Shown here one piece after another: positions 1 to 64,000 of a stretch of 64,000 bases of DNA. The notes beneath the pieces are model-generated. The model was not told the DNA's origin, searched no databases, and worked only from the letters and a program-made list of their open reading frames with translations. Position numbers and translations under genes: made by a program. Source of the DNA: Nocardia arizonensis (GTDB taxonomy: Bacteria; Actinomycetota; Actinomycetes; Mycobacteriales; Mycobacteriaceae). The stretch covers positions 1 to 64,000 of the forward strand of contig NZ_LGYZ01000027.1 in NCBI RefSeq assembly GCF_001310275.1. Direction: 5' to 3'. Position 1 is the first letter of the stretch; each line of letters begins with the position of its first letter.

Positions 1-295
1 ACTCCGCGGCACCACCATCTACATCTCCACCGGCACCGGAATACCCGGCCGGTTCGACGCGCCCGACAGTCCCGGCATAGACGGCGATCCGAACAAGTGG
101 GTCGACCGGCTCACGGTCGGCGGCGGCGTCGAGGCCGCCACCCTGTACTGTGTGCACACCTTCGGAGAACGCTTGGCGCAGTTGAACATTCCGGCGCGGG
201 TGGTCATCCGCCCGACCGGAACCCACTCCTGGAAGTACTGGCAGGGCGACCTGCACGAGTCCTGGGAGATGATCGGCCCCGTGATCGGGGCGTAG
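1..295 (+). CDS. Antigen-85-like / alpha-beta hydrolase esterase, C-terminal part
   Basis: This is the last 97 codons of a gene that begins before the window, read in the frame starting at base 2 and ending at TAG 293-295. The peptide has the alpha/beta-hydrolase ending typical of mycolyltransferase/antigen-85-type esterases of mycolic-acid actinomycetes: a GTHSW motif near the end, whose His is the likely catalytic histidine, followed by YWQGDL and a short SWEMI tail. The family acts outside the membrane on trehalose mycolates or other acyl esters. The nucleophile and acid residues lie outside the window, so mycolyltransferase and plain esterase cannot be separated. The next gene converges on it across only 12 bp. 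Confidence 0.75.
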   Translation, partial: LRGTTIYISTGTGIPGRFDAPDSPGIDGDPNKWVDRLTVGGGVEAATLYCVHTFGERLAQLNIPARVVIRPTGTHSWKYWQGDLHESWEMIGPVIGA

Positions 296-307
296 GACCA
301 GCGCAAC

Positions 308-1075
308 CTAGCAGTCGTCGTCGAAGGGATTCGTGACGGGCGCGGCGTCGGCGGGGCCGTGTTCTTCCGCGCGCCGCACGATCGCGCCGAGGGATTCGTC
401 GAACGGCGGGGTGTAGGAGACACCGTCCGCGCAGCCGCCGAGATGCGGTCCGGCGATGATGCCGACGAGGTCGGCGCCGTTCGCCGCGACCCACGGACCG
501 CCGCTCGTCCCGTAGACGAAGCCCTCGCAGGTGAAAGACGCGTAGCCGTTCTCCGTCCCCGCGGGCCGGGTACACGAGGTCGGTGCGTCGAGCAGTCCGA
601 CGCCGTAGCCGGTCACCGTGACGATATCGCCGGGCCGTGGATTCGCGGCCAACCGCAGTCCGCCCCCGACCGCGCTCTCGATGGAGGTATTCGGCGCGCC
701 CGCCACGGGCCGCACCCGCAGGATCGCGTAATCACGATCCACATCGTGGCTTTCGATCCACCGCGGATCGAGATAGACCTCGGTCACCCGCCACCGTCCC
801 TTCGGATCCTCGCCCCGTTCGTATCCCGGCGAGAATCCGATGAGCGACCCGGTGCCGATCACACAGTGCGCGGCCGTGATCACCAGATCCCCCTCGCGAC
901 TGTGCAGAACAGCACCGGAACAGGTGTGCAGCGGACTGTCACCGAACATCACCGCCCCGACCCGCGGATCCGGCCCGCCGACCACGTGCGAACCGGGCAC
1001 CTCGGACCACCCCGGCCCCGCCGCGGCCAGCGACGCGGAGGCCGACAACACGAGAATCCCGAACACACGGCGCAT
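308..1075 (-). CDS. Secreted trypsin-like serine protease
   Basis: A 255-residue protein with an N-terminal signal peptide (basic start, hydrophobic stretch to about residue 20) and a chymotrypsin fold. The triad is readable: His70 in TAAHC, Asp115 in the DRDYAIL segment and Ser191 in GTSGGPW. Paired cysteines (52/71, 168/183) fit disulfides of an exported enzyme. The start at 1075 is chosen because the signal peptide begins there. The frame stays open upstream to 1489, but that part encodes an unrelated MaoC-type fragment. Substrate is unknown. The acidic FDDDC tail is unusual. It converges on the esterase gene at the window edge. Confidence 0.85.
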   Translation of the reverse strand: MRRVFGILVLSASASLAAAGPGWSEVPGSHVVGGPDPRVGAVMFGDSPLHTCSGAVLHSREGDLVITAAHCVIGTGSLIGFSPGYERGEDPKGRWRVTEVYLDPRWIESHDVDRDYAILRVRPVAGAPNTSIESAVGGGLRLAANPRPGDIVTVTGYGVGLLDAPTSCTRPAGTENGYASFTCEGFVYGTSGGPWVAANGADLVGIIAGPHLGGCADGVSYTPPFDESLGAIVRRAEEHGPADAAPVTNPFDDDC

Positions 1076-1189
1076 GTGGTCACGGTACGCCGCGTCATGG
1101 GTTTCATCCTCACATGGCGGCACGGACGCGGGCATCGGGGAGACGGACGGTGGCCTCGGCTCCGGCGAAGAGGCGGCGTGTCTGCCGAT

Positions 1190-1489
1190 TCGCAATGTCT
1201 GATCGGTGTGCAGGACGGCCTCGGCCGAACACCCGGGAAGCAGTGTCGACAGGATCTCGCGGTGCGCGCCGACCAGTGCCGTGGAGACGAAGGTGGGTGG
1301 TGCGACCAGCCCCGGATAGCCGAATCGCGCCGCGGCCGTCGCGCTCCAGTGCACAGGATGGCGATTGTGTATCGCGGTGGCGTAGGACCGTATTCGTTCC
1401 TCGGTGACCTCCAGTCGACCGGTCGCGCGGAATCGGCAGCCGACCAGCGCGCGGAACTGGTCGACCCGATGTGTCGTCGCTGAGCACAT
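1190..1489 (-). pseudogene. Truncated MaoC-like (R)-hydratase N-terminal domain
   Basis: The frame opens with ATG at 1489 preceded by GGAG, and its first ~100 residues read like the N-terminal hot-dog domain of MaoC/FAS1-type dehydratases. Segments such as RIRSYATAI, HPVHWSATAAARFGYPG, LVAPPTF and VLHTDQTLRIGR match the family layout. The domain stops just after the position where its second half should begin, and the frame runs without a stop into the signal peptide of the protease. The catalytic second hot-dog portion is missing. I interpret it as a gene remnant left by a deletion; a short functional protein is the less likely alternative. Confidence 0.5.
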
Positions 1490-1519
1490 CCTCGCTCCTG
1501 ACTGCCGCTGAGTTCACGA

Positions 1520-2740
1520 CTACCCGGCGTTCGCCGTCCGATCGTTGGGTACCGCCTGATCCTTGCGCTGGGAGCGCCGGTAGGCGTGGGCGATGAGCGC
1601 GCACTGGAGGTAGAACAGACCCGACTGTTTGGCGGGGTCGTAGCCGGTGAGTTCCTGAATGCGGCGCAACCGGTAGTCGACGGTGTTGCGGTGCAGGTTC
1701 AACATCCGCGCGGTGTCCTGGCGCCGGAGATTGTTCCGTATGTAGAGCAGCAGGGTCTGGAGCAGACCCGGATGCTCCTCGAGCGGATCGATGGCCGCGG
1801 CCAGCCGGTTCATCGCCGGGCCGGGGCGGGTCAGCTGGTATTCCAGTGCCAGATCACCGAATTCGTAGAGTCCGGGTTGCAGGTGCAGACGCTGCGCCAC
1901 GTCGAGCAGCTCGTGCGCGCCGTCGGCGATCTGGCGGATCTGGGTGCGCGAACCGTAGAGCACGGCGGCGGTCAGGGGCACCCGCGCGGCCCGCGACAGG
2001 TCGGCGATGAGTCCGCTGAGCGTGTCACGGGTGGCGTCGGTGGCGGGGACCAGCACGGTGCCGCCGTGCACGCCGAGCACCGACAGCGTGGACAGCCCGC
2101 GATGGTCGTTGAGGCCGCGCTGCACGCGTTCGAGCGTGGCCCGCGCCGCATCTTCCGCGCCGGGGTCGAGTGCGTCGCCGGTCCGCGGAATGGACACGGC
2201 CAGTACGGCGTAGGCATCCGCGACCGGCGCTCCGTGCGGCATGTCCTGGCCGTCGCCCGCCAGCGCCGAGGCGAGTCGGTGCAGCGGCGTGCGCAGGTGG
2301 CCAACCCGGCCGCCGACGTCCTGGATATAGGCGACCGACACGGCGGCCGTGAGTCTTTCGCGCACCTGGAGGAAGCGTTTGACCACGGTGGCCATGCGGT
2401 GCGGGTCGCGGGTCGCGGTGGAGGCCACGACCCGGTCGAATGCCTGATCACTGGCGGTGCGTACCGCCCGGTGCATGGCGTCGATCGAAACTCCCTGGCG
2501 CGACCAGGCTTTCGTGATCCGGCGGACCTGCTCGAGTTGGGCGTTGATGGCCGCCTCGGGCAGGACGGCCCGGTTGATGGTCTCGGTCAGCAGCTGCGCG
2601 CAGATGCGGGCGAGAGCCGGGTCCTCGCACCGCATCGCGTCGCCGGGGCGTGCGCCGATCTGTGCCGCGTCGGGGTGCGGGCCCGCGGTGGTCGGGCGTG
2701 CGAGGGTCATCGAATCGTTGATCTTGGCGATGGCGGACAT
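1520..2740 (-). CDS. PucR-type helix-turn-helix transcriptional activator
   Basis: A 406-residue regulator. The C-terminal ~60 residues hold the PucR-type HTH: YIRNNLRRQDTARMLNLHRN followed by TVDYRLRRIQELTG. The middle is the GGDEF-like/central domain usual in this family. It is likely a metabolite-responsive activator of neighbouring catabolic or acyl-ligase genes. The start at 2740 is favoured over an upstream ATG at 2818 because GGAG lies just before it and the extra residues look non-coding. It is transcribed away from the SRPBCC-ligase gene, with a 427-bp shared control region. A second PucR-type gene lies 4 kb downstream with a near-identical C-terminus, so the two are paralogues. Confidence 0.85.
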   Translation of the reverse strand: MSAIAKINDSMTLARPTTAGPHPDAAQIGARPGDAMRCEDPALARICAQLLTETINRAVLPEAAINAQLEQVRRITKAWSRQGVSIDAMHRAVRTASDQAFDRVVASTATRDPHRMATVVKRFLQVRERLTAAVSVAYIQDVGGRVGHLRTPLHRLASALAGDGQDMPHGAPVADAYAVLAVSIPRTGDALDPGAEDAARATLERVQRGLNDHRGLSTLSVLGVHGGTVLVPATDATRDTLSGLIADLSRAARVPLTAAVLYGSRTQIRQIADGAHELLDVAQRLHLQPGLYEFGDLALEYQLTRPGPAMNRLAAAIDPLEEHPGLLQTLLLYIRNNLRRQDTARMLNLHRNTVDYRLRRIQELTGYDPAKQSGLFYLQCALIAHAYRRSQRKDQAVPNDRTANAG

Positions 2741-3167
2741 CGGTGGTGCTCCATTCGACTCACGGATCAGCCGAGGCCAGACGGAATGGCTGTAACAATG
2801 CATCAGTATACGGTGCATCGTACATCCGGCGCATCAGATTTGGATACATTGTTGCGCATCTCGAGGTGTCCGGGGAGGTGATGGCGCGGCGAATCATGAC
2901 GCGAATGCGTCATCGCGATCACGGAGTCACCGCGCGACGGTCGGTGGCCGACGGCGCGGTCAATCATGCTGAGGTGTCCCGGATTCGCCGTCATGCCACT
3001 CGTCGGCGGCGGTGCGGACCGCACGCGGTGACCGTGCACTACCGTTGGCGGCCCCCGCCCTGTGTGCTCTCCAGCGACCGGGCGAATCCTCGAATGATCG
3101 GCGTGGCGCGGCGGTAGCGTTCGAGCCGGTCGGGTGGCAGCGGAGCCGCCCGATGGGAGTGTGGCTC
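2741..3167. other. Divergent control region between PucR and acyl-ligase genes
   Basis: 427 bp without a gene. The half nearest the PucR gene is clearly more AT-rich than the surroundings and carries the inverted promoter module annotated at 2791-2860. The remainder is ordinary GC-rich sequence in which I see no further conserved element. Confidence 0.6.
2791..2860. promoter_or_regulatory. 70-bp inverted operator/promoter module, copy 1
   Basis: Contains TGTAACAATGCATCAG at 2791-2806 and GGATACATTGTTGCGCATC at 2842-2860. The reverse complement of the second element repeats the core AACAATGYATC of the first, so the two are inverted half-modules 51 bp apart. The same pair at the same spacing occurs at 12802-12871, with the 19-bp second element identical. 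TACATT inside the second element could be a -10 for rightward transcription. A TATACT reading on the other strand could serve the PucR gene. Probable binding site of a regulator shared by the island; which regulator is inference. Confidence 0.6.
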
Positions 3168-5240
3168 ATGGTTACCGAAATATTCGAAACCACCCACGAC
3201 GTACCGGTCGGACGCCGCGCCGTGTGGGATGCCCTGGTGGACCCGCACACCTACGTGCGTCTGTTCGCCTATATCGGCGGATGCGAATTCCTGGAGAACG
3301 TCGACGGCCGCGCGGTGCTCATGTTCCGCATCGGCACCCCCGAAGCGGGCATCGCCGCGGTGTGTGTACACCTGATCACCGGGCGCCCGGAGACGAATCT
3401 CGAACTGTACTGCCCGGATCTGGGCAGTCTTGCCGCGATCCGGCTGCGCCCGCACGAGGACGGCACCCGCGTCACAGTGACGGTCTATGCCCCGGCGCGG
3501 GTGCATCCCGTCGTCGCGGCGGCGCAGAACGCCGATGTGATCGACTGGGTGCGAACCGGACTCGACAAGGTCGCGCAACGCTGCCGCGCCGCGCCGACCT
3601 CGATGCTCAGTGTCAGTGTCGGCACGCCGGTGCGCCGTCAGGTCCAGGTGGCCAGGCAGATGATCTCGACCGGCATCGTGAATCCGATTCGCCCCGACCA
3701 CGGCCTCAAACAGCTGGCGGCACTGGCGAAATGGGGACTCAGCCTCGCCGGCGGCTACGCGACCTCCGCGGCCTGCACCCCCGACCGGATCGCGGTGATC
3801 GACGCGCACGGCTCCCGCACCTTCGCCGAGATGCACCGCCGCACCGACGCGCTGGCCTGTGCGCTGAACGCGAACGGACTCGACGCGCAGGCCGCGGCCG
3901 GCGTACTCGCTCGCAATCACGGCGGGCTGATCGAGATCATGGCGGGTGCGGGCAAGGCGGGATTGGATCTCGTACTGCTCAATGCCGGACTGTCCGCGCG
4001 CCAACTCGAGGACCTCGCCCAGCGCGAGCGGCTCTCGGCGCTGTTCGTCGACGCCGAATTCGATCCGCTGGTGCGGTATCTGGCACACGGCATGCGGCGT
4101 TACGGCACCGTGGACGCGTCCGTGCCGGACCGCGAGACGATCGATGACCTGGTCGCGAGCGCACCGAAGGCGGTGCCGCGACGGCGACGCACCGGCAAGC
4201 TCGTGGTGCTCACCTCGGGTACCAGCGGGCGGCCCAAGGGCGCGCGCCGTCCTGATCCGAAGGGCCTCGATCCCGTCGCGGCGGTGCTCTCGCGCATCCC
4301 GCTGCGCATGGAGGAGACCATCCTCATCGCCTCCCCGCTGTTCCACACCTGGGGTCTGGGGATGTTGCAACTGAGCACCGCGCTGCGGGCGACGGTGGTG
4401 CTCCAGGAGCGCTTCGACGCCGAGGGGTGTCTGCGCCTGATCGCCCGACACCGGGTGCGGACGCTGGTCGTGGTGCCGACCATGGTGCAGCGCATCCTCG
4501 ATCTGCCCGACGTGGTGCGCGCCCGCTACGACCTGTCGAGCCTGGAAGTGGTCGCCTGCGGCGGCGCTCCGCTGTCGAGCACCGCCGTGTTGCGCTTCAC
4601 CGAGGTCTTCGGCGAAATCCTCTACAACGTCTACGGTTCCACCGAGGTGTCGTGGGCGACCGTCGCGACCCCGGAGGATCTGCGGACCTCACCGGGCACC
4701 GTCGGCAGACCGCCCGCGGGCACCCGGGTCGCGGTACTCGGCGCGGATCTCCGGCCGGTTCCGGTCGGGACGACCGGCCGGATCTTCGTCGGCAATCACA
4801 TGCTGTTCGACGGATACGTCAACGCGCGCCCGCCCGTCGAGTCCGACGGAATGCTCGACACCGGCGATATCGGCTATCTGGATGTAGCGGGGCGGTTGTT
4901 CATCGATGGCCGCGATGACGAGATGGTGATCTCCGGCGGCGAGAAGTTCTTCCCGCGTCCCGTGGAGGAGGCGCTGGAATATCTGCCGCAGGTGCGCGAG
5001 GCCGCGGTGGTCGGCGTCCCGGATCCCGACTTCGGGCAGCGACTGGCCGCCTTCGTGGTGAAAAGGGAAGGTACCGGCCTGGATTCGCAGATGGTGCGCG
5101 ACTACATTCGCCATCGACTCGGCCGGGTCGCGGTGCCACGTGACGTTTCGTTCCTGGCGGCCCTGCCCCGCGGCGAGACGGGCAAGATCATCAAGCGATT
5201 CCTCGTCGCGCCCGAACACGGTGCGCCGCAGACCTCCTGA
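3168..5240 (+). CDS. SRPBCC domain fused to AMP-forming acyl-CoA ligase
   Basis: A 690-residue two-domain protein. Residues ~1-150 form an SRPBCC/START-like hydrophobic-ligand domain (VPVGRRAVWDALVDPHTY, then RVHP near its end). From ~residue 185 it is an ANL-superfamily acyl ligase: P-loop TSGTSGRPKG at ~349-358, YGSTE, LDTGDIGYLD, the GRDDEMVISGGEK hinge motif and catalytic Lys673 in ETGKIIK. It should activate a carboxylic acid with ATP, then pass it to CoA or a carrier, perhaps with the N-terminal pocket presenting the hydrophobic substrate. The start follows GGGAG by 8 nt. Such a fusion is unusual, and a second copy lies at 8880. Substrate unknown. Confidence 0.85.
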   Translation: MVTEIFETTHDVPVGRRAVWDALVDPHTYVRLFAYIGGCEFLENVDGRAVLMFRIGTPEAGIAAVCVHLITGRPETNLELYCPDLGSLAAIRLRPHEDGTRVTVTVYAPARVHPVVAAAQNADVIDWVRTGLDKVAQRCRAAPTSMLSVSVGTPVRRQVQVARQMISTGIVNPIRPDHGLKQLAALAKWGLSLAGGYATSAACTPDRIAVIDAHGSRTFAEMHRRTDALACALNANGLDAQAAAGVLARNHGGLIEIMAGAGKAGLDLVLLNAGLSARQLEDLAQRERLSALFVDAEFDPLVRYLAHGMRRYGTVDASVPDRETIDDLVASAPKAVPRRRRTGKLVVLTSGTSGRPKGARRPDPKGLDPVAAVLSRIPLRMEETILIASPLFHTWGLGMLQLSTALRATVVLQERFDAEGCLRLIARHRVRTLVVVPTMVQRILDLPDVVRARYDLSSLEVVACGGAPLSSTAVLRFTEVFGEILYNVYGSTEVSWATVATPEDLRTSPGTVGRPPAGTRVAVLGADLRPVPVGTTGRIFVGNHMLFDGYVNARPPVESDGMLDTGDIGYLDVAGRLFIDGRDDEMVISGGEKFFPRPVEEALEYLPQVREAAVVGVPDPDFGQRLAAFVVKREGTGLDSQMVRDYIRHRLGRVAVPRDVSFLAALPRGETGKIIKRFLVAPEHGAPQTS

Positions 5241-5261
5241 CGGGGGCGCTCCGCGCCCCCG
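5241..5261. terminator. Bidirectional hairpin between convergent genes
   Basis: A perfect 9-bp stem (CGGGGGCGC / GCGCCCCCG) with a 3-nt loop begins at the base after the ligase stop codon and sits 9 bp before the convergent monooxygenase stop. It has no U tract, as is common in actinomycetes. It could serve both genes. Confidence 0.75.
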
Positions 5262-5270
5262 TGGCCGGTC

Positions 5271-6824
5271 TCAGTGTTCGCCGTCGCCCGCGACCGTCGC
5301 CGGTGCGGCCACCGGGTTCTCGACCCGTGGGCCGGGGGCGGGCGCGGTGCGGTAGAGGGTGGGATCGAGCCTGCGGGTGCGGCGGCGGTAGCTGCGCATG
5401 GATTCGGGCCAGTTGTTGGTGTTGGCCGGGCCGCGCGCGGTTCGGGCGATGTACCAGCTGTTGCAGCCGCCGGTGCTCCACACCGTGGTCGCCAGCTGAT
5501 CCTGCACCTTCGCGTCGAACCGGTCGAGCACCTCGGGCCGCAGGTCGAGATACCCACCGCGGTGGCGCATCTGGTCGAGCGCGTCGATGATGTAATTCAT
5601 CTGGCTCTCGAGCATGTGCACGATGGACCCGGAGCCGACATTGGTATTCGGCCCGTACATGAGGAAGAGATTCGGGAAGCCGGGCACCGAGAGTCCCAGG
5701 TAGGCGCGCGGGCGACGATCCCAGGCGGTCACCAGATCGGTTCCGTCGAGTCCGATCACCCGCATGGGCGCGACGAAATCGTGCGAGCGGAATCCGGTCG
5801 CCAGGATGATCGTGTCCACCGGATGCGAGCGGCCGTCCTCGGTGATCAGCGCACCGTCCTCGATACGGGTCACGGCGTCGGTGACCACGTGGGTATCGTC
5901 CCGGTTGAGGGTCTGGTAGTAGTCGTTCGAGGTCAGGATGCGGTTGCACCCGATTTCGTAATCCGGCGTGAGTCGCGCCCGCAGTCGCGGTTCGGCGACC
6001 TTGCGCAGATTCCACCGGCACCACAGCCGGATCGGGAACGACAGCAGCTTGCGACCGTAGCGCGATACCAGCATGGGATTGAGAACCATCTCGAACCACA
6101 CGAACACCCCGGCGCGAGGGAGCTTGTGCAGCAGAGGGATTCGGAGATTGAGCCGCCGTCGCAGCCGCGGGTACTCGTGATCGGGCTTTGGGCTGATCCA
6201 GTGCGCCTGGCGCTGGAATATGGTCAGCGACCGCGCGCGCTCGGCCACATGCGGCACGAACTGGATCGCGCTGGCGCCGTTGCCGATCACCGCGACCGCG
6301 CGCCCGGTCAGATCGTGGTCGTGATCCCATCGCGCGGAATGGAACATGACGCCGGAGAACTCGTGCAGTCCCGGAATCGGCGGATACGACGGCACCGAGA
6401 GTTGACCGCAGGCGGTCACGAGCACGTCGGCGGTGAACACCGCGCCGCCGCGATCGGTCAGTACCCAATGCCGCTGATCCGCATCGTATTCGGCCGTGAC
6501 GATTTCGGTGTCGAACCTGATCTGCGACAGCAGACCGTAGTGTTCGGCGCATTCGCGCAGATAGGCCAGGATCTCCGGCTGTTCGGCGAAGCGACGCGAC
6601 CAATCCGGCTTGGGGTGGAACGAGTACGAGTACAGATGCGACGGGGCATCGCACGCGGCGCCCGGATAGGTGTTGTCGCGCCAGACGCCGCCCACGTCGT
6701 CGCGCTTCTCGTAGATCCGCAGGTTGTCGTATCCGGCTCGAACGAGTCGGATCGCCAGACCCAGTCCACTGAATCCGCTGCCGATAATGGCGATCGACGG
6801 CTGTGTGCCGTTGTTGTTGCCCAC
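5271..6824 (-). CDS. Flavin-dependent (Baeyer-Villiger-type) monooxygenase
   Basis: A 517-residue class B flavin monooxygenase. An N-terminal FAD fold with GSGFSGLG near residues 15-22, the Baeyer-Villiger fingerprint FSGVMFHSARWD, and a second Rossmann motif GNGASA for NADPH are all visible, plus ATGFRS before the C-terminal part. Expected reaction: NADPH- and O2-dependent insertion of oxygen next to a ketone, or N/S-oxidation. A GTG six bases upstream is also possible, but AGGAG spaces better from 6824. It follows a PucR-type gene on the same strand (105-bp gap), which probably controls it. It converges on the SRPBCC-ligase, suggesting a joint ketone-to-ester-to-acid route, which is inference. 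Confidence 0.88.
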   Translation of the reverse strand: MGNNNGTQPSIAIIGSGFSGLGLAIRLVRAGYDNLRIYEKRDDVGGVWRDNTYPGAACDAPSHLYSYSFHPKPDWSRRFAEQPEILAYLRECAEHYGLLSQIRFDTEIVTAEYDADQRHWVLTDRGGAVFTADVLVTACGQLSVPSYPPIPGLHEFSGVMFHSARWDHDHDLTGRAVAVIGNGASAIQFVPHVAERARSLTIFQRQAHWISPKPDHEYPRLRRRLNLRIPLLHKLPRAGVFVWFEMVLNPMLVSRYGRKLLSFPIRLWCRWNLRKVAEPRLRARLTPDYEIGCNRILTSNDYYQTLNRDDTHVVTDAVTRIEDGALITEDGRSHPVDTIILATGFRSHDFVAPMRVIGLDGTDLVTAWDRRPRAYLGLSVPGFPNLFLMYGPNTNVGSGSIVHMLESQMNYIIDALDQMRHRGGYLDLRPEVLDRFDAKVQDQLATTVWSTGGCNSWYIARTARGPANTNNWPESMRSYRRRTRRLDPTLYRTAPAPGPRVENPVAAPATVAGDGEH

Positions 6825-6929
6825 TTCCACTCCTGTTGTGGCTGTCCCGCGTCGGTGCGGGAGTACGGTCTCCGCGCGTGCGAGGACGGACCCGGCGTTC
6901 GCGACGACGGGCCCGTGCGCGGGGACGTT

Positions 6930-7841
6930 CTATTCGGTGTCGGAGCTCCGGTAGGTCTGCGCCACCAGGGCCGACTGGAGGTACCACAGGCCATTGGGCC
7001 GATACGGGTCCAAGCCGGTGAGTTCCTTGACCCGGCGCAGCCGGTAATCGACGGTATTGCTGTGGATGTTGAGCGTTCGCGCGGTGCGCTGCCGGTTGAG
7101 ATCGCTGTCGAGATAGCTGCGCAGCGTCTCGATCAGGTCGGGATGCGGTCGGATCGGGTCGAGCAGCGAATGCAGGTAATCGGTGATGTGATCGCGGCGG
7201 GTGGCCTGGTACTCCAGCGCCAGATCGCCGAGTCGGTACAGTGCGGGCTCGTAGCGCAGCCGCTGCACGACGTCGAGCAGTTCGTGCGCGAGATCGGTGG
7301 CGTGCGGTATGCCCAGGAAGGTGGCCGAGACCGCGGTGACGGTGACCGGCGCGCCCGCGGCCCGCGCCAGCTGTGCGACGAGGTCCCGCGGTATCCGGTC
7401 GCCGGATTCGCCCTCGGGAATGAGTACCGTGCCGCCGGTACCGCTGAGCAGCGGCAGCGCGCTGTTGTCGCAGAGCGTGCCGAGCGCGATCTCGACGCGG
7501 ATCCGGCGTTCGTCGGCCAGTGCCGCCGCGGTCGACTCGGGCACCGTGCGCGGGCTGTTCGCCGTGATGGCCACCGCGAGGACCGAATAGTATTCCGCGA
7601 TGGCGATACCGGCCGAGCGCGCGACCGCCGCCGGATTCATGCCGTCGATGAGCATCGAGCTCAGCGTGCGCGCCGCACCCTCGGGTTCGCCGAGCGCCGT
7701 GCGTAATTGGTGGACGTGCGCCGCGACATTGGCTGCCAGAGGCGACTGGCCGCCCGCGCGAGCAGCCATGTGCCGTATCCCCGAGGCGGGGGCGCGAGTG
7801 GCCGACGTCATGGCGTCGGGCGAGAACGCTTCACTTCGCAA
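6930..7841 (-). CDS. PucR-type helix-turn-helix regulator, short form
   Basis: A 303-residue regulator with the same central and HTH domains as the gene at 1520-2740 but a much shorter N-terminus. The HTH segment NRQRTARTLNIHSNTVDYRL followed by RRVKELTGLDPYR is near the C-terminus. A TTG start at 7841 has AGGGG 6 nt upstream; an in-frame ATG at 7811 is the alternative and has no clear ribosome site. It lies upstream of and co-directional with the Baeyer-Villiger-type gene, and divergent from a TetR gene 201 bp away. Probable local activator of the monooxygenase; the inducer is unknown. Confidence 0.85.
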   Translation of the reverse strand: MRSEAFSPDAMTSATRAPASGIRHMAARAGGQSPLAANVAAHVHQLRTALGEPEGAARTLSSMLIDGMNPAAVARSAGIAIAEYYSVLAVAITANSPRTVPESTAAALADERRIRVEIALGTLCDNSALPLLSGTGGTVLIPEGESGDRIPRDLVAQLARAAGAPVTVTAVSATFLGIPHATDLAHELLDVVQRLRYEPALYRLGDLALEYQATRRDHITDYLHSLLDPIRPHPDLIETLRSYLDSDLNRQRTARTLNIHSNTVDYRLRRVKELTGLDPYRPNGLWYLQSALVAQTYRSSDTE

Positions 7842-7934
7842 GGTAGGCCCCTGTCCTGTGCGTGCCGACTGCGTCCGAAGGGCGATTGGCTCCGAATGCG
7901 GATTACCTCCGAATGCGGATTACCATAGCGTTGA

Positions 7935-7967
7935 TGTAACAGAGCATCAATAGCCGGTTCACTGTTG
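7935..7967 (+). promoter_or_regulatory. Partial copy of the shared island operator
   Basis: TGTAACAGAGCATCAATAGC and the following CGGTTCACTGTTG match the first half of the module at 12802 at most positions over about 33 nt. No copy of the 19-bp second element is found 51 bp downstream. It lies between the divergent PucR and TetR genes, 41 bp upstream of the TetR -35 box. Confidence 0.5.
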
Positions 7968-8007
7968 TGAGCTAGTCGGGAGAGTCTTCCGGCAGGTCGA
8001 TCCCTCT

Positions 8008-8042
8008 TTGACGCAATGAAACAATCTCGGTATCTTCGATGC
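8008..8042 (+). promoter_or_regulatory. Leaderless promoter of TetR gene
   Basis: TTGACG at 8008-8013 and TATCTT at 8031-8036 are separated by exactly 17 nt, and the ATG follows the -10 by 6 nt. Transcription should start at or next to the ATG, giving a leaderless mRNA. No ribosome-binding site is present, which supports this reading. Confidence 0.7.
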
Positions 8043-8741
8043 ATGGCCAGGGCTCGTGACGAACTCGATGAGAAGATCATGGATGCGGCCCTGGACCGAA
8101 TCCTCCAGGTCGGTATTCGCCGCAGCAGTCTGGACGACATCGCGCGCCGTTCCGGCGTCAATCGTGTCACCATCTACCGCCGCTTCGCGGGGAAACAGAA
8201 CCTCATCGAAGCGGTGCTCGAACGCGAGACCGAACGCATGCTGACCGAGGTCACCGAGATCGTCACCCGGACCGCGAGCGCCGAGGCCCAGATCGAGGAG
8301 ACGGCGCTCTACGTCCTGCGCCGCACCCGGCTGCACGTCCTGGTCGCCCAACTGCTCGCGGTCGCGCCGGAGGAAGTGCTGACCTTCTTCACGGTGCGCG
8401 GCAGCGAGGTCGTCGCCACCGGCATCGATTTCATCGTCGGATTGCTGCGTCGGGCGCAGGAACTGGGTCTCATCGCCGCCTACGATCCCGTGCCCGTCGC
8501 GGAAATCATTGCCCGCCTGGCTCATTCGGTCATGCTGACACCGCAGGCCGGTGTCGACTTCGCCGACGAGGAGGCCGTGCGGCAGTTTCTGCGCGTGTCG
8601 ATCGTCCCCATGGTCGAATACGGTATCGGCCCGCCTCCGGCCACGACGCCGAATCGCCCCAAGGGAACCTCTCGTTCGGGGTCCCGGGCCGCGCGCGGAC
8701 GTCGTGGCGCGCAGACCCGCACCGCCGCCGGGTCGGCCTAG
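8043..8741 (+). CDS. TetR family regulator, paralogue 1 of 3
   Basis: A 232-residue regulator. N-terminal HTH: ILQVGIRRSSLDDIARRSGV then RVTIYRRFAGKQN. The rest is an all-helical ligand domain ending in a basic, low-complexity tail rich in Arg, Ser and Gly. It is strongly similar to the proteins encoded at 15300 and 27246, sharing the HTH wording, a TxFTVRG-type segment, and LTP.AGVDF near the end. The start at 8043 is set by the leaderless promoter. Its position between PucR/monooxygenase and the second SRPBCC-ligase suggests it represses that ligase or itself. Ligand unknown; a hydrophobic acyl compound would fit the setting. Confidence 0.87.
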   Translation: MARARDELDEKIMDAALDRILQVGIRRSSLDDIARRSGVNRVTIYRRFAGKQNLIEAVLERETERMLTEVTEIVTRTASAEAQIEETALYVLRRTRLHVLVAQLLAVAPEEVLTFFTVRGSEVVATGIDFIVGLLRRAQELGLIAAYDPVPVAEIIARLAHSVMLTPQAGVDFADEEAVRQFLRVSIVPMVEYGIGPPPATTPNRPKGTSRSGSRAARGRRGAQTRTAAGSA

Positions 8742-8879
8742 CCGCCACGTCCCGCACGTGGGACGATATCCGACCTCCCGCTCGAATGCGCTGTGCATCA
8801 TCCAATCTCGTGCCGCACTCGGTACGGGTGGTCCGCCCCCCGATATGTAATGGCGCACCGGGTGCGAGGGAGTGGTCCT

Positions 8880-10964
8880 ATGATTTCGGAAATCATCGAG
8901 GTCGTCGAGGAGTATCTGATTCCCCGGCACCTGATATGGGACGTGCTGGTCGATCCGCAGATGTATCCCAGGCTGTTCCGCGGCGTCGGCGCGTGCATGC
9001 AGGTGGGGCTCGTGGACGGCCATCCGATGCTGGACTTCCTGGTGGGCACGCCGTCGATCGGAATCGGATCGCTGCGAACGCATCTGACCATCGCGCGCAA
9101 ATACGAAGCCTTCGACCTGCAATGTACGGATTCGGGAAGTCTGGTCTCGGTGCGCATCCGCGCCGACGGCGCCCGCACCAAGGTCGTGATCACCGTACTC
9201 GGCGCGGGCCGCGTGCACCCGTCCATCCAGCGGGCAGGCACCGGCGCGGTGCGGGGCTGGGTGCGCGAGGGTATGGAGCAGGTCGCGTCCTTGCTCTGGT
9301 GGGAGCCGACTTCGATCTCGACCGGTGACCGGCACGCCCGCGGTCCCCGACTACGCCCGATGCTCGCGCGTTACGTCGCCCGGTCACGCCCGGACATCGT
9401 GTTGCGCCAGTGGTTCGGGCTGTGCCGCGGCAGATTCGACGTGACCGCGAGCTACGCCGGACCCGCCGGACACGCGCCGCGCTACGTCGCGGCGATCGAT
9501 GATTTCGGCAGTGTCGCCTATGCCGAACTGCACCAGCGCATCCAGTTGCTCGCCGGCGCGCTGGCGGATCTGGGAATCGAACGAAGCGGCGCGGTGGCGC
9601 TATTGGCGCGCAACCACATCGAGGCGGTGCAGGTCATCGGGGCGGTCGCCGCACTCGGAGCCGATCTGGTGCTCCTGAACTCGGGGATGTCGCCCGAGCA
9701 TATCGCGGGCGTCGTCGCCCTGACCGGGGTCACGGTCCTGTTCGTCGATGGCGAACTCGAGATGATGGCCCGCGCGGTGGACCCGCGGATCACATTGTGC
9801 AGCACCGACGGCCGGTCGCTGTTCCCCGCGTGGCCGACGGTCGAGGCGCTCGTGCAGTCCGGCAGGCGCCGCCGCCGACGGCGCGCCGCGCATGCCGGCC
9901 GGGTGATCGTCTCGACCGCGGGCACCGCGGGATCGCCGCGCGCGGTGTGGGTTCCGCAGAGGCGGACCGCCCGGGGCTTCGAGGATCTGCTCTCGCGCGT
10001 GCCGCTGCGCGTCGACGAGGTGATGCTGCTCGCGGCCCCGCTCTCGCACGGGTGGGGGCTGGCCGCATTCCAAACCGCGGTCGCCCTCCGTGCGCGCGTG
10101 GTGCTCACCGACGACTTCGAGCCGGAGGACTGCCTGTGGTTGATCGCCACCCACCGGGTCGGTGTCCTGGTGGTGGTGCCGTCCATGGTGGCGCGATTGC
10201 TCGAACTCCCGCTGCCGGTGCTCACCCGCTACGACCTGTCCTGCCTGCGGGAGGTGCTCAGCTGCGGCGGCCCGCTGCCCGCCGAATCGGTTCAGCGGTT
10301 CGGCGACGTCTTCGGCGACATTCTCTACAACGTCTACGGCAGCGTCGAATCCGCGTGGATCTCGATCGCCGATCCGCGGGATCTGCGCGTGGCGCCCGGT
10401 ACCGTCGGGCGGCCGCCGACCGGCACCGAGGTGGCGATACTCGGTCCTGACCTGCGGCCGGTGCCGATCGGGGCGGTGGGGCGGATCTTCGTGCGCAGCC
10501 GCATGATGTTCGGCGGTTATCTCGACGCCGAGGAGCCGCAGTCGGTGGTCGGCATGCTCGACACCGGCGATGTCGGTTATCTCGACGTCGCGGGTCGGCT
10601 GTTCGTGGCGGGCCGCGCCGCGGACTCGGTCGTCACCTCCGGCAAACGGGTGATGATCCGCCCGGTGGAGGAGGCGCTCGAGGCACTGCCGCAGGTGCGC
10701 GAGGCGGCGGTGATCGGGGTCACCGACACCGATCGCGGACAGCGGCTGGCCGCCTTCGTGGTGCCGTCGGAGGGTTCGGCGCTTGATTCGGACACCGTAC
10801 GCGGATACCTGCGCGATCGACTCGGCACACTGTCGGTGCCGCAGGAGGTGCACTTCCGAGATACGCTGCCGCGCAGCGATATCGGCACCGTACTCAAACA
10901 TCTGCTCGGCGGCGCGGTGCCGCGGCCGGGACCGGGCGACGGCATACCCCAGGAGATCCGGTGA
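8880..10964 (+). CDS. SRPBCC-acyl-ligase fusion with degenerate ligase motifs
   Basis: A 694-residue paralogue of the protein at 3168 with the same two-domain layout (SRPBCC to ~150, ligase fold from ~190). Key ligase positions differ. The P-loop reads TAGTAGSPRA instead of TSGTSGRPKG, YGSTE is YGSVE, the hinge GRDDE is GRAAD, and the catalytic Lys of motif A10 is Thr670 (DIGTVLK). LDTGDVGYLD is kept. The fold therefore looks conserved while adenylation is probably lost or altered, suggesting an acyl-binding or regulatory pseudoenzyme. The start follows GGGAG by 7 nt. The reading frame is intact with normal codon use, so it is not simply decaying. Confidence 0.85.
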   Translation: MISEIIEVVEEYLIPRHLIWDVLVDPQMYPRLFRGVGACMQVGLVDGHPMLDFLVGTPSIGIGSLRTHLTIARKYEAFDLQCTDSGSLVSVRIRADGARTKVVITVLGAGRVHPSIQRAGTGAVRGWVREGMEQVASLLWWEPTSISTGDRHARGPRLRPMLARYVARSRPDIVLRQWFGLCRGRFDVTASYAGPAGHAPRYVAAIDDFGSVAYAELHQRIQLLAGALADLGIERSGAVALLARNHIEAVQVIGAVAALGADLVLLNSGMSPEHIAGVVALTGVTVLFVDGELEMMARAVDPRITLCSTDGRSLFPAWPTVEALVQSGRRRRRRRAAHAGRVIVSTAGTAGSPRAVWVPQRRTARGFEDLLSRVPLRVDEVMLLAAPLSHGWGLAAFQTAVALRARVVLTDDFEPEDCLWLIATHRVGVLVVVPSMVARLLELPLPVLTRYDLSCLREVLSCGGPLPAESVQRFGDVFGDILYNVYGSVESAWISIADPRDLRVAPGTVGRPPTGTEVAILGPDLRPVPIGAVGRIFVRSRMMFGGYLDAEEPQSVVGMLDTGDVGYLDVAGRLFVAGRAADSVVTSGKRVMIRPVEEALEALPQVREAAVIGVTDTDRGQRLAAFVVPSEGSALDSDTVRGYLRDRLGTLSVPQEVHFRDTLPRSDIGTVLKHLLGGAVPRPGPGDGIPQEIR

Positions 10965-10965
10965 G

Positions 10966-10987
10966 CGCCGCCGCGCTTGCGGCGGCG
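10966..10987 (+). terminator. Hairpin after second SRPBCC-ligase
   Basis: A 9-bp perfect GC stem (CGCCGCCGC / GCGGCGGCG) with a 4-nt loop directly after the stop codon. No U tract. Confidence 0.7.
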
Positions 10988-11174
10988 TGAACCTCGGCGT
11001 TTCCGGCCGGCCGGAACGCGCGGGCACGGCAACGCCCGTATTCGGTCCCGGTGGGCTCGCCGACCACTCCGCGAATCCGGTGATGCATTGTCACAGAGAA
11101 TTCCGGCGCACCATATTCCCGGCGATAGTGTCGACGCGTCATGCCCGTTCGCGACCGTGGGAGGAGTCGGATTC

Positions 11175-12062
11175 GTGGGACGTCACCGTAAACATTCGGC
11201 TCGCACCGGATATCGCGGGTCCGTGATCGTCCTGACCGGACTCGTGCCCACCTGCCTACCCGCCTTCGGCGGTGATCTCGACGCCGAGATGCTCACCGCG
11301 GTCGACGCGGCCGCGCCGGCCGAACCGTCGCCCGTGGAATTCGCGACCATCCCGGTCGAGTTTCCCGTCGCGCCGCTGGAATCCCTGCGCGATGCCGTCC
11401 AACACGATCCCGAACCGCCGCCCGCCGAGCCCGCGCCTGTGCCCGTCGCCGCGCCGGTGGCCGCGGCCGACGCGCCGACCTGGCGTCATCCGGTCGCGGC
11501 GACGGGCCCGGGCGTGGTTTCGGTGCCCGCGGCGGCGGTCGCGGCCTACCGCAACGCGGCCGACATCCTCGCCGACGAACAGCCGGGCTGCCATCTGACC
11601 TGGACGCTGCTCGGCGGTATCGGCCGTATCGAATCCGATCACGCCTTCGGGGGCGCGGTGGACGAATCCGGTACCACGACAAAGCCGATCTACGGGCCCT
11701 CCCTGGACGGCAGCACCGCGGGCAACGCGGTGATCGCCGATACCGACGACGGCGCCGTGGACGGCCTCGCCGACCACGATCGCGCGGTCGGTCCCATGCA
11801 ATTCATTCCCGGAACCTGGCGGCACTACGCCGCCGACGGAAACGGCAACGGAATCGCCGACGCCAACAATCTTTTCGATGCCGCGCTCGGCGCCGGGCGA
11901 TATCTGTGCGACGGCGGACTCGATATGGCCGACGGCGATCAACGCACGCGAGCGATACTGCGCTACAACAACTCGATGGCCTACGTCATGAATGTCATGG
12001 CGTGGGAGGAGGCGTACCGGACCGGGAGCACCCCGCAACGGTCCGAACTTCCGCCCATCTGA
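11175..12062 (+). CDS. Secreted lytic transglycosylase-like protein
   Basis: A 295-residue exported protein: basic start, one hydrophobic segment at ~15-32, a Pro/Ala-rich linker to ~110, then a goose-lysozyme/SLT-type domain. GGIGRIESDHA carries the probable catalytic Glu153, and GPMQFIPGTW with RAILRYNNS are the usual supporting motifs. It should cleave peptidoglycan glycan strands at the cell surface, in growth or remodelling. The GTG start at 11175 has GGAGGAG 8 nt upstream; longer readings lack a ribosome site and start with non-coding-like residues. It stands alone, with long gaps on both sides. Confidence 0.85.
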   Translation: MGRHRKHSARTGYRGSVIVLTGLVPTCLPAFGGDLDAEMLTAVDAAAPAEPSPVEFATIPVEFPVAPLESLRDAVQHDPEPPPAEPAPVPVAAPVAAADAPTWRHPVAATGPGVVSVPAAAVAAYRNAADILADEQPGCHLTWTLLGGIGRIESDHAFGGAVDESGTTTKPIYGPSLDGSTAGNAVIADTDDGAVDGLADHDRAVGPMQFIPGTWRHYAADGNGNGIADANNLFDAALGAGRYLCDGGLDMADGDQRTRAILRYNNSMAYVMNVMAWEEAYRTGSTPQRSELPPI

Positions 12063-12599
12063 CCGGACGCCGTTCGCCGTCGCAGCGGGCGGCCGACTGC
12101 CCGACCACCGGCGTCGAGAATCGGATGGAGCTGTTGCGCCGGCATGCGCGGTACATCGCATTCGAATGGAAGGACCGGGTGACGCGGATGCGGGGTCTTG
12201 TGATGATGCCGTACCGAACGGTTCGGTCGATGATGCGGTGCACAGCATCGTTCGAAATCATTTCTGTAACAACGCGATATCAGTAGAGTAAGAAAGGTGA
12301 CGCCAATTTCCGCGGTCGGCGTCACTTCTCGCTCGGCGGTTGCCGAACCATTAACCAGGGCTCCGGTCGGGGCCGCCGAGCGAGGTCCTGCGGACCGTAA
12401 CACGGTAGTTTTCGTGGTGTTCGACTCCGAGGATTCGATCGGAGGAATTCCGAAATATTCGCGGCAGCGTCATGTATTTCGTCGACTCGACCCTATCGGG
12501 CGGGCTGTCGGAAATCGACACGACCTTATCGCGACTTTCGTTTCCCCGCGATGCTCTCGTCTCGGCGTCGAATGATCCACGGCGCACCGAAGATCGCAC

Positions 12600-12624
12600 G
12601 ACCCGGTGGCCTCGCCACCGGGTC
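12600..12624. terminator. Strong hairpin in intergenic region
   Basis: A perfect 11-bp stem (GACCCGGTGGC / GCCACCGGGTC) with a CTC loop, followed by CTTCTGC. It is 538 bp from the preceding coding region, so it may end a non-coding transcript and not the transglycosylase mRNA. Confidence 0.6.
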
Positions 12625-12801
12625 CTTCTGCGTTCCATGGGTCCGACCGGCGCTTTCGGGGTCCGCGCACCCCGCCGTGCGCGCGCTCGCGCGAGAGCCG
12701 CCCGCGCTCGGCAAGTGCCGGGTGCGGTGACACATTCGCGGGCTCGGCGAGTGCTCGAATCGTCGTTCCTGTGAGGAGATCCCGCGCATTCACGGGTTGC
12801 T

Positions 12802-12871
12802 TGTAACAAAGCACCAGTTCTCGATTCACCGTTGACCGTGAGCGACGAATCCGGATACATTGTTGCGCATC
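12802..12871 (+). promoter_or_regulatory. 70-bp inverted operator/promoter module, copy 2
   Basis: TGTAACAAAGCACCAG at 12802-12817 and GGATACATTGTTGCGCATC at 12853-12871, in the same orientation and with the same 51-bp offset as the module at 2791. TTGACC at 12832 and TACATT at 12856 make a plausible -35/-10 pair with an 18-nt spacer, reading toward the Tat flavoenzyme. The second element then overlaps the -10 and start site, where a repressor or activator could act. Confidence 0.65.
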
Positions 12872-12909
12872 CTGACCGGAGGCATTGAAGTCGATGAGGA
12901 CGTGATCCT

Positions 12910-14703
12910 ATGGCCGAATCCGAAGTCTCTCGCCGTAGCGTGATGAAAGGCGCGGCAGCGGGCTCGATCGCCCTTGCTGCCGCGACCGCGACAAATAGCG
13001 GGCTCGTTGGCCTGACCCGTGCCGACGCGGCCGTGACCAAGAACAAGGTCGCGATTCTCGGTGGCGGTATCGCGGGCATGACCGCCGCCCACGAGTTGAT
13101 CGAGCGCGGTTACGACGTCACGATCTACGAGAGGAAGGCGTGGGGAGGTAAGGCCCGCAGTATCGATACACCCACGGCCGGCACCGGCGGCCGCAAGCCG
13201 CTGCCCGGTGAGCACGGATTCCGGTTCTTCCCCGGTTACTACTACGCCGTCCCGGACACCATGAAGCGGATTCCTTTCCCTGGGAACCCGAACGGTGTCG
13301 TGGACAATCTGACCTCCGCGCTGACCCTGACCGCGGCACAGGACGCGCCCGACATCACCCTGCCCTTCGCGCTCGACTTCGATGCGATCGGCCTCGCCCT
13401 GAACCCGCAGAAGGTCATCAAGACCCTGCTCGGCGGTCTGACCTGGATCCCGCGTCTGCCGATCCCGGACCTGTTGCTGTTGGTCCGCCGTCTGCTCGTG
13501 TTCTTCACCAGCTGCGACGAGCGCCGTCTCGGTCAGTGGGAGAAGTTGTCTTTCAAAGACTTCGCGCTCATGGACCAGGGCCCGGCGTCCTACGCCGTGA
13601 TCATCTCCACGGTGACCAGGACCCTGGTCGCAGCCAAGGAGCACAAGGCCAGCACGCGTACCATCTGCAACCAGGCCGAAGCGTTCCTGCTGTCCATCAT
13701 CAACCGCGGTAACCCGGACGCGCCGTTCCCGGACAACGTGCTCAACGGCCCGACCAACGAGCGGTGGATCAACCCGTGGGTCGCCTACCTCACCAGCAAG
13801 GGCGTCAAGATGGAGCTGGGCACCTCCATCACCAAGATCAATGTCGCCGACGGCAAGGTCGCGTCGGCCGACGCCAAGGACGCGAGCGGCGCCGACAAGA
13901 AGATCGAAGCCGACTGGTTCGTGATGGCGTTCTCGCCCGAGGTCGCCGCGAAGTTCGTCACGCCCGAGATGATCGCGCTCGATCCGCGCTTCGACAACAT
14001 CCGCAAGCTGGAAGTCGACTGGATGAACGGAATCCAGTTCTTCCTCAAGTCGGAGGACAGGATCGGTGCGGGCCACCTCGGCTTCATCGACTCCCCGTGG
14101 CGTCTGACCGGCATCCAGCAGAACCAGTTCTGGAAGACGAAGGTCAAGGACGGCTACGGCGACGGCCAGGTCAAGGACATCCTCTCGCTGTGCATCTCCG
14201 ACTGGGACGCGCCCGGTCAGAAGATCAAGAAGCCCGCCAAGAAGTGCTCGCCGCAGGAGATCGCCGAGGAGGTCTGGGATCAGGTCACCCGCACCCAGCG
14301 TGGTGAGCCCCAGCTCGCCCGTCTCGGCAACGAGGATCTGCACTCGTGGTTCCTGGATCCGGCCATCCACTGGGATCCGGCCGCCGGGATGAACACCAAC
14401 GAAGAGCCGCTGTTGATCAACACCGCGAATTCCTGGGATAACCGCGGTGTCTCCAAGACCCAGATCCCCAACTTCATGCTGGCGGGCGACTACCTCCAGA
14501 GCGAAGTCGACCTGGCGACCATGGAAGGCGCGTGTGAGGGCGGCCGCAACGCCGCCAACGCCATCCTGGAAGCCTCCGGCTCGGACGCGACCAAAGCCAA
14601 GCTCTGGAAGCACGGGACGCTGCGGGAGTTCAACGGCGCCCGCGAACTCGACAAGATCCGCTACCGCGCGGGTCTGAAGAACGTGCTCGACATCAACCAG
14701 TAG
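12910..14703 (+). CDS. Tat-exported FAD-dependent oxidoreductase (amine-oxidase/desaturase fold)
   Basis: A 597-residue flavoprotein. The N-terminus is a twin-arginine signal (Arg8-Arg9 in SRRSVMKG, then an Ala-rich stretch to ~40), so it is folded with FAD inside and exported. The dinucleotide motif GGGIAGMTAAHELIERGYDV lies at 51-70, followed by GGKARS and GEHGFRFFPG, as in phytoene-desaturase/hydroxysqualene-dehydroxylase-like flavoenzymes. LATMEGACEGGRNAAN near the C-terminus is the FAD-closing segment. It likely desaturates or oxidises a hydrophobic isoprenoid or lipid at or outside the membrane. Lys content is notably high for this genome, suggesting strong expression. A tatA gene follows; a paralogue lies at 37389. 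Confidence 0.85.
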   Translation: MAESEVSRRSVMKGAAAGSIALAAATATNSGLVGLTRADAAVTKNKVAILGGGIAGMTAAHELIERGYDVTIYERKAWGGKARSIDTPTAGTGGRKPLPGEHGFRFFPGYYYAVPDTMKRIPFPGNPNGVVDNLTSALTLTAAQDAPDITLPFALDFDAIGLALNPQKVIKTLLGGLTWIPRLPIPDLLLLVRRLLVFFTSCDERRLGQWEKLSFKDFALMDQGPASYAVIISTVTRTLVAAKEHKASTRTICNQAEAFLLSIINRGNPDAPFPDNVLNGPTNERWINPWVAYLTSKGVKMELGTSITKINVADGKVASADAKDASGADKKIEADWFVMAFSPEVAAKFVTPEMIALDPRFDNIRKLEVDWMNGIQFFLKSEDRIGAGHLGFIDSPWRLTGIQQNQFWKTKVKDGYGDGQVKDILSLCISDWDAPGQKIKKPAKKCSPQEIAEEVWDQVTRTQRGEPQLARLGNEDLHSWFLDPAIHWDPAAGMNTNEEPLLINTANSWDNRGVSKTQIPNFMLAGDYLQSEVDLATMEGACEGGRNAANAILEASGSDATKAKLWKHGTLREFNGARELDKIRYRAGLKNVLDINQ

Positions 14704-14829
14704 GTCGGGCATTCGATCCCCGCTCGGCGGCGGTCCGACCCACGGTGCGTCTTCCACACCCAGGACCGCCGTACTGCCCGAGCGGCCCTGATCCGGGCGC
14801 CATCACCCATCCAGCCCGGATCGGGAACC

Positions 14830-14861
14830 GGATGGCCCGGAGGTAACACTCCGGGCCATCC
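14830..14861 (+). terminator. 13-bp hairpin between flavoenzyme and tatA
   Basis: A perfect 13-bp stem (GGATGGCCCGGAG / CTCCGGGCCATCC) with a 6-nt loop, 127 bp after the flavoenzyme stop and 32 bp before tatA. It may be a partial terminator that lowers tatA expression relative to the enzyme, or an mRNA processing or stability element. Confidence 0.65.
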
Positions 14862-14893
14862 GTTCATCAACGATTCAGACAAGGAGGTGCACC

Positions 14894-15169
14894 GTGGGAA
14901 CGTTGAGCGTCACACACTGGCTGATCATTCTCGGGGTGGTCGTCATCCTGTTCGGTGCCAAGCGGATGCCGGACGCGGCCCGCGGGCTCGGCAGGTCCAT
15001 GCGGATCTTCAAGAGCGAGATCCGCGAGATGCACGGCGAGGACGCGCCCGCCGCCGCGGCCCCGGCCCCGGCGCCGTCGGCCACGCGTGCGGTACGGGAT
15101 CCGCTGAGCGAGACCCGCGCCGCGGATCCCGCGCCGCGGCAGAATCATTCGGTGCCGAGCGGAACCTGA
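14894..15169 (+). CDS. tatA: Sec-independent protein translocase TatA/E-like subunit
   Basis: A 91-residue protein with the TatA layout: a short N-terminal transmembrane helix (HWLIILGVVVILFGAKRMPD), the family FGAKRMPD hinge, an amphipathic helix (AARGLGRSMRIFKSEIREM) and a disordered Ala/Pro-rich acidic tail. TatA oligomers form the pathway for folded proteins carrying twin-arginine signals. The GTG start follows AAGGAGGTG, a near-perfect ribosome site. It sits 190 bp after a Tat substrate gene with no tatB/tatC nearby, so it is probably an accessory TatA dedicated to that flavoenzyme. That dedication is inference from position. Confidence 0.85.
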   Translation: MGTLSVTHWLIILGVVVILFGAKRMPDAARGLGRSMRIFKSEIREMHGEDAPAAAAPAPAPSATRAVRDPLSETRAADPAPRQNHSVPSGT

Positions 15170-15198
15170 GTTGTGTTGTCGCCGAATGCTTTCGCATC

Positions 15199-15231
15199 GG
15201 CCCCACGGTCGTCTTCGCCGGCCGTGGGGCC
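15199..15231 (+). terminator. Terminator after tatA
   Basis: A 10-bp stem (GGCCCCACGG / CCGTGGGGCC) with a 13-nt loop, 30 bp after the tatA stop. Confidence 0.65.
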
Positions 15232-15299
15232 GTCGCGATTTCGGCGCGGCGGCATTCGGGAGCGGAAACTCGAAACGCCGATGGTTCGCCGCACGGCGG

Positions 15300-15947
15300 T
15301 CAACGGGGGCGGGTGGGGGGAGTGCAGTTCCCGCCGGGGGTATTCCGCGGCTTGTGCGGTCCGAGTCCGTGCTTCACCAACGGGACGATCGCTGTGCGTA
15401 TGAACAATCGCATGCGTTCGGAATCGGTGAAATCGACACCGCCGCTCGGCGTCAAGAGCAATGAATGCGCCAGCCGGGCGATCAGTTCGGCGACCGGTCG
15501 TGGATCGTATCGATCGATGAGCCCGAGTTCCTGGGCGTGACACAACATTCCGGCGATGTAGTCGATGCCGAGGGTCACGCGCTGTTGACCCCGCACGGTG
15601 AAGTAGGTCAGCGATTCCTCGGGCACCACGTGCAGCAATTGGGTCACCAGACGGTGCATCCGCGTCTGATCCAGCACGTGCAGCATGGTCTTCTCGATCT
15701 GCTCGTCGACATCGTGCGTGGTGGTGGCGATGGCGGTGGCCTCGGCGAGCATGCGCCTGGTCTCGCGCACCAGCAGCGCCTCGATCAGACCCTCCTTCGC
15801 GGAGAACCGGTCGTGCAGACTCGGCCGGTCGATTCCACTGTCGCGGGCGATGTCGTCCATCGAGCTCTGCCGAATACCGACGCGAAGAAACCGCTCCAGA
15901 GCGGCATCGAGAATTGCGTCCTCGGGTCCGTCGAATCCGGCGGTCAT
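15300..15947 (-). CDS. TetR family regulator, paralogue 2 of 3
   Basis: A 215-residue regulator whose HTH (RVGIRQSSMDDIARDSGIDR) and C-terminal ligand domain (TYFTVRG, LLLTPSGGVDF) match the proteins at 8043 and 27246, with clearly more divergence in the recognition helix (PSLHDRF instead of VTIYRRF). The start at 15947 is fixed by a consensus leaderless promoter; an upstream ATG at 15998 would place that promoter inside the gene. It converges on tatA and is the nearest regulator to the Tat flavoenzyme, so it is a candidate controller of the 12802 module. Confidence 0.87.
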   Translation of the reverse strand: MTAGFDGPEDAILDAALERFLRVGIRQSSMDDIARDSGIDRPSLHDRFSAKEGLIEALLVRETRRMLAEATAIATTTHDVDEQIEKTMLHVLDQTRMHRLVTQLLHVVPEESLTYFTVRGQQRVTLGIDYIAGMLCHAQELGLIDRYDPRPVAELIARLAHSLLLTPSGGVDFTDSERMRLFIRTAIVPLVKHGLGPHKPRNTPGGNCTPPTRPR

Positions 15948-15953
15948 GAATCG

Positions 15954-15982
15954 AACATACGAATCCGTTCTCAGCGTGTCAA
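15954..15982 (-). promoter_or_regulatory. Consensus leaderless promoter of TetR paralogue 2
   Basis: On the minus strand TTGACA (15982-15977) and TATGTT (15959-15954) are 17 nt apart, with the ATG 6 nt after the -10. The arrangement is the same as at the paralogue starting at 8043. Confidence 0.75.
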
Positions 15983-15991
15983 CAACGGCGT

Positions 15992-16006
15992 GGGACACAG
16001 TGTCCC
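15992..16006. promoter_or_regulatory. Palindromic operator GGGACACAGTGTCCC
   Basis: A 15-bp perfect palindrome around one central base, 10 bp upstream of the TetR -35 box. Its position fits autoregulation by the TetR protein it precedes. Confidence 0.5.
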
Positions 16007-16278
16007 GCGCATCCGAGGACGCCCGGTAGACACATTCACCAATTCTGTCGAATATCGCACGCCGCGTAATTCCTTCTGGTTGGATGCCTTCTGTCTCCGG
16101 TCGATTTATCGCGCATGTCGAAGTTGCCGACGAGTAGCGCGATCACTCGCAAGTCGTTGCGGACGGTTGTCGACGGCGGCGGATGGGCCACATCGCCGCA
16201 TGGCGCGAGGGAAAAAGCTTCGTGGCCAAGGTGATTCGGGTCGATGAGTGTTCGGCCCCGCGGGCGATTCGAACGGCG

Positions 16279-17079
16279 TCAACGCGATTGTGCCGCGCCG
16301 ATGCGGCTGACGGTAGCGACCGGTTCGATGAGCGTGAGGTCGGCGTCGTAGCGCCGATACAGCAGGCGGCCGCGTCCGGAGGCGGGGTCGGTATAGAACA
16401 GGAACGGCAGTCCGTGTTCGCGTACCTGCTCGGCGGCGCGGGTTTCGGTCAACGACGGCGCGGGCCGGGGATCGGGCACGAGTGCCCGGGAGCTATCGTC
16501 GGACGGGGCGTGAACAGTCGGCGGACCGGGGTTGCGCTGCCGGGTGAGGCGAAGCCCCCAGGGTCCGCCGCGGTAGACCACGGTGTCCTCGCCGGTGTCG
16601 GCGTCGATGAACAGGTGCGCGTCGTAGTCCATGGCGTCCATCACCTCCGCGGCGGCCCGCGCGCTGATCCGCGCGGGCGTGACGCTTTTGCGTCGGACCA
16701 GTTGTCCGGGCCCCGGACGGTCGATGGGCGCCCGGGTCGGGTCCGGCCACGGTCGCGGCCGCCACGGCGCGCGCATCGCTTCGATCTGTAGTTGCAGTCG
16801 GACGACCACGGGCAGCGCGTCACCGGGGCCACCGGTCTCGGTCTGGACGCGCGCCGGTCGACCGCCGATGGTCAGATTCACCTGGATCACCGAGGAGCGG
16901 GCGCCCGTGTTCGGAACGGCGACCCGCAACCTGGCGCCGCCCGTGATGTTACGGCGTTCCAGAAGTCTGCCGACGGCACCGGCGAACCGTTCCCGTTCGA
17001 GGATCGGCACTCGATCACCGGCGAAGACGACCACGTCGGGAAACGACGTCGACGACCACACCTGTGCTGCCCGCGCCAT
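16279..17079 (-). CDS. RafH/Rv0079-like dormancy ribosome-associated factor
   Basis: A 266-residue protein in which I recognise the layout of the mycobacterial Rv0079/RafH family. It has an N-terminal HPF/S30AE-like region (FPDVVVFAGDRVP, ITGGARLRVAV, VIQVNLTIGG) and then two copies of the S30EA C-terminal domain. The first is VRRKSVTPARI..AMDYDAHLFID with TGEDTVVYR; the second is EHGLPFLFYTD with LLYRRYDADLTLIEP. The family binds ribosomes to hibernate or stabilise them under hypoxia or stress. The ATG at 17079 is chosen for GGGAGG 5 nt upstream. It diverges from an ArsR gene, and the region between carries two matching operator-like repeats. The link to DosR control known in mycobacteria is not visible as a box here. 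Confidence 0.8.
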   Translation of the reverse strand: MARAAQVWSSTSFPDVVVFAGDRVPILERERFAGAVGRLLERRNITGGARLRVAVPNTGARSSVIQVNLTIGGRPARVQTETGGPGDALPVVVRLQLQIEAMRAPWRPRPWPDPTRAPIDRPGPGQLVRRKSVTPARISARAAAEVMDAMDYDAHLFIDADTGEDTVVYRGGPWGLRLTRQRNPGPPTVHAPSDDSSRALVPDPRPAPSLTETRAAEQVREHGLPFLFYTDPASGRGRLLYRRYDADLTLIEPVATVSRIGAAQSR

Positions 17080-17190
17080 TACGGCCTCCCACTGGTCCCA
17101 CTCGGCCGGACCGTCACTCGGCGGCCGGGCGCGGTGCCCGTCGGCCCGAACAACGCGCCCGGTCGAGGATCTTGATGCGCAATTCAATTA

Positions 17191-17206
17191 TTGCAATGTT
17201 TCGCAA
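17191..17206. promoter_or_regulatory. Operator-like inverted repeat TTGC-N8-GCAA
   Basis: TTGC and GCAA separated by 8 nt in an AT-rich patch upstream of the RafH-like gene. It has the same architecture as the repeat at 17321, as expected for ArsR/SmtB operators. Confidence 0.5.
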
Positions 17207-17320
17207 ACAGTAGAATAGAGGCTGTCTCCGGCGTCCACGCGGTGGGCCGGGCACTGTCGATCGGCGCCACGCGATGCGCCGTCGCTCCCGGGGCCCCCGG
17301 GCCACGGCGGTACTTGACGT

Positions 17321-17338
17321 TTTGCTAAACTATGCAAA
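17321..17338. promoter_or_regulatory. Operator-like inverted repeat TTTGC-N8-GCAAA
   Basis: 5-bp arms with an 8-nt spacer, 46 bp upstream of the ArsR start and just downstream of TTGACG (17314-17319), a possible -35 box. Its position and form fit autoregulation by the ArsR protein. A degenerate third copy (TTGC-N8-TAAA) is at 17752-17767 before pckG. Confidence 0.6.
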
Positions 17339-17383
17339 TAGCGGGCGGATGCTCGCGCGTCAGCGGAAGGATGTGGGTCGGAC

Positions 17384-17713
17384 ATGCCGGGATCGAGCAG
17401 GCCGCTGTATCAGATGAAGGCCGATTTCTTCAAAACGCTCGGCCATCCCGTGCGTGTGCGGGCCTTGGAGTTGCTCAGCCGCCGCGAGTACGCGGTCTCG
17501 GAGATGCTGGTCGAGATCGACGTGGAGGCGGCGAGCTTGTCGCAGCAGTTGTCGGTGCTGCGCAGAGCCGGGTTGGTCACCGCCCGCCGAGAGGGTCTGT
17601 CGGTGATCTACGCGCTCACCTCCCCGGACGTGGCCGATCTCATGGCGACCGCCCGCGCGATCCTCACCGGAGTGGTCGCCGGACAGGCCGAGGCTCTGGA
17701 GCAGCCCGCCTAG
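17384..17713 (+). CDS. ArsR/SmtB family transcriptional regulator
   Basis: A 109-residue winged-helix protein: TLGHPVRVRALELLSRREYA, then VSEMLVEIDVEAASLSQQLSVLRRAGLV as the HTH and ARREGLSVIYAL as the wing. There are no cysteines and no obvious metal-binding motif, so a non-metal signal such as redox state, anion or metabolite is more likely. It precedes pckG and a SulP transporter on the same strand and diverges from the RafH-like gene. The TTTGC-N8-GCAAA repeats around it are its probable targets, so it may couple anion or bicarbonate transport, PEP carboxykinase and ribosome hibernation. Confidence 0.88.
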   Translation: MPGSSRPLYQMKADFFKTLGHPVRVRALELLSRREYAVSEMLVEIDVEAASLSQQLSVLRRAGLVTARREGLSVIYALTSPDVADLMATARAILTGVVAGQAEALEQPA

Positions 17714-17803
17714 CGGTCGGCGCGCTCGTGGAGCGTGTCCGCGGCCATTGATTGCATATTTTATAAACTAACTATCTTATGTTTTATGAAGAAGGGAATC
17801 GCC

Positions 17804-19633
17804 GTGATCGACCAACCGATGACCACCGACGTGCTGCCGCCGACCGAGCACAAGGGTGTTCTGACGTGGGTGGCCGAGGTGGCCGAGTTGACCGCGCCGG
17901 ATCGGATCGTCTTCTGTGACGGCACCCGGTCCGAGTGGGACCGGTTGACCGAATTGTTGGTCGGCAAGGGCACGTTCGTGCCGCTGGAGGCCAAGCCGAA
18001 CTCGTTCTGGTGCCGCTCGGATCCCGACGATGTGGCGCGGGTGGAGGACCGCACGTTCATCTGCACCGACGACCCCGCCGATGCGGGTCCCACCAACAAC
18101 TGGGTCGACCCCGTCGACATGCGCACGGTGATGACCGAGCACTACCGGGCCGCGATGGCGGGTCGGACGATGTACGTGATCGCGTTCTGCATGGGCCCGC
18201 TCGACGCCGATGACCCGAAATTCGGAGTGCAGATCACCGATTCGGAATACGTGGCGGTGTCGATGCAGATCATGACCCGCTGCGGGACGCCGGTGTGGCA
18301 GACCCTCACCGAGGGCACCGATTTCGTGAAATGCCTGCACTCGGTCGGCGCGCCGCTGTCACCGGGGCAGGCGGACGTGCCGTGGCCCTGTGACCGGACC
18401 AAATACATCGCCCATTTCCCGCGACAGCGCGAGATCTGGAGCTACGGCTCCGGCTACGGCGGTAACGCCCTATTGGGCAAGAAGTGTTTCGCGTTGCGGA
18501 TCGCCTCGGTGCTCGGCCGTGAACAGGGGTGGCTGGCCGAGCACATGCTGATCCTGAAACTCACCTCCCCCCGAGGCGCCACGCACTACATCGCGGCGGC
18601 GTTCCCGTCCTCGTGCGGCAAGACCAATCTGGCGATGCTCGAACCCGGTCTGCCCGGCTGGACCGCCGAGACCGTCGGCGACGACATCGCCTGGCTGCGT
18701 TTCGGCGCCGACGGCCGACTCTACGCGGTGAACCCGGAGACCGGATTCTTCGGAGTCGCACCCGGAACCGGCGCGACGACGAATCCGAACGCGATCGCCA
18801 CCATCGAGGCGGGGAACTCGATCTTCACCAACACCGCCCGCACACCCGACGGCGACGTCTGGTGGGAGGGCTTGACCGCCACCGCGCCCGATCATCTCAT
18901 CGACTGGCACGGCGAGGACTGGACCCCCGACTCGGCGACCCCCGCGGCGCACCCCAATTCGCGCTACTGCACCCCCATCGAGCAGTGCCCGTCGGTCGCG
19001 CCGCAATGGAACGACCCCTCCGGCGTGCCGCTGTCGGCCATCTTCTTCGGCGGGCGCCGCAAGACGACGGTCCCGCTGGTCACGCAGACCTTCGACTGGG
19101 AACACGGGGTATTCACCGCCTCGGTGCTGTCCTCGGAGACCACCGCCGCGGCCACCGGCGAAATAGGCGTGGTGCGGCGCGATCCGATGGCGATGCGCCC
19201 GTTCCTCGGCTATCACCTGGGCGACTACCTGAGGCACTGGCTCGAGCTCGGCGCCGCCGCCGACCCCGCCGCACTGCCGAAGATATTCCAGGTCAACTGG
19301 TTCCGTCGCGGCAGCGACGGAACATACCTGTGGCCCGGATTCGGCGAGAACATCCGCGTTCTCGACTGGGCGCTACGACGACTCGACGGCGACGCCGACG
19401 CGGTCGAGACACCGATCGGCTACGTCCCCACCGCCGACGCGCTCGACCTGTCCGGGCTCGACGCGCCGGCTCGGGCACTGGTGGAGCGGGCGCTCGACGT
19501 CGACATCGACGAATGGCGCGCCGAGACCACCGCGGTCGAGCAATGGTATGCCCACATCGGCGACGACCGGCTGCCCGACCAACTACGCGAACAGCTGGCC
19601 GCACTGAAACTACGTCTGGACCAGGTCAAGTGA
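17804..19633 (+). CDS. pckG: Phosphoenolpyruvate carboxykinase (GTP)
   Basis: A 609-residue enzyme of normal length for the GTP-dependent family. It interconverts oxaloacetate plus GTP with PEP plus CO2 plus GDP in the cytosol, for gluconeogenesis or anaplerosis. The kinase P-loop region [14 protein letters not shown] with its reactive cysteine, [23 protein letters not shown] and [13 protein letters not shown] are all present. A GTG at 17804 with GAAGGGA 7 nt upstream is preferred; ATGs at 17786 and 17819 are possible. The last base triplets overlap the SulP start by 4 nt, so the two are translationally coupled. The upstream ArsR gene probably regulates both. Confidence 0.93.
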
Positions 19634-21282
19634 GCGCTCTCGCGCTCCTGCCACGCTGGTCGGACTGGCGGCAGGCGGTCCGCGCCCCCGGCGCCGATCT
19701 GATGTCGGGACTGGTCGTCGCGTTGGTGGCGCTCCCGCTGGCGCTGGGCTTCGGAATCTCCTCCGGACTGGGAGCCGCGGCCGGGCTGGCCACCGCGATC
19801 GTCGCCGGCGTGATCGCGGCCGTCTTCGGCGGCTCCCGCTTCCAGGTGTCGGGGCCGACCGGCGCGATGACCGTCGTACTGGTTCCCATCGTCGCCCGCC
19901 ACGGTGCGGGCGGGGTGCTCACCGTGGGATTGATGGCCGGACTCGTCCTGACGGTTCTCGCCCTCGCCGGGGTCGGCCGGGCCGTACGCTACATACCGGC
20001 GCCGGTCATCGAGGGCTTCACGGCGGGCATCGCCGTCGTCATCGCGCTCCAACAATTCCCGGCCGCGCTCGGAATCGCCCATGCAGAGGGCGAGAAGGTG
20101 TGGCAATCGGCGTTCGACGCGGTCGGCCAATTCGTGTCCCACCCCCATCCGGCCGCCGTGTTGACCGCGCTGGCGGTGGCCGCGATCGTGCTCGCGGGCG
20201 GCCGATGGCTGCCGAAACTTCCCGTCGCGCTCATCGCCGTCGCCGCCGCCACGGTCGTCGCGCGAGCATGCGGCGCGGATCTCATGTCGATCGGGACGAT
20301 CCCGTCCGGATTACCTTCTCCCACTATCGGATTCGTGCACTTCGACCAGCTCGGGTCGTTGGTCGCGCCCGCGCTCGCGGTCGCGGCGCTCGCCGCCCTG
20401 GAATCATTGCTGTCGGCCACCGCCGCCGACGCGATGGCGGTTGGCACTCGCCACGATCCCGACCGCGAACTGTTCGGCCAGGGTCTGGCCAATATCGCCG
20501 CACCCCTGTTCGGTGGCGTACCCGCCACCGGCGCCATCGCGCGCACCGCGGTCAACGTCCGCTCCGGCGCCCGCACCAGACTCGCCGCACTCACCCACGC
20601 AGTCATCCTCACCGCCATCATCTACCTGGCCGCACCCCTGGTCGCCCACATCCCCTTGGCCGCGTTGGCGGGAGTGCTGCTCGCCACCACCGTGCGCATG
20701 GTCGAAACCGCCTCGCTCACCGCCATCGCCCGCGCCTCCCGCGGCGACACCCTCATCATGATCACCACCTTCGCGGTCACCGTAGCCCTCGACCTCGTCA
20801 CCGCGGTCGCGGTCGGCATCGGCTTCGCGGCACTGCTGGCACTACGCGCCGTCGCGAAAGAAGCGCGCCTGCACCAGGTCCCACTCGACGACAGCGACCA
20901 CGTCACCGAAGAACACCACCTGCTCCACGACCACATCGTCGCCTACCGCATCGACGGTCCCCTGTTCTTCGCCGCCGCCCACCGCTTCCTCCTCGAACTC
21001 GCCGAAGTCGCCGACGTCCACGTCGTCATCCTGCGTATGTCCCACATCACCGCACTCGACACCACCGGCGCACTGGTGCTCAAGGACGCTATAACCAAAC
21101 TCCAAAACCGCCACATCACCGTGCTCATGTCAGGACTACGCCCCGACCATCACCGAACACTCGCCGCACTCGGCGCCCTTCCCGACGGCGCGGACAATGC
21201 CCTGTTCGACCACACCCCCGACGCCATCGCCCACGCCCGCAACCACCTACCCGCCCCGGCCCACACGGGCGTATCCGACTGA
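19630..21282 (+). CDS. SulP family anion transporter with STAS domain
   Basis: A 550-residue membrane transporter: about 10-12 hydrophobic segments from residue ~25 to 400 ([39 protein letters not shown]), then a cytosolic STAS domain whose core reads [18 protein letters not shown]. The family carries sulfate, bicarbonate or dicarboxylates. GTG at 19630 overlaps the pckG stop (GTGA). Because pckG consumes or releases CO2, a bicarbonate/CO2 role is more attractive here than sulfate uptake, but this is inference. No sulfate-assimilation gene is nearby. Confidence 0.88.
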
Positions 21283-21608
21283 CACTCACGCGGGCCGCCG
21301 GAACGCCGCCGTGGCGGCTGATGTCGCTCCGCGGATATTCGCCGCCGGAGCGGCGGGACAATCCGACGGGTCGGTTGTGAACGAACCGACCGGGTAGCAA
21401 AAATGTTTGTGCTGCAGGAATATTCGTCGCTACCGAAACTGGACGGCCGCTTGTCGGTGAATCCCTTCCATGGTCGTGCGCGAGTGTGATCGTGAGGTCG
21501 ATGAACAGCCGGCCAACACTTGTTGTCGGGTGGCATTTCACGAGTGGCGTTCCTGCACAATCTGATTCGACTCGAATCGAATCGAATCGCAGGGGAGGGT
21601 ATGCGGCT
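21283..21608. other. Intergenic region after SulP
   Basis: 326 bp without a gene. A hairpin with 8-bp arms (GGTCGGTT / AACCGACC, 21369-21391) may terminate the pckG-SulP transcript. The AT-richer stretch around 21400-21600 probably carries the promoter of the next gene. Confidence 0.5.
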
Positions 21609-23192
21609 ATGGAACTCGAGGCCATCATCGGCATTATCGGTTTGGTACTCGCCCTTCTCGGTGTCATCGTCCCGGTGTGTGCTGCGGTGTGGGAGTTCGG
21701 AATTTCCGGACGCAAACGGTTGGGGTATCGCGTCCAGATGGACACCCCGCTGACCGGCGAGGTGCAGTCCGGGCACGCGCAGGTGTTCGAGAATCTCACA
21801 TTGCCCGCCGGGACCGACGTGGCCGACCTGTCGATCGTGCTGTTGCGCATCCACAATCACGGTGTCACCGATATCGTGGAGTCCGATTACCTGGTCAACG
21901 CCGATAATCCGACCGGAGTGCGAGTGCGCCTTCCGGGGCGCAGAGTGCTCGGTGTCGCGGTCACCGAACTGCGTGGCACGCTCAGTCTCAACCTCGAACA
22001 GCCGCGCAACGGAGACCCACGCATTCGGATGTTCGATGACGAGGCGGCGGGCGTGGGAATCATCGACCTGCCGAGGGTGCCGCTGAAACGTCACGGCCAC
22101 TACAAGATTCTGGCCGTCCTGCGAAGCTGGGATTCCGGCGGCTCCCGCTTCCACCGGTATGTGTCCGCGCCCGCGGAGGTGCATACCGCCATCGAGGGTG
22201 GCACCGTGACCAAGACCGAGGCACATACCGAATGGTCCAATCGTGTGCTGACCCTGCTCGCGTTCTTGGTAGTGGTCATCGTGGGTCTCGGCGTCACCAC
22301 CACCGTGACCATCCTTCAGAGCCCGGATTCGGCTCCGCTGGACTGCGCGTCCGGCAATCTGACGCTCACCGGCTCGACGGCATTCTCGGCGGTCATGAAG
22401 GACGCCGCCGAGTCGTACCGCAAGACTTGTCCGGGAGCACAATTCGCTTTCGATTTCGACAGCACCGATTCCGGACTGCAGAAGTTGAACGAGACCGGGA
22501 AACGTGAGCAGCGAAGTCCCGCCATGGTGGCGATCACCGACGGACTCAAGCCGGACAAGTATCCGGAGTTGCTGGCCCAGCCCATCGCCCTGGCCCTGTT
22601 CACGTTCGTGGTCAACAAGAAGGCGGGAGTGTCGGACCTCTCACTGAAGCAGATCCAGGATCTCTACGACGGAAAGATTGCCACCTGGAAAGAGATTGGC
22701 GGTAACGATGTGCCAGTGCGATTGGTCGGCCGCTACACGGATTCGGGAACCCGGCAGGCATTCCAGCAGCGGATTCTGGCAGACCCCCATTGGGAATCCG
22801 ATTCCAATTCCCGCAATTGTGAAACGATCGAAAACGGCACGGCTGGCATTCCGCACTGTTCACAGCCCTCCACCGAAGCCATGTTGAATACAGTCGCGAG
22901 AATCGATGGTGCGATCGGTTACAGCGAATTCGGTTCGGCCTCGAAGAACGACGACGTGGTGCTCGTGCACATCGACGGTCACAAGGCCACGCGGGAGGAC
23001 GCGGTCCATCGCGCCTACCCATTCTGGGGCACCGAGTACGCCTACACCTATCAGGAACCGAAAGCGGATTCGCTGGTCGCGAGCTTCCTGCGCTACCTGG
23101 CCAAAGAGGTCGGCAAGGACGTCATCCGCTCACACGGCAACCTCGCGTGCGCCGACCTGGAGAATCCGGTGCTCTGCCGTCCGCCGTCGTGA
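21609..23192 (+). CDS. Membrane-anchored PstS-like substrate-binding protein
   Basis: A 527-residue protein in three parts: an N-terminal transmembrane helix (~5-27), a ~180-residue soluble region without a family I recognise, a second transmembrane helix (~213-236), and a periplasmic-type binding domain from ~245 resembling phosphate-binding PstS. That domain includes LTLTGSTAFSAVMKDAAESY, GLQKLNETGKREQ, LKQIQDLYDGKIATWKEIGG and GTRQAFQQRIL. No ABC permease or ATPase gene is adjacent, so it is more likely an anion sensor or orphan binding protein than a transport component. The ATG follows GGGAGGG by 9 nt. Confidence 0.75.
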   Translation: MELEAIIGIIGLVLALLGVIVPVCAAVWEFGISGRKRLGYRVQMDTPLTGEVQSGHAQVFENLTLPAGTDVADLSIVLLRIHNHGVTDIVESDYLVNADNPTGVRVRLPGRRVLGVAVTELRGTLSLNLEQPRNGDPRIRMFDDEAAGVGIIDLPRVPLKRHGHYKILAVLRSWDSGGSRFHRYVSAPAEVHTAIEGGTVTKTEAHTEWSNRVLTLLAFLVVVIVGLGVTTTVTILQSPDSAPLDCASGNLTLTGSTAFSAVMKDAAESYRKTCPGAQFAFDFDSTDSGLQKLNETGKREQRSPAMVAITDGLKPDKYPELLAQPIALALFTFVVNKKAGVSDLSLKQIQDLYDGKIATWKEIGGNDVPVRLVGRYTDSGTRQAFQQRILADPHWESDSNSRNCETIENGTAGIPHCSQPSTEAMLNTVARIDGAIGYSEFGSASKNDDVVLVHIDGHKATREDAVHRAYPFWGTEYAYTYQEPKADSLVASFLRYLAKEVGKDVIRSHGNLACADLENPVLCRPPS

Positions 23193-23760
23193 ACACCCCC
23201 TCTTGGAGAATCGTCGTTCGATATCGCCACCGCCGGGCTCATCCCTGCGGGCGGATGGTGTGGCACTAGTGCGCTACCGGCTCGGCTCATTCCGCACCCG
23301 GGGAGTACCGCCTTGGGCATCTGACCGCGTTTGAACAGGTGGTTCGACAATTCAGCGTCCGGTGGGTGACCTTGTTCGAGAGTGCCGCGGCGCGGGCGGC
23401 GTCGGCGGTGATATGTCGTTGTCGCAGTTCGTCATGCACGCGTGGGTAGGCGTAGCCTTCGTCAGCGATCAATGTGGTGAGCGGGTGGCGGTGGCCGCCC
23501 ACCGCCCACGCGAGGCCGGACCCGTTCGAGCAGCACGGGCAGCATCAGATGGTAGTTGACGTTGGCCGCCGAGAGCGTGATCGAGAATAGTAGTGGACCG
23601 AGAGGGCGTATGCAGCCTTCGCAATTCGAGGTGAAGAACGTTCAAGACAACGCCAGCGTATGCAATTATCGTCCACCGTGTAATTCTCGTCGGAGTGGGT
23701 AGCGGGCAAGGACTGCCTTTGAATAGGGTTCCGCCCGTTCGGGAAGCAAGGAAACCACGT
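23193..23760. other. Degenerate region with transposase debris
   Basis: 568 bp without an intact gene. It contains the transposase-like remnant at about 23330-23590 and, near 23580-23700, lower-GC sequence that probably carries the promoter of the small secreted peptide gene. Confidence 0.45.
23330..23590 (-). pseudogene. Transposase remnant (IS5/IS4-like DDE)
   Basis: On the minus strand a short stretch reads SAANVNYHLMLPVLLERV and, after a frame change, ADEGYAYPRVHDELRQRHIT. This resembles the DKGY-containing segment of IS5/IS4-type DDE transposases. Both ends are missing, the frame is broken, and no terminal inverted repeats are evident. It probably marks an old insertion at the edge of the accessory region. 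Recognition rests on a short motif only. Confidence 0.4.
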
Positions 23761-23928
23761 ATGACTCTTATATCGCGAATGGCGATCGGTGCAGCCGCTG
23801 CTTTGAGCGTTCTTACTCTCGGCGTCGTAGCAGCACCATCTTCGATGGCAGGCACTTGGTCGGCCGGCGTCTATTCGGACCCTGAATGCGAGCGTCTGAA
23901 GAACGATTACTACAACCGCGGATACTAG
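23761..23928 (+). CDS. Small secreted peptide
   Basis: A 55-residue peptide with a clear signal sequence (MTLISRMAIGAAAALSVL, Ala-Met-Ala before the cut at about residue 30) leaving a mature peptide of about 25 residues rich in Tyr, Asp and Asn and ending NDYYNRGY. AAGGAAA lies 8 nt before the ATG. I do not recognise a family. Its position between transposase debris and a type-VII-like operon marks it as accessory. It could be a surface or signalling peptide. Confidence 0.6.
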   Translation: MTLISRMAIGAAAALSVLTLGVVAAPSSMAGTWSAGVYSDPECERLKNDYYNRGY

Positions 23929-24362
23929 GCTGAGTGCTTGTGGTATCCCCCGCTTCAGCCCGGCTTTTCGGAGCTGTGGGCGAGCAACCACGGTCCGTAA
24001 GATATCGGTGCTGTGCACCGCAGCGCCGAGTTGGTCGCGGTGGCGAGCTACGCCGCGTTCGACCGCGTTACCGAGGTTTTGCGGATATGCCGGCGATCCG
24101 CGACCTGGGTAGCGTTCGGTGCTTCGGCCGCGACGCCGGGATGGGTGCGTAGCCGGTCCGCGAGGGGCTGCATTCACGCCTCTGATGATCCTCTGGCACC
24201 GACTTGGTGGGTGCCGGACGTGCGCGTCGTGCAGGTCTGCGGTTGACAGGGCCGTCGGCTCCAGAAATAGTGATCGCAGAGGGCATGACGAAGCGGGGGG
24301 ATTCGATAGTGGCTAACGCGCGGGGCAAGGTCGACGCCCATACGGCGGGTTGAGGGGCGTTC
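23929..24362. other. Intergenic region before the T7SS-like operon
   Basis: 434 bp. Short open frames are present, but none has a convincing ribosome site or codon bias. It probably contains the operon promoter; I see no conserved element. Confidence 0.45.
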
Positions 24363-25130
24363 GTGCCAACCAGCGGACACTTCAATCACTACGACGATCC
24401 TGACGAGTTCTGGGACGACGAGCCTTTGAGACCGTCTCACCATGACGGCGCTGCCCGACGGTCGTCGTTCTCGGTCGATGCCGGACATCACACAGCCGAG
24501 CCGTTGGGAGGCCGGGACAGCGAGGGCGCCCCCGCAGAGGTCGAGCGCCGGCGTGTGGGGTCGCGGCATGTCGTCATCGAGTTGGACCGGGGGTTTCTTC
24601 CGATTCACGTCGAGTTCGACACGGGCTGGAAGCGGTACGTGCAGCCGTATGAGGTCGGTTCGGAGTTGATGCGGGCCTACGAGGGTGCGGTGTCTAGGCG
24701 GATGGACGCGTTGTTCGCCACCGATCGCGTCCCGTCCCCGTGGGAGGTGTCGGACACCGCGGTGCCGGACCTTCACACGGTCCTCGCCGTGTTGTTGGAA
24801 ACCACGTCGTGGGAGCAGTTCACGACGGTGTCGAGCCGGATCGTTGCCGGCGAGGACTACGAAGTCCACGGCACCACGGTGTTCCGGGGTGTCCCCGCGG
24901 TCACGGTGCGCGCGAACAGGGACTACCTCACCGCGATCACGGTTCAGCCGTCGTGGACGCAGTCGATCGACCCGCACCGGGTGGCAGACGAACTCCTTCG
25001 GTGTGCGGGCGAGGTACGTGATCTACGCCCGAATTTCACTGTCAGCGGGGACTATTCGCGCTTCTCCGAGGCCGATCTCGAGTTCCGATTGGATCGGCAT
25101 CGGCAACGTCTTCTCGAGGAAAGGGCCTGA
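24363..25130 (+). CDS. Hypothetical protein of a T7SS-like operon
   Basis: A 255-residue soluble protein with no signal peptide. The N-terminal ~50 residues are acidic and His/Asp-rich (NHYDDPDEFWDDE), followed by a compact alpha/beta region with VVIELDRGFLPIHVEFDTGW and a C-terminal charged helix (ADLEFRLDRHRQRLLEER). It is the first gene of a four-gene operon whose next two products look like type VII secretion substrates, so a chaperone or adaptor role is possible. I do not recognise a named family. GTG start; 5 bp to the next gene. Confidence 0.65.
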   Translation: MPTSGHFNHYDDPDEFWDDEPLRPSHHDGAARRSSFSVDAGHHTAEPLGGRDSEGAPAEVERRRVGSRHVVIELDRGFLPIHVEFDTGWKRYVQPYEVGSELMRAYEGAVSRRMDALFATDRVPSPWEVSDTAVPDLHTVLAVLLETTSWEQFTTVSSRIVAGEDYEVHGTTVFRGVPAVTVRANRDYLTAITVQPSWTQSIDPHRVADELLRCAGEVRDLRPNFTVSGDYSRFSEADLEFRLDRHRQRLLEERA

Positions 25131-25135
25131 TCAGG

Positions 25136-25447
25136 ATGTCGGATAAGGTAGCGGTCTCGCTAGACCTGATGCAGCACGCGGTAACGAAGTGGGACCAGGC
25201 GGCCGCGCACTTCGACCGGGCGGCAGCCACCGCGTTCGGACTCACCATCAGTGAGAACGAGGCGGGCACGTTCGCGCTGGCTCTGAACAAGTACAAACCC
25301 GCGCCGGGCTACTTCGTCGACAGGTTGCGGGAAGGTCGGACGGTGTTCACCGACATCGCGCGGGCCTTGCAGTACGCCCATGACACCTACCAGGCCGAGG
25401 ACGAGGCCGGGGCCCACGTCATCAGGAACCAAGAAGGCGAGATTTGA
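25136..25447 (+). CDS. EspC/WXG100-like T7SS substrate
   Basis: A 103-residue helical protein with the size and two-helix pattern of ESX-secreted EspC-type proteins. The C-terminal part contains YQAED, matching the YxxxD/E general type VII export signal directly after the second helix. There is no classical WXG; the turn contains NKYKPAPGYF. It overlaps the next gene by 4 nt (TTGA), so the two are translationally coupled and could form the usual heterodimer. No ESX ATPase or membrane component lies in the window. Confidence 0.65.
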   Translation: MSDKVAVSLDLMQHAVTKWDQAAAHFDRAAATAFGLTISENEAGTFALALNKYKPAPGYFVDRLREGRTVFTDIARALQYAHDTYQAEDEAGAHVIRNQEGEI

Positions 25448-26316
25448 CCAGCCGCGAGGAATTGGAGAAACAGATCACCGCGATCCGCTCCAGCCAGAGC
25501 GAGATCGGGAACCTTCCGGCCAAGGTCCAGGAATGGCACGGCAAACTCGTCGCCCTGATCCGCGCTAACGGCGCTGCGGGAGCGGCTTCGGGGAGTATCG
25601 CCGGCCCGTTCCTCGCCGAACGACATGTCGACCTGGTGTGGGAGAACCGGGACAAGATCAACGACGCGCTCGGTGAGACGTGGGACAAGCTGGCCGAGAT
25701 GGAACCGGGGTTGAATGTGCCCGTGACCTTCATCGATTACGCGGCGCAGTGGCGCGGGGTGAAGAACGATATCGACCGAGCGTTCACAGCGATCTCCGAA
25801 ACCATTCTCTACACCGAATGGCAGGGCGACGCCTCGAACCGCTACCGCGACATCCACGGTCGCCAGAGCGCGGCGTGCACCTCGCTCGGCGCGGCGGCCG
25901 AACAGATCGCCGGCAGCCTCGAATCGATCTCCAAAGCCGAGTTGACCCTCTACACCGACCTGGCCACCAAGGCCCAGGACCTGATCACGACCGTCACTGG
26001 TCTCACCGGTTCCTACATCTCCTCGGCCTTCAACTTCCCGATGGGATACCTTACCGCGTCCTCGAACCTCGCCAGTGCGGTGCAGGCGTCGAGAACGTTC
26101 ATCCTGGGCATCGCGAAGTCGGTCGCGGACAACGCGTTGACGAACATGGTCGAGGGCAACAAGATCTACGACACTCTGGCCGCTCAAAAAGGTCTGCCCG
26201 CCAACCAGTGGCCCCCGGGGGTGGTGGACAGTTACGGCTCCGGCTACCAGGGAATCCACACCGCTATCGGCGATGCCTCGGTCACCGACGGCGACGGCTC
26301 GGATTGGAAGTTGTAG
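25444..26316 (+). CDS. Large WXG-containing T7SS-like protein
   Basis: A 290-residue mostly helical protein. EWQGDASNRYRDI near residue 124 is a WxG turn flanked by helices, as in WXG100/PPE-like type VII substrates. The N-terminal 120 residues form a helical region (SREELEKQITAIRSSQSEIG), and the C-terminal part is Ala/Ser-rich with no recognisable enzymatic motif. The TTG start overlaps the preceding stop. It is likely the partner of the EspC-like protein, exported together with it or serving as scaffold. Function beyond that is unknown. Confidence 0.65.
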   Translation: MTSREELEKQITAIRSSQSEIGNLPAKVQEWHGKLVALIRANGAAGAASGSIAGPFLAERHVDLVWENRDKINDALGETWDKLAEMEPGLNVPVTFIDYAAQWRGVKNDIDRAFTAISETILYTEWQGDASNRYRDIHGRQSAACTSLGAAAEQIAGSLESISKAELTLYTDLATKAQDLITTVTGLTGSYISSAFNFPMGYLTASSNLASAVQASRTFILGIAKSVADNALTNMVEGNKIYDTLAAQKGLPANQWPPGVVDSYGSGYQGIHTAIGDASVTDGDGSDWKL

Positions 26317-26901
26317 ATGCACAGGCTGTATGCGACCACGACCAGCAGTATCGCGGCCTACGTCGCGGCGTCGGCGATACTGGTCGGTTGTTCCACGGTG
26401 AAGCAGCCCGATCCCGCGGTCGGTCTGGGATCACAGGTGACCGTCGCCGATGTCTGTGAGTCGCTGACCGGTTTCTTCGTCGGTGAGCTAGGGGCGGTAG
26501 ACCTGCGCTCCGCCCCGGTGCTCAGTCCGGAGGTGACCGTGGTCTACCGAGGCGAATGCACACTGGTTAACACCGGTGACGGCTTGGCCACGGGAAAGTA
26601 TCTGGTGCGCCACGCTCCCGACGATCCCGATCCGACCGGAAATCTCAGAGGGTACGAGAAGACCGTGGTCGACGGCAGGGAAATTTGGATCTGGGACTGG
26701 CGCAAGAACCCCTGGTACTCCATCGAGCAGGTCCTACTGGCCATCCGCACCGGGGTCTGGAACGCCACCTTGGAGATTGACGTCCAATACACCCGAACTG
26801 CCGATGGCGACCTTGAAATGACCGACGAGAATCTGCGGAGAGCTGTCGCATTTCTCATCGACTACACCGCGGAACTGACCCGCCAGCTACCCGAGAAGTA
26901 G
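26317..26901 (+). CDS. Lipoprotein, DUF3558-like
   Basis: A 194-residue lipoprotein: hydrophobic start with lipobox ILVGC (Cys25), then a region resembling nocardial/mycobacterial DUF3558 proteins, with conserved cysteines in DVCESL and GECTLV. It starts at the base after the upstream stop codon, so it belongs to the same operon. Such small lipoproteins often accompany ESX-substrate genes in nocardiae, perhaps as cell-surface receptors or immunity-type partners. No specific function can be given. Confidence 0.7.
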   Translation: MHRLYATTTSSIAAYVAASAILVGCSTVKQPDPAVGLGSQVTVADVCESLTGFFVGELGAVDLRSAPVLSPEVTVVYRGECTLVNTGDGLATGKYLVRHAPDDPDPTGNLRGYEKTVVDGREIWIWDWRKNPWYSIEQVLLAIRTGVWNATLEIDVQYTRTADGDLEMTDENLRRAVAFLIDYTAELTRQLPEK

Positions 26902-27245
26902 CCCTCGACCTGCGCAATAACGAGAGCTACCCCAGAACGGTCGATGCTGTCGGCAGCACGTTGACTGGCGTGCCCTTGACACTTCCCGCGTATGCGGGGA
27001 TGAGCCCGTCGAGTCGGCCGGTGGGAGATGGCGCTATCACCGCCCAGGCCACGATCTCCGGGCACGCGGTGATGTCGGCAAACATGGGAACAGGCCAGGC
27101 GGGAACCTATCATCTTGCGTCTCACGGTTGACGCACACGCCTGAACTGGGTCGGCTTGGCAGAGATCGGCAGTGTTCGATGTGCATGATGACACAGGTTT
27201 CACAGCAAATTGGTGACCGGAGCGTGTCAGACGTAACGTGGATGC
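26902..27245. other. Intergenic region before TetR paralogue 3
   Basis: 344 bp without a gene. Only the promoter just before the TetR gene is recognisable. Confidence 0.5.
27210..27245 (+). promoter_or_regulatory. Probable leaderless promoter of TetR paralogue 3
   Basis: TTGGTG at 27210-27215 and TAACGT at 27234-27239 are 18 nt apart, and the ATG follows the -10 by 6 nt with no ribosome site. This is the same arrangement as at the paralogues starting at 8043 and 15947. The sequence right at the start (GATGCATGGC) is also shared with the 8043 gene. Confidence 0.5.
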
Positions 27246-27896
27246 ATGGCGCGGGCATACGACGAGCTCGATGAGCAAATTCTCGACGCGGCACTCACCC
27301 GTATTCTCCAGGTCGGGATTCGCCGGGCCAGTCTCGACGACATCGCTCGGCGCACGGGGATCAATCGCGTGACGATCTATCGCCGTTTCGCGGGCAAGGA
27401 CAATGTCGTCGACGCGGTTCTCTCGCGCGAGATCGAACGCATCCTCGGCGAGGTCACCGCGATCACCAGATCCGCGCCGGATGTCGACACTCAGATCGAG
27501 GAGACGGTCCTCTACATCCTGCGGTTGACCCGCACCCATCCGCTGGTGGTCCAGCTCATCGAGGTGGCGCCGGATGAGGCGCTGTCGTTCTACACCGTGC
27601 GCGGCGAAGAGATGGTTTCCCAAGGCATCGCCTATATCTCCGGCATATTGGAGTCGGCTCAGCAGCGCGGCGCGATCCGTCGGTACGACACCCGTCCGGT
27701 GGCGGAGTTGGTTGCCCGGCTGGCGCATTCGCTGTTGCTCACGCCGCAGGCCGGTGTCGACTTCGCCGACGCCGATGCCGCGCGCGCCTTCGTTCGGACC
27801 ACGATCGTGCCGATGATGAAATACGGTTTCCCCGCCGCCGCGGGCGGTGCGGGGGACTCCGATGTCTCGAGAGCTGACACCGCCGCCGGTGCTTGA
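27246..27896 (+). CDS. TetR family regulator, paralogue 3 of 3
   Basis: A 216-residue regulator very close to the protein at 8043: MARAYDELDEQILDAALTRI, ILQVGIRRASLDDIARRTGI, RVTIYRRFAGKDN, FYTVRG and LLLTPQAGVDF correspond almost residue for residue. It lacks the basic C-terminal tail of that protein. Nearly identical recognition helices predict overlapping DNA targets. No obvious target gene lies beside it, since the upstream operon is separated by 344 bp and the downstream gene is convergent, so it may act in trans on the 3-15 kb island. Confidence 0.87.
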   Translation: MARAYDELDEQILDAALTRILQVGIRRASLDDIARRTGINRVTIYRRFAGKDNVVDAVLSREIERILGEVTAITRSAPDVDTQIEETVLYILRLTRTHPLVVQLIEVAPDEALSFYTVRGEEMVSQGIAYISGILESAQQRGAIRRYDTRPVAELVARLAHSLLLTPQAGVDFADADAARAFVRTTIVPMMKYGFPAAAGGAGDSDVSRADTAAGA

Positions 27897-27926
27897 TCGA
27901 ACTCGTTGCGCCACCGGACCATCGGT

Positions 27927-28085
27927 GTGATCGCGTCGCCGCTCGATGTCCTGACCTGGCTCGGGGGCGATTTCCGAATCGATGTCGATGGCGAACGCCT
28001 CACCGCCACAACGGAGTCCGCATCCGGCCGCGTGACGCCGGTTGTGTCGATGCACAGCGCCGACGCGGAGCGGATCGTGGCCTGA
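27927..28085 (+). CDS. Possible small protein or C-terminal gene remnant
   Basis: A 52-codon frame from GTG, in frame with and 30 bp after the TetR stop, with G/C-rich third positions typical of real genes here and a plausible peptide (SPLDVLTWLGGDFRIDVDGE onward). There is no convincing ribosome site and no family I recognise. It could be a short coupled gene or the tail of a deleted one. Confidence 0.3.
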   Translation: MIASPLDVLTWLGGDFRIDVDGERLTATTESASGRVTPVVSMHSADAERIVA

Positions 28086-28442
28086 CCAGGACTCGCCGTG
28101 TCCGGGCACGCCTTCGGCGGGCCGCGATTAGCATCGGTGGTGCGCTCGAATCGGTACGAGCGCCGGTGTCGGCGGGAAACCCCCCACCTCTCCCGACGGC
28201 ACCCTCCTCGCCGCATATCCGGTGAGTTCCCGGCAGTTCGAGGATGCCGGTGAACCGCCGTCGAGGTGCGGCCGAATGCCCACCGGTCGACGATATGTCC
28301 CCCGTCGTCCGGTGGGCACCGGCCGTCGCAGGCCCGGTCGCCCACCTCCGTGCGGTCGGATCGACCGCACGCGAGCACGCCCGAATCCCCGGCCTGCTGG
28401 ATGTGGACCGGGGAACCGAGCGTTCACTCCCGAATGAATCGT

Positions 28443-28469
28443 CCGGGGCGACAACGTTTGTCGCCCCGG
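28443..28469. terminator. Terminator of secreted-protein gene
   Basis: A perfect 12-bp stem (CCGGGGCGACAA / TTGTCGCCCCGG) with a 3-nt loop, 7 bp past the stop of the minus-strand gene ending at 28477. Confidence 0.8.
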
Positions 28470-28476
28470 TGCCGCG

Positions 28477-28950
28477 TCAGTTGTGCTCTTCGATGGGATG
28501 CGGCGCGCAGGCCAGGATGGCCACCTTCTTGCCCTCCGCGGCCTTCTGGGCGTCGGCCTCGCTGGCGAAGACCTCCACCGAGGCGTCCTCGAACATGCAC
28601 GCGACCCGGGTCGCCGGATCACCCGGGGCCGTCTCGCTCGGAGCCGGGGCGGGCGTGGGCTCGCCCGGTGCGACAGAGGTCGGCTCGGGCACCGTGGTCT
28701 CGGTGGGCGTGGTCTCGGTCGGCGTGGCGCTCGGCGCGACGGTGGTCGGCGTTGCCGGGGTGCTGGTCGCCGAGGGGGACGTGGACGGCGTGGTGGTGGC
28801 GGGCGCCGGCTCGGTGGTCGGGGCGACGGAACTGGTGGCGGGACCGGGGGTGGGCTCGGCCGATGGCTCCGCGATCGCGGTGTGTGCCGCGAAACTCACA
28901 GCGGCCGTGGCGATTCCTGCCATGGCGAGGGTTCGGTAGAACTTCGGCAT
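28477..28950 (-). CDS. Secreted Thr/Pro-rich protein with small C-terminal domain
   Basis: A 157-residue exported protein: signal peptide to about residue 27 (TAIA before the cut), then ~85 residues of low-complexity Ser/Thr/Pro/Ala sequence, then a ~40-residue domain with two cysteines (VACMFEDASVEVFASEADAQ, then ILACAPH). The linker looks like a wall-spanning or O-glycosylated stalk. The domain resembles no family I can name. Single-gene unit with its own terminator. Confidence 0.7.
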   Translation of the reverse strand: MPKFYRTLAMAGIATAAVSFAAHTAIAEPSAEPTPGPATSSVAPTTEPAPATTTPSTSPSATSTPATPTTVAPSATPTETTPTETTVPEPTSVAPGEPTPAPAPSETAPGDPATRVACMFEDASVEVFASEADAQKAAEGKKVAILACAPHPIEEHN

Positions 28951-29356
28951 ATTCGGTTCCTATCGGTTGGTGTGAACCTGCTCAGGGCAACCGGTCGGTG
29001 CAGCCAGCATATGGCCGCCGTGTTCGGCTCCGAGACGGTCCTGTGCAACCGACAACGTGTTCGGGCACGCGAATAGGCCATCGGCACAACCTGTGTGTGT
29101 GACGATGTGCGGACGCGACGTTGTCCACTCGAGAAGCACGATCGACCGCGGGTCCGCCGTGCGGCGCGGTCACGAATATCGTGCGTGCAGTAATGATCGC
29201 GGGTTCGCGGCCCGTTGTCGAATCCTCTGCGGGAAACCATGCGGCAGTTCGGCGGTCGGGCCGCCCTCGGGGCCCGCGATGCGCACGTCGGAGGTGAGAT
29301 CGGCATCGACCGCGACTGCGGGCCCACGGGGCATGGTGTTTCGCGTGGGACGCGGA

Positions 29357-29866
29357 TCAGTGTGCGGCGGTGGCGAATCGGGTGTCGGTGTAACGGCGAA
29401 GGTTCGCCAGGAACCGCTTGAACATGAAGTTCATGATCGGGGCGGACGCGAAGGAGAACAGTTTCGCGGGTCCGCGCAGACGATTGGCCAGCGTCCAGGT
29501 GAGACGGCAGCCGTCCGGTGTCGGCTCGATCCGGTAGTCCTCCAGGAATGCCTCGAGCGCGGCGGTCGAACACGCCTCGAAACGAAATGCCATGTGCTTA
29601 CCGGGCTCCCAGGCCAGGAAGCGTTCCTCGCCGACGATGCCACCGCGCATGTCGACCGTGCGGGTGGTGCCGATGCCGTGCGGTCGCGGACTGGTCCAGG
29701 TCACGTTGGTGATCACGGTGGCCCAGCGCGGCCAGGGTTCGGCCTCGGCCAGAACGTCGAACGCCTGCTCGGGGGTGATCGCGAGATCGACGCTGTTGCT
29801 GAAGCGTCCGGGCGCGGTGTCGAGGAAATCCAATTCGACGGGCTCGCAGGGGTGCATGGTGGTCAC
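29357..29866 (-). CDS. SRPBCC (polyketide cyclase/dehydrase-like) protein
   Basis: A 169-residue single SRPBCC domain: an early VDLAITPEQAFDVLAEAEPW segment and a C-terminal helix (FMFKRFLANLRRYTDTRF) that normally caps a hydrophobic pocket. It lies 21 bp after the alcohol dehydrogenase gene on the same strand, so the two are co-transcribed. It may carry or shield the hydrophobic substrate of that enzyme. A GTG at 29866 with GAGGA upstream is preferred over the ATG three codons in. Family members include cyclases, carriers and stress proteins, so the exact job is open. Confidence 0.8.
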   Translation of the reverse strand: MTTMHPCEPVELDFLDTAPGRFSNSVDLAITPEQAFDVLAEAEPWPRWATVITNVTWTSPRPHGIGTTRTVDMRGGIVGEERFLAWEPGKHMAFRFEACSTAALEAFLEDYRIEPTPDGCRLTWTLANRLRGPAKLFSFASAPIMNFMFKRFLANLRRYTDTRFATAAH

Positions 29867-29887
29867 GGTCGGTCCTCGAATCGTGGG

Positions 29888-31015
29888 TCAGCGGTCGTCG
29901 TCGGTGAAGCGGATGACGCCGCGAATGTTCTTGCCCTCGAGCATGTCCTGGTAGCCGTCGTTGATCTGGTCCAGTCGGTACTGCCGGGTGACCATGTCAT
30001 CGAGGTTGAGTTTGCCCGCCTTGTACATCGCCAGCAGTTGCGGAATGTCGTAGTGCGGGTTGCCGCCGCCGAACAGGGTGCCCTGCAACCGTTTCTGCAA
30101 CAGCGACAGCATCGCGATATTGAGGGTGGTCTCGTTTTCCACGAGGTTGCCCATCGCGGTGACCACACAGGTGCCCGCCTTGGCGGTGATGCCGAGCCAG
30201 GTGTCGACGTCCTTGCCGCGGGCCTCGCCGACGGTGACGATGACCTTCTTGGCCATACCGCCCGCGGTGATCTCCGCGCACGCCGCGGTCGCCTCCTCGA
30301 TGGTGGCGTAGGCGTGCGTGGCGCCGAATTTCAACGCCTGCTCGCGCTTCCAGTCCACGGGGTCGACGGCGAAGATGTAGCGCGCTCCGCAGTGCACCGC
30401 GCCCTGGAGCGCGGCGGTGCCGAGTCCGCCTATGCCGATGATCGCGACATCCTCGCCCGGGCGGATGTCCGCGGCGCGGGTGGCCGAACCGTATCCGGTG
30501 GTGACACCGCAGCCGACCAGGCAGGCGACCTCGAATGGCACCGACGGGTCGATCTTGACCACCGATGCCTGATGCACCACCGCGTACGGGGCGAAGGTGC
30601 CGAGCAGGGTCATGGGGTAGACGTCGCGGCCGCGCGCGGTGACGCGGTGCGTTCCGTCGGTGACCGAGGTGCCCGCCAGCAGCAGCGCGCCCAGATCGCA
30701 CAGATTGCGCAGACCCGCCTGACACGAGGGACATTTGCCGCAGGACGGGATGAACGACAGCACGACGTGGTCGCCGACCGCGAGATCCTCCACATCCGGT
30801 CCGACCTCGATGATGACACCCGCGCCCTCGTGCCCGCCCAGCACCGGGAACCCCGCCATCGGAATGCCGCCGGTGACGAGGTGGTGGTCCGAGTGGCACA
30901 TGCCCGCCGCCTCCATCCGCACGGTGACCTCGTGGCGGCGCGGTTGGCCGATCTCGATCTCCTCGACCGTCCAAGGCTGGTTGAATTCCCAGATCAGGGC
31001 GCCCTTTGTCTTCAT
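29888..31015 (-). CDS. NDMA-dependent-type zinc alcohol dehydrogenase
   Basis: A 375-residue medium-chain zinc dehydrogenase. Catalytic zinc ligands lie in GMCHSDHHLVTGG and GGHEGAG, structural zinc is held by the CGKCPSCQ..C cluster, and the nucleotide fold carries GIGGLGTAALQGA. The wording matches the actinobacterial family using tightly bound NAD and mycofactocin as electron acceptor (NDMA-dependent in vitro). Substrate is probably a primary or secondary alcohol. No mycofactocin biosynthesis genes are in the window. A divergent TetR gene 98 bp upstream is its likely repressor. Confidence 0.87.
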   Translation of the reverse strand: MKTKGALIWEFNQPWTVEEIEIGQPRRHEVTVRMEAAGMCHSDHHLVTGGIPMAGFPVLGGHEGAGVIIEVGPDVEDLAVGDHVVLSFIPSCGKCPSCQAGLRNLCDLGALLLAGTSVTDGTHRVTARGRDVYPMTLLGTFAPYAVVHQASVVKIDPSVPFEVACLVGCGVTTGYGSATRAADIRPGEDVAIIGIGGLGTAALQGAVHCGARYIFAVDPVDWKREQALKFGATHAYATIEEATAACAEITAGGMAKKVIVTVGEARGKDVDTWLGITAKAGTCVVTAMGNLVENETTLNIAMLSLLQKRLQGTLFGGGNPHYDIPQLLAMYKAGKLNLDDMVTRQYRLDQINDGYQDMLEGKNIRGVIRFTDDDR

Positions 31016-31084
31016 CGACGACTCTGCTTCCTACGCGATCGGTGTGACGGGCCGGAGCGGATATCCGTGGCGGCCGATTGAATC

Positions 31085-31108
31085 TTACAGGTGTAAAGCC
31101 TAGTGTAA
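31085..31108. promoter_or_regulatory. TetR operator TTACAGGTGTAA with a third half-site
   Basis: Inverted repeat TTACA-GG-TGTAA at 31085-31096, plus TGTAA again at 31104-31108. It lies between the divergent alcohol dehydrogenase and TetR genes, immediately before the TetR start, and likely serves both promoters. AGTGTAAAC around the third half-site is also seen at 57284, upstream of the permease gene. Confidence 0.6.
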
Positions 31109-31113
31109 ACCTC

Positions 31114-31710
31114 ATGTCTGAGGCAGCGATGGAAGCGATGTCGAGCCGTCGGGCGATCGCCGGACGGTCGGCCGAGACGGCGGATCGGTTGCTCGACGCC
31201 GGACTCGAGGTGCTGCGCGAGCGCGGATACGATCAGCTGTCCATGCGCGAGGTGTGCCGTCGCGCCGGATTGACCCACGCCACCGCCTACGGCTATTTCT
31301 CCGCCAAGCATCATCTCGTCGCCGAGGCGTTCTGGCGCCGCATCCGGCAATGGTCGAAGGCCCCGCTGGTCGGGGCGACTCCGCGGGAACGGCTCGCCAC
31401 GGTATTCGACGAACTCGGCGCGCTGCTGGCCGCCGATCCCGAACTGAGCGTGGCCGCCTCGGCGGCGGTGCTGAGCCGCGACCCCGACGTGGCCCGGCTG
31501 CGGGCCCGCATCGGCGGCGCGATCGCCGACCGATTGCGCGTCGCGGCGGGCGAATCGTGCACCGACGCCGTCCTCGACGCGCTCAATATCGCGGTCAGCG
31601 GCGCCATGATCCAGGCGGGTATGAACTATTCGACCTACCCGGAGATGGCGCGGCGGCTGAGGTCGGTCGCGGAATTGCTGCTCGATGCGTCCGGGCGCCC
31701 GCCGGACTGA
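31114..31710 (+). CDS. TetR family regulator of the alcohol dehydrogenase locus
   Basis: A 198-residue regulator with HTH VLRERGYDQLSMREVCRRAG then LTHATAYGYFSAKHHL. It is not closely related to the three paralogues elsewhere in the window. The ATG at 31114 lies 5 bp past the operator; a GTG at 31078 would put the operator inside the gene. Divergent orientation and the shared palindrome point to repression of the NDMA-type dehydrogenase and SRPBCC genes, relieved by their substrate. Confidence 0.85.
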   Translation: MSEAAMEAMSSRRAIAGRSAETADRLLDAGLEVLRERGYDQLSMREVCRRAGLTHATAYGYFSAKHHLVAEAFWRRIRQWSKAPLVGATPRERLATVFDELGALLAADPELSVAASAAVLSRDPDVARLRARIGGAIADRLRVAAGESCTDAVLDALNIAVSGAMIQAGMNYSTYPEMARRLRSVAELLLDASGRPPD

Positions 31711-31720
31711 CCGGCGCGGA

Positions 31721-33064
31721 TCAGACGCCTGCCGCGTGGCGGGGGCGACGGGCCCGCTCCCGCAGGCGAATCCAGTCGACAGGGGGAGTCGCCGGGGGAA
31801 CACCGGGACGGTTGCGCGGCACCCGGACCCGCAGCGCGCCCGGTCGAATCGTGCACCGCACCGGGGTCTCCAGCATCAGTGATTCACCGTCCACGCCGAC
31901 CGGAATGCGATCGACGGCCGCGTCGACGACCACGTCGGCGGCGCTGCGCTGGACGAGTCGCCGCAACCGGCTCAGTCGCAACAGGTCGACGGCCTCGCGT
32001 GCGTTGGCGACCGAGACCGCCACCACCCCGAGCACCCCGCGGTCGAGCCGTTCGCGGCGGCTCGAGCCGGCCAGATCGCCGCTGCCATAGGGGTTGTTGC
32101 TCACCAGGACCGCCTGCGGACCGTCGACCACCGTCTCATCGATCCAGGCGCGCAGATGCGAAGCCGATTGTCCGGCAAGCAGATCGGGCAGCATATCGAG
32201 TACCGTCGCGGTCTTGTCGTCGCGATAGGCGGGACTGCGCACGAGCTCGGCGTATAGGCCGAAGGAGGCATTGTTGACGAAGGGACGGCCGTTGACGTTC
32301 CCGAGGTCGATCCGCAGTTCCACGCCGTCGATCAGGGCGTCGAGGCAGGTGGCCGGATCGTCGCGGTCGAGTCCGAGATCCATGGCGAAATGGTTGCGGG
32401 TGCCAGCGCTGATCACCAGGAAGGGCAGATCGTTGTCGGCGGCGACACCGGCCACCAGTGCCTGGGTTCCGTCGCCGCCCGCCACCCCGAGCAGGTCCGC
32501 CCCGCGTGCGACCGCCGCACGGGCCGCCGCCTCGACGTCGATGGCGTCCGATCCTTCCAACAGCAGCACTTCCGCGCCGAGATCGGCGGCCTTGCGGTGC
32601 AGATCGAACTTCGCCACCTTGCCGCCGCCGGAATGCGGATTCATGATCAGGAATGGTCTGCGCGGCGGCTCGACCGTGAATTCGGGCATCCCCGTGTCGG
32701 ATTCGTCTCCGCCCAGCGCGAACCGCGCACAGATCAGCGCGAGCGCGGCCACGGCACACGACACCAGAACCACCCATAGCAGATTCGCGCGGATGTAGAG
32801 GACGAAGACGAAGACCGGCGCGGCCACGGCGATCACCAGCGCCCCCGCGCGCGGCAACCCGCGCCTGGCCAGGAACCAGTACACCGCCGCCACCGTCACC
32901 ACCATGCCGACGATCCCGACCAGCAACAGTCCGGCGGTGCCGAGCAGTCCGGCGAACAGCACCGGCACCGCGACGGCGACCGCGGCGAGTACGAATACCG
33001 CCCGCGCCGACCACCGTCGGCTGCGGACGGCGGCGGCCTCGGTCGGGCGATCGGCTCGGTTCAT
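31721..33064 (-). CDS. Diacylglycerol/sphingosine-type lipid kinase with N-terminal membrane helices
   Basis: A 447-residue protein. Residues ~20-115 hold three or four hydrophobic helices. Then a DAGK-catalytic domain follows: FLIMNPHSGGGK, GVAGGDGTQALVAGV (the GGDGT nucleotide site), and SAGTRNHFAMDLGLDRDD, followed by the C-terminal beta-sandwich. It should phosphorylate a lipid alcohol with ATP at the membrane. The ATG overlaps the SulP stop by 4 nt, so the two are coupled. The added membrane region is unusual for soluble DgkB/YegS enzymes. Confidence 0.85.
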   Translation of the reverse strand: MNRADRPTEAAAVRSRRWSARAVFVLAAVAVAVPVLFAGLLGTAGLLLVGIVGMVVTVAAVYWFLARRGLPRAGALVIAVAAPVFVFVLYIRANLLWVVLVSCAVAALALICARFALGGDESDTGMPEFTVEPPRRPFLIMNPHSGGGKVAKFDLHRKAADLGAEVLLLEGSDAIDVEAAARAAVARGADLLGVAGGDGTQALVAGVAADNDLPFLVISAGTRNHFAMDLGLDRDDPATCLDALIDGVELRIDLGNVNGRPFVNNASFGLYAELVRSPAYRDDKTATVLDMLPDLLAGQSASHLRAWIDETVVDGPQAVLVSNNPYGSGDLAGSSRRERLDRGVLGVVAVSVANAREAVDLLRLSRLRRLVQRSAADVVVDAAVDRIPVGVDGESLMLETPVRCTIRPGALRVRVPRNRPGVPPATPPVDWIRLRERARRPRHAAGV

Positions 33065-34779
33065 GATGGGCTCGTTCCGGTCGAGGGCGGGGGAGTGCGC
33101 CGGTCGAAGGCGGTGACCGCGGCCTCGACGGTGGGGTAGAAGTGGGTCGCGTCGAAGCGGTCGGCGACGCCGAATCGGGTCAGGCGATCCTTGATCGGTC
33201 CCTTCATCTCGGCGAAGGCCAGGCGGATGCCCTTGCCTTCCAGATAGCGGTCGAGGTCGACGAGTTCGTCGACGGCGGTGGTGTCGAGTCCGGTGATCGG
33301 CTCGGCCGCCACGACCACCCAGTCGACCGGTGTCGGGGCGCGGGCCACCACCGCGCGCACGTAATCGTCGAAGATCCGGCCGTTGGCGAAGAACAGCGGC
33401 GCGTCGAAGCGGACCAGCACCAGACCGGGGATGCGCTGTCCTTCGGGATGTCGTTCGATGTCGTGGAAGCCGGGACGATCGGCGGTGCGCACCAATTCCG
33501 TCCGGTATGGCTGCCACGCCCGCACCACCACGGCCAGGAACGACAGGCCGATCGCCACCAGGATTCCCTCGAGCACACCGGCGAAGACGACGCCGAGGAA
33601 GGCCGCGACCGCGAGTGCGAATTCCGTCCCGCTCATATGCCACATGCGGATCATGCCGCGCACGTCGATGAGTGCGGTGGCCGCGACGATGACCACCGCC
33701 GCCAGCGCCGCGTCGGGCAGATACGCGGTCACCCCGGGCGCGAACAGGACGAACGCCAGCACCGCCAGCGCACCGACCACGCACGCGAATTGGGTTCGCG
33801 CGCCGCTCTGTTCGGCAACCGGCGTGCGGGAACCGCTGCCCGACACCGGGAAACCGCCGAACAGTCCGCCCGCGACATTGGCAACGCCGATCGCCTTCAT
33901 CTCGGTGCTGCCGTCGACATCTTCTCCGTGGCGGGCTGCGAAGGTGCGGGAGAGGACACCGGTATCGGCGAAGGCGACGAGCGCGATGCCCGCGGCGGGG
34001 CCGACCAGATATCCGATATCGTGCAGACCGACCCCGCCGAACGAGGGCAGTGGCAATCCCGGCGGCAGTGCGCCGACCATGCCGATCTCGGTGTCGAGTT
34101 CGACGGCTGCCGACAGCGCGATGGCGGCGGGCACCGCGACCAGCACGCCGGGCACGGCGGGCAGCCAGATCTTGAACGCGACGATGACCGCCAGCGCGCC
34201 GATCCCGACTCCCGTGGCCACCGAGTCGAGGCGGCCGTCGAGGATCGCCCGCACGGATTCGGCGATCTCGCCGAGCACTCCGGTCGCGGTCACGGAGAAG
34301 CCGAGCAGTTTGGGCAGCTGGCCCACCACGACGATGAGCGCGATGGCGTTCAGATAGCCGAGCCGGATCGGCTTGGACAGCAGTTCGGTGACGAAGCCGA
34401 GCCGCAGGAATCCGCCGATAAGCAGGATCAGTCCGACGAGCACCCCGAGCACCCCCGCCAGCGCCAGCGCTCGCGCCGGATCGTCGGTGGCGGCCAGCGG
34501 CAGCACCGCCGCGGCGATGAGCGGGGCCAGTGAGGAGTCCGGCCCGAGGACGAGGATGCGCGACGGTCCGACCAGCGCGTAGGCGAGCAACGGGACGATG
34601 GTGGCGTAGAGACCGGCGTAGGCGGGCAGTCCGGCCGCCTCGGCGTAGCCCATACCGGCCGGAATCAGCAGTGCGGTCAGGACGAGTCCGGCGGTGATGT
34701 CAGGACGTAGCCAATCGCGGTGGTAGGTCCGGGCCGTCGCGATCCCGGGCAACCGGCTGATGCCCGTGCTCCAGCGCAC
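33061..34779 (-). CDS. SulP family anion transporter with STAS domain, second copy
   Basis: A 572-residue transporter, about 11 transmembrane segments (LLIPAGMGYAEAAGLPAYAG, LGPDSSLAPLIAAAV, SGSGSRTPVAEQSGARTQ) followed by a STAS domain around residues 450-555. It has more of the SLC26-like sequence features than the protein at 19630 and is not a close paralogue of it. It is co-transcribed with a lipid kinase gene. Substrate is probably sulfate, bicarbonate or a carboxylate. Confidence 0.88.
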   Translation of the reverse strand: MRWSTGISRLPGIATARTYHRDWLRPDITAGLVLTALLIPAGMGYAEAAGLPAYAGLYATIVPLLAYALVGPSRILVLGPDSSLAPLIAAAVLPLAATDDPARALALAGVLGVLVGLILLIGGFLRLGFVTELLSKPIRLGYLNAIALIVVVGQLPKLLGFSVTATGVLGEIAESVRAILDGRLDSVATGVGIGALAVIVAFKIWLPAVPGVLVAVPAAIALSAAVELDTEIGMVGALPPGLPLPSFGGVGLHDIGYLVGPAAGIALVAFADTGVLSRTFAARHGEDVDGSTEMKAIGVANVAGGLFGGFPVSGSGSRTPVAEQSGARTQFACVVGALAVLAFVLFAPGVTAYLPDAALAAVVIVAATALIDVRGMIRMWHMSGTEFALAVAAFLGVVFAGVLEGILVAIGLSFLAVVVRAWQPYRTELVRTADRPGFHDIERHPEGQRIPGLVLVRFDAPLFFANGRIFDDYVRAVVARAPTPVDWVVVAAEPITGLDTTAVDELVDLDRYLEGKGIRLAFAEMKGPIKDRLTRFGVADRFDATHFYPTVEAAVTAFDRRTPPPSTGTSPS

Positions 34780-34789
34780 CGGCCGACCC

Positions 34790-34921
34790 CTAGGGCGCGA
34801 GGCGGGCCGGCCACTGCGCGCCGGTCAGCGAGATCGTCATGGGCAGGTCCTCGAGGAGGCCGAGTTCGACCGCGAGCACGGAACCCGGGATGGGTCGGAC
34901 ACGGCGCACTCCTGTCGACAT
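34790..34921 (-). CDS. Possible small protein upstream of SulP
   Basis: A 43-codon frame from an ATG at 34921 ends 10 bp before the SulP start, with coding-like third-position bias (VRPIPGSVLAVELGLLEDLP). The frame stays open upstream to 35122. No family recognised; it may be a leader peptide or the tail of a deleted gene. Confidence 0.35.
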   Translation of the reverse strand: MSTGVRRVRPIPGSVLAVELGLLEDLPMTISLTGAQWPARLAP

Positions 34922-35084
34922 CGGGCCGGACTCGCCGATTGTCGTCCGGTCGCCGCAGGGAATCATCACCTGTTCCGGGTGAAGCCACGGTCGCGGTCGT
35001 AACGCTCCGGCACGGCGATGGATCTGATGGGTCCGGGCCTGCGACGACGCGGGGCGGAGTGCGTGTCGTCGCGGACCCGGCAGG

Positions 35085-35744
35085 CTAGGGCTCAGTACGA
35101 TTCGGCGCCCGATTCGTGCCATAGGTGATGAGCAGGATCGCCCGGCCCAGCGTGCTCGCCAACCGCTCGTCCTCGATCGGCGTGTCCGCGCCGAAGACCG
35201 TGGTCATCGAGCGTTCGACCATCGCGGTGAGCACGATCGCCGTGGCGGGGATGTCGAGATCGGCTTCTACCCGTCCGCTGTCGCGTTCCGTGCTCAGCCG
35301 TTCGCAGACGACCTGCATGAATGCCCGCACACGCGAACGCCAGTAGTGCCCGACGTCGCGGTCGTAGGCCGAGACCTCGGTAAGGGCCATGAGCAGCAGC
35401 CGGTGGCGGCGGAATCCGGAGATCATCCGTTCCATCGCCTCGACGACGCTGCGTTCGGCGTCGGTATGGTCAGCGCGCCACCAGTTCTCGGCCGCGTCGA
35501 ACAGATCCTCGGTCGCCAGGTCGGCCATGCGGATGAGCAGTTGTGACTTGTCCGGGAAATGACGGTAGAAGGTCGAGCGCGCGACGTTGGCGGCGGAGGC
35601 GATGCGCTGGACGGCGAGTTCGGTATAGGGCGTTCCGTCGGCCATCAGCCCTTCCAATGCCTGGAGGACCTGTTCCTCGAACTCGTTGCGGCGCTCGTCG
35701 GAGTGATTGCGGCGGCTCACCGTGACTCGCGTCAGCGACGGCAT
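35085..35744 (-). CDS. TetR family regulator
   Basis: A 219-residue regulator: basic N-terminus, HTH around residues 35-65 (LAVQRIASAANVARSTFYRH then FPDKSQLL), then a helical ligand domain with TEVSAYDRDVGHYW. It diverges from the FAD oxidoreductase gene at 35898 with 153 bp between, so it likely controls that gene and the Tat flavoenzyme behind it. Confidence 0.87.
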   Translation of the reverse strand: MPSLTRVTVSRRNHSDERRNEFEEQVLQALEGLMADGTPYTELAVQRIASAANVARSTFYRHFPDKSQLLIRMADLATEDLFDAAENWWRADHTDAERSVVEAMERMISGFRRHRLLLMALTEVSAYDRDVGHYWRSRVRAFMQVVCERLSTERDSGRVEADLDIPATAIVLTAMVERSMTTVFGADTPIEDERLASTLGRAILLITYGTNRAPNRTEP

Positions 35745-35897
35745 CGGTGAATTTCTGTCGAGTGCATGGGTCCCATTGTGCACATCCACAATTCGACGAT
35801 CGTCCCGATTCCGCCGATACACCGGTCGCGGCGGGTGTAGCCTCCACCCATCAAGAAGTAGGACATAGCGTCCGAGACATAGTGACCGGAGTGTTCG

Positions 35898-37310
35898 ATG
35901 GGTTCCGTCTCCGCGGTCGAAACGGCCGATGTGGTCGTTGTCGGCGCACGATGCGCAGGTTCCGCGACGGCCGTCGCGCTCGCCCGCGCGGGCCGTCACG
36001 TCATCGCCGTCGATGCCGCGGCCTTCCCCTCCGACACCCTCTCCACGCATCTGCTCTGGCCGGCGGGCGTCGCCGAACTGCGCCGGATGGGCGCGCTGGA
36101 CCGAGTGCTCGGCCTCGGCGCGCCGCCGCTGACCACCGCGCTGGCCGCGGGCTCGGGCTACGAGATCCGCGCGCGTTTTCCCGAGGTCGACGGCGTCGAC
36201 TACGCCCTGTGTGTGCGGCGCGTCGGACTCGACGCCGCGTTGGTCGCCACCGCCCGCGCGGCGGGGGTCGAGGTCAGGGAGCGATGCCGGGTAACCGAGG
36301 TGATCCGGGACGGCGATCGGGTCGTTGGCGTGCGCTACACCGATCGTGAGCGCGGCGAACGGGAAGTGCGCGCGGCGCTTGTCGTAGGCGGCGACGGCCG
36401 CCGCAGCACGGTCGCCCGCGCGGTGCGCGCCGACCATCCCTACCGCGACGAGACGAGCGGTCGCAGTTGCTATTTCGCCTACTGGACCGATCCGCACCCG
36501 ACCCGGCGGCGGGTCGCGGCGCAGTGGCGCGTCGGCGCGCTGCTCGGCACCGCGTTCCCGTGTGACGACGGCCTGGTCCTGTGTCTGGTGCAGCCGCCGG
36601 TCGACTTCGGGCGGCGGCGGCCCGCGCACGAGGTCTACCGCGAGGCGGTCGACGCCATCGCGCCGCTCGCGCACCGTCTGCACGGCTGCGAGATGGTGGG
36701 TCGGGTCCGGTCCGCCACCGATCTGATGTCGTATTTCCGAAGGTCGTCCGGACCGGGCTGGGCGCTGCCCGGTGACGCGGGCCATTTCAAGGATCCGGTG
36801 ACCGCGCAAGGGATTCGGGACGCGCTGCGCTACGGCAGGCTGCTCGGCGAGGCGGTCGCCGATGTGCTCGACGAGCCGCGTGCACTCGACGCCGCGCTGC
36901 GCGAGTGGGAGGACCGACGCGAACGCGAATGCCTCGGCATGTACCGCTGGACCAATCGACTCGCGCGCGGAACGGCGATGGGGCCGTTGGAGATCGAGCT
37001 CTACCGCACCGCCACCCGCGACACCCGGCTCGCGGCCGCCACCCTCGAGGTGATGTCGCGCACCCGCCGCCCGACCTCGGTGCTCGGCCCGACCGGTCTG
37101 GCCGGTCTGGCGGCCCGTGCCTTCCTGCGCGCCGACGGTCGTCGCCGGGAAGCGCTGACGCAGATCGCCGACGAGGTCCGCGATCTCGCCGAGGCGTCGC
37201 TGCGGCCCATCGGCGTCGCCGTGCAGTCCGTGCTCGGCGACCGGACCGTCGGCCTGTCCGCGCTCGCGGAGACGCACGCGCTCGGCGAGCCTCGCCGCAC
37301 CGCCTCCTGA
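35898..37310 (+). CDS. FAD-dependent oxidoreductase (geranylgeranyl-reductase/halogenase-like)
   Basis: A 470-residue class A flavoprotein. FAD-binding VVVVGARCAGSATAVALARA at the N-terminus, DTLSTHLLWPAGVAEL (the DTxxTH-type signature of the geranylgeranyl-reductase/tryptophan-halogenase branch) and the second FAD motif ALPGDAGHFKDPVTAQGIRD are present. Such proteins reduce isoprenoid double bonds or oxidise aromatic substrates. It is followed after 78 bp by a Tat-exported desaturase-like flavoenzyme, so the pair may act in sequence on an isoprenoid or lipid. GTG at the second codon region is not needed: ATG at 35898. Confidence 0.82.
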   Translation: MGSVSAVETADVVVVGARCAGSATAVALARAGRHVIAVDAAAFPSDTLSTHLLWPAGVAELRRMGALDRVLGLGAPPLTTALAAGSGYEIRARFPEVDGVDYALCVRRVGLDAALVATARAAGVEVRERCRVTEVIRDGDRVVGVRYTDRERGEREVRAALVVGGDGRRSTVARAVRADHPYRDETSGRSCYFAYWTDPHPTRRRVAAQWRVGALLGTAFPCDDGLVLCLVQPPVDFGRRRPAHEVYREAVDAIAPLAHRLHGCEMVGRVRSATDLMSYFRRSSGPGWALPGDAGHFKDPVTAQGIRDALRYGRLLGEAVADVLDEPRALDAALREWEDRRERECLGMYRWTNRLARGTAMGPLEIELYRTATRDTRLAAATLEVMSRTRRPTSVLGPTGLAGLAARAFLRADGRRREALTQIADEVRDLAEASLRPIGVAVQSVLGDRTVGLSALAETHALGEPRRTAS

Positions 37311-37388
37311 GCTCTTCTCGCTCACCACCCGTCCCGTAGCCGCTCCTACCGCAGCACTGTTCCTTTCGCACTATTCGGGAGATCAACG

Positions 37389-39155
37389 ATGAACAACCGT
37401 CGTGCCACCGCATTGCCCGCGACCGTCGACCGCAGAACCGTTCTACGCGGCGCCGTCCTGGCCGGAGCCGCACTGGCGACCGCCGGGACGGCCGCCACCG
37501 GTCGCGCGCAGCCGTCGGGTCGCGATGTCGCCATCTTCGGCGGCGGGATGTCGGGCCTGTCGGCCGCGCACGAACTGTGCGAGCGCGGCTACCGGGTGAC
37601 CGTGTACGAACCGTCCTACCTTGGCGGCAAGGCACGCAGTCTCGGGGTGCCCGGCACCGGCAGCGGGGGACGGCTCGACCTTCCCGGCGAGCACGGGTTC
37701 CGCTTCTTCCCCGGTTGCTACCAGCACGTGCCCGATACGATGTCGCGAATCCCGTTCGCGGGCAATCCGAACGGCGTGCGCGACAATCTGGTCCGGGTCG
37801 AATCCGCGGTCGTCGGCTTCCGCGACCGCCCGCCGATCTTCGCCCCGGTCGGGCTGGACGGCATCACCCAGTTGACCCCGCAACTGATCCAGTCGTCCAT
37901 TGTGTCCGCTTTCGGATTCATTCCTGAACTCCCGCCCGCGGAACTGGCCTTCTTCGGCAAGCAGATGACCATGTGGTTCACCAGCTCCACCGAACGCAGA
38001 TTCGGCCAGTTCGAATACGTCTCGTGGGAGGACATGCTCCAGGCCGAGGGCAAGTCGCCCGCCTACCGCGAGTACCTGGTCTCGGCACTGACCCGCATCA
38101 CCGTCGCCGCCAAACCGCATCTGAGTTCCGCGCGCACCATCGGCACCATCGGCCAGGCGCTCATGCTCGCGGGCACCGGACTGTATCCGCAATACCGCGG
38201 CGGCGCCGACCAGATCCTCAACGGCCCGACCAACGAGGTGTGGATCGACCCGTGGGTGACGTATCTGCGTTCGCGCGGAGTGGAATTCGTCGTCGGCCCC
38301 AGGCTCACTCGGCTGCATCTGAACGGCGGCCGGATCAGCGGGGCCACCGTGCACGACGGCGGCGCGGCGCGAACGGTGCAAGCCGACTGGTATCTGTGCG
38401 CCATGCCGGTGGAGAAGACGGTCGACGTCCTCGGCGACGACATCCTCGATGCCGACCCGCATCTCGCGGGTATGCGCGAACTGATCAGCGACTGGATGGT
38501 CGGCATCCAGTTCTATCTCACCCGCCCGACCGATCTGCCCGAAGGCCACATCGCGGCGCTCGGCTCGCCGTGGGCCATCACCGCACTGCGGCAGGCGCCC
38601 ATGTGGCCGGTCGACTTCCCGAGCCGCTACGGCGACGGGACGGTCATGGAATGTCTCAGCGCCGATATCTCCGACTGGGATTCACCGGGTCTGCTGTTCG
38701 GCAAACCCGCCAAACAGTGCACCGCCGAGGAAGTGGCGCAAGAGAGCTGGGCACAGCTGAAACGCTGGCTCAACACCTCCACGAATTGGCTGCGCGACAG
38801 CGATATCCACTCCTGGCACCTTGACCCCGGCATCACCTGGTCGGGCGGGGTCACCCACAACGAGACGCCGCTGCTGGTGAACACGATCGGCTCCTACGAC
38901 CACCGACCGACCGCGCACTGCGCCATCCCGAACCTGTTCTTCGGCGGGGACCACGTCCGCAACAACATCGATCTCGCGACGATGGAGGGCGCGAACGAAT
39001 CCGGCCGCAGCGCGGCCAACGCCATCATGGACGCCGCCGGTGACCCCGGGGGGCGCGCGACCATATTCCCGCTGGTCGAGCCCGCGGAATTCGCCCCGCT
39101 GCGCGCATTGGACGCGGACCGCTATCGCGCGGGTTTGCCGCACCTGTTGGCCTGA
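37389..39155 (+). CDS. Tat-exported FAD-dependent oxidoreductase, paralogue 2
   Basis: A 588-residue paralogue of the protein at 12910. The twin-arginine signal is Arg15-Arg16 (DRRTVLRGA) with an Ala-rich hydrophobic part to ~40; FAD loop GGGMSGLSAAHELCERGYRV at 51-70; then GGKARS, LPGEHGFRFFPG, RIPF.GNPNG and LATMEGANESGRSAAN. Unlike the first copy it is Arg-rich in the usual way and has no tatA beside it. The start is preceded by GGGAG. It is likely an exported dehydrogenase for a lipid or isoprenoid, with the upstream FAD enzyme as a pathway partner. Confidence 0.85.
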   Translation: MNNRRATALPATVDRRTVLRGAVLAGAALATAGTAATGRAQPSGRDVAIFGGGMSGLSAAHELCERGYRVTVYEPSYLGGKARSLGVPGTGSGGRLDLPGEHGFRFFPGCYQHVPDTMSRIPFAGNPNGVRDNLVRVESAVVGFRDRPPIFAPVGLDGITQLTPQLIQSSIVSAFGFIPELPPAELAFFGKQMTMWFTSSTERRFGQFEYVSWEDMLQAEGKSPAYREYLVSALTRITVAAKPHLSSARTIGTIGQALMLAGTGLYPQYRGGADQILNGPTNEVWIDPWVTYLRSRGVEFVVGPRLTRLHLNGGRISGATVHDGGAARTVQADWYLCAMPVEKTVDVLGDDILDADPHLAGMRELISDWMVGIQFYLTRPTDLPEGHIAALGSPWAITALRQAPMWPVDFPSRYGDGTVMECLSADISDWDSPGLLFGKPAKQCTAEEVAQESWAQLKRWLNTSTNWLRDSDIHSWHLDPGITWSGGVTHNETPLLVNTIGSYDHRPTAHCAIPNLFFGGDHVRNNIDLATMEGANESGRSAANAIMDAAGDPGGRATIFPLVEPAEFAPLRALDADRYRAGLPHLLA

Positions 39156-39187
39156 CCGCGGTCACCGCGGGGTCGGGGCACCGTCGC

Positions 39188-39212
39188 CGCCGGAATCCGA
39201 CGCATTCCGGCG
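39188..39212. terminator. Hairpin between convergent genes
   Basis: A perfect 9-bp stem (CGCCGGAAT / ATTCCGGCG) with a 7-nt loop between the flavoenzyme and the SGNH hydrolase; probably bidirectional. Confidence 0.7.
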
Positions 39213-39217
39213 ATGGC

Positions 39218-40006
39218 TCACGGCAGGACGGGCAGCAGGTCGGGGCGCTTGGCCGTCACGCCGTCGCCGGCGGAGCGCCCCGCGGCGCGGCGAGCGGCCC
39301 ACGGCAGCAGATATCGGGTGGCCCACCGCAATCCCGCACCCATCGAGCGCGCGTACCCGCGCTCCGGGAACGGCAGCGGCTCGCGCCAGCTGCCGTCGGA
39401 CCCGGGCAGCGCGAGCGCGTCGGCGACCGCGCGGGCCAGCAGATCGTGACCGAGCGGATTGAGATGCAGGCGGTCCTCGGCCCACACCGCGGGATTGCCG
39501 GTCACCTCCGCGGTTTCGATGTCAACGAGGACGACGCCGTGTTCCTCGGCCAATTCGCGCACATCGTCGTTGAGCGCGTAGATGCGCGCGGAGAGCGGAC
39601 GCGCCGGCGGTATCACCGCGCCGAGATCGGGAAAGGTGAAGCTCACCACCGTCGCGCCCGATCCGACGAGCGCACCGAACACCGTGTCGAGTTCACGCAG
39701 CAACCCGGCACGGCTCGCACCCGGACGGATCAGGTCGTTCATCCCCGCCAGCACTGTGACCAGGTCCGGGCCGAGAGCCAGTGCCGCGTCCAGTTGTTCG
39801 GCGCGAATGGCCTCGATCCGGCGACCGCGCACCGCCAGATTCGCGTACAGCACGTCGGGACAGGCCGCGCCGAGCAGTTCGGCGAACCGGTCGGCCCAAC
39901 CGCGATATCCGCCCATGCCGTCGGGATCCCCGACGCCCTCGGTCTGGCTGTCGCCGATGGCGACGTAGCGGGTGAAGGGCCGCCGGGGCGCGAGGTCGGT
40001 ATCCAC
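39218..40006 (-). CDS. SGNH/GDSL-family hydrolase
   Basis: A 262-residue hydrolase. Block I reads YVAIGDSQTEGVGDP with the nucleophile Ser; block III is LAGMNDLIRPG (GxND); block V is DRLHLNPLGHDLLA (DxxH). These give the Ser-Asp-His triad and oxyanion residues of esterases or lipases. No signal peptide, so it is cytosolic. A GTG at 40006 with GGGAG 6 nt before it is preferred to a GTG-less ATG further up. Substrate unknown. Confidence 0.87.
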   Translation of the reverse strand: MDTDLAPRRPFTRYVAIGDSQTEGVGDPDGMGGYRGWADRFAELLGAACPDVLYANLAVRGRRIEAIRAEQLDAALALGPDLVTVLAGMNDLIRPGASRAGLLRELDTVFGALVGSGATVVSFTFPDLGAVIPPARPLSARIYALNDDVRELAEEHGVVLVDIETAEVTGNPAVWAEDRLHLNPLGHDLLARAVADALALPGSDGSWREPLPFPERGYARSMGAGLRWATRYLLPWAARRAAGRSAGDGVTAKRPDLLPVLP

Positions 40007-40147
40007 ATTCGCTCCCGCGGGACCACACGCACCCGACCGGCGAGGACCGTCCCACACTCGTCGGCCGGCGTCACGTGTCCGCGTGACGCGAGTCCATCCT
40101 ATGCACGGTGGCGGCGTCGCGCCCGAGCCGCCGCCACCGCGATCGGA

Positions 40148-40990
40148 TCACACTCCCGCCGTGGCCAATCCGGCGCGCAGATCATCGAGGATGTCGGCGA
40201 TGCCCTCGATGCCGACTGCCAGACGCACCAGTCCGGGGGTGACGCCCGCGCCCAGCTGCTCCTCCGGGGTGAGCTGGGAGTGGGTGGTCGAGGCCGGGTG
40301 GATGACCAGCGAGCGCACGTCGCCGATATTGGCGACATGGCTGTGCAGGGTCAGCGCCTCCACGAACCGCTTGCCCGCGTCCACACCGCCCGCGAGTTCG
40401 AAACCGATCACCGCGCCCGCGCCGCGCGGCGCGAGCCGCCGCGCACGCTCGTACCACGGGGAGGAGGGCAGGCCCGCGTACGACACCCAGGTCACGTTCG
40501 GCTGCTCGGTGAGGAATTCCGCCACCGCCTGCGCATTGCTCACGTGCCGTTCGATGCGCAGGCTCAGCGTCTCCAGACCCTGGCTGATGAGGAAGGCGTT
40601 GAACGGTGAGACCGCCGAACCGAGGTCGCGCAGCAACTGCACGCGCGCCTCGAGCGCGTAGGCGGGCGCGCCCAGATCGGCGTAAACCGCGCCGTGGTAG
40701 CTCGGGTCGGGCTCGGTGAATCCCGGGAAACGTCCACCGCGCCAATCGAATCCGCCGCCGTCGACGATCACGCCCGCGATGGCCGTGCCGTGCCCGCCCA
40801 GGTACTTGGTCGCCGAGTGCACGACGATATCGGCGCCGTGGGCCAGCGGCTGGATGAGGTAAGGGGTGGCGACGGTGTTGTCCACGATCAGCGGCACGCC
40901 CGCGGTGTGCGCCACTTCGGCGATGCCCGCGATATCGAGGATGTGGTTCTGGGGATTGGAGATCGTCTCACCGAAGAACGCCTTGGCACC
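40148..40990 (-). pseudogene. metY: metY (O-acetylhomoserine sulfhydrylase), N-terminus deleted
   Basis: About 281 codons of a PLP-dependent Cys/Met-metabolism enzyme remain, beginning at GAKAFFGETISNPQNHILDI. VDNTVATPYLIQPLAHGADI and HSATKYLGGHGTAIAGVIVD, with the PLP lysine in SATKYLGG, are intact, and the C-terminus is normal. Full-length MetY is about 430-450 residues, so roughly 150 N-terminal residues are missing. The upstream sequence changes abruptly to an OsmC gene in another frame. Translation from the internal ATG at 40915 would give a 255-residue protein lacking part of the active site. Confidence 0.75.
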
Positions 40991-41235
40991 ACCTGGCAGG
41001 AGATGAGCGCGGACAGATAGAACTCGACCGGATTGGGCGCGGTGCCCGTGCCGCCGAGAGCGGGCGGTTCGTCCACGTGCACGGTGTGCGCGCCGAGCGT
41101 GATCGCGCTGCCGACCGTGCCTTCGGGGGAGCCCTCGGCGCGGAACACGACGAGCGCGGCGCCCGGGTCCTTGCCGACGGCGGCGGCCGTGGCGTCGCCG
41201 ATGTCGTTGAGGGGAGTGCCGAGATCCGTTGTCAT
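40888..41235 (-). pseudogene. OsmC-like protein, C-terminus deleted
   Basis: The first ~83 residues match OsmC/Ohr-type peroxidase-like proteins (GTPLNDIGDATAAAVGKDPG, EPPALGGTGTAPNPVEFYLS, ALISCQVV with the first redox Cys at ~80). After about 40990 the frame enters metY sequence in the wrong register and stops at 40888. The second half with the other active cysteine is lost. Confidence 0.7.
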
Positions 41236-41545
41236 GTCCGCAGAGGCTAGGAATGCCGAGCGATTTGCGCGACGGTTACGCTCGGCTCGAGCGCAACGGT
41301 AGCCAGGGGTGTGCGGCGAATCGTCCGAAACCGGCGACGATAAGGATCTGGCTATCGGGATATTGCCATCAAAGCATGAGTCGTCGAAAATCGGCATGCC
41401 GATGATTGCGCGGGGGAGCGGTTTCGTCCACCGTGTATGTGTCCGAGGTTTGCTGTCCACTGGAAATGCCGGGAGCGGACACCAGGACGCGGGCGTACGG
41501 CCCGCGCGGAGTGGTCCGGCGCACCGGCCAGGAGAGGAACGCATC
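41236..41545. other. Intergenic region
   Basis: 310 bp between the osmC remnant and the NmrA-like gene, with locally lower GC around 41330-41400; presumably a divergent promoter region. No conserved site recognised. Confidence 0.45.
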
Positions 41546-42301
41546 GTGAGAATCGTTGTCATCGGCGGTACCGGACTCATCGGATCGAAACTCGTCACCG
41601 AATTGGGCGCCCACGGTCACGAGGCAGTCCCTGCCTCGCCGCGGTCGGGGGTGGACGTCCTCACCGGCGCCGGACTGGCGGAAGCGCTCGCGGGCGCGGA
41701 CGTCGTGGTCGACGTGTCGAATTCGCCGTCGTTCGAGGAGACCGCCGTCCTGGAATTCTTCACCACCGCGACCACCAATATCCTTGCCGCCGCGGCGGCG
41801 GCGGGAGTGCGGCACTATGTCGCGCTGTCGGTGGTCGGCACCGAGCGATTGCCCGACAGCGGCTATATGCGCGCGAAGGTGTTGCAGGAACGGCTCATCG
41901 AGAGTTCGCCCATGCCGTACACCATCGTGCACGCGACCCAGTTCTTCGAATTCTTCGAGGGCATCGCGCAATCGGCGACCGTCGGCGACCACGTCCATCT
42001 GCCGTCGGCGCTGGTGCGGCCGATGGCCGCCGACGATGTCGCGAAGGCGCTGGCCCAGGTCGCGGTGGGCGAGCCGCGCAACGGAGTCCTCGAAATCGCC
42101 GGACCCGAGGTATTCGGTCTCGACGCGTTCGTGGCGCACGGACTGAAAGCGCGCGGCGACGCCCGCATCGTGATCGCCGACCCGAACGCACGCTACTTCG
42201 GGGCGATACTGTCCGGCCGCGAGCTGCTGCCGGACTCCGGCGCCGCACTCTCCGCGACCACCTTCGACACCTGGTTGGACAGGACCCGCCCGGTCGCCTG
42301 A
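41546..42301 (+). CDS. NmrA/SDR-like NAD(P)-binding protein
   Basis: A 251-residue atypical short-chain-dehydrogenase fold: MRIVVIGGTGLIGSKLVTEL is the dinucleotide motif, HYVALSVVGTERLPDSGYMR lies where the catalytic Tyr region sits, and the Tyr-x-x-x-Lys spacing is only loosely kept (Y in GYMRAK), as in NmrA-like sensors and atypical SDRs. GTG start after GGAGAGG. It may be a redox sensor or a reductase; the sequence does not decide. Confidence 0.8.
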   Translation: MRIVVIGGTGLIGSKLVTELGAHGHEAVPASPRSGVDVLTGAGLAEALAGADVVVDVSNSPSFEETAVLEFFTTATTNILAAAAAAGVRHYVALSVVGTERLPDSGYMRAKVLQERLIESSPMPYTIVHATQFFEFFEGIAQSATVGDHVHLPSALVRPMAADDVAKALAQVAVGEPRNGVLEIAGPEVFGLDAFVAHGLKARGDARIVIADPNARYFGAILSGRELLPDSGAALSATTFDTWLDRTRPVA

Positions 42302-42382
42302 CGCGACCGGCCTCGGCGACGCTCACCGAATCTCCACATATGCCACCGTTGCCCTCCACATGCGGTGGCTAGGGTTCCGTAC

Positions 42383-43081
42383 ATGGAACACAGCGCACCG
42401 GCGTTCGGGCGGGCGCGGCGGATTCTCGTGGTGGACGACGAGGTCACCATCGCGGATTCGATCGCGGCGCGGCTGCGCGCGGAGGGGTTCACCGTCGGCC
42501 TCGCCCACGACGGCCCCGCCGCCGTGGCCGCGGTCCGGGCCGAATCGCCCGATCTGGTGGTACTCGATGTCATGCTGCCCGGCTTCGACGGACTCGAGGT
42601 GTGTCGCCGCATCCAGGCCGACCGGGCGATTCCGGTGCTCATGCTCACCGCGCGCACCGACGAGACCGATCAGCTGATCGGACTCGGCGTCGGCGCGGAC
42701 GACTACCTGACCAAACCGTTCTCCATGCGCGTGCTGGCCGCGCGCGTGCGGGCCCTGCTGCGGCGCGTCGAGCGCGCGGCCGACCGCGAGACGGCCGCCA
42801 TCGTCGTCGGTGACCTTCGCATCGATCCTGACCAGCGCCGAGTGTGGCGGGCCGAGAGTGAAGCCCAGCTCACTCCGCTGGAATTCGAACTGCTCGTGCG
42901 TCTCGCGCGCAGGCCGCGGGTCGTACTGGCGCGTGAGCGGCTGCTCGAGGAGGTGTGGGACTGGGCCGACGCCGCGGGCACCCGGGCGGTGGACAGCCAC
43001 ATCAAGGCGCTGCGCCGCAAACTCGGGGCCGACCTCATCCGCACCGTGCACGGCGTCGGCTACGCGCTGGAGACGCCGTGA
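42383..43081 (+). CDS. OmpR-family response regulator
   Basis: A 232-residue regulator. Receiver domain with acidic pocket VVDDE and phospho-acceptor Asp62 (LVVLDVMLPG), conserved Thr in MLTARTD and Lys in YLTKPF; then an OmpR-type winged helix (LTPLEFELLVRLARRPRVVL, RAVDSHIKALRRKLG). It is coupled to the kinase gene by a 4-nt overlap. ATG 42383 is used; a GTG 18 bases upstream is possible. Confidence 0.92.
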   Translation: MEHSAPAFGRARRILVVDDEVTIADSIAARLRAEGFTVGLAHDGPAAVAAVRAESPDLVVLDVMLPGFDGLEVCRRIQADRAIPVLMLTARTDETDQLIGLGVGADDYLTKPFSMRVLAARVRALLRRVERAADRETAAIVVGDLRIDPDQRRVWRAESEAQLTPLEFELLVRLARRPRVVLARERLLEEVWDWADAAGTRAVDSHIKALRRKLGADLIRTVHGVGYALETP

Positions 43082-44148
43082 CCGCGACGGGGGCGGCTCG
43101 ATCGCGGAATCCGCGGCTGCCGAAGGATTTTCGCGCGTGGAGTCAGACGATCGTCCGTGTCATGCCGCGCCCGCTGGATCCGGTGCGCTCGATCAAGCTG
43201 AAACTGGCCATCCTCATGGTGGTGTCCGGCGGCGTCGCCTTCGGATTCTTCGGATTCAGGATCGGGTGGCTGCCACCGAAGACCACCGTCACCGCCGTGG
43301 CGATCGCCTTGGTGACCTCGCAATTCCTGGCGCACGGCATCACCAGGCCGCTGCGCGAGATGACCGCGGCGGCCAAACGCATGGCCCACGGCGACTACAG
43401 CCGCCGCGTGCGGGCCAGCTCCCGCGACGAGGTCGGGCAACTCGCCGAGGCGTTCAACCAGATGGCCGCCGACCTGGCCGCCGCCGACCGACAGCGCCGC
43501 GACCTCATCGCCAACGTGTCGCACGAATTGCGCACGCCCATAACGGCTTTGCACGCGGTATTGGAGAACCTGGTCGACGGCGTCTCCGATCCCGATCCCG
43601 ACACCCTGCGCACCGCACTCGCCCAGACCGATCGGCTCGGCCTGCTGATCTCGGAACTACTTGACCTGTCCAGCATCGAAGCCGGCGCTTTACCCCTCGA
43701 CCGCGAAACGATCGCCGTCGCACCGCTATTGGCCCAGGTTGTCGCCGAGGCCGAGGTAATGACGGCCGCGCTCGGGCGCGGTGTGCGCTTCCTGACCCGC
43801 GTGCCGACCGGCGACCTGTCCGTCCACGCCGACCGGGCGCGCCTGCACCAGGTGCTGCTGAACCTGCTCGACAATGCCGCCCGGCACGGCCCCGCGGGCG
43901 GGGAGGTGCGCATCACCGCGCACTCCGCGCCCGGCCACACGATCATCGACGTCGAAGACGATGGCCCCGGTATTCCCCGCTCCGAACGCGCCCGGGTCTT
44001 CGATCGTTTCACCCGCGGCGGCCGGGCCGACGGCGGCGGAACCGGTCTCGGCCTGGCCATCTCCCGCTGGATCGTCGACCTGCACGGCGGCACCATCGCC
44101 GTGGCCGACCCCGGCTCCCGAATCCGGGTCTCCCTACCGGCCCCCTGA
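43078..44148 (+). CDS. Sensor histidine kinase, HAMP-containing
   Basis: A 356-residue kinase: one or two hydrophobic segments at ~40-85, a HAMP region (ITRPLREMTAAAKRMAHGDY), phospho-acceptor His149 in SHELRTPI, N box LLNLLDNAARH, and G boxes VEDDGPGIP and GGGTGLGLAI. The extracellular sensing loop is very short, so the signal is probably membrane-linked. The GTG start overlaps the regulator's stop. It is partner to the response regulator; the adjacent DUF4153 gene is a possible target. Confidence 0.92.
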   Translation: MTATGAARSRNPRLPKDFRAWSQTIVRVMPRPLDPVRSIKLKLAILMVVSGGVAFGFFGFRIGWLPPKTTVTAVAIALVTSQFLAHGITRPLREMTAAAKRMAHGDYSRRVRASSRDEVGQLAEAFNQMAADLAAADRQRRDLIANVSHELRTPITALHAVLENLVDGVSDPDPDTLRTALAQTDRLGLLISELLDLSSIEAGALPLDRETIAVAPLLAQVVAEAEVMTAALGRGVRFLTRVPTGDLSVHADRARLHQVLLNLLDNAARHGPAGGEVRITAHSAPGHTIIDVEDDGPGIPRSERARVFDRFTRGGRADGGGTGLGLAISRWIVDLHGGTIAVADPGSRIRVSLPAP

Positions 44149-44242
44149 TCTGCGCGCCGACCGCCGCGGTCGGCCACACCCTCCCACATTCCCGGACCGC
44201 TGGAGGTGCCGGGTGGACCGAACACGCCTTCGAGGAGTCACC

Positions 44243-45961
44243 ATGTCGGACAATTCCCCCGAATCCGCCTCGCCCGCAACGCCGCCCGGGCCACCTACGG
44301 AGATATCGGCGCCCTCGCCTGACCTCCCGCCGACCGAGGGGGATTCAGCCGGGCCGGATTCCGTCTCGGCGGGAGCGGATGGTTCGGTGTCGGCGGAGGC
44401 GATCGCCTCGGGTGCGCGGGTGGTTGCCGAGGCCGTCGAGCAGATCGGTTCGGCCGAGGGGGCGGACTCGGCGCCTGGTGGACGGCTCGGACCGGGGGAC
44501 GGGGTCGGGAAACCGGCCGTGTCCGCGCCGATTCCGGCTCGTCCGGTGCTGCGGTGGCGCAGGATTCCGCGTCCGCCGGGTGTGGTTCCCGCGGCGGCGG
44601 TCGCGGGATTCGGCGCGGCGGTGATGATTCCGGTGGATCGGCCCGGAATCGGCTGGTTGCTCGCCTGCGTCGTCGCCGCGGGTGCGGTGTTCGCGGTGGA
44701 TCATCGTGCCCGTCGGGGCGCGGCCGTGACCGGGGGTGCGCCGAGCGAGGGGTTCGGCGCGTGCCGGGAACGGATCTTCTGGGCTGCCATCGCCTTCGGG
44801 TTGGTCGCGGTGGGGGCGGTGCGGGCCGCGGGCTGGTTGTTCGCGTTGTGCGTGGCCGCGGCATTGGTGGCGGGTTCGCTGGCGGTCGTGGGTCGGCGGT
44901 CGGTGCGCGGCGCGTGGTGGGATGTGGTGGCGGTGCCGATGGCGGCGTTCCCCGCGGTGCCCTGGGCGTTGGCGGGCACGCGACGGCCCCGCGGCGGTCG
45001 GCCCGCGCTGCGCGTCGGCTGGTCGGTGGCGGCGACGGCAGTGCTGCTCGCGGTGTTCGTTCCCTTGCTGGCCTCGGCCGACGCGACCTTCGACGCCGCG
45101 ATCACGGATCTGCTGCCCTCGGCCGACACCGCTGCGGTCCTGCGGTGGGCGCTGGTGTTCGGCCTGGTCGCCTTCGGCGCCCTCGGCGCGCTGCACCTGC
45201 TGGCGGGACCTTTGCCCGCCGCCGATCCGAACCGGCAGCCACGGCGCTCGCTGCGGCGGGCCGAATGGGGACTGCCCGTGGGCGCGCTCACCGCGCTCTT
45301 CGCGATTTTCGTCGCCATGCAGTTCGTCGCCCTGTTCGGCGGAGACGATTACGTCATGCGCACCGCGGGTCTCACCTACGCCGAATACGCGCGCCGCGGC
45401 TTCTGGCAGTTGGCGATCGTCTCGCTGCTCACCGTCGCGGTCATCCTGGCCGTATTGCGCTGGGCCGACCGTGACGAGTCCGCCGATCGGCGGTGGTTGC
45501 GCGGGCTGGCGGGTTCGGTCAGCGTGCTGTCGCTGGTGATCGTGGCGTCGTCGGTGCTGCGGATGTGGACCTATCAGGACGCCTACGGTTTCACGGTGCT
45601 GCGCCTGCTGGTCGGCGCCTGCGAGCTGTGGTTGGGACTGATCTTCCTGCTGGTGATCGCCGCCCTGGTCCGTCTGGACGCCGCCTGGCTGCCCCGCGCC
45701 GCCATCGGCGCCGCCTTCGCCGCACTGCTGGCCCTGGCCATCCTTGACCCGGAACGCCTTGTCGCCGAACGGAATATCGACCGCATGCTCGACGGCAAGC
45801 CACTCGACACCTGGTATCTGAAAGGTCTGTCCCCCGACGTACTGCCCGCCCTGGACCGACTCCCCGAACCGGATCGCGGTGCGATACGCGCCGAGATCAT
45901 TCGAGACCTGCCCGACGATTCCTGGTCCTCGTGGAACCTGTCTCGCGCCCGAGCCCGCTGA
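44243..45961 (+). CDS. DUF4153-type multi-pass membrane protein
   Basis: A 572-residue protein: a ~100-residue Pro/Ser/Ala-rich cytosolic N-terminus, then about 11-12 transmembrane segments, with the DUF4153/4173 signature TYAEYARRGFWQL around residue 380 and a soluble C-terminal tail ending in LPDDSWSSWNLSRARAR. It starts 95 bp after the kinase with GAGGAG upstream of the ATG and is probably in the same transcript. Function of the family is unknown. The last ~90 bp are duplicated at 47903. Confidence 0.8.
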   Translation: MSDNSPESASPATPPGPPTEISAPSPDLPPTEGDSAGPDSVSAGADGSVSAEAIASGARVVAEAVEQIGSAEGADSAPGGRLGPGDGVGKPAVSAPIPARPVLRWRRIPRPPGVVPAAAVAGFGAAVMIPVDRPGIGWLLACVVAAGAVFAVDHRARRGAAVTGGAPSEGFGACRERIFWAAIAFGLVAVGAVRAAGWLFALCVAAALVAGSLAVVGRRSVRGAWWDVVAVPMAAFPAVPWALAGTRRPRGGRPALRVGWSVAATAVLLAVFVPLLASADATFDAAITDLLPSADTAAVLRWALVFGLVAFGALGALHLLAGPLPAADPNRQPRRSLRRAEWGLPVGALTALFAIFVAMQFVALFGGDDYVMRTAGLTYAEYARRGFWQLAIVSLLTVAVILAVLRWADRDESADRRWLRGLAGSVSVLSLVIVASSVLRMWTYQDAYGFTVLRLLVGACELWLGLIFLLVIAALVRLDAAWLPRAAIGAAFAALLALAILDPERLVAERNIDRMLDGKPLDTWYLKGLSPDVLPALDRLPEPDRGAIRAEIIRDLPDDSWSSWNLSRARAR

Positions 45962-46015
45962 ACGTGACGCCCGTGACATGTTGCCGCTCACCGCTTTCCG
46001 GCCCCGCGGCCGATT

Positions 46016-47257
46016 TCAGCAGGACGAGGCCCGGTCGAGCAGCAATGTCCGCTCGGTCGCGTTGCCGGTCATCGCCGCGGCCCGTTCGAACTCCGAGCGT
46101 GCCTCGTCGCGACGTTCGAGTTTGAGCAGCAGGTCGCCCCGGACCGCCGCCAGCAGGTGGTAGCCGCGTAGGGCGGGGATGCCGGACAACTCGTCGACGA
46201 TGGACAACGCGGCTGTGGGGCCGTGGGCCATCGACACCGCGACGGCCCGGTTCAACTCGACCACCGGCGAGCCGGTGAGTTCGCTGAGTTCGTGGTAGAG
46301 CTCGGCGATGCGGTGCCAGTCGGTAACGGCCGCGCTCGACGCGCGCGCATGGCAGGCGGCGATCCGTGCCTGTAGCACGTAGGTCCCGCGCCCGCCGAGG
46401 TGGTCGGCCCGCCGCAACGCACCCTCGGCGTGCGTGATGAGCAACCGGTCCCAGCGGGTCCGGTCCTGACGGTCGAGCGGCACCGGCCTGCCGTCGGCGT
46501 CGGTTCGGGCACGGAAGCGGGACGCCTGGAACTCCATCAGCGCGACGAGTGCGTGTGGCTCCGGCTCGTCGGGTGCGAGCGCGGCGAGCATCCGACCGAG
46601 CCGCATGGCCTCCGCGCACAGCTCGTCACGCATCCAGGAATCGCCGCCGCTGGCGGCGTATCCCTCGTTGAAGACGAGGTAGACGACCTCGAGCACCGAG
46701 GCCAGCCGCGCGGCCAGCTCGTCACCGACCGGAACCACGAACGGGACTCCCGCGTTCGACAACGTCTTCTTCGCCCGTGAGATCCGTTGGCCGAGCGTCC
46801 TCGGCGGGATCAGGAAGGCGTGGGCTATCTCGTCGGTGGACAGTCCCGCCACCGTCTTGAGCGTGAGCGCCACCCGTGCGTCGCGGCCCAGCATCGGGTG
46901 GCAGGCGGTGAACATCAGCCGGAGGACGTCGTCGCCGACCTGCCTGTCGAATTCGATCGTTTCCATCGGATCGTCGCCCTCGGGCGTCTCGCGGGCGAGC
47001 AGTGCGAGTTTGCGCTCCAGGTTCACCCGGCGACGGAAGCCGTCGACCGCGCGCCTGCGGGCGACGGCCAGGAGCCAGGCGCCCGGCTTGTCCGGGACAC
47101 CCGACTCCGGCCACTGTTCCAGTGCCGCTATCAGCGCGTCCTGGGCCAGGTCCTCGGCCAGATCCAGGTCGTTCACGGTTCGCGCCAGACAGGCGGTCAA
47201 TCGCGCCGACTCGATCCGCCAGACCGCCTCGACGGTCCGCTGGGTCGCACTGGTCAC
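46016..47257 (-). CDS. ECF RNA polymerase sigma factor (ECF42-type) with long C-terminal extension
   Basis: A 413-residue sigma factor. Sigma-2 (ARTVNDLDLAEDLAQDALIA, KPGAWLLAVARRRAVDGFRR) and sigma-4 (LTLKTVAGLSTDEIAHAFLI, GQRISRAKKTL) domains occupy the first ~180 residues. The rest is a helical extension with VYLVFNEGYAASGGD, typical of the ECF42 group. There is no anti-sigma gene. Instead it is co-transcribed with a YCII/DGPF-family protein 15 bp upstream, the usual partner of this group. GTG start with GAGGG upstream. Confidence 0.9.
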   Translation of the reverse strand: MTSATQRTVEAVWRIESARLTACLARTVNDLDLAEDLAQDALIAALEQWPESGVPDKPGAWLLAVARRRAVDGFRRRVNLERKLALLARETPEGDDPMETIEFDRQVGDDVLRLMFTACHPMLGRDARVALTLKTVAGLSTDEIAHAFLIPPRTLGQRISRAKKTLSNAGVPFVVPVGDELAARLASVLEVVYLVFNEGYAASGGDSWMRDELCAEAMRLGRMLAALAPDEPEPHALVALMEFQASRFRARTDADGRPVPLDRQDRTRWDRLLITHAEGALRRADHLGGRGTYVLQARIAACHARASSAAVTDWHRIAELYHELSELTGSPVVELNRAVAVSMAHGPTAALSIVDELSGIPALRGYHLLAAVRGDLLLKLERRDEARSEFERAAAMTGNATERTLLLDRASSC

Positions 47258-47272
47258 CCGACGCCCTCGGTC

Positions 47273-47686
47273 CTACCCGCCGGTCGCCTCGCGCGGCCGG
47301 GCCTCGGCCTCGCGCGACTCGGGCGTCGACGCTTCGCCGAAATCCTCGGCGGTGTAGAGCGGCCGTATCTCGACGACACTATTGCGGATCGGGGCGCGGC
47401 GGACCCACTGGAGCGCCTCCTCCAGCGAGGACACCTCCCAGATCTGATATCCGGCGACAAGTTCCTTGGTCTCGGCGAACGGCCCGTCGAGCACCGACGC
47501 GCTACCCTTCTCATCGAAAGCCACCCGCTTGCCAGCCGAACTCGGCTTCAATCCGTCGCCGGCCAGCACCACCCCCGCCTCGGCGAGCTCCTCGTTGAAG
47601 GATTCCATCTCGGCGAACTCTTCGGCGGTGGGCGGGACGCCGCGCTCGGTGTCCTCGGTGGCCTTCCCCAGAATCATGACTCGCAT
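47273..47686 (-). CDS. YCII-related (DGPF domain) protein
   Basis: A 137-residue protein with the DGPFAETKELVAGYQIWEVS signature of DGPF/YCII proteins and a His/Asp-type ferredoxin-like fold. It precedes the ECF42 sigma gene and likely modulates it or is its target. ATG 47686 follows GGAG by 7 nt. The C-terminal ~25 residues are a charged low-complexity tail. Confidence 0.87.
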   Translation of the reverse strand: MRVMILGKATEDTERGVPPTAEEFAEMESFNEELAEAGVVLAGDGLKPSSAGKRVAFDEKGSASVLDGPFAETKELVAGYQIWEVSSLEEALQWVRRAPIRNSVVEIRPLYTAEDFGEASTPESREAEARPREATGG

Positions 47687-48036
47687 ACGGTTGCTCCTTC
47701 GTCGTCGAGCCGGGGCCCGATCCACCGTTCGCGGACCGTCTCCACCCTGACTCACCCCTACGTCGAACGGCAAGCGGCGGTTTCGACATCGACACCGAGG
47801 AAATTTCGCCGTGGATCTTTCGGCGGGTTCCGCGAGCGACCGAGGTAGCGCTCACCGGTGATGAATAGCCGAATCGTCGGGCCCGGTGCACGGGTTCGTC
47901 CCGAGCGCGGTGCGATCGGGCCGAGATCGTCCGAGACCTGCCCGACGAATTCCTGGCCCTCGTGGAACCTGTTCCGCGTCGGAGCCGTTGAACCTTTCAC
48001 CCACGTTGCCGCGTAAAGGCCGGATGCCCCCTCATC
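47687..48036. other. Intergenic region with duplicated gene tail
   Basis: 350 bp between the YCII and immunity genes. It contains the promoter side of the YCII gene and the diverged DUF4153 tail copy (47903-47996). No intact gene. Confidence 0.5.
47903..47996 (+). repeat. Diverged duplicate of the DUF4153 gene 3' end
   Basis: Matches 45873-45965 at most positions, including CCGAGATC, CGAGACCTGCCCGACGA, TTCCTGG and CTCGTGGAACCTGT, with small indels that break the frame. It lies in the same orientation as the original, 2.0 kb away, on the other side of the sigma-YCII pair. Confidence 0.75.
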
Positions 48037-48426
48037 TCACGATCGGGCCTGCCCGGTCTCCCACAGCGCGAAGGTTCGTTGGTATATGGCGGTGATCAGT
48101 TGGAGTTCTTCGTCGTTGACCGCGCGGTCCTCCGCCCTCGCCACATCGTATATCCCCTTGACGACCTGATACAGCGGGAAAACGGGGCCCTCGCCCGAGG
48201 CGAACTGACGGCGAAGACTTTCGGTGTGGAAGATGAATTCATCGAGATCCGCCTCCCATATTTCCGGGTGGCTCATATTGGCGACGGCGTTGCGGACGTT
48301 GTATTGGCTCGCCTGGACGAACTCGCCGGTGAGCTCGTCCAGAACTGATCCCGCGAGTCTGCCGTCCGGGAATCGCTCGACCTTCAGTGGCTGACTGAAG
48401 TATGAGTAGTATATGGGGTGCGTCAT
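48037..48426 (-). CDS. Candidate immunity protein for the RelA/SpoT-domain toxin
   Basis: A 129-residue acidic soluble protein without signal or membrane segments (DELTGEFVQASQYNVRNAVA, WEADLDEFIFHTESLRRQF, EDRAVNDEELQLITAIYQRT). No family recognised. Its ATG overlaps the stop of the large toxin-like gene by 4 nt (ATGA). Position, size, charge and lower GC than the flanks are what is expected of a cognate immunity gene, protecting the producer by binding the toxin domain. That role is inference. Confidence 0.65.
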   Translation of the reverse strand: MTHPIYYSYFSQPLKVERFPDGRLAGSVLDELTGEFVQASQYNVRNAVANMSHPEIWEADLDEFIFHTESLRRQFASGEGPVFPLYQVVKGIYDVARAEDRAVNDEELQLITAIYQRTFALWETGQARS

Positions 48427-51400
48427 GGTTTGGGTATTCCCTTCGCGAGTTCCTCTCGAAAGATATCACGTGATCTTGCCGCGAGTCCATTTGCGATAGC
48501 GGCGGCCTCCGTTACCGATTCACTGTTACCGGGAAGCGCCATGAAGTCTTCCATGTTGCGTCTGACCTGGTATACCGCATGTTCGAATTCCGCGGACGCC
48601 TTGTCGATGCTTGCCAAGTGGAGTCGCAATTCGACTATCATGCCGTTTTCTGCTTGTAGATTCAGAAGTATGTCCCGATAACCGCTGAGCGCCGGATCGA
48701 CGAATCGGTCCTTGATCCTCGTAATCTGTATACCCGAACGTTCGATATCATCGAGTGCACGATAGACATGATCAACTGTTTCGAAGGTTATTTTCGCTCC
48801 GGCCAGATCGACGAGTCTTGCGGCGTCGCCTTTGTATTCGTGGCGGATCTTCGCTTCGGAGCGTGCGCGACTCTTGGGGACCTTGCGCCAATCGGGCTTG
48901 CCGCCGACGGACTCGGAAAGTTTCTTCGCTAGGAGATTGAGGGAATCCTGCGCTTCGTCCCATTTGTTGTACATTTCTGTAAGAAATTCGCTGGTGTACT
49001 TCGTATCGTCTTTCCTTCCGATATCGAAGCCCGGCTGGCGTGGACTTTCTCCCCCGCTGTATCGTTGCGCCGTTCGCTCCACCCGGGCCGATACCGTCCT
49101 CTGGTACTCGGTCAACTCGGTGGACTCGGCGATCACGCGTTCCGCTCGCGCGGCGCTCATGCTCCCGTCGCGCAAACCACGTATCACATCGTCGAGCACG
49201 TCGATTGCCTTCGGCTGTTTCATCAGCGCGACCAACGGTTCGACGTTGTACAGGAGCGAACCTTCCAGCGTCTTGTTCATCTGCAGAACCGTCAGGAGTT
49301 TGCGATTGACCGGAAGTAGGCGTCGTACAGTGTCCCCGGCGGGAAGGTTTCTGATGCCGACCTTCGTCGAATTATTGACACTGTTCGCGCGCTCGAGGGC
49401 CGCGCGTACGTACTGCTGGTCGAGATAGGCGTCGGCGGAAAGATACGGTGAACTGCCCGCGCCTATTCGGTCCCATACTCTGAACGCCGAGGTGCGCAGC
49501 GATATCGACGTTTCGGTCAGGTAGGCGCCGGACAGGTTCGCTCCGGATATGGCCGCTTGTTTGATGGCGGTCGCCGCCGAACCTGCGCTGCCGCTTCCGG
49601 ATCGGACAGCCGCGACGGCGTTGTCCGAGAGGGCGATGGCCGCGTCCCACGCACCGGTCGGGGCGTATACCTCGGTGGCGGGAAGAACGCGGGGGGATCG
49701 TGCGAGGGTTTGGCCCGTGCCCGCGAGGCCGGTGAAGGTGGTGGCGCCGGTGCCGAGTTGTTCGAGTGTGAGCGCGATTCCGGCGCGCGAGACACCTTGG
49801 GCGGCGAGTTCACGGGCGACGAGTCGGGTGCCGATGGCGCGGCCGAGGGATATGCCGAGTTCCGGGATGCCGGTGACCGACAATGCGATATCCCAGACCA
49901 GGATCGCGTCGTCCTGTACGACGCCGTTGTCGAGATATCCCGACCAGGTGGGCACGGTGATGCCGTCGTAGGTCTCGAAGTACGCGAGCGCCGACCCGGC
50001 GTTGGTGCTTCTGTCCAGCTTCGTGAGGTTGTTGTTCGCGTCGAATTGCGCGATGGTCGAACGCTCGACTCCGTCGCGGTCGAAGGTGAACCATTCCTGC
50101 CTGCCGGTGCCGTCGGGGTTCATGGTGATCGGACCGCGGCGATGGTAGGGGTCGGTGCGCCAGGTGGCGGTGAACGGATCGAACTGATTGCCGTAGTTCG
50201 GGCCGCCTATGGCGTTGTTGTAGCGATCGATCGGCACGGTGGCGCCATCCGGGGAGACGACGGCGCGGTAGCCGTCGGGCTGGGTGACGAGGCTCAACGG
50301 CGCGCCGTTGGTCTGTCCGGGGATCGTCACGACGGTGACCTGAGAACCGTCGGGTCGAGTGACGTCGGTGACCGGCGTGCCGAACACGCTCGGACGGAAA
50401 CTGGCCTGATATCTCGTGCCGTCGTCGGTGATGCCGATGACCTCGCCGCCGCGCCCGTCAGGAGTCAGCTGCACGGCCTCGATCGGCACGCCGCCTTTCT
50501 CCTTGACGATCAGGCCGTCGGGGTACTGGACCGAGTTCGTGCCATCGGGATTCGCTGTCCAGGTCGTGTATCCGCCTTGGCCGTCGCTGACCGACCGCAC
50601 CTGGGAGATGCCGCGCGCGTCGGTGATGGTGGTGTCTCTGCTCATCCCGTTCGTCCCGGGCACGACCGTGGACACCGACGACGAGACGACGACGCCGCCG
50701 CGCCCGAGTACCTCGGTGATAATCTTGCCGGTCGACGGGCTCATACGTGTCACCGACGTCGTCTGGTCGGGATTGGCTGTGACGACCACACCGCTGGGGA
50801 GCGTCCGGCTCTGGCCCGGCTCCAGGGCGGGGCCCATGGCGACGAAGTCCGCCACCGACCCCACGACGGGCATATCCGCGTCGGTGGGACCCGGGTCCGT
50901 TGTCGCCGGTGCGGGCGGTGGCTGTCGCGGCTGCGTCGGAGTTCCCGGAGCTGTCTTCGGGGTCGATTGCGGAACAACGGAATTCGGGCCGGGAGTCGTC
51001 CCCTGGGGTTGCGGCCGGATTTTCGACGGTCCCACCGGGTCTTTCTTCGGTGCGGTCTGGTTCGGGCTTGGTGTGGTCGAATTCGGCGGCGATGCGGGGG
51101 CAGCCGGCCAAAAACCCTCGGGTCCGGACAGCCGACCCTGTGGTGCGGGCTCGACACCCGCGATTATCGGAATGACAACGGGATCCGCGATCGTTCGGGT
51201 ATGGACGCCGTGGTCCGCGGTAGTGTCCACGCGGACCGAAGCCTCCATCGCGCGCACCCGCCGAATGCGATCGAGCGCCGATGCCGCGCTCGTCGGAGTC
51301 ATCCCGTCGAAGTCGAAAGTGCGTCCTTCGCTGCTCGATTCGGACTCCGAGGCGGGTGCGGGCGACACACTCGCCGACCATGCCGCGTGAGTGGCGACCC

Positions 51401-51437
51401 ACGGTGGAGCTTGCCATTCGTCGCGAAGAATAGTCAT
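48423..51437 (-). CDS. Polymorphic-toxin-like protein with C-terminal RelA/SpoT nucleotide pyrophosphokinase domain
   Basis: A 1004-residue protein. Order: short N-terminus (DEWQAPPWVATHAAW), Pro/Thr-rich linker ~95-190, beta-rich repeats with PDG-type turns (~195-480), an Ala-rich helical/hydrophobic region (~490-640), a helical pre-toxin region, and from ~859 a RelA/SpoT synthetase-like domain. Visible family features are RSEAKI, LVDLAGAKITFETVDHVYRA, IKDRFVDPALSGYRDILLNL (GYR at ~919) and the metal-binding Glu936 in MIVELRLH. It would transfer pyrophosphate from ATP to a nucleotide or RNA. The layout is that of a secreted antibacterial toxin, but no WXG partner or export signal is evident. 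The 3' end has visibly lower GC. Confidence 0.7.
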   Translation of the reverse strand: MTILRDEWQAPPWVATHAAWSASVSPAPASESESSSEGRTFDFDGMTPTSAASALDRIRRVRAMEASVRVDTTADHGVHTRTIADPVVIPIIAGVEPAPQGRLSGPEGFWPAAPASPPNSTTPSPNQTAPKKDPVGPSKIRPQPQGTTPGPNSVVPQSTPKTAPGTPTQPRQPPPAPATTDPGPTDADMPVVGSVADFVAMGPALEPGQSRTLPSGVVVTANPDQTTSVTRMSPSTGKIITEVLGRGGVVVSSSVSTVVPGTNGMSRDTTITDARGISQVRSVSDGQGGYTTWTANPDGTNSVQYPDGLIVKEKGGVPIEAVQLTPDGRGGEVIGITDDGTRYQASFRPSVFGTPVTDVTRPDGSQVTVVTIPGQTNGAPLSLVTQPDGYRAVVSPDGATVPIDRYNNAIGGPNYGNQFDPFTATWRTDPYHRRGPITMNPDGTGRQEWFTFDRDGVERSTIAQFDANNNLTKLDRSTNAGSALAYFETYDGITVPTWSGYLDNGVVQDDAILVWDIALSVTGIPELGISLGRAIGTRLVARELAAQGVSRAGIALTLEQLGTGATTFTGLAGTGQTLARSPRVLPATEVYAPTGAWDAAIALSDNAVAAVRSGSGSAGSAATAIKQAAISGANLSGAYLTETSISLRTSAFRVWDRIGAGSSPYLSADAYLDQQYVRAALERANSVNNSTKVGIRNLPAGDTVRRLLPVNRKLLTVLQMNKTLEGSLLYNVEPLVALMKQPKAIDVLDDVIRGLRDGSMSAARAERVIAESTELTEYQRTVSARVERTAQRYSGGESPRQPGFDIGRKDDTKYTSEFLTEMYNKWDEAQDSLNLLAKKLSESVGGKPDWRKVPKSRARSEAKIRHEYKGDAARLVDLAGAKITFETVDHVYRALDDIERSGIQITRIKDRFVDPALSGYRDILLNLQAENGMIVELRLHLASIDKASAEFEHAVYQVRRNMEDFMALPGNSESVTEAAAIANGLAARSRDIFREELAKGIPKP

Positions 51438-51876
51438 TGCGTATCTCGTTTCTCCCGGCGGCGCGGCCTGCCGGATGGATGGCGGAAGAGAGGTTTCACG
51501 AGTCGAGCCGCTGGTGGAGGATCCGATGGCGCGGCGAGCCGGTCCTGCTGGAATCGCGCTCCGGTCAACGCATTCGAATGAACCGGCCGAGGAGGGCGGC
51601 GAATCCGGACATTCTCGCGGCGGGTGATCGCGGGTCGGGGTTGTCGGCGGATCGGCTCGCTGTGCGGTGGAGGATGCCGTGCGTGACGCGACCGAATCAG
51701 TACACTAAATTCTCGGTGTCGAAACGACAGCGACCCCGGGCATCCGGGGGATGCCGCGGGGTCGCGAAGAGTGGTTGCCCGACTCGTTTTCGGGGAATCG
51801 GCGCAATTATGGCGCTGCGTAAAGCTTCACTTATCCGAGATCGGATGTCAACATCGGCAGCTGGGTCGTCGGAAAA
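51438..51876. other. Intergenic region between LOG-like and toxin genes
   Basis: 439 bp with a terminator hairpin (51730-51765) and, nearer the toxin gene, presumed promoter sequence. No gene supported. Confidence 0.5.
51730..51765 (-). terminator. Terminator after LOG-like gene
   Basis: An interrupted stem: GCGACCCC pairs with GGGGTCGC and GGCATCC with GGATGCC, with a small bulge. It lies 112 bp past the stop at 51877. Confidence 0.65.
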
Positions 51877-52368
51877 CTACTGGTGGGAAGGACGATCGAG
51901 GTTGCCGAGGGCGAAGACCACGGCGTCCCACGGGCTTTCGGCGAGCATTCCGATGTCGAGTGGTGTGCCGTCGGTGTCGAGGATTCGCCAGCCGCCGAGG
52001 GATACGACGGGGATGTCGCCTCGGTGGTGGGCGAGGGCCAGTTCGGAGAGGGTGCCCCAGGATCCGCCTACCACGATGACCGCGTCCGCCGACCGGACGA
52101 GGACGGCGTTTCTGGCTTCGCCGAGGTTGGTGTAGACGACGGCGGACAGGCCGGGGCAGATGGTGTCGCGGTCGGTGTCGGGGCGGATGCCGATGACCAG
52201 ACCTCCCGCGCCGGAGGCGCCTTCGGCGACCGCCGCCATGACACCTCGGCCGCCGCCGCAGAGCACGGTCGCGCCCGCCTCCGCGAGCAGGCGACCGATC
52301 TCGCGGGCGTGCGCGGCGTCTTCGGCGGTGCAGTCGCGCGGCCCGCAGACCGCAACCTGGATCGGCAT
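51877..52368 (-). CDS. LOG/TIGR00725-family Rossmann-fold protein
   Basis: A 163-residue protein with a Rossmann-like nucleotide-binding fold: MPIQVAVCGPRDC, then GATVLCGGGRGVMAAVAEGA and VIVVGGSWGTLSELALAHHR. The GGGxGxM and GGxGTxxE motifs are those of the lysine-decarboxylase-like/LOG superfamily, whose members include cytokinin phosphoribohydrolases. TIGR00725-type members have no established reaction. ATG 52368 begins the conserved fold. Confidence 0.82.
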   Translation of the reverse strand: MPIQVAVCGPRDCTAEDAAHAREIGRLLAEAGATVLCGGGRGVMAAVAEGASGAGGLVIGIRPDTDRDTICPGLSAVVYTNLGEARNAVLVRSADAVIVVGGSWGTLSELALAHHRGDIPVVSLGGWRILDTDGTPLDIGMLAESPWDAVVFALGNLDRPSHQ

Positions 52369-52424
52369 CCTTCCAGCTTTCCCGCTGTGTACGGACTGCG
52401 CCGGGGAACCGGGCGAGGAAAAGG

Positions 52425-52460
52425 ACACCGCGCCCCGGGAAGTCCCACGGGGCGCGGTGT
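52425..52460 (-). terminator. Terminator after ABC transporter gene
   Basis: A perfect 13-bp stem (ACACCGCGCCCCG / CGGGGCGCGGTGT) with a 10-nt loop, 12 bp past the stop of the ABC transporter gene. It lies between that gene and the start of the LOG-like gene. Confidence 0.8.
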
Positions 52461-52472
52461 GACGAGCGGATA

Positions 52473-54326
52473 CTACTTGTCGGCGGAGACCGGTTCCAGG
52501 CGCCACGGTCCCGAACCGTCGAGTTCCAGGCGCTGGGTGTGATGGCGGTCGACGGTGCTGCGATGGGCGACGCTGACGAGGATCGTGGAGGGTGCCTCGG
52601 TGCGCACCAGGTTGTAGAGCGCGAATTCCAGGCCCTCGTCCACCGCGGAGGTCGCCTCGTCGAGGAACACCACCTGCGGCTTGGTCAGCAGTATGCGGGC
52701 GAAGGCGACGCGCTGCTGCTCACCGGGCGACAGGATCTTGGCCCAGTCGGATTCCTCGTCCAAGCGGTCGACGAGGTGCCCGAGGTGCACGGCATCGAGC
52801 GCGGCGCGCAGCTGCTCGTCGGAGAAGGCGTCCGGTGTGGCGGGATAGGAGATGACCGTGCGCAACTGGCCAAGCGGCAGATACGGGATCTGCGACAGGA
52901 ACAGGGTGCCGTTGTCCCCGGGGCAGCCGAGCGCGCCGTCGGCGTATGGCCACATCTGCGCCAGCGACCGCAGCAGGGTGGTCTTGCCGCTGCCGGAGGC
53001 GCCCTTGACCACCAGCGCGTCGCCGGGGGCCAGCCGCAGACCGAGCTGATCGATCAGTACCGTGCCATCGGGCTTGCGCACGTCCACTGCGGTCAACTCG
53101 ACCGCGTTCGCCAGATCCGTCACCGTGATCTCGGGCAGTCCGCGCGACTCGTCGCTGGCTTTCAGCAGGCCGTCCAGACGGATGAGCGAGGCGCGGTAGG
53201 CGGCGAAGTCGTCGTATGCCTCGCGGAAGAACGACAGCGAATCGTGGATGGCGCGGAACGCGCTCGCGGTCTGTTGCACGCCGCCGAGGGTGACCTCGCC
53301 CGCGATGAAGCGGGGCGCCTGGAGGATGAGCGGGAAGACCTCGGCGGTCTGGTTCACCGTCAGGTTCCAGCCGTTGAACTTCAGGTACCGGTACACGACC
53401 TGCCAGTACACGCTGATGATCGAGGCGAAGCGGCCGAGGAGCCCGCGCCGTTCGACGTTCTCGCCGCGATAGAAGGCCACGTTCTCGGCGCTGTCGCGCA
53501 GGCGGACCAGCGCGTAGCGGAAGTTGGCGTTGGCGCGTTCGTAGAGGAAGTTCAGGCGGATCAGGGGTCGGCCGAGCCAGAAGGCGATCGCCGTGGTGAC
53601 CAGCACGTATATCAGTACCAGGAACATCATCGCGCGCGGGATCTCGACGCCGAACAGCGGAATCGGCCCGGACAGATCCCAGAGGATGCGGGTGAAGGAC
53701 ACGACCGTGACGACCGCGCTCACCGCGCCCATGGACAGCACCCGTGACTGCTGCACGAAACTGGTGATGTCCTCCTGGACACGCTGGTCGGGGTTGTCGA
53801 TGGTGTCATCGATGAATCGGGACCGGTAGAACGCGCGGTCGCGCAGCCAGTCGGTGGTGACGTGTTCGGTCAGCCACAGCCGCCAGCGAATGTCGAACGC
53901 CTGGCCAAGGTAGTAGTCGACCAGGACACGCGCGACGTGGATGGCGGCGAGGACACCGAACAGGATGACCGAGTTCCAGAATGCGGTCTTCGCCTCTTCG
54001 AGTCCGGCGCTGTCACGCCCGGCGATGGCCGCGGCGATGGCCGCCATCGCGGTATACATGTCGTTGCCCTGATAGGTGAACAGCACGCTCATGCGCACCG
54101 CGAACACCGTCATGAACAACAGCACCGCGACGAATGCGATCGTGCGCCATTTGCCGGGACCGGTGAAATATGCCCCGCTCACCCGCCAGAACTGGCGTCC
54201 CCACCGGGTCGACCACAGCAGTAGCGCGGTGACCACCGCGAACAGGACCACCGTGATCGAGAACGCGATCAGTAGCCATTTCACCGACTCGACGAACTCG
54301 CTACCCCAGTCCCTCGATGTTTCCAC
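52473..54326 (-). CDS. ABC transporter, fused permease-ATPase, SbmA/BacA-like (Rv1819c type)
   Basis: A 617-residue half-transporter. The membrane domain (six helices, residues ~20-330) is of the SbmA/BacA-ABCD type (FDIRWRLWLTEHVTTDWL, DNPDQRVQEDITSFV). The ATPase has Walker A GASGSGKTTLLRSL, a signature region LSPGEQQRVAFARILL, and Walker B VVFLDEATSAVDEG. Mycobacterial relatives import hydrophilic compounds such as vitamin B12 and antibiotics like bleomycin. The GTG at 54326 follows GGGAG by 6 nt; upstream extension is non-coding-like. Confidence 0.9.
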   Translation of the reverse strand: METSRDWGSEFVESVKWLLIAFSITVVLFAVVTALLLWSTRWGRQFWRVSGAYFTGPGKWRTIAFVAVLLFMTVFAVRMSVLFTYQGNDMYTAMAAIAAAIAGRDSAGLEEAKTAFWNSVILFGVLAAIHVARVLVDYYLGQAFDIRWRLWLTEHVTTDWLRDRAFYRSRFIDDTIDNPDQRVQEDITSFVQQSRVLSMGAVSAVVTVVSFTRILWDLSGPIPLFGVEIPRAMMFLVLIYVLVTTAIAFWLGRPLIRLNFLYERANANFRYALVRLRDSAENVAFYRGENVERRGLLGRFASIISVYWQVVYRYLKFNGWNLTVNQTAEVFPLILQAPRFIAGEVTLGGVQQTASAFRAIHDSLSFFREAYDDFAAYRASLIRLDGLLKASDESRGLPEITVTDLANAVELTAVDVRKPDGTVLIDQLGLRLAPGDALVVKGASGSGKTTLLRSLAQMWPYADGALGCPGDNGTLFLSQIPYLPLGQLRTVISYPATPDAFSDEQLRAALDAVHLGHLVDRLDEESDWAKILSPGEQQRVAFARILLTKPQVVFLDEATSAVDEGLEFALYNLVRTEAPSTILVSVAHRSTVDRHHTQRLELDGSGPWRLEPVSADK

Positions 54327-54904
54327 AGACTCTCCCGTTCCGACGGACCGCGTCCGTCCAACAACACACGTACGAACAGCTCGGTGAGCGCGGAACGGAA
54401 CCGGTGCGACGACCGTCGAATCGAACTGCGCTCGAGGAAATCTCGCAAGAGCCTCCGCGTGCTGCCGCGCACAGCCTAACCACCGTGCACGAGACAGCGC
54501 AGCGCAAGCCGCCGATGAATCCGCTCGGTCCGGGCGATATCGGCGTGGGACGCGGTTCGCGAGTTGTCCGCGGTGGTCGAGTTCGCGCGGCGCTTGCCGA
54601 TCCGAGCGCCGCCGGCGTGATCGCGTGTGCGGCCGCCCGTCGACGCCGTTCACCCGGGTCGTTCGGTGCGAGTTGCCCGGCGGTTCGCCGTCGTCACTTC
54701 ACGCTGTTGAACTGCTGATATTCACCTATGCGGAATCCAGGTACCGGTTCATTGCGGCTACCGGAATCCGCGGGTCGCCGGGGCGAAGGGGTTGTCGGAG
54801 TCGATGACGGTCGCACCGGGGAACCGCCGTGAACCGGCGACCGCGACTGCCTTCCGTGCCCGAAGGCGTGACGGTGGCGCGGTACCGGACGGCCGCGCCG
54901 ATGC
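54327..54904. other. Intergenic region
   Basis: 578 bp between the ABC transporter start and the enoyl-CoA hydratase stop. No frame has convincing coding features. A minus-strand segment around 54765-54820 (reading VIDSDNPFAPATRGFR then stop) might be a gene tail, but is too short to call. Confidence 0.45.
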
Positions 54905-55666
54905 TCACTCGGATCCGCTGATCTGCGCCTTCTTCGCCGCCAATCGGGCCGCGAATTCGGGGGAGTCGAGACTGGCCAGCTGCGGCACGAGCTCGGTGTC
55001 GACCGCCTCGGAGTGCGCGTCCAGGACCGCCGTGCGGCGCATGGTCGCCTTGGTGGTGATCAGCAGATCTCGCGGGGCCTCGCCCGCGGCCGCGGCGAAA
55101 TCGGTCGCGGCGTCGAGCAGGGCGTCGTGATCGCCGTCGACGGCACGGTGTGCCAGACCGGCGGCGAGGGCGGCCCGGGCGTCGAGGATCTCGCCGAACA
55201 GGGTCATGGCCGCCGCCCGCTGCGGGCCGATCGCGCGCTGGAGCATCCAGGTCATCCCGCCGCCGGGGTGGATGCCGAGACGAAGGAATCGGGCGTCGAA
55301 TCGGGCGCGCGGACCGGCGATCCTGATATCGGCGGCCAGCGCCAGATTGAGTCCGGCCCCGACGGCCGCGCCGCCTACGGCGGCCACCGTCGGCAGCGTG
55401 CAGCGCGCCACGGCGAGGAAGCCGTCGTAGATGGTGCGCAACCCCCGCTCCCGGGCGGCGCCGAGGGCGGACAGGTCCGCGCCCGCGCAGAACGCGGGCG
55501 GGGTACCGGTGATCACCACCGCGTGCACCGCGCCGTCCTGTTCGGCCGCGTGCACGGCCGCCGCGAGCTGTTCGGACAGCTCCAGCGTGAGCGCGTTGCG
55601 CCGATCCGGGTCGTGCACGGTGACGATCGCCACCGCGTCGCGTCGTTCACTTCTGATCTCGGCCAT
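54905..55666 (-). CDS. Enoyl-CoA hydratase/isomerase family protein
   Basis: A 253-residue crotonase-fold protein: [18 protein letters not shown] carries the first oxyanion-hole region, and [20 protein letters not shown] the second. The catalytic Glu pair of true hydratases is not clear: [11 protein letters not shown] lacks the usual glutamate. It may therefore be an isomerase or other crotonase-type enzyme. Acts in acyl-CoA metabolism. ATG 55666. Confidence 0.87.
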
Positions 55667-55742
55667 GTCCGGATCGTAGGCCCATCCGCGCACCGAACAT
55701 TTCGCGCCGCTGTCCGTCGAATTCGGCGCGGGTGGAGGTCGC

Positions 55743-57272
55743 TCACACCGCGGGTTCCTCCACCGTGCGTTTGGGGCCGGTGAACCAGCGGCGGGCCGAG
55801 ACGAACCACCAGACGGCGATCGCGCCCACTACGCCGACCAGGGTTATCGGCGCGTAATTGACCGTGGTCCAAGTGAATTCGGGATTCCACGGATAGCCGC
55901 GGTCGTCGGTGGGCAGGATGAACAGCAGGCTGATGGCCGCGATCCACAGCAGCGCCACCACCCCGATCGGCCGATACCAGCGGCCGAGTCGCCACGGTCC
56001 GGTCTCGAACCGCGACCCGTGCCACTGCCGCAGCAGAATCGGGATGCCATAGGCGATATACAAACCGATGGTGGCGACCGAGGTGGCCGCGGCATAGGCG
56101 GTGGGCGCGTTCCGCGCGGGCACCAGCATGGACGGGATCAGCAGCACGAAGGCGAATACGGAGATGAACAGCACCGCGTTCACCGGCACCTTGCGCGCCG
56201 AGAGTGCCGACCACAGCGCCGAACCCGGCACCGCGCCGTCGCGGGCGAAGGCGAACAGCATCCGCGAGGCCGAGGTCACCGAGGCGTAGCCGCAGAACAA
56301 TTGGGCGACGGCCGCGATGACGAGCAACAGCCCCGACCAGAATCCGTTCAGCGAATTCTCCAGGATGTAGATCACCGGGTATCCGCTGTTCTTCTCCGGG
56401 TCGAGGGCGTCGTCCAGATTCGGAATCGCGAAGGTGACCGCGAGGATCAGCAGATAGCCCGCGACGGCGGAGACGACGATGGTGTTGATGATGCCCTTGG
56501 CGGCCATGCGGGAGGCGTCGTGCGTTTCCTCCGACATATGCGCCGAGGCGTCGTATCCGGTGAAGGTGTATTGCGCGTGCAGCAGACCGAGCAGGAAGCT
56601 GAACGCCACCCCGCCGAATCCGATCGCGCTGTTGTCCACGGTTTCGGTGAACACGAATCCGACGCTCTGATGGTGCCGCGCCCCGATTCCGAGCACCGCC
56701 ACGAAGATCACCACACCGCCGACGTGCCACCAGGCCGAGATATTGTTGATGACCGCCGACAGATGCGGTCCGATGATGTTAAGCACGGCGTGCAGCACCA
56801 GTATCGCGGCGAAGACGAGGAATATCGCGGTGCGGTCGGTGCCGATATGGACGCCGAGCACGTTGAGCACCACGGTGGTGAATATCGCGGCGCCGTAGTC
56901 GATGGCGGCGGTCACCGCGATCTGGCCGACGAGGTTGAACCAACCGGTGAACCAGCCCCAGATCGGTCCGCCCAGTTCCGATGCCCACCAATACAGTCCA
57001 CCCGAGGTGGGATAGGCCGACGCCAATTCGGCCATCGCCAGACCGACGAACAGCACCATGATCGACACCAGCGGCCAGCCCCACGCCATGGTGATGGGAC
57101 CGCCGTTGGCAAGGCCGATGCCGTAACTGGCCAGGCCGCCGGTCAGGATGGAGACGATGGTGAAACTGATCGCGAAATTCGAGAATCCGGACCAGGATCG
57201 GGCGAGTTCTTGTTTGTAGCCGAGTTCGGCGAGCCTGCGTTCGTCCTCGGACCGGGACTCGATATCGGTCAT
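55743..57272 (-). CDS. APC-family amino acid permease
   Basis: A 509-residue transporter with about 12-13 transmembrane helices. The first helix begins [20 protein letters not shown], matching the GABA permease/UGA4-type amino-acid/choline group, and the consensus [20 protein letters not shown] follows. Substrate is probably GABA or another amino acid. AGTGTAAAC upstream (57284-57292) repeats part of the operator at 31103. Confidence 0.88.
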
Positions 57273-57445
57273 GAATGCTCCAAAGTGTAAACGCCGCCCT
57301 CACACGACGTTTGCCAGGAGATCAGTGTGCGGTAATGCCGGGTCCACCGCAGCGCAACCCGGAAGCCGGTGGTGTGCCGCGGAAATGGCGCGCGATCCGT
57401 ACCTGGGTCGGCGGTGAACGGTATTCGCGACGTAGCGTGATCTTC

Positions 57446-58819
57446 ATGAGCGAGCGACTGGTGATCGTCGGCGGGGACGCCGCGGGCATGTCGGCGGCGT
57501 CGCAGGCACGTCGGCTGCGCGGCGCGCCGGATATGGAGATCGTGGTGTTCGAGCGGGGCCGGTTCGCCTCGTATTCGGCCTGCGGCATTCCGTACTGGGT
57601 CGGCGGGAGTGTGGCCGAGCGTGACGCGCTCATCGCCCGCACGCCGCACGAGCACCGGGAACGCGATATCGATCTGCGGATGCGCACCGAGGTGGTCGAA
57701 CTCGATGTGCGCGGCCGCCGTGTGCGGGTGTCCGATGCGGTATCCGGTGCGTGCTATTGGCATCCCTACGACAAGCTGGTCCTGGCCACCGGCGCGGTGC
57801 CGATCCGCCCCGAGCTGCCCGGCATCGACGCCGAGGGCGTGCACGGGGTGCAGACACTCGACGACGGTCAGGCGCTGCTCGACACCCTGGACCGCACCGA
57901 GGGCAAGCGCGCGGTGGTCGTCGGTGCGGGCTATATCGGCGTGGAGATGGCCGAGGCCATGATCGGGCGCGGCTACGAGGTCACCGTGGTGCACCGTGGC
58001 GCGCAACCCATGTCCACCCTCGACCCCGACATGGGCGCGCTGGTGGCGACCGCCATGGGCGGCCTCGGCATAGCGCTGGTCTGCGAGGCCGAGGTCACCG
58101 CGATCCGCGCCGACGAATCCGGCCGGGTACGCGCGGTGGTGACCTCGGACGCGGAATACCCCGCCGACGTGGTGATTCTCGGTATCGGTGTGCGTCCTGA
58201 GACGACACTGGCCCGTGCGGCCGGACTTCCGCTGGGCGACTCCGGCGGGCTGCGCACCGATCTCGCCATGCGGGTGCGCGGACACCACGACATCTGGGCG
58301 GGCGGCGACTGCGTCGAGGTGCTGGATCTGGTGTCCGGTCGCGAACGCCACATACCGCTCGGCACGCACGCCAACAAGCACGGGCAGGTCATCGGCTCCG
58401 GCGTGGGCGGCGGCTATGCCACCTTTCCGGGCGTGGTCGGCACCGCGGTCAGCAAGGTGTGCGATATCGAGGTCGCGCGGACCGGACTGCTGGAGGAACA
58501 GGCACGCGAGGTCGGACTGCAATTCGTGACCGCCACCATCGAATCGACCACCCGCGCCGGATATTTCCCGGGAGCCACGCCGATGACGGTGAAGATGATC
58601 GCCGAACGTCGCACCGGACGGCTGCTCGGCGTGCAGATCGTCGGGCGCGAGGGCGCGGCCAAACGGGTCGACGTGGCGGCGGTCGCGCTGACCGCGCGCA
58701 TGACCGTGGAACAGATGACCGCACTCGACCTCGGTTACGCGCCGCCGTTCTCCCCGGTCTGGGATCCGGTTCTGGTGGCCGCGCGCAAGGCGACGGCGGC
58801 GGTGCAGGCGGACCGATGA
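57446..58819 (+). CDS. CoA-disulfide-reductase/NADH-oxidase-like flavoprotein
   Basis: A 457-residue pyridine-nucleotide disulfide reductase: FAD motif VIVGGDAAGMSAASQARRLR, single redox Cys46 in SACGIPY, NAD motif VVGAGYIGVEMAEAMIGRGY, and IWAGGDCVEVLD for FAD. A single Cys in SxxC points to CoA disulfide reductase or NADH oxidase/peroxidase types. The C-terminal dimer domain is complete. Divergent from the permease gene. Confidence 0.88.
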   Translation: MSERLVIVGGDAAGMSAASQARRLRGAPDMEIVVFERGRFASYSACGIPYWVGGSVAERDALIARTPHEHRERDIDLRMRTEVVELDVRGRRVRVSDAVSGACYWHPYDKLVLATGAVPIRPELPGIDAEGVHGVQTLDDGQALLDTLDRTEGKRAVVVGAGYIGVEMAEAMIGRGYEVTVVHRGAQPMSTLDPDMGALVATAMGGLGIALVCEAEVTAIRADESGRVRAVVTSDAEYPADVVILGIGVRPETTLARAAGLPLGDSGGLRTDLAMRVRGHHDIWAGGDCVEVLDLVSGRERHIPLGTHANKHGQVIGSGVGGGYATFPGVVGTAVSKVCDIEVARTGLLEEQAREVGLQFVTATIESTTRAGYFPGATPMTVKMIAERRTGRLLGVQIVGREGAAKRVDVAAVALTARMTVEQMTALDLGYAPPFSPVWDPVLVAARKATAAVQADR

Positions 58820-58865
58820 CACGGTGGCCGACACGCCGAGCGCCCCGCCGTGTAAGACTGGCGGC

Positions 58866-60029
58866 GTGAGCGGGGCGAACGAAATCGACAGCAGAGGGCC
58901 GAAGGCCGCGAAGTCGACACCGGAGCGCGGGGCCGTCATCGGCCGGGGACTCATGTGGATGGCGAAGTGGTCGCTGTGTCTGGTGGCCATCGCGGCAGGG
59001 GCCTGGGTGCTCGGCTACCTCACCGCGCGGCTGTGGGTGGTCATCCTGCCGGTCGCGCTGGCGGTCGTGGTGGCGACGGTGCTCTGGCCGCCGACCCGGT
59101 GGCTGACCGAGCACCGCTTCCCGCCCGCGGCGGCGGCCTCGGTCACGCTGCTCGGATTCCTCGCCGTCCTGTCCGGTGTGATCGCGCTCATCGTCCCGTC
59201 GGTGGTGGAACAGTCACCGGAACTGGCCGACAAGGCGGGCACCGGCATCCAGCAGGTTCGCGACTGGTTGCAGGGTCCGCCGCTGCGGATTCGCGACGAG
59301 CAGTTGGACTCGGCGGTCGACGCCATCGTGTCGCGATTGCAGTCCAGCGCCGATCAGATCGCGGGCGGCGTGTTCAGCGGCGTCACCACGGCGACATCCA
59401 TGCTGATCACCCTGGTGCTGGTGCTGGTGCTGACGTTCTTCTTCATCAAGGACGGACCCCGCTTCCTGCCCTGGCTGCACGCGGCGCTCGGCACCCGCAA
59501 CGGCCGCCACCTCGAGGAGGTTGCGGCCCGGATCTGGTCCACCCTCGGCGGATTCATCCGCACCCAGGCGCTGGTGAGCCTGATCGACGCGGTATTCATC
59601 GGGGCCGGTCTGGTCATACTCGGTGTGCCGCTGTGGGGCGTGCTCGCGGTCGTCACCTTCATCGGCGGCTTCATCCCCATGGTCGGCGCCTTCGTGGCGG
59701 GCGCGCTGGCGGTGCTGGTGGCGTTGGTCGGCAACGGGTTCACCACGGCGCTGATCGTGCTCGCCATCTGCGTCGCGGTGCAGCAGCTGGAAGGCAATGT
59801 GCTGCAACCGGTTCTCCAGAGTCGCAGCATGAAACTGCATGCCGTGGTGGTGCTGCTCGCGGTGACCGGCGGCGCATCGCTGTATGGGATCGTCGGCGCG
59901 TTCCTCGCGGTGCCGGTGGTCGCGATGGTCGCGGTGGTGATCCGCTACGTCAGCGAGCAGATCGATATGGCGACCGCACCGGATTCCGTCGCGGACACGC
60001 GGCACGAGGTCGAGTCGGAGGCCGAGTGA
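58866..60029 (+). CDS. AI-2E family transporter-like membrane protein
   Basis: A 387-residue membrane protein with about eight transmembrane helices in the UPF0118/AI-2E layout (VLVLTFFFIKDGPRFLPWL, GVPLWGVLAVVTFIGGFIPM, VQQLEGNVLQPVLQSRSMKL). Members export small molecules or ions, and many have unknown substrates. Start uncertain: GTG 58866 preceded by TAAGAC (a possible leaderless -10) is used; GTG 58824 would add 14 residues. Converges on the CytX gene. Confidence 0.85.
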   Translation: MSGANEIDSRGPKAAKSTPERGAVIGRGLMWMAKWSLCLVAIAAGAWVLGYLTARLWVVILPVALAVVVATVLWPPTRWLTEHRFPPAAAASVTLLGFLAVLSGVIALIVPSVVEQSPELADKAGTGIQQVRDWLQGPPLRIRDEQLDSAVDAIVSRLQSSADQIAGGVFSGVTTATSMLITLVLVLVLTFFFIKDGPRFLPWLHAALGTRNGRHLEEVAARIWSTLGGFIRTQALVSLIDAVFIGAGLVILGVPLWGVLAVVTFIGGFIPMVGAFVAGALAVLVALVGNGFTTALIVLAICVAVQQLEGNVLQPVLQSRSMKLHAVVVLLAVTGGASLYGIVGAFLAVPVVAMVAVVIRYVSEQIDMATAPDSVADTRHEVESEAE

Positions 60030-60040
60030 GCCGCGCGGGC

Positions 60041-61408
60041 TCATCGGGCGCGCGTGCGCGGGCGGGTGACCCGCCCGACCGCCCAGCCCGCCGCGATCGC
60101 GGTGAGGAACGACAGCAATGAGGCGCTCATCCACGGCTGTTTGGTGAAATCCAGCCACTGCTGCGCGCGCACCCAGAACTCGGTCCACACCCCGGCGTCG
60201 CCCGGATTGATCAACTGGTACACCGACAGGCCGATCAGCCAGGCCGCGATCATGCCCCACCGCGACGGCGCGTCCTCGGCGGTGTTCCACTCGCCGCCGG
60301 AGTTCAGGAAGAAGTCGGCGACCAGCACGCCGAGCAGCGGAACGAAGACCGAGCCGATGAGGCCGAGGAAGCCGAAGTAGTCGTCCATGTGCAACCACAG
60401 CGCGAGTACGGTGATGAGCGTGCCGAGTCCGATCGACAGCACGCGCCGGTCGGCCCGCGGGGCGAGGTTCTGGATCGAGACCGCGGTGGAGTAGACGTTG
60501 GCGAAGGACTGATCGGCTTCGCGCACCACCAGTATCAGGAAGAACGCCGCACCGAGGGTGACTTCGAGGAACGGTCCGTAGGTGCCCGAGCCGGTCGCCA
60601 GCGCCAGCGCGAACAGGCCGAGGATGTAGGCCACGATCTGGGTGAACGCGTATGCCCCGCCCGCGGCGGCGAATGCCGAACCGGCGCCGCGGGAATGGCG
60701 GGTGTAGTCGGCCGCCACCGGCATCCAGGAGATCGACACGGCAAGCGCGGCGTCGGTGGCGATCCAGAACAGATTCCAGTCGACGCCGAACGGCCCCGAG
60801 CCCTCGGGCCCGGGATCGGCGGTCAGATCGGGCAGGCCCACACGGAAGAACTGGATGTAGAACCAGATCAGGGCGATGGCGACGCCGACGGTGACGAAAC
60901 GGCGAAGCAGCCGCACCGATCCGAGCGGCCAGATCGTGAGCAGGGTCGTGAGGACGCCCGCGGCGATCACGTAGAGCCAGTGCGGGCCGCCGCCGAACAG
61001 TTCCTCGGCGGCGTTGCCGATGACGATGAGTTCGAAGGTGCCCCAACCGATGAGCTGCGCGATGTTGAGCACCGTCGGCACGTAGCTGGGTTTCGCGCCG
61101 AACAGTCCGCGCAGCAGCATCATCGCGGGTTTGCCGGTCCGTGCGCCCGGCACCGCGGCCAGCCCGAGCATGAGCCCGCCGACGGCGGTGCCGACGATCA
61201 TGGCGAGGATCCCCGCCGCGATCGAGATCTGCGCCGTGCCATCGGCATTCGGGGCCAGGACGGTGTACGCGCCGGAGAAGGCGAACAGGCTCACGCCCAG
61301 ATTCGCCCAGAACGCGCTCTGATCCCAGAACGACAGCACGCGCGGGGCGGGCTGGTCGAGGGTGAGCGGCGCCTCTTGCGCGCCGCTGTGGACGGTCGGT
61401 GAGGACAT
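60041..61408 (-). CDS. cytX: CytX-like hydroxymethylpyrimidine/purine-type permease
   Basis: A 455-residue NCS1-family permease with about 12 helices (WANLGVSLFAFSGAYTVLAP, QLIGWGTFELIVIGNAAEEL, ADYTRHSRGAGSAFAAAGGA). A TPP riboswitch directly upstream identifies it as a thiamine-precursor (hydroxymethylpyrimidine) importer, the CytX type. ATG at 61408 is chosen; a GTG at 61420 lies inside the riboswitch 3' strand. Confidence 0.87.
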   Translation of the reverse strand: MSSPTVHSGAQEAPLTLDQPAPRVLSFWDQSAFWANLGVSLFAFSGAYTVLAPNADGTAQISIAAGILAMIVGTAVGGLMLGLAAVPGARTGKPAMMLLRGLFGAKPSYVPTVLNIAQLIGWGTFELIVIGNAAEELFGGGPHWLYVIAAGVLTTLLTIWPLGSVRLLRRFVTVGVAIALIWFYIQFFRVGLPDLTADPGPEGSGPFGVDWNLFWIATDAALAVSISWMPVAADYTRHSRGAGSAFAAAGGAYAFTQIVAYILGLFALALATGSGTYGPFLEVTLGAAFFLILVVREADQSFANVYSTAVSIQNLAPRADRRVLSIGLGTLITVLALWLHMDDYFGFLGLIGSVFVPLLGVLVADFFLNSGGEWNTAEDAPSRWGMIAAWLIGLSVYQLINPGDAGVWTEFWVRAQQWLDFTKQPWMSASLLSFLTAIAAGWAVGRVTRPRTRAR

Positions 61409-61419
61409 GCCGCTCTTCA

Positions 61420-61510
61420 CTCCCTACGCCGGCATTACCCGGACAGGTTCATGCGGTCGGCGACCTCGGGGCCGCCCTCTCAGCCCGGCCATTGTCCGAG
61501 CTCCCGCGGT
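61420..61510 (-). ncRNA. TPP (THI-box) riboswitch
   Basis: Read on the minus strand: GGGAGCTCGG, then GGGCTGAGAGGG, then ACCGCATGAACCTGTCCGGG, TAATGCCGGCGTAGGGA. These are the THI-box conserved blocks in order. It ends about 12 bp before the permease ATG, so TPP probably blocks translation by sequestering the ribosome site. Confidence 0.92.
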
Positions 61511-61677
61511 GGGTTCCGTATACCACCTTCGTGGACTACACCCTACGGCAACCGGGCATTCCGGCAACTGCGCTCCCGTGCGGCTGCTGCCCACCGGAGA
61601 CACCGGGGAGATGATCGCGAGAGGCCGAGGTCCCGGGAGACGCGGTTCAGGCCGCCGAGGCGGGCCGAACGTCGGGA

Positions 61678-62331
61678 CTATCCGCGCGCGAAGCCGTGCG
61701 CGCAGAAGTTCCACACCTCGGAAGCGGTGATCGCGTGGTGGGTCTCGTCCTCGGTGACCGCCGAGGACTGGGCGGTGAACATGACCGTCTGCATGACCAT
61801 CGCCGCCATCCGGCGCGGATTCACGTCGGCGCGAAGCTGTTCGGCCGCCTCGGCCTGCCCCACGAGTTCGGTGAACAGGTTCAGCATCGGCGCGTGCGCG
61901 ACCTTGACCTGATCGGGGTGTGTCATCAGCAGTTGCGGCGCGAAGTCGGTGAACAGCGGGCGTCGGGCGGCCGGATCGGGGCGGCACAGCTCGAAGAGCA
62001 GTTCGACGGCGACCTGGAGTTTGTCCAGCGGGTCGGTGGGGCCGTCGGCGGCGGCGCGAAGCTGTTCGGCGATGCGGCCGACGGCGTCCTCGAACAGGGC
62101 GAGCAGCAGTTCGTGCTTACCGTCGAATTGCAGGTAGAAGCTGCGTAACGATTGCCGCGAACGGTCGACGACCTCCTGCACCGTGAAGTCGGTAGTGCCC
62201 TTCTCGGTGATGATCGCCTGGGCGGCATCGAGGAATCGCTGGACGCGTTCCTCCGCGCGCAGTTTGGCACTGCGCAGCGAGCGCTCGACGGCACGTTCCT
62301 TCCAGGCCGGCTTCTCGCTCAGGCTGGTCAC
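61678..62331 (-). CDS. TetR family regulator
   Basis: A 217-residue regulator: charged N-terminus, HTH AAQAIITEKGTTDFTVQEVV then RSRQSLRSFYLQFDGKHEL, then a helical domain. Its HTH is of the KstR2/FadR-like type seen near fatty-acid or steroid genes. It diverges from the alkB region, of which it is the likely repressor. Confidence 0.87.
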   Translation of the reverse strand: MTSLSEKPAWKERAVERSLRSAKLRAEERVQRFLDAAQAIITEKGTTDFTVQEVVDRSRQSLRSFYLQFDGKHELLLALFEDAVGRIAEQLRAAADGPTDPLDKLQVAVELLFELCRPDPAARRPLFTDFAPQLLMTHPDQVKVAHAPMLNLFTELVGQAEAAEQLRADVNPRRMAAMVMQTVMFTAQSSAVTEDETHHAITASEVWNFCAHGFARG

Positions 62332-63075
62332 CGACGCCTCGACCCCAGGTCATCCGAAGAGAACATGAGTGAACTGTACCGGAATGGACCTGGCGACGGA
62401 ATTCGCCACCTGGTGGCGGCCTTTCCGAAATTGCCTTTTCAGACGCGGTAATATTATTCTCCACACCCGAACCCGCCATTGCCGCGGTGCGGGGACGCTG
62501 GATAGCAGGCGGATTGCCGCTGTGCCGGCCGTGCGACCTCGTCGTCGCCGAGAACGCGCAGTTCTTCGATACGGTGGTCATGATCGGGATGGGCGGCGTC
62601 GAATACCACGGGCACACCTGGGAACTCGGCGCGCGCATCTGGTCCACCCGGTCCATGGGGACGACGACCGGATCGTGCGACGCGGTACCGTCATCGGCGG
62701 CGATCTCGAGGGAATGGAAAATGAAACGCCCACTCACCGGCCGTGTTTCACCCGGTTGAACCGAACGTCGCGGTCGGCGGCGAATTCCCGGGGCATACCG
62801 AGCCTGCGCGTTCGCTCCCGGTGCACGTGGGAGGCGAAACGGCGCCGCCTTCGTTGACACCCTCCTCGGTTCGCAGGTAGCTTTGGACCCGAGGCGAGTG
62901 TGATTCGGAATGGGCCGTCGCCTCCCGCGTATTCATCGTGTCGGTGCCGAGCGCGTATGCTCCGGCGGACACGGAAATCATCGAAGACCTCCGGTGGCGT
63001 CGCCGTCGGTACATGAATGGGCAGGGGTGCCGCGGCTCTCGAGGAGTTGCCGCGTACGGTTTCGATCCTTTTGGG
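62332..63075. other. Region between TetR and alkB with gene debris
   Basis: 744 bp containing an enoyl-CoA hydratase fragment (62460-62650), the TetR promoter side, and sequence before alkB in which I see no clear promoter. The debris suggests a former acyl-CoA gene beside alkB. Confidence 0.5.
62460..62650 (+). pseudogene. Enoyl-CoA hydratase fragment
   Basis: One frame reads STPEPAIAAVRGRWIAGGLP, LCRPCDLVVAENAQFFDTVV and GVEYHGHTWELGARIW, matching the middle of crotonase-family hydratases (second oxyanion region and the glutamate-bearing GVEY helix). The N-terminal half and everything after WELG are missing. Confidence 0.65.
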
Positions 63076-64000
63076 GTGCCAGTGGCCGTTTTCGCGAACT
63101 CAGGGTATCGAGATCCCAAGCGCTATTTGTGGCTTCTGGGATTGATCGCGCCGGGGTGCGCGCTGCTACCGGTATATCTGGTCGGACGCACCGGAATGCA
63201 GATGTTCTGGTGGATAGGCCCGATTATCGTCTTTCTGATCATTCCACTGCTCGAACTCGTCGTCGGCGACGACGGGAGTACCCCGCGCGACGAGGATTAC
63301 GAGCGGCTGGCCGGAGATCGGTACTACCGGTGGTGCACCTATCTGTTCCTCCCGCTGCAATTCGCCGGGCTGACGATCGCGGGCGCGGTCTGGGCGGGCA
63401 CCGGACCCGACCTCATCGACAAGGTGGGATTGGCGGTCACCCTCGGCATCGTGTCGGGGGTCGGCATCAATGCCGCGCACGAACTCGGACACCGCTCCGA
63501 ACATCTCGAGCGCTGGTTGTCCAAGATCGCGTTGGCGCAATCCGGGTACGGGCATTTCTTCGTCGAACACAACCGCGGCCACCACGTCCGCGTGGCCACA
63601 CCCGACGACCCGGCCAGCGCCCGATTCGGCGAGACGCTGTGGGAATTCCTGCCTCGCAGCGTGATCGGAGGGTTTCGTTCGGCGATCGCGCTGGAACGCG
63701 ACCGGCTCGCACGCCGGGGCAAACGCTGGTTCAGCATGGACAATCACATCGTGCAGGCGTGGGCGATGAGCATCGCGCTGTTCGCGACCATGATCCTGCT
63801 GTTCGGCTACACCATCGCCCCATATCTGGTGATACAGGCGCTGATCGGTATCGCGCTACTGGAAACCGTCAACTACATCGAGCACTACGGATTGCTGCGA
63901 GCGCGGCGGGCCAACGGCCGTTATGCGCGATGCTCACCGCGCGACAGCTGGAACAGCGATCGTCTGGTCACGAACGTCTTCCTGTTCCATCTCCAGCGCC
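63076..64000 (+). CDS. alkB: Alkane 1-monooxygenase (AlkB-type), 5' part
   Basis: A diiron membrane hydroxylase running off the window end. Transmembrane helices from residue ~15 and the histidine boxes HELGH, EHNRGHH and NYIEHYG are visible; LQR at the very end should continue to the LQRHSDHH-type box. It hydroxylates terminal carbons of medium-chain alkanes with electrons from rubredoxin. The start is uncertain: GTG 63076 is used, while an in-frame ATG at 63013 would add 21 residues of non-typical sequence. The upstream divergent TetR probably controls it. Confidence 0.88.
   Translation, partial: MPVAVFANSGYRDPKRYLWLLGLIAPGCALLPVYLVGRTGMQMFWWIGPIIVFLIIPLLELVVGDDGSTPRDEDYERLAGDRYYRWCTYLFLPLQFAGLTIAGAVWAGTGPDLIDKVGLAVTLGIVSGVGINAAHELGHRSEHLERWLSKIALAQSGYGHFFVEHNRGHHVRVATPDDPASARFGETLWEFLPRSVIGGFRSAIALERDRLARRGKRWFSMDNHIVQAWAMSIALFATMILLFGYTIAPYLVIQALIGIALLETVNYIEHYGLLRARRANGRYARCSPRDSWNSDRLVTNVFLFHLQR

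Follow-up and report, generated by a model that had tools for sequence, protein, structure and literature searches.

A probable pseudoenzyme derived from an SRPBCC-acyl-CoA-ligase fusion in Nocardia arizonensis

The window analyzed here, a stretch of 64,000 nucleotides of Nocardia arizonensis DNA (contig NZ_LGYZ01000027.1), contains two paralogous genes, hereafter P1 and P2, separated by two genes on the opposite strand (Table 1). The encoded proteins are 45% identical in an alignment spanning both ends, and both contain the AMP-binding and AMP-binding_C domains of Pfam with scores far over the cut-offs, the ANL fold of P2 being recognized with 183.1 bits for AMP-binding (cut-off 29.9) and 65.1 bits for AMP-binding_C (cut-off 24.5). 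In NCBIfam, the ligase part is matched best by acyl-CoA ligases of the FadD2/FadD12 type, which have the same order of AMP-binding and AMP-binding_C; the scores (473.3 bits for P1 and 361.8 bits for P2) fall far short of the curated cut-off (850 bits), and P1 and P2 differ from these ligases in carrying an extra N-terminal domain of the SRPBCC type and, in P2, in lacking the catalytic residues. The N-terminal domain belongs to the family of SRPBCC/START-like lipid-binding proteins (Polyketide_cyc2), here fused to a ligase; of 19 N-termini from the fusion family, 17 give a Polyketide_cyc2 match at E<=1 (1.4e-7 for the best) and 11 a Polyketide_cyc match, while the N-terminus of window P2 alone has no Pfam match at E<=1, and a PDB profile search for the N-terminal domain yielded no significant hit (the top one being the cyclase 3tfz, E 0.055). 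AlphaFold models of P1 and P2, built from three-row alignments, have pLDDT values of 36.3 and 39.9, too low to show the helix-grip fold with a deep pocket that characterizes SRPBCC domains; residues are placed by sequence alignment only. The fusion occurs in 143 of the 148 Nocardia genomes searched, and our literature searches found no paper on such a fusion.

Table 1 Features of the P1/P2 locus (positions in the window)
Feature	Coordinates	Strand	Remark
PucR-type regulator (HTH_30)	1520..2818	-	divergent from P1
P1, SRPBCC-acyl-CoA-ligase fusion	3168..5240	+	690 aa, catalytic motifs intact
P1 phosphate-binding loop LTSGTSGRPKGARR (Lys357)	4209..4250	+	
P1 A10 lysine codon (Lys673)	5184..5186	+	
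FMO-like flavin monooxygenase ("BVMO")	5271..6830	-	near P1 in 5/6 P1-clade genomes examined
PucR-type regulator (HTH_30)	6930..7841	-	divergent from TetR gene
Candidate regulatory site TTGATG-N8-CATCAA	7931..7950	.	PucR/TetR spacer, kept in G124
TetR-family regulator	8016..8741	+	on the strand of P2, 138 bp before it; precedes P2 in G124 too
P2, SRPBCC-acyl-ligase, probable pseudoenzyme	8880..10964	+	694 aa, frame intact, ATG at 8880
P2 N-terminal SRPBCC (polyketide cyclase-like) domain	8880..9359	+	13/16 family-invariant residues kept
P2 degenerate P-loop STAGTAGSPRAVWV	9912..9953	+	Arg354 vs Lys in active copies
P2 hinge position (GRAAD)	10620..10622	+	Ala581 vs Asp in active copies
P2 Thr670 replacing A10 lysine	10887..10889	+	

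The catalytic motifs are kept in P1 (TSGTSGRPKG, YGSTE, GRDDE and GK673) and replaced in P2 (TAGTAGSPRA, YGSVE, GRAAD and GT670). Judged by these motifs, P1 possesses all the sequence marks of an active ANL acyl-CoA ligase (the P-loop Lys, YGxTE, TGD, the GR-x-D hinge and the A10 Lys), and P2 departs from them, with Arg354 in the P-loop, Val for the Thr of YGxTE, Ala581 at the hinge and Thr670 at the A10 position. Among 196 family-invariant columns (each at least 97% invariant in 58 non-P2 rows of the family, window P1 being one of the 58), none deviates in window P1 and 63 deviate in window P2, so that the P2 deviations are not due to chance; 120 of the 180 invariant ligase residues are left. 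When 185 family copies were read (including L099 and L100, both intact, with at least six further listed copies lying outside the census), replacement of the A10 lysine or of the hinge residue on an unbroken frame was found in the P2 lineage only, the other exceptions being one frameshift, one internal deletion and three copies cut by contig ends. In FadD13, the K487A mutation is reported to lower the activity by 96.3%, and K172A to raise the Km for ATP about tenfold (PMC2793005); the equivalence of these two lysines to residues replaced in P2 is taken from the sequence alignment. The original prediction, made from the DNA letters, had placed both open frames exactly where they are found, joined an SRPBCC pocket to an AMP-ligase in both proteins, and listed all adenylation motifs including Lys673 as kept in P1, and the P-loop, YGSVE, GRAAD and Thr670 as altered on an intact frame in P2; the frames and motifs are precisely as described, the ligase is confirmed by Pfam, and the SRPBCC domain is recognized at the family level.

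P2 is present in 4 of 150 genomes of the genus and forms a clade with a support of 100/100 in the final tree, which was computed from a set that had no outgroup and was thinned by 17 rows. An outgroup of the first tree was discarded as a wrong 1111-aa frame from L013; sequence-identical rows were removed from the family set, L091, taken from the wrong strand, was left out of the first tree and of the invariant-column and domain tests, and five duplicates were left out of these and of the motif census. The P2 frames are open in the four separate genomes (600-694 aa), catalytic losses are common to P2 of at least two species, and they seem to have come step by step when the four genomes are compared. 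In G116 P2, the A10 lysine is gone and Glu is retained at the 592 position; in G124 P2, P-loop residues and the C-terminal domain are missing. The P1 clade comprises seven sampled copies, of which that of G048 is without the main ligase part, and P2 is found in three of these seven genomes. The genome of N. bovistercoris (G062) contains P2 and a single other family copy outside the P1 clade, and none of the cluster's genes was found within ~10 kb of its P2. A near-universal third paralogue is present in all four P2 genomes. Among plasmids, two records match P2 at E<=1e-60, neither covering 80% of P2 in one place.

P2 might conceivably be a ligand-sensing co-regulator that works with the adjacent TetR (and the divergent PucR) independently of P1. 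P2 comes after TetR on one strand in the window, an order also found in G124; in G116, P2 is preceded by a TetR-like fragment, and two other-strand genes part P2 from P1 in the window. The spacer ahead of TetR-P2 contains a near-palindrome (Table 1), of which the PucR/P1 spacer of G124 has a weaker copy with three mismatches. However, in N. bovistercoris no TetR immediately precedes P2 (there is one ~4.7 kb downstream), the G116 fragment is just 28-29% like the window TetRs, and the site occurs once in the window and is absent from L049 (G116) and L062 at up to 3 mismatches. We regard such a co-regulator as unlikely. Repeats were sought inside five spacers, one at a time. The PucR/TetR spacer also contains three direct copies of a 25-nt unit with 17-nt spacing, none being seen in the G124 spacer; all that different spacers have in common is three 10-base words, each with its complement, of a size expected by chance. 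As for the monooxygenase of the cluster, NCBIfam matches it best to a Baeyer-Villiger-type synthase, with a score that falls far short of the cut-off, from a family whose members we take to be Baeyer-Villiger enzymes. Rubber degradation was considered as the function of the cluster and not adopted: the PF09995 proteins that accompany P1 in three genomes resemble a solved rubber oxygenase only distantly (E 8.8e-9), and the window cluster is without a PF09995 protein.

It may also be supposed that P2 is a redundant duplicate decaying slowly toward a pseudogene, its open frames being recent luck. In line with decay, P2 has evolved more rapidly than the paralogues (in the first tree, the path connecting the same two genomes is 0.52 for P2 and 0.18 for the near-universal copy), the P2 clade is rare, G124 P2 has suffered the losses described above, and other family copies do break. 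Nevertheless, dN/dS for the window and N. bovistercoris P2 pair, which has losses in common, is 0.072 overall, 0.050 in the SRPBCC domain and 0.058 in the C-terminal part, near the values for P1 pairs (0.063-0.083) and pairs of the near-universal copy (0.044-0.066); dN/dS = 1 is rejected (2 delta lnL 434.7), and because dS has reached saturation (values of 1.7-4 for entire genes, with two regional fits leaving it unbounded), only this rejection of neutrality is firm. In neutral simulations, the mean number of stops was 6.4 to 12.5, and 0 of 200 runs remained stop-free at each of three divergences; open frames are retained in four separate genomes. Excess change falls in the ligase in comparison with P1 for the P2 pairs of the window with G124 (odds ratio (OR) 1.85, p=0.011) and with G116 (OR 1.71, p=0.0071), is not significant for the window and N. 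bovistercoris pair (p=0.094), and is not seen between P1 and the near-universal copy (OR 1.07, p=0.79). In the G124 and G116 comparisons, P2 and P1 have similar rates of change in the SRPBCC domain; between the window and N. bovistercoris, it changed faster (43/159) than that of the near-universal copy (27/162). The SRPBCC domain of P2 is most likely still under ordinary constraint, and decay appears rather improbable as an account of P2. The ligase C-terminal part is also constrained in window and N. bovistercoris P2, which is unexpected for a pure SRPBCC carrier.

That P2 is still an enzyme of altered chemistry, using a migrated lysine (as pseudoenzymes may do with migrated residues, according to a review; PMC10211241) or performing only the second half-reaction from supplied acyl-AMP, is favored by the remaining invariant ligase residues, the constrained C-terminal part and a new Lys589 (GGE to SGK) common to window and N. 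bovistercoris P2, but is quite improbable, as the ligase part of window P2 has two lysines only, 589 and 673 (the latter corresponding to the conserved Lys676 of P1), and that of G124 P2 one, the changes at the hinge Asp, the P-loop and GGE go together, and a takeover by the new lysine probably did not come first, since G116 P2, without the A10 lysine, still has Glu at the 592 position.

Because the catalytic residues are replaced, the frames are intact, dN/dS is low and the excess change falls for the most part in the ligase, the likeliest reading of P2 is a selected pseudoenzyme: a diverged SRPBCC-acyl-CoA-ligase copy, probably poor at forming acyl-adenylate and kept for a noncatalytic function, to which we assign a probability of about 0.55. 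The combination by which a pseudoenzyme is recognized, catalytic residues lost and the rest conserved and selected, is found in P2. The C-terminal domain loss in G124 could, against such retention, be the onset of ordinary decay. How a noncatalytic P2 would function is more tentative. The SRPBCC pocket may bind a hydrophobic acyl ligand, and the ligase fold may serve as a scaffold contacting an active SRPBCC-ligase (P1, the near-universal third copy or both), on which P2 would act as trypanosome prozymes activate their paralogues; alternatively, P2 may pass ligand information to the co-encoded TetR/PucR regulators. The substrate, guessed from the context, might be a keto-acid, branched or isoprenoid-like, that a catabolic cluster built on a monooxygenase supplies. 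It is possible, though doubtful, that the ligase half of P2 has become a docking scaffold, with the SRPBCC pocket handing acyl substrate to an active ligase in trans or keeping it back. P2 would then be a subunit of stand-alone acyl-CoA ligases, either prozyme-like or gating the substrate, and the four genomes would show consecutive stages of its catalytic loss. The original prediction had suggested that an impaired P2 was retained as a regulatory or substrate-handing partner of P1; impairment and retention are supported by the lineage-specific motif losses and purifying selection, whereas the partnership is only partly supported, P2 occurring in 3/7 P1-clade genomes. The original prediction had named frequent loss of the second copy in relatives as a refuting outcome; an obligate P1-P2 pair is largely contradicted in this way, by the frequent absence of P2 in relatives and by its presence without P1 in N. 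bovistercoris, an observation that also counts against the pseudoenzyme reading. The absence does not refute a noncatalytic P2 that works by itself, together with the regulators or together with the third paralogue.

The trypanosomatid prozymes (the AdoMetDC prozyme and a dead DHS paralogue), which are reported to activate by heteromer formation (PMC5201418, PMC3663545), resemble the presumed situation of P2 in that a dead paralogue is kept beside an active one; they belong, however, to other enzyme classes and organisms, and an interaction of P2 is only proposed here, P2 being found once without P1. An inactive adenylation domain, with the activity supplied in trans, has been described in the albicidin NRPS line (PMC8949500); P2 likewise keeps the adenylation fold and is likely nonfunctional, but NRPS adenylation domains are assembly-line modules, unlike the free-standing SRPBCC fusions P1 and P2. 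If the pseudoenzyme reading is true, a bacterial acyl-CoA ligase has turned noncatalytic, four related genomes still record the order of the losses, three of the four have an intact paralogue close by, and the step from enzyme to noncatalytic protein would be directly testable by biochemistry and gene removal; attention is also drawn to an SRPBCC-ligase fusion widespread in Nocardia. Finally, an SRPBCC-only frame near P1 in G132 (L095:1271-1870) was considered as a reduced P2 and rejected; since it comes nearer to other copies outside the P2 lineage (up to 44%) than to P2 itself (31-32%), it is regarded as a separate event.

On sequence evidence, the description that fits P2 best is a pseudo-ligase that is kept by selection and whose SRPBCC domain is under ordinary constraint. 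As the original prediction held, P1 and P2 are both SRPBCC-acyl-ligase fusions with intact frames; they are 45% identical in a full-length alignment and share one domain order, with AMP-binding and AMP-binding_C domains behind an N-terminal region of some 160 residues. This N-terminal region is a domain of polyketide-cyclase (SRPBCC) type, as indicated by Polyketide_cyc2 matches at E ≤ 1 in 17 of 19 family members (best, 1.4e-7), the N-terminus of the window P2 by itself giving no such match at this threshold. A profile search of the 7.2-Mb window genome (G000, with the window on contig 27) using this domain found three places, namely P1, P2, and a third copy on contig 50, which is 60% identical to P1.

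Coordinates of P1, P2, and other features in the window and in the loci of G124 (L048), N. bovistercoris (L062), and G132 (L095)
Feature	Locus	Position	Strand	Remark
P1	window	3168-5240	+	open frame
PucR/TetR spacer	window	7842-8015		three direct repeats at 17-nt spacing; window only
Near-palindrome	window	7931-7950		TTGATG-N8-CATCAA
TetR-family regulator	window	8016-8741
P2	window	8880-10964	+	open frame
TetR-family regulator	window	15300-15998
TetR-family regulator	window	27246-27896
Polyketide_cyc2 protein	window	29357-29866
Zinc alcohol dehydrogenase	window	29888-31015
Near-palindrome	L048	10771-10788
Near-palindrome	L048	5843-5860
Zinc alcohol dehydrogenase	L062	20562-21689
SRPBCC-only frame	L095	1271-1870

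The alignment also confirmed the predicted division of the catalytic motifs: P1 keeps all adenylation motifs (named here A5, A8, and A10), whereas P2 carries Arg at the Lys position of the P-loop, Val at the Thr position of YGxTE (YGSVE), Ala at the Asp position of the hinge, and Thr670 at the Lys position of A10. At the 196 columns that are at least 97% invariant among 58 non-P2 rows, P1 included, the window P2 deviates at 63 (SRPBCC, 3/16; main ligase, 42/126; C-terminal, 18/54), the window P1, itself one of the defining rows, at none, and the P1 proteins of G124 and G116 at 2 each. A study on FadD13 (PMC2793005), whose residues were matched to those of the SRPBCC-ligases by sequence alignment, reports that replacement of the A10 lysine by alanine lowers activity by 96.3% and that of the P-loop lysine raises the Km for ATP about tenfold. 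P2 is predicted to be catalytically inactive.

In the tree, the four P2 proteins make up a single clade (support, 100/100). The G116 protein has an intact P-loop (TSGTGGPPKG), yet Thr at both A10 and the hinge; those of the window and Nocardia bovistercoris (G062) have lost the P-loop lysine as well, and the G124 protein is missing P-loop residues and the C-terminal domain, no trace of which was found in a search downstream of the gene. The simplest order of loss would be A10 and hinge, then P-loop, and then C-terminal domain. Divergence of the window and N. bovistercoris proteins presumably followed the losses, since these are common to both, and for this pair dN/dS is 0.072 overall (SRPBCC, 0.050; main ligase, 0.069; C-terminal, 0.058), with dN/dS = 1 rejected (2 delta lnL, 434.7), the remaining P2 pairs giving 0.087–0.127, P1 pairs 0.083 and 0.063, and pairs of the near-universal third copy 0.044–0.066, all rough values because dS was saturated (and unbounded in two regional fits). 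P2 thus lies near the controls and is just slightly more relaxed than the active copies. When the window P2 was evolved neutrally in silico to three divergences, the mean number of stops was 6.4, 9.6, and 12.5, and at each divergence 0 of 200 runs remained free of stops.

P2 has nevertheless changed faster than its paralogues: for one pair of genomes, its tree path is 0.52 and that of the universal copy 0.18. The excess sits mainly in the ligase part. Between the window and G124, differences number 49/157 (SRPBCC) and 148/442 (ligase) in P2 and 52/161 and 85/527 in P1, a shift toward the ligase that is significant against P1 (OR 1.85, p = 0.011) and against the universal copy (OR 1.98, p = 0.0087); the window/G116 comparison gave OR 1.71 (p = 0.0071), and the control comparison of universal copy against P1 gave no shift (OR 1.07, p = 0.79). 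An excess mainly in the ligase is opposed by the window/N. bovistercoris comparison, in which the SRPBCC domain is also faster in P2 (43/159 vs 27/162 in the universal copy) and the domain-shift test does not reach significance (OR 1.69, p = 0.094).

The SRPBCC-ligase N-terminus was found at E ≤ 1e-10 in 143 of 148 genus genomes, and of 150 genomes, four have its P2-like form at E ≤ 1e-43 (that of the window, G062, G124, and G116). In the wider taxonomic family, where no more than 8 candidates were scored in each genome, a match at 1e-15 was present in 59 of 401 genomes and 3 of 31 genera, at 30–35% identity outside Nocardia. Motifs were surveyed in a large sample of 185 copies (at least six further copies lay outside it), that is, 183 and two additional ones with intact motifs. 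Among the 183, the A10 position is Lys in 175, Thr in 3, all within the P2 clade, Arg only in the frameshifted copy L199, and absent in 4 (the G124 P2 and L143, L160, and L200, which end at contig ends). At the hinge, all four P2 proteins have another residue in place of the Asp, which L199 and L200 lack. Arg takes the place of the P-loop Lys in three P2 proteins and in L199, and L179 has a deletion there; the adjacent P356 is less fixed, differing in 4 otherwise intact copies. Ordinary broken copies also occur, among them L108 (in-frame stop), L199 (frame change), and L179. In L179, a P1-clade copy on contig 134 of G048, an in-frame deletion of the main ligase part leaves an open frame of 287 aa that fuses the SRPBCC domain to the C-terminal subdomain. 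The P1 cluster of G132 also has a short frame of this family that encodes an SRPBCC domain alone and resembles other copies more closely than it does P2.

Among the 180 copies with 590 aa or more, the four P2 proteins have the fewest lysines (1–5 vs a median of 11; the window P2, 4 in 694 residues), and so have few that could be a migrated catalytic lysine. Lysine-poor frames as such are, however, not rare among 55 frames counted in the window and L062.

Partnership of P2 with P1, also proposed in the original prediction, holds in part. P2 co-occurs in 3 of the 7 genomes with a sampled P1-clade copy, and P1 and P2 group in the tree with support (89/94) that is not decisive; N. bovistercoris has P2 with one other family copy, outside the P1 clade. 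An obligate pair is therefore unlikely. The near-universal third copy is present in all four P2 genomes, and P2 may act with it, or with the regulators. Prozyme-like activation or substrate handling would be the leading candidate mechanism. In the PMC open-access literature, neither an SRPBCC-ligase fusion (titles and abstract openings among the matches listed) nor a dead stand-alone acyl-CoA ligase of the P2 kind (among the matches listed) was found, nor any paper joining Nocardia, SRPBCC, and ligase.

In the window, a PucR-type regulator (-), P1 (+), an FMO-like monooxygenase (-), a second PucR-type regulator (-), a TetR regulator (+), and P2 (+) follow one another, and G124 has the same block in the same order. 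Across the P1 neighbourhoods compared (window, G124, G116, G132, G039, and G107), G116 has P1, monooxygenase, TetR, PucR, and P2 in a different order, G132 and G039 have P1 with PucR and monooxygenase (two frames in G039), and in G107 no monooxygenase was found with P1 in the 20 kb taken. PF09995 oxygenase-type proteins occur in the P1 clusters of G116, G132, and G039 (L049, L095, and L097) and are absent from the window cluster. The make-up of the P1 cluster suggests that it may serve the oxidative breakdown of a hydrophobic compound, perhaps an isoprenoid-like one. The PF09995 (MPAB/latex-clearing-like) proteins adjoin P1 and the monooxygenase and are only distant kin of the solved rubber oxygenase.

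In the window and in G124, the gene directly before P2 is a TetR gene; in G116 its place is taken by a TetR-like fragment that lies at the end of a contig. N. bovistercoris has no TetR directly before P2, though one occurs further downstream, and the genes around P2 there encode an SDR, a DAP_DH_C protein, a product with no Pfam match, and a Hen1/Pnkp RNA-repair pair. The near-palindrome in the PucR/TetR spacer, matched once in the window, is kept in G124, whose PucR/P1 spacer has a weaker copy (3 mismatches), and gave no match in L049 or L062; it is a lead, no more, to a site of shared regulation. The three TetR-family regulators in the table, related to one another, lie within 20 kb, and relatives of the second and third adjoin each other in G124. 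The zinc alcohol dehydrogenase of the window, followed there by a Polyketide_cyc2 protein, is 87% identical to one that N. bovistercoris has at a distance of 8.5 kb from its P2.
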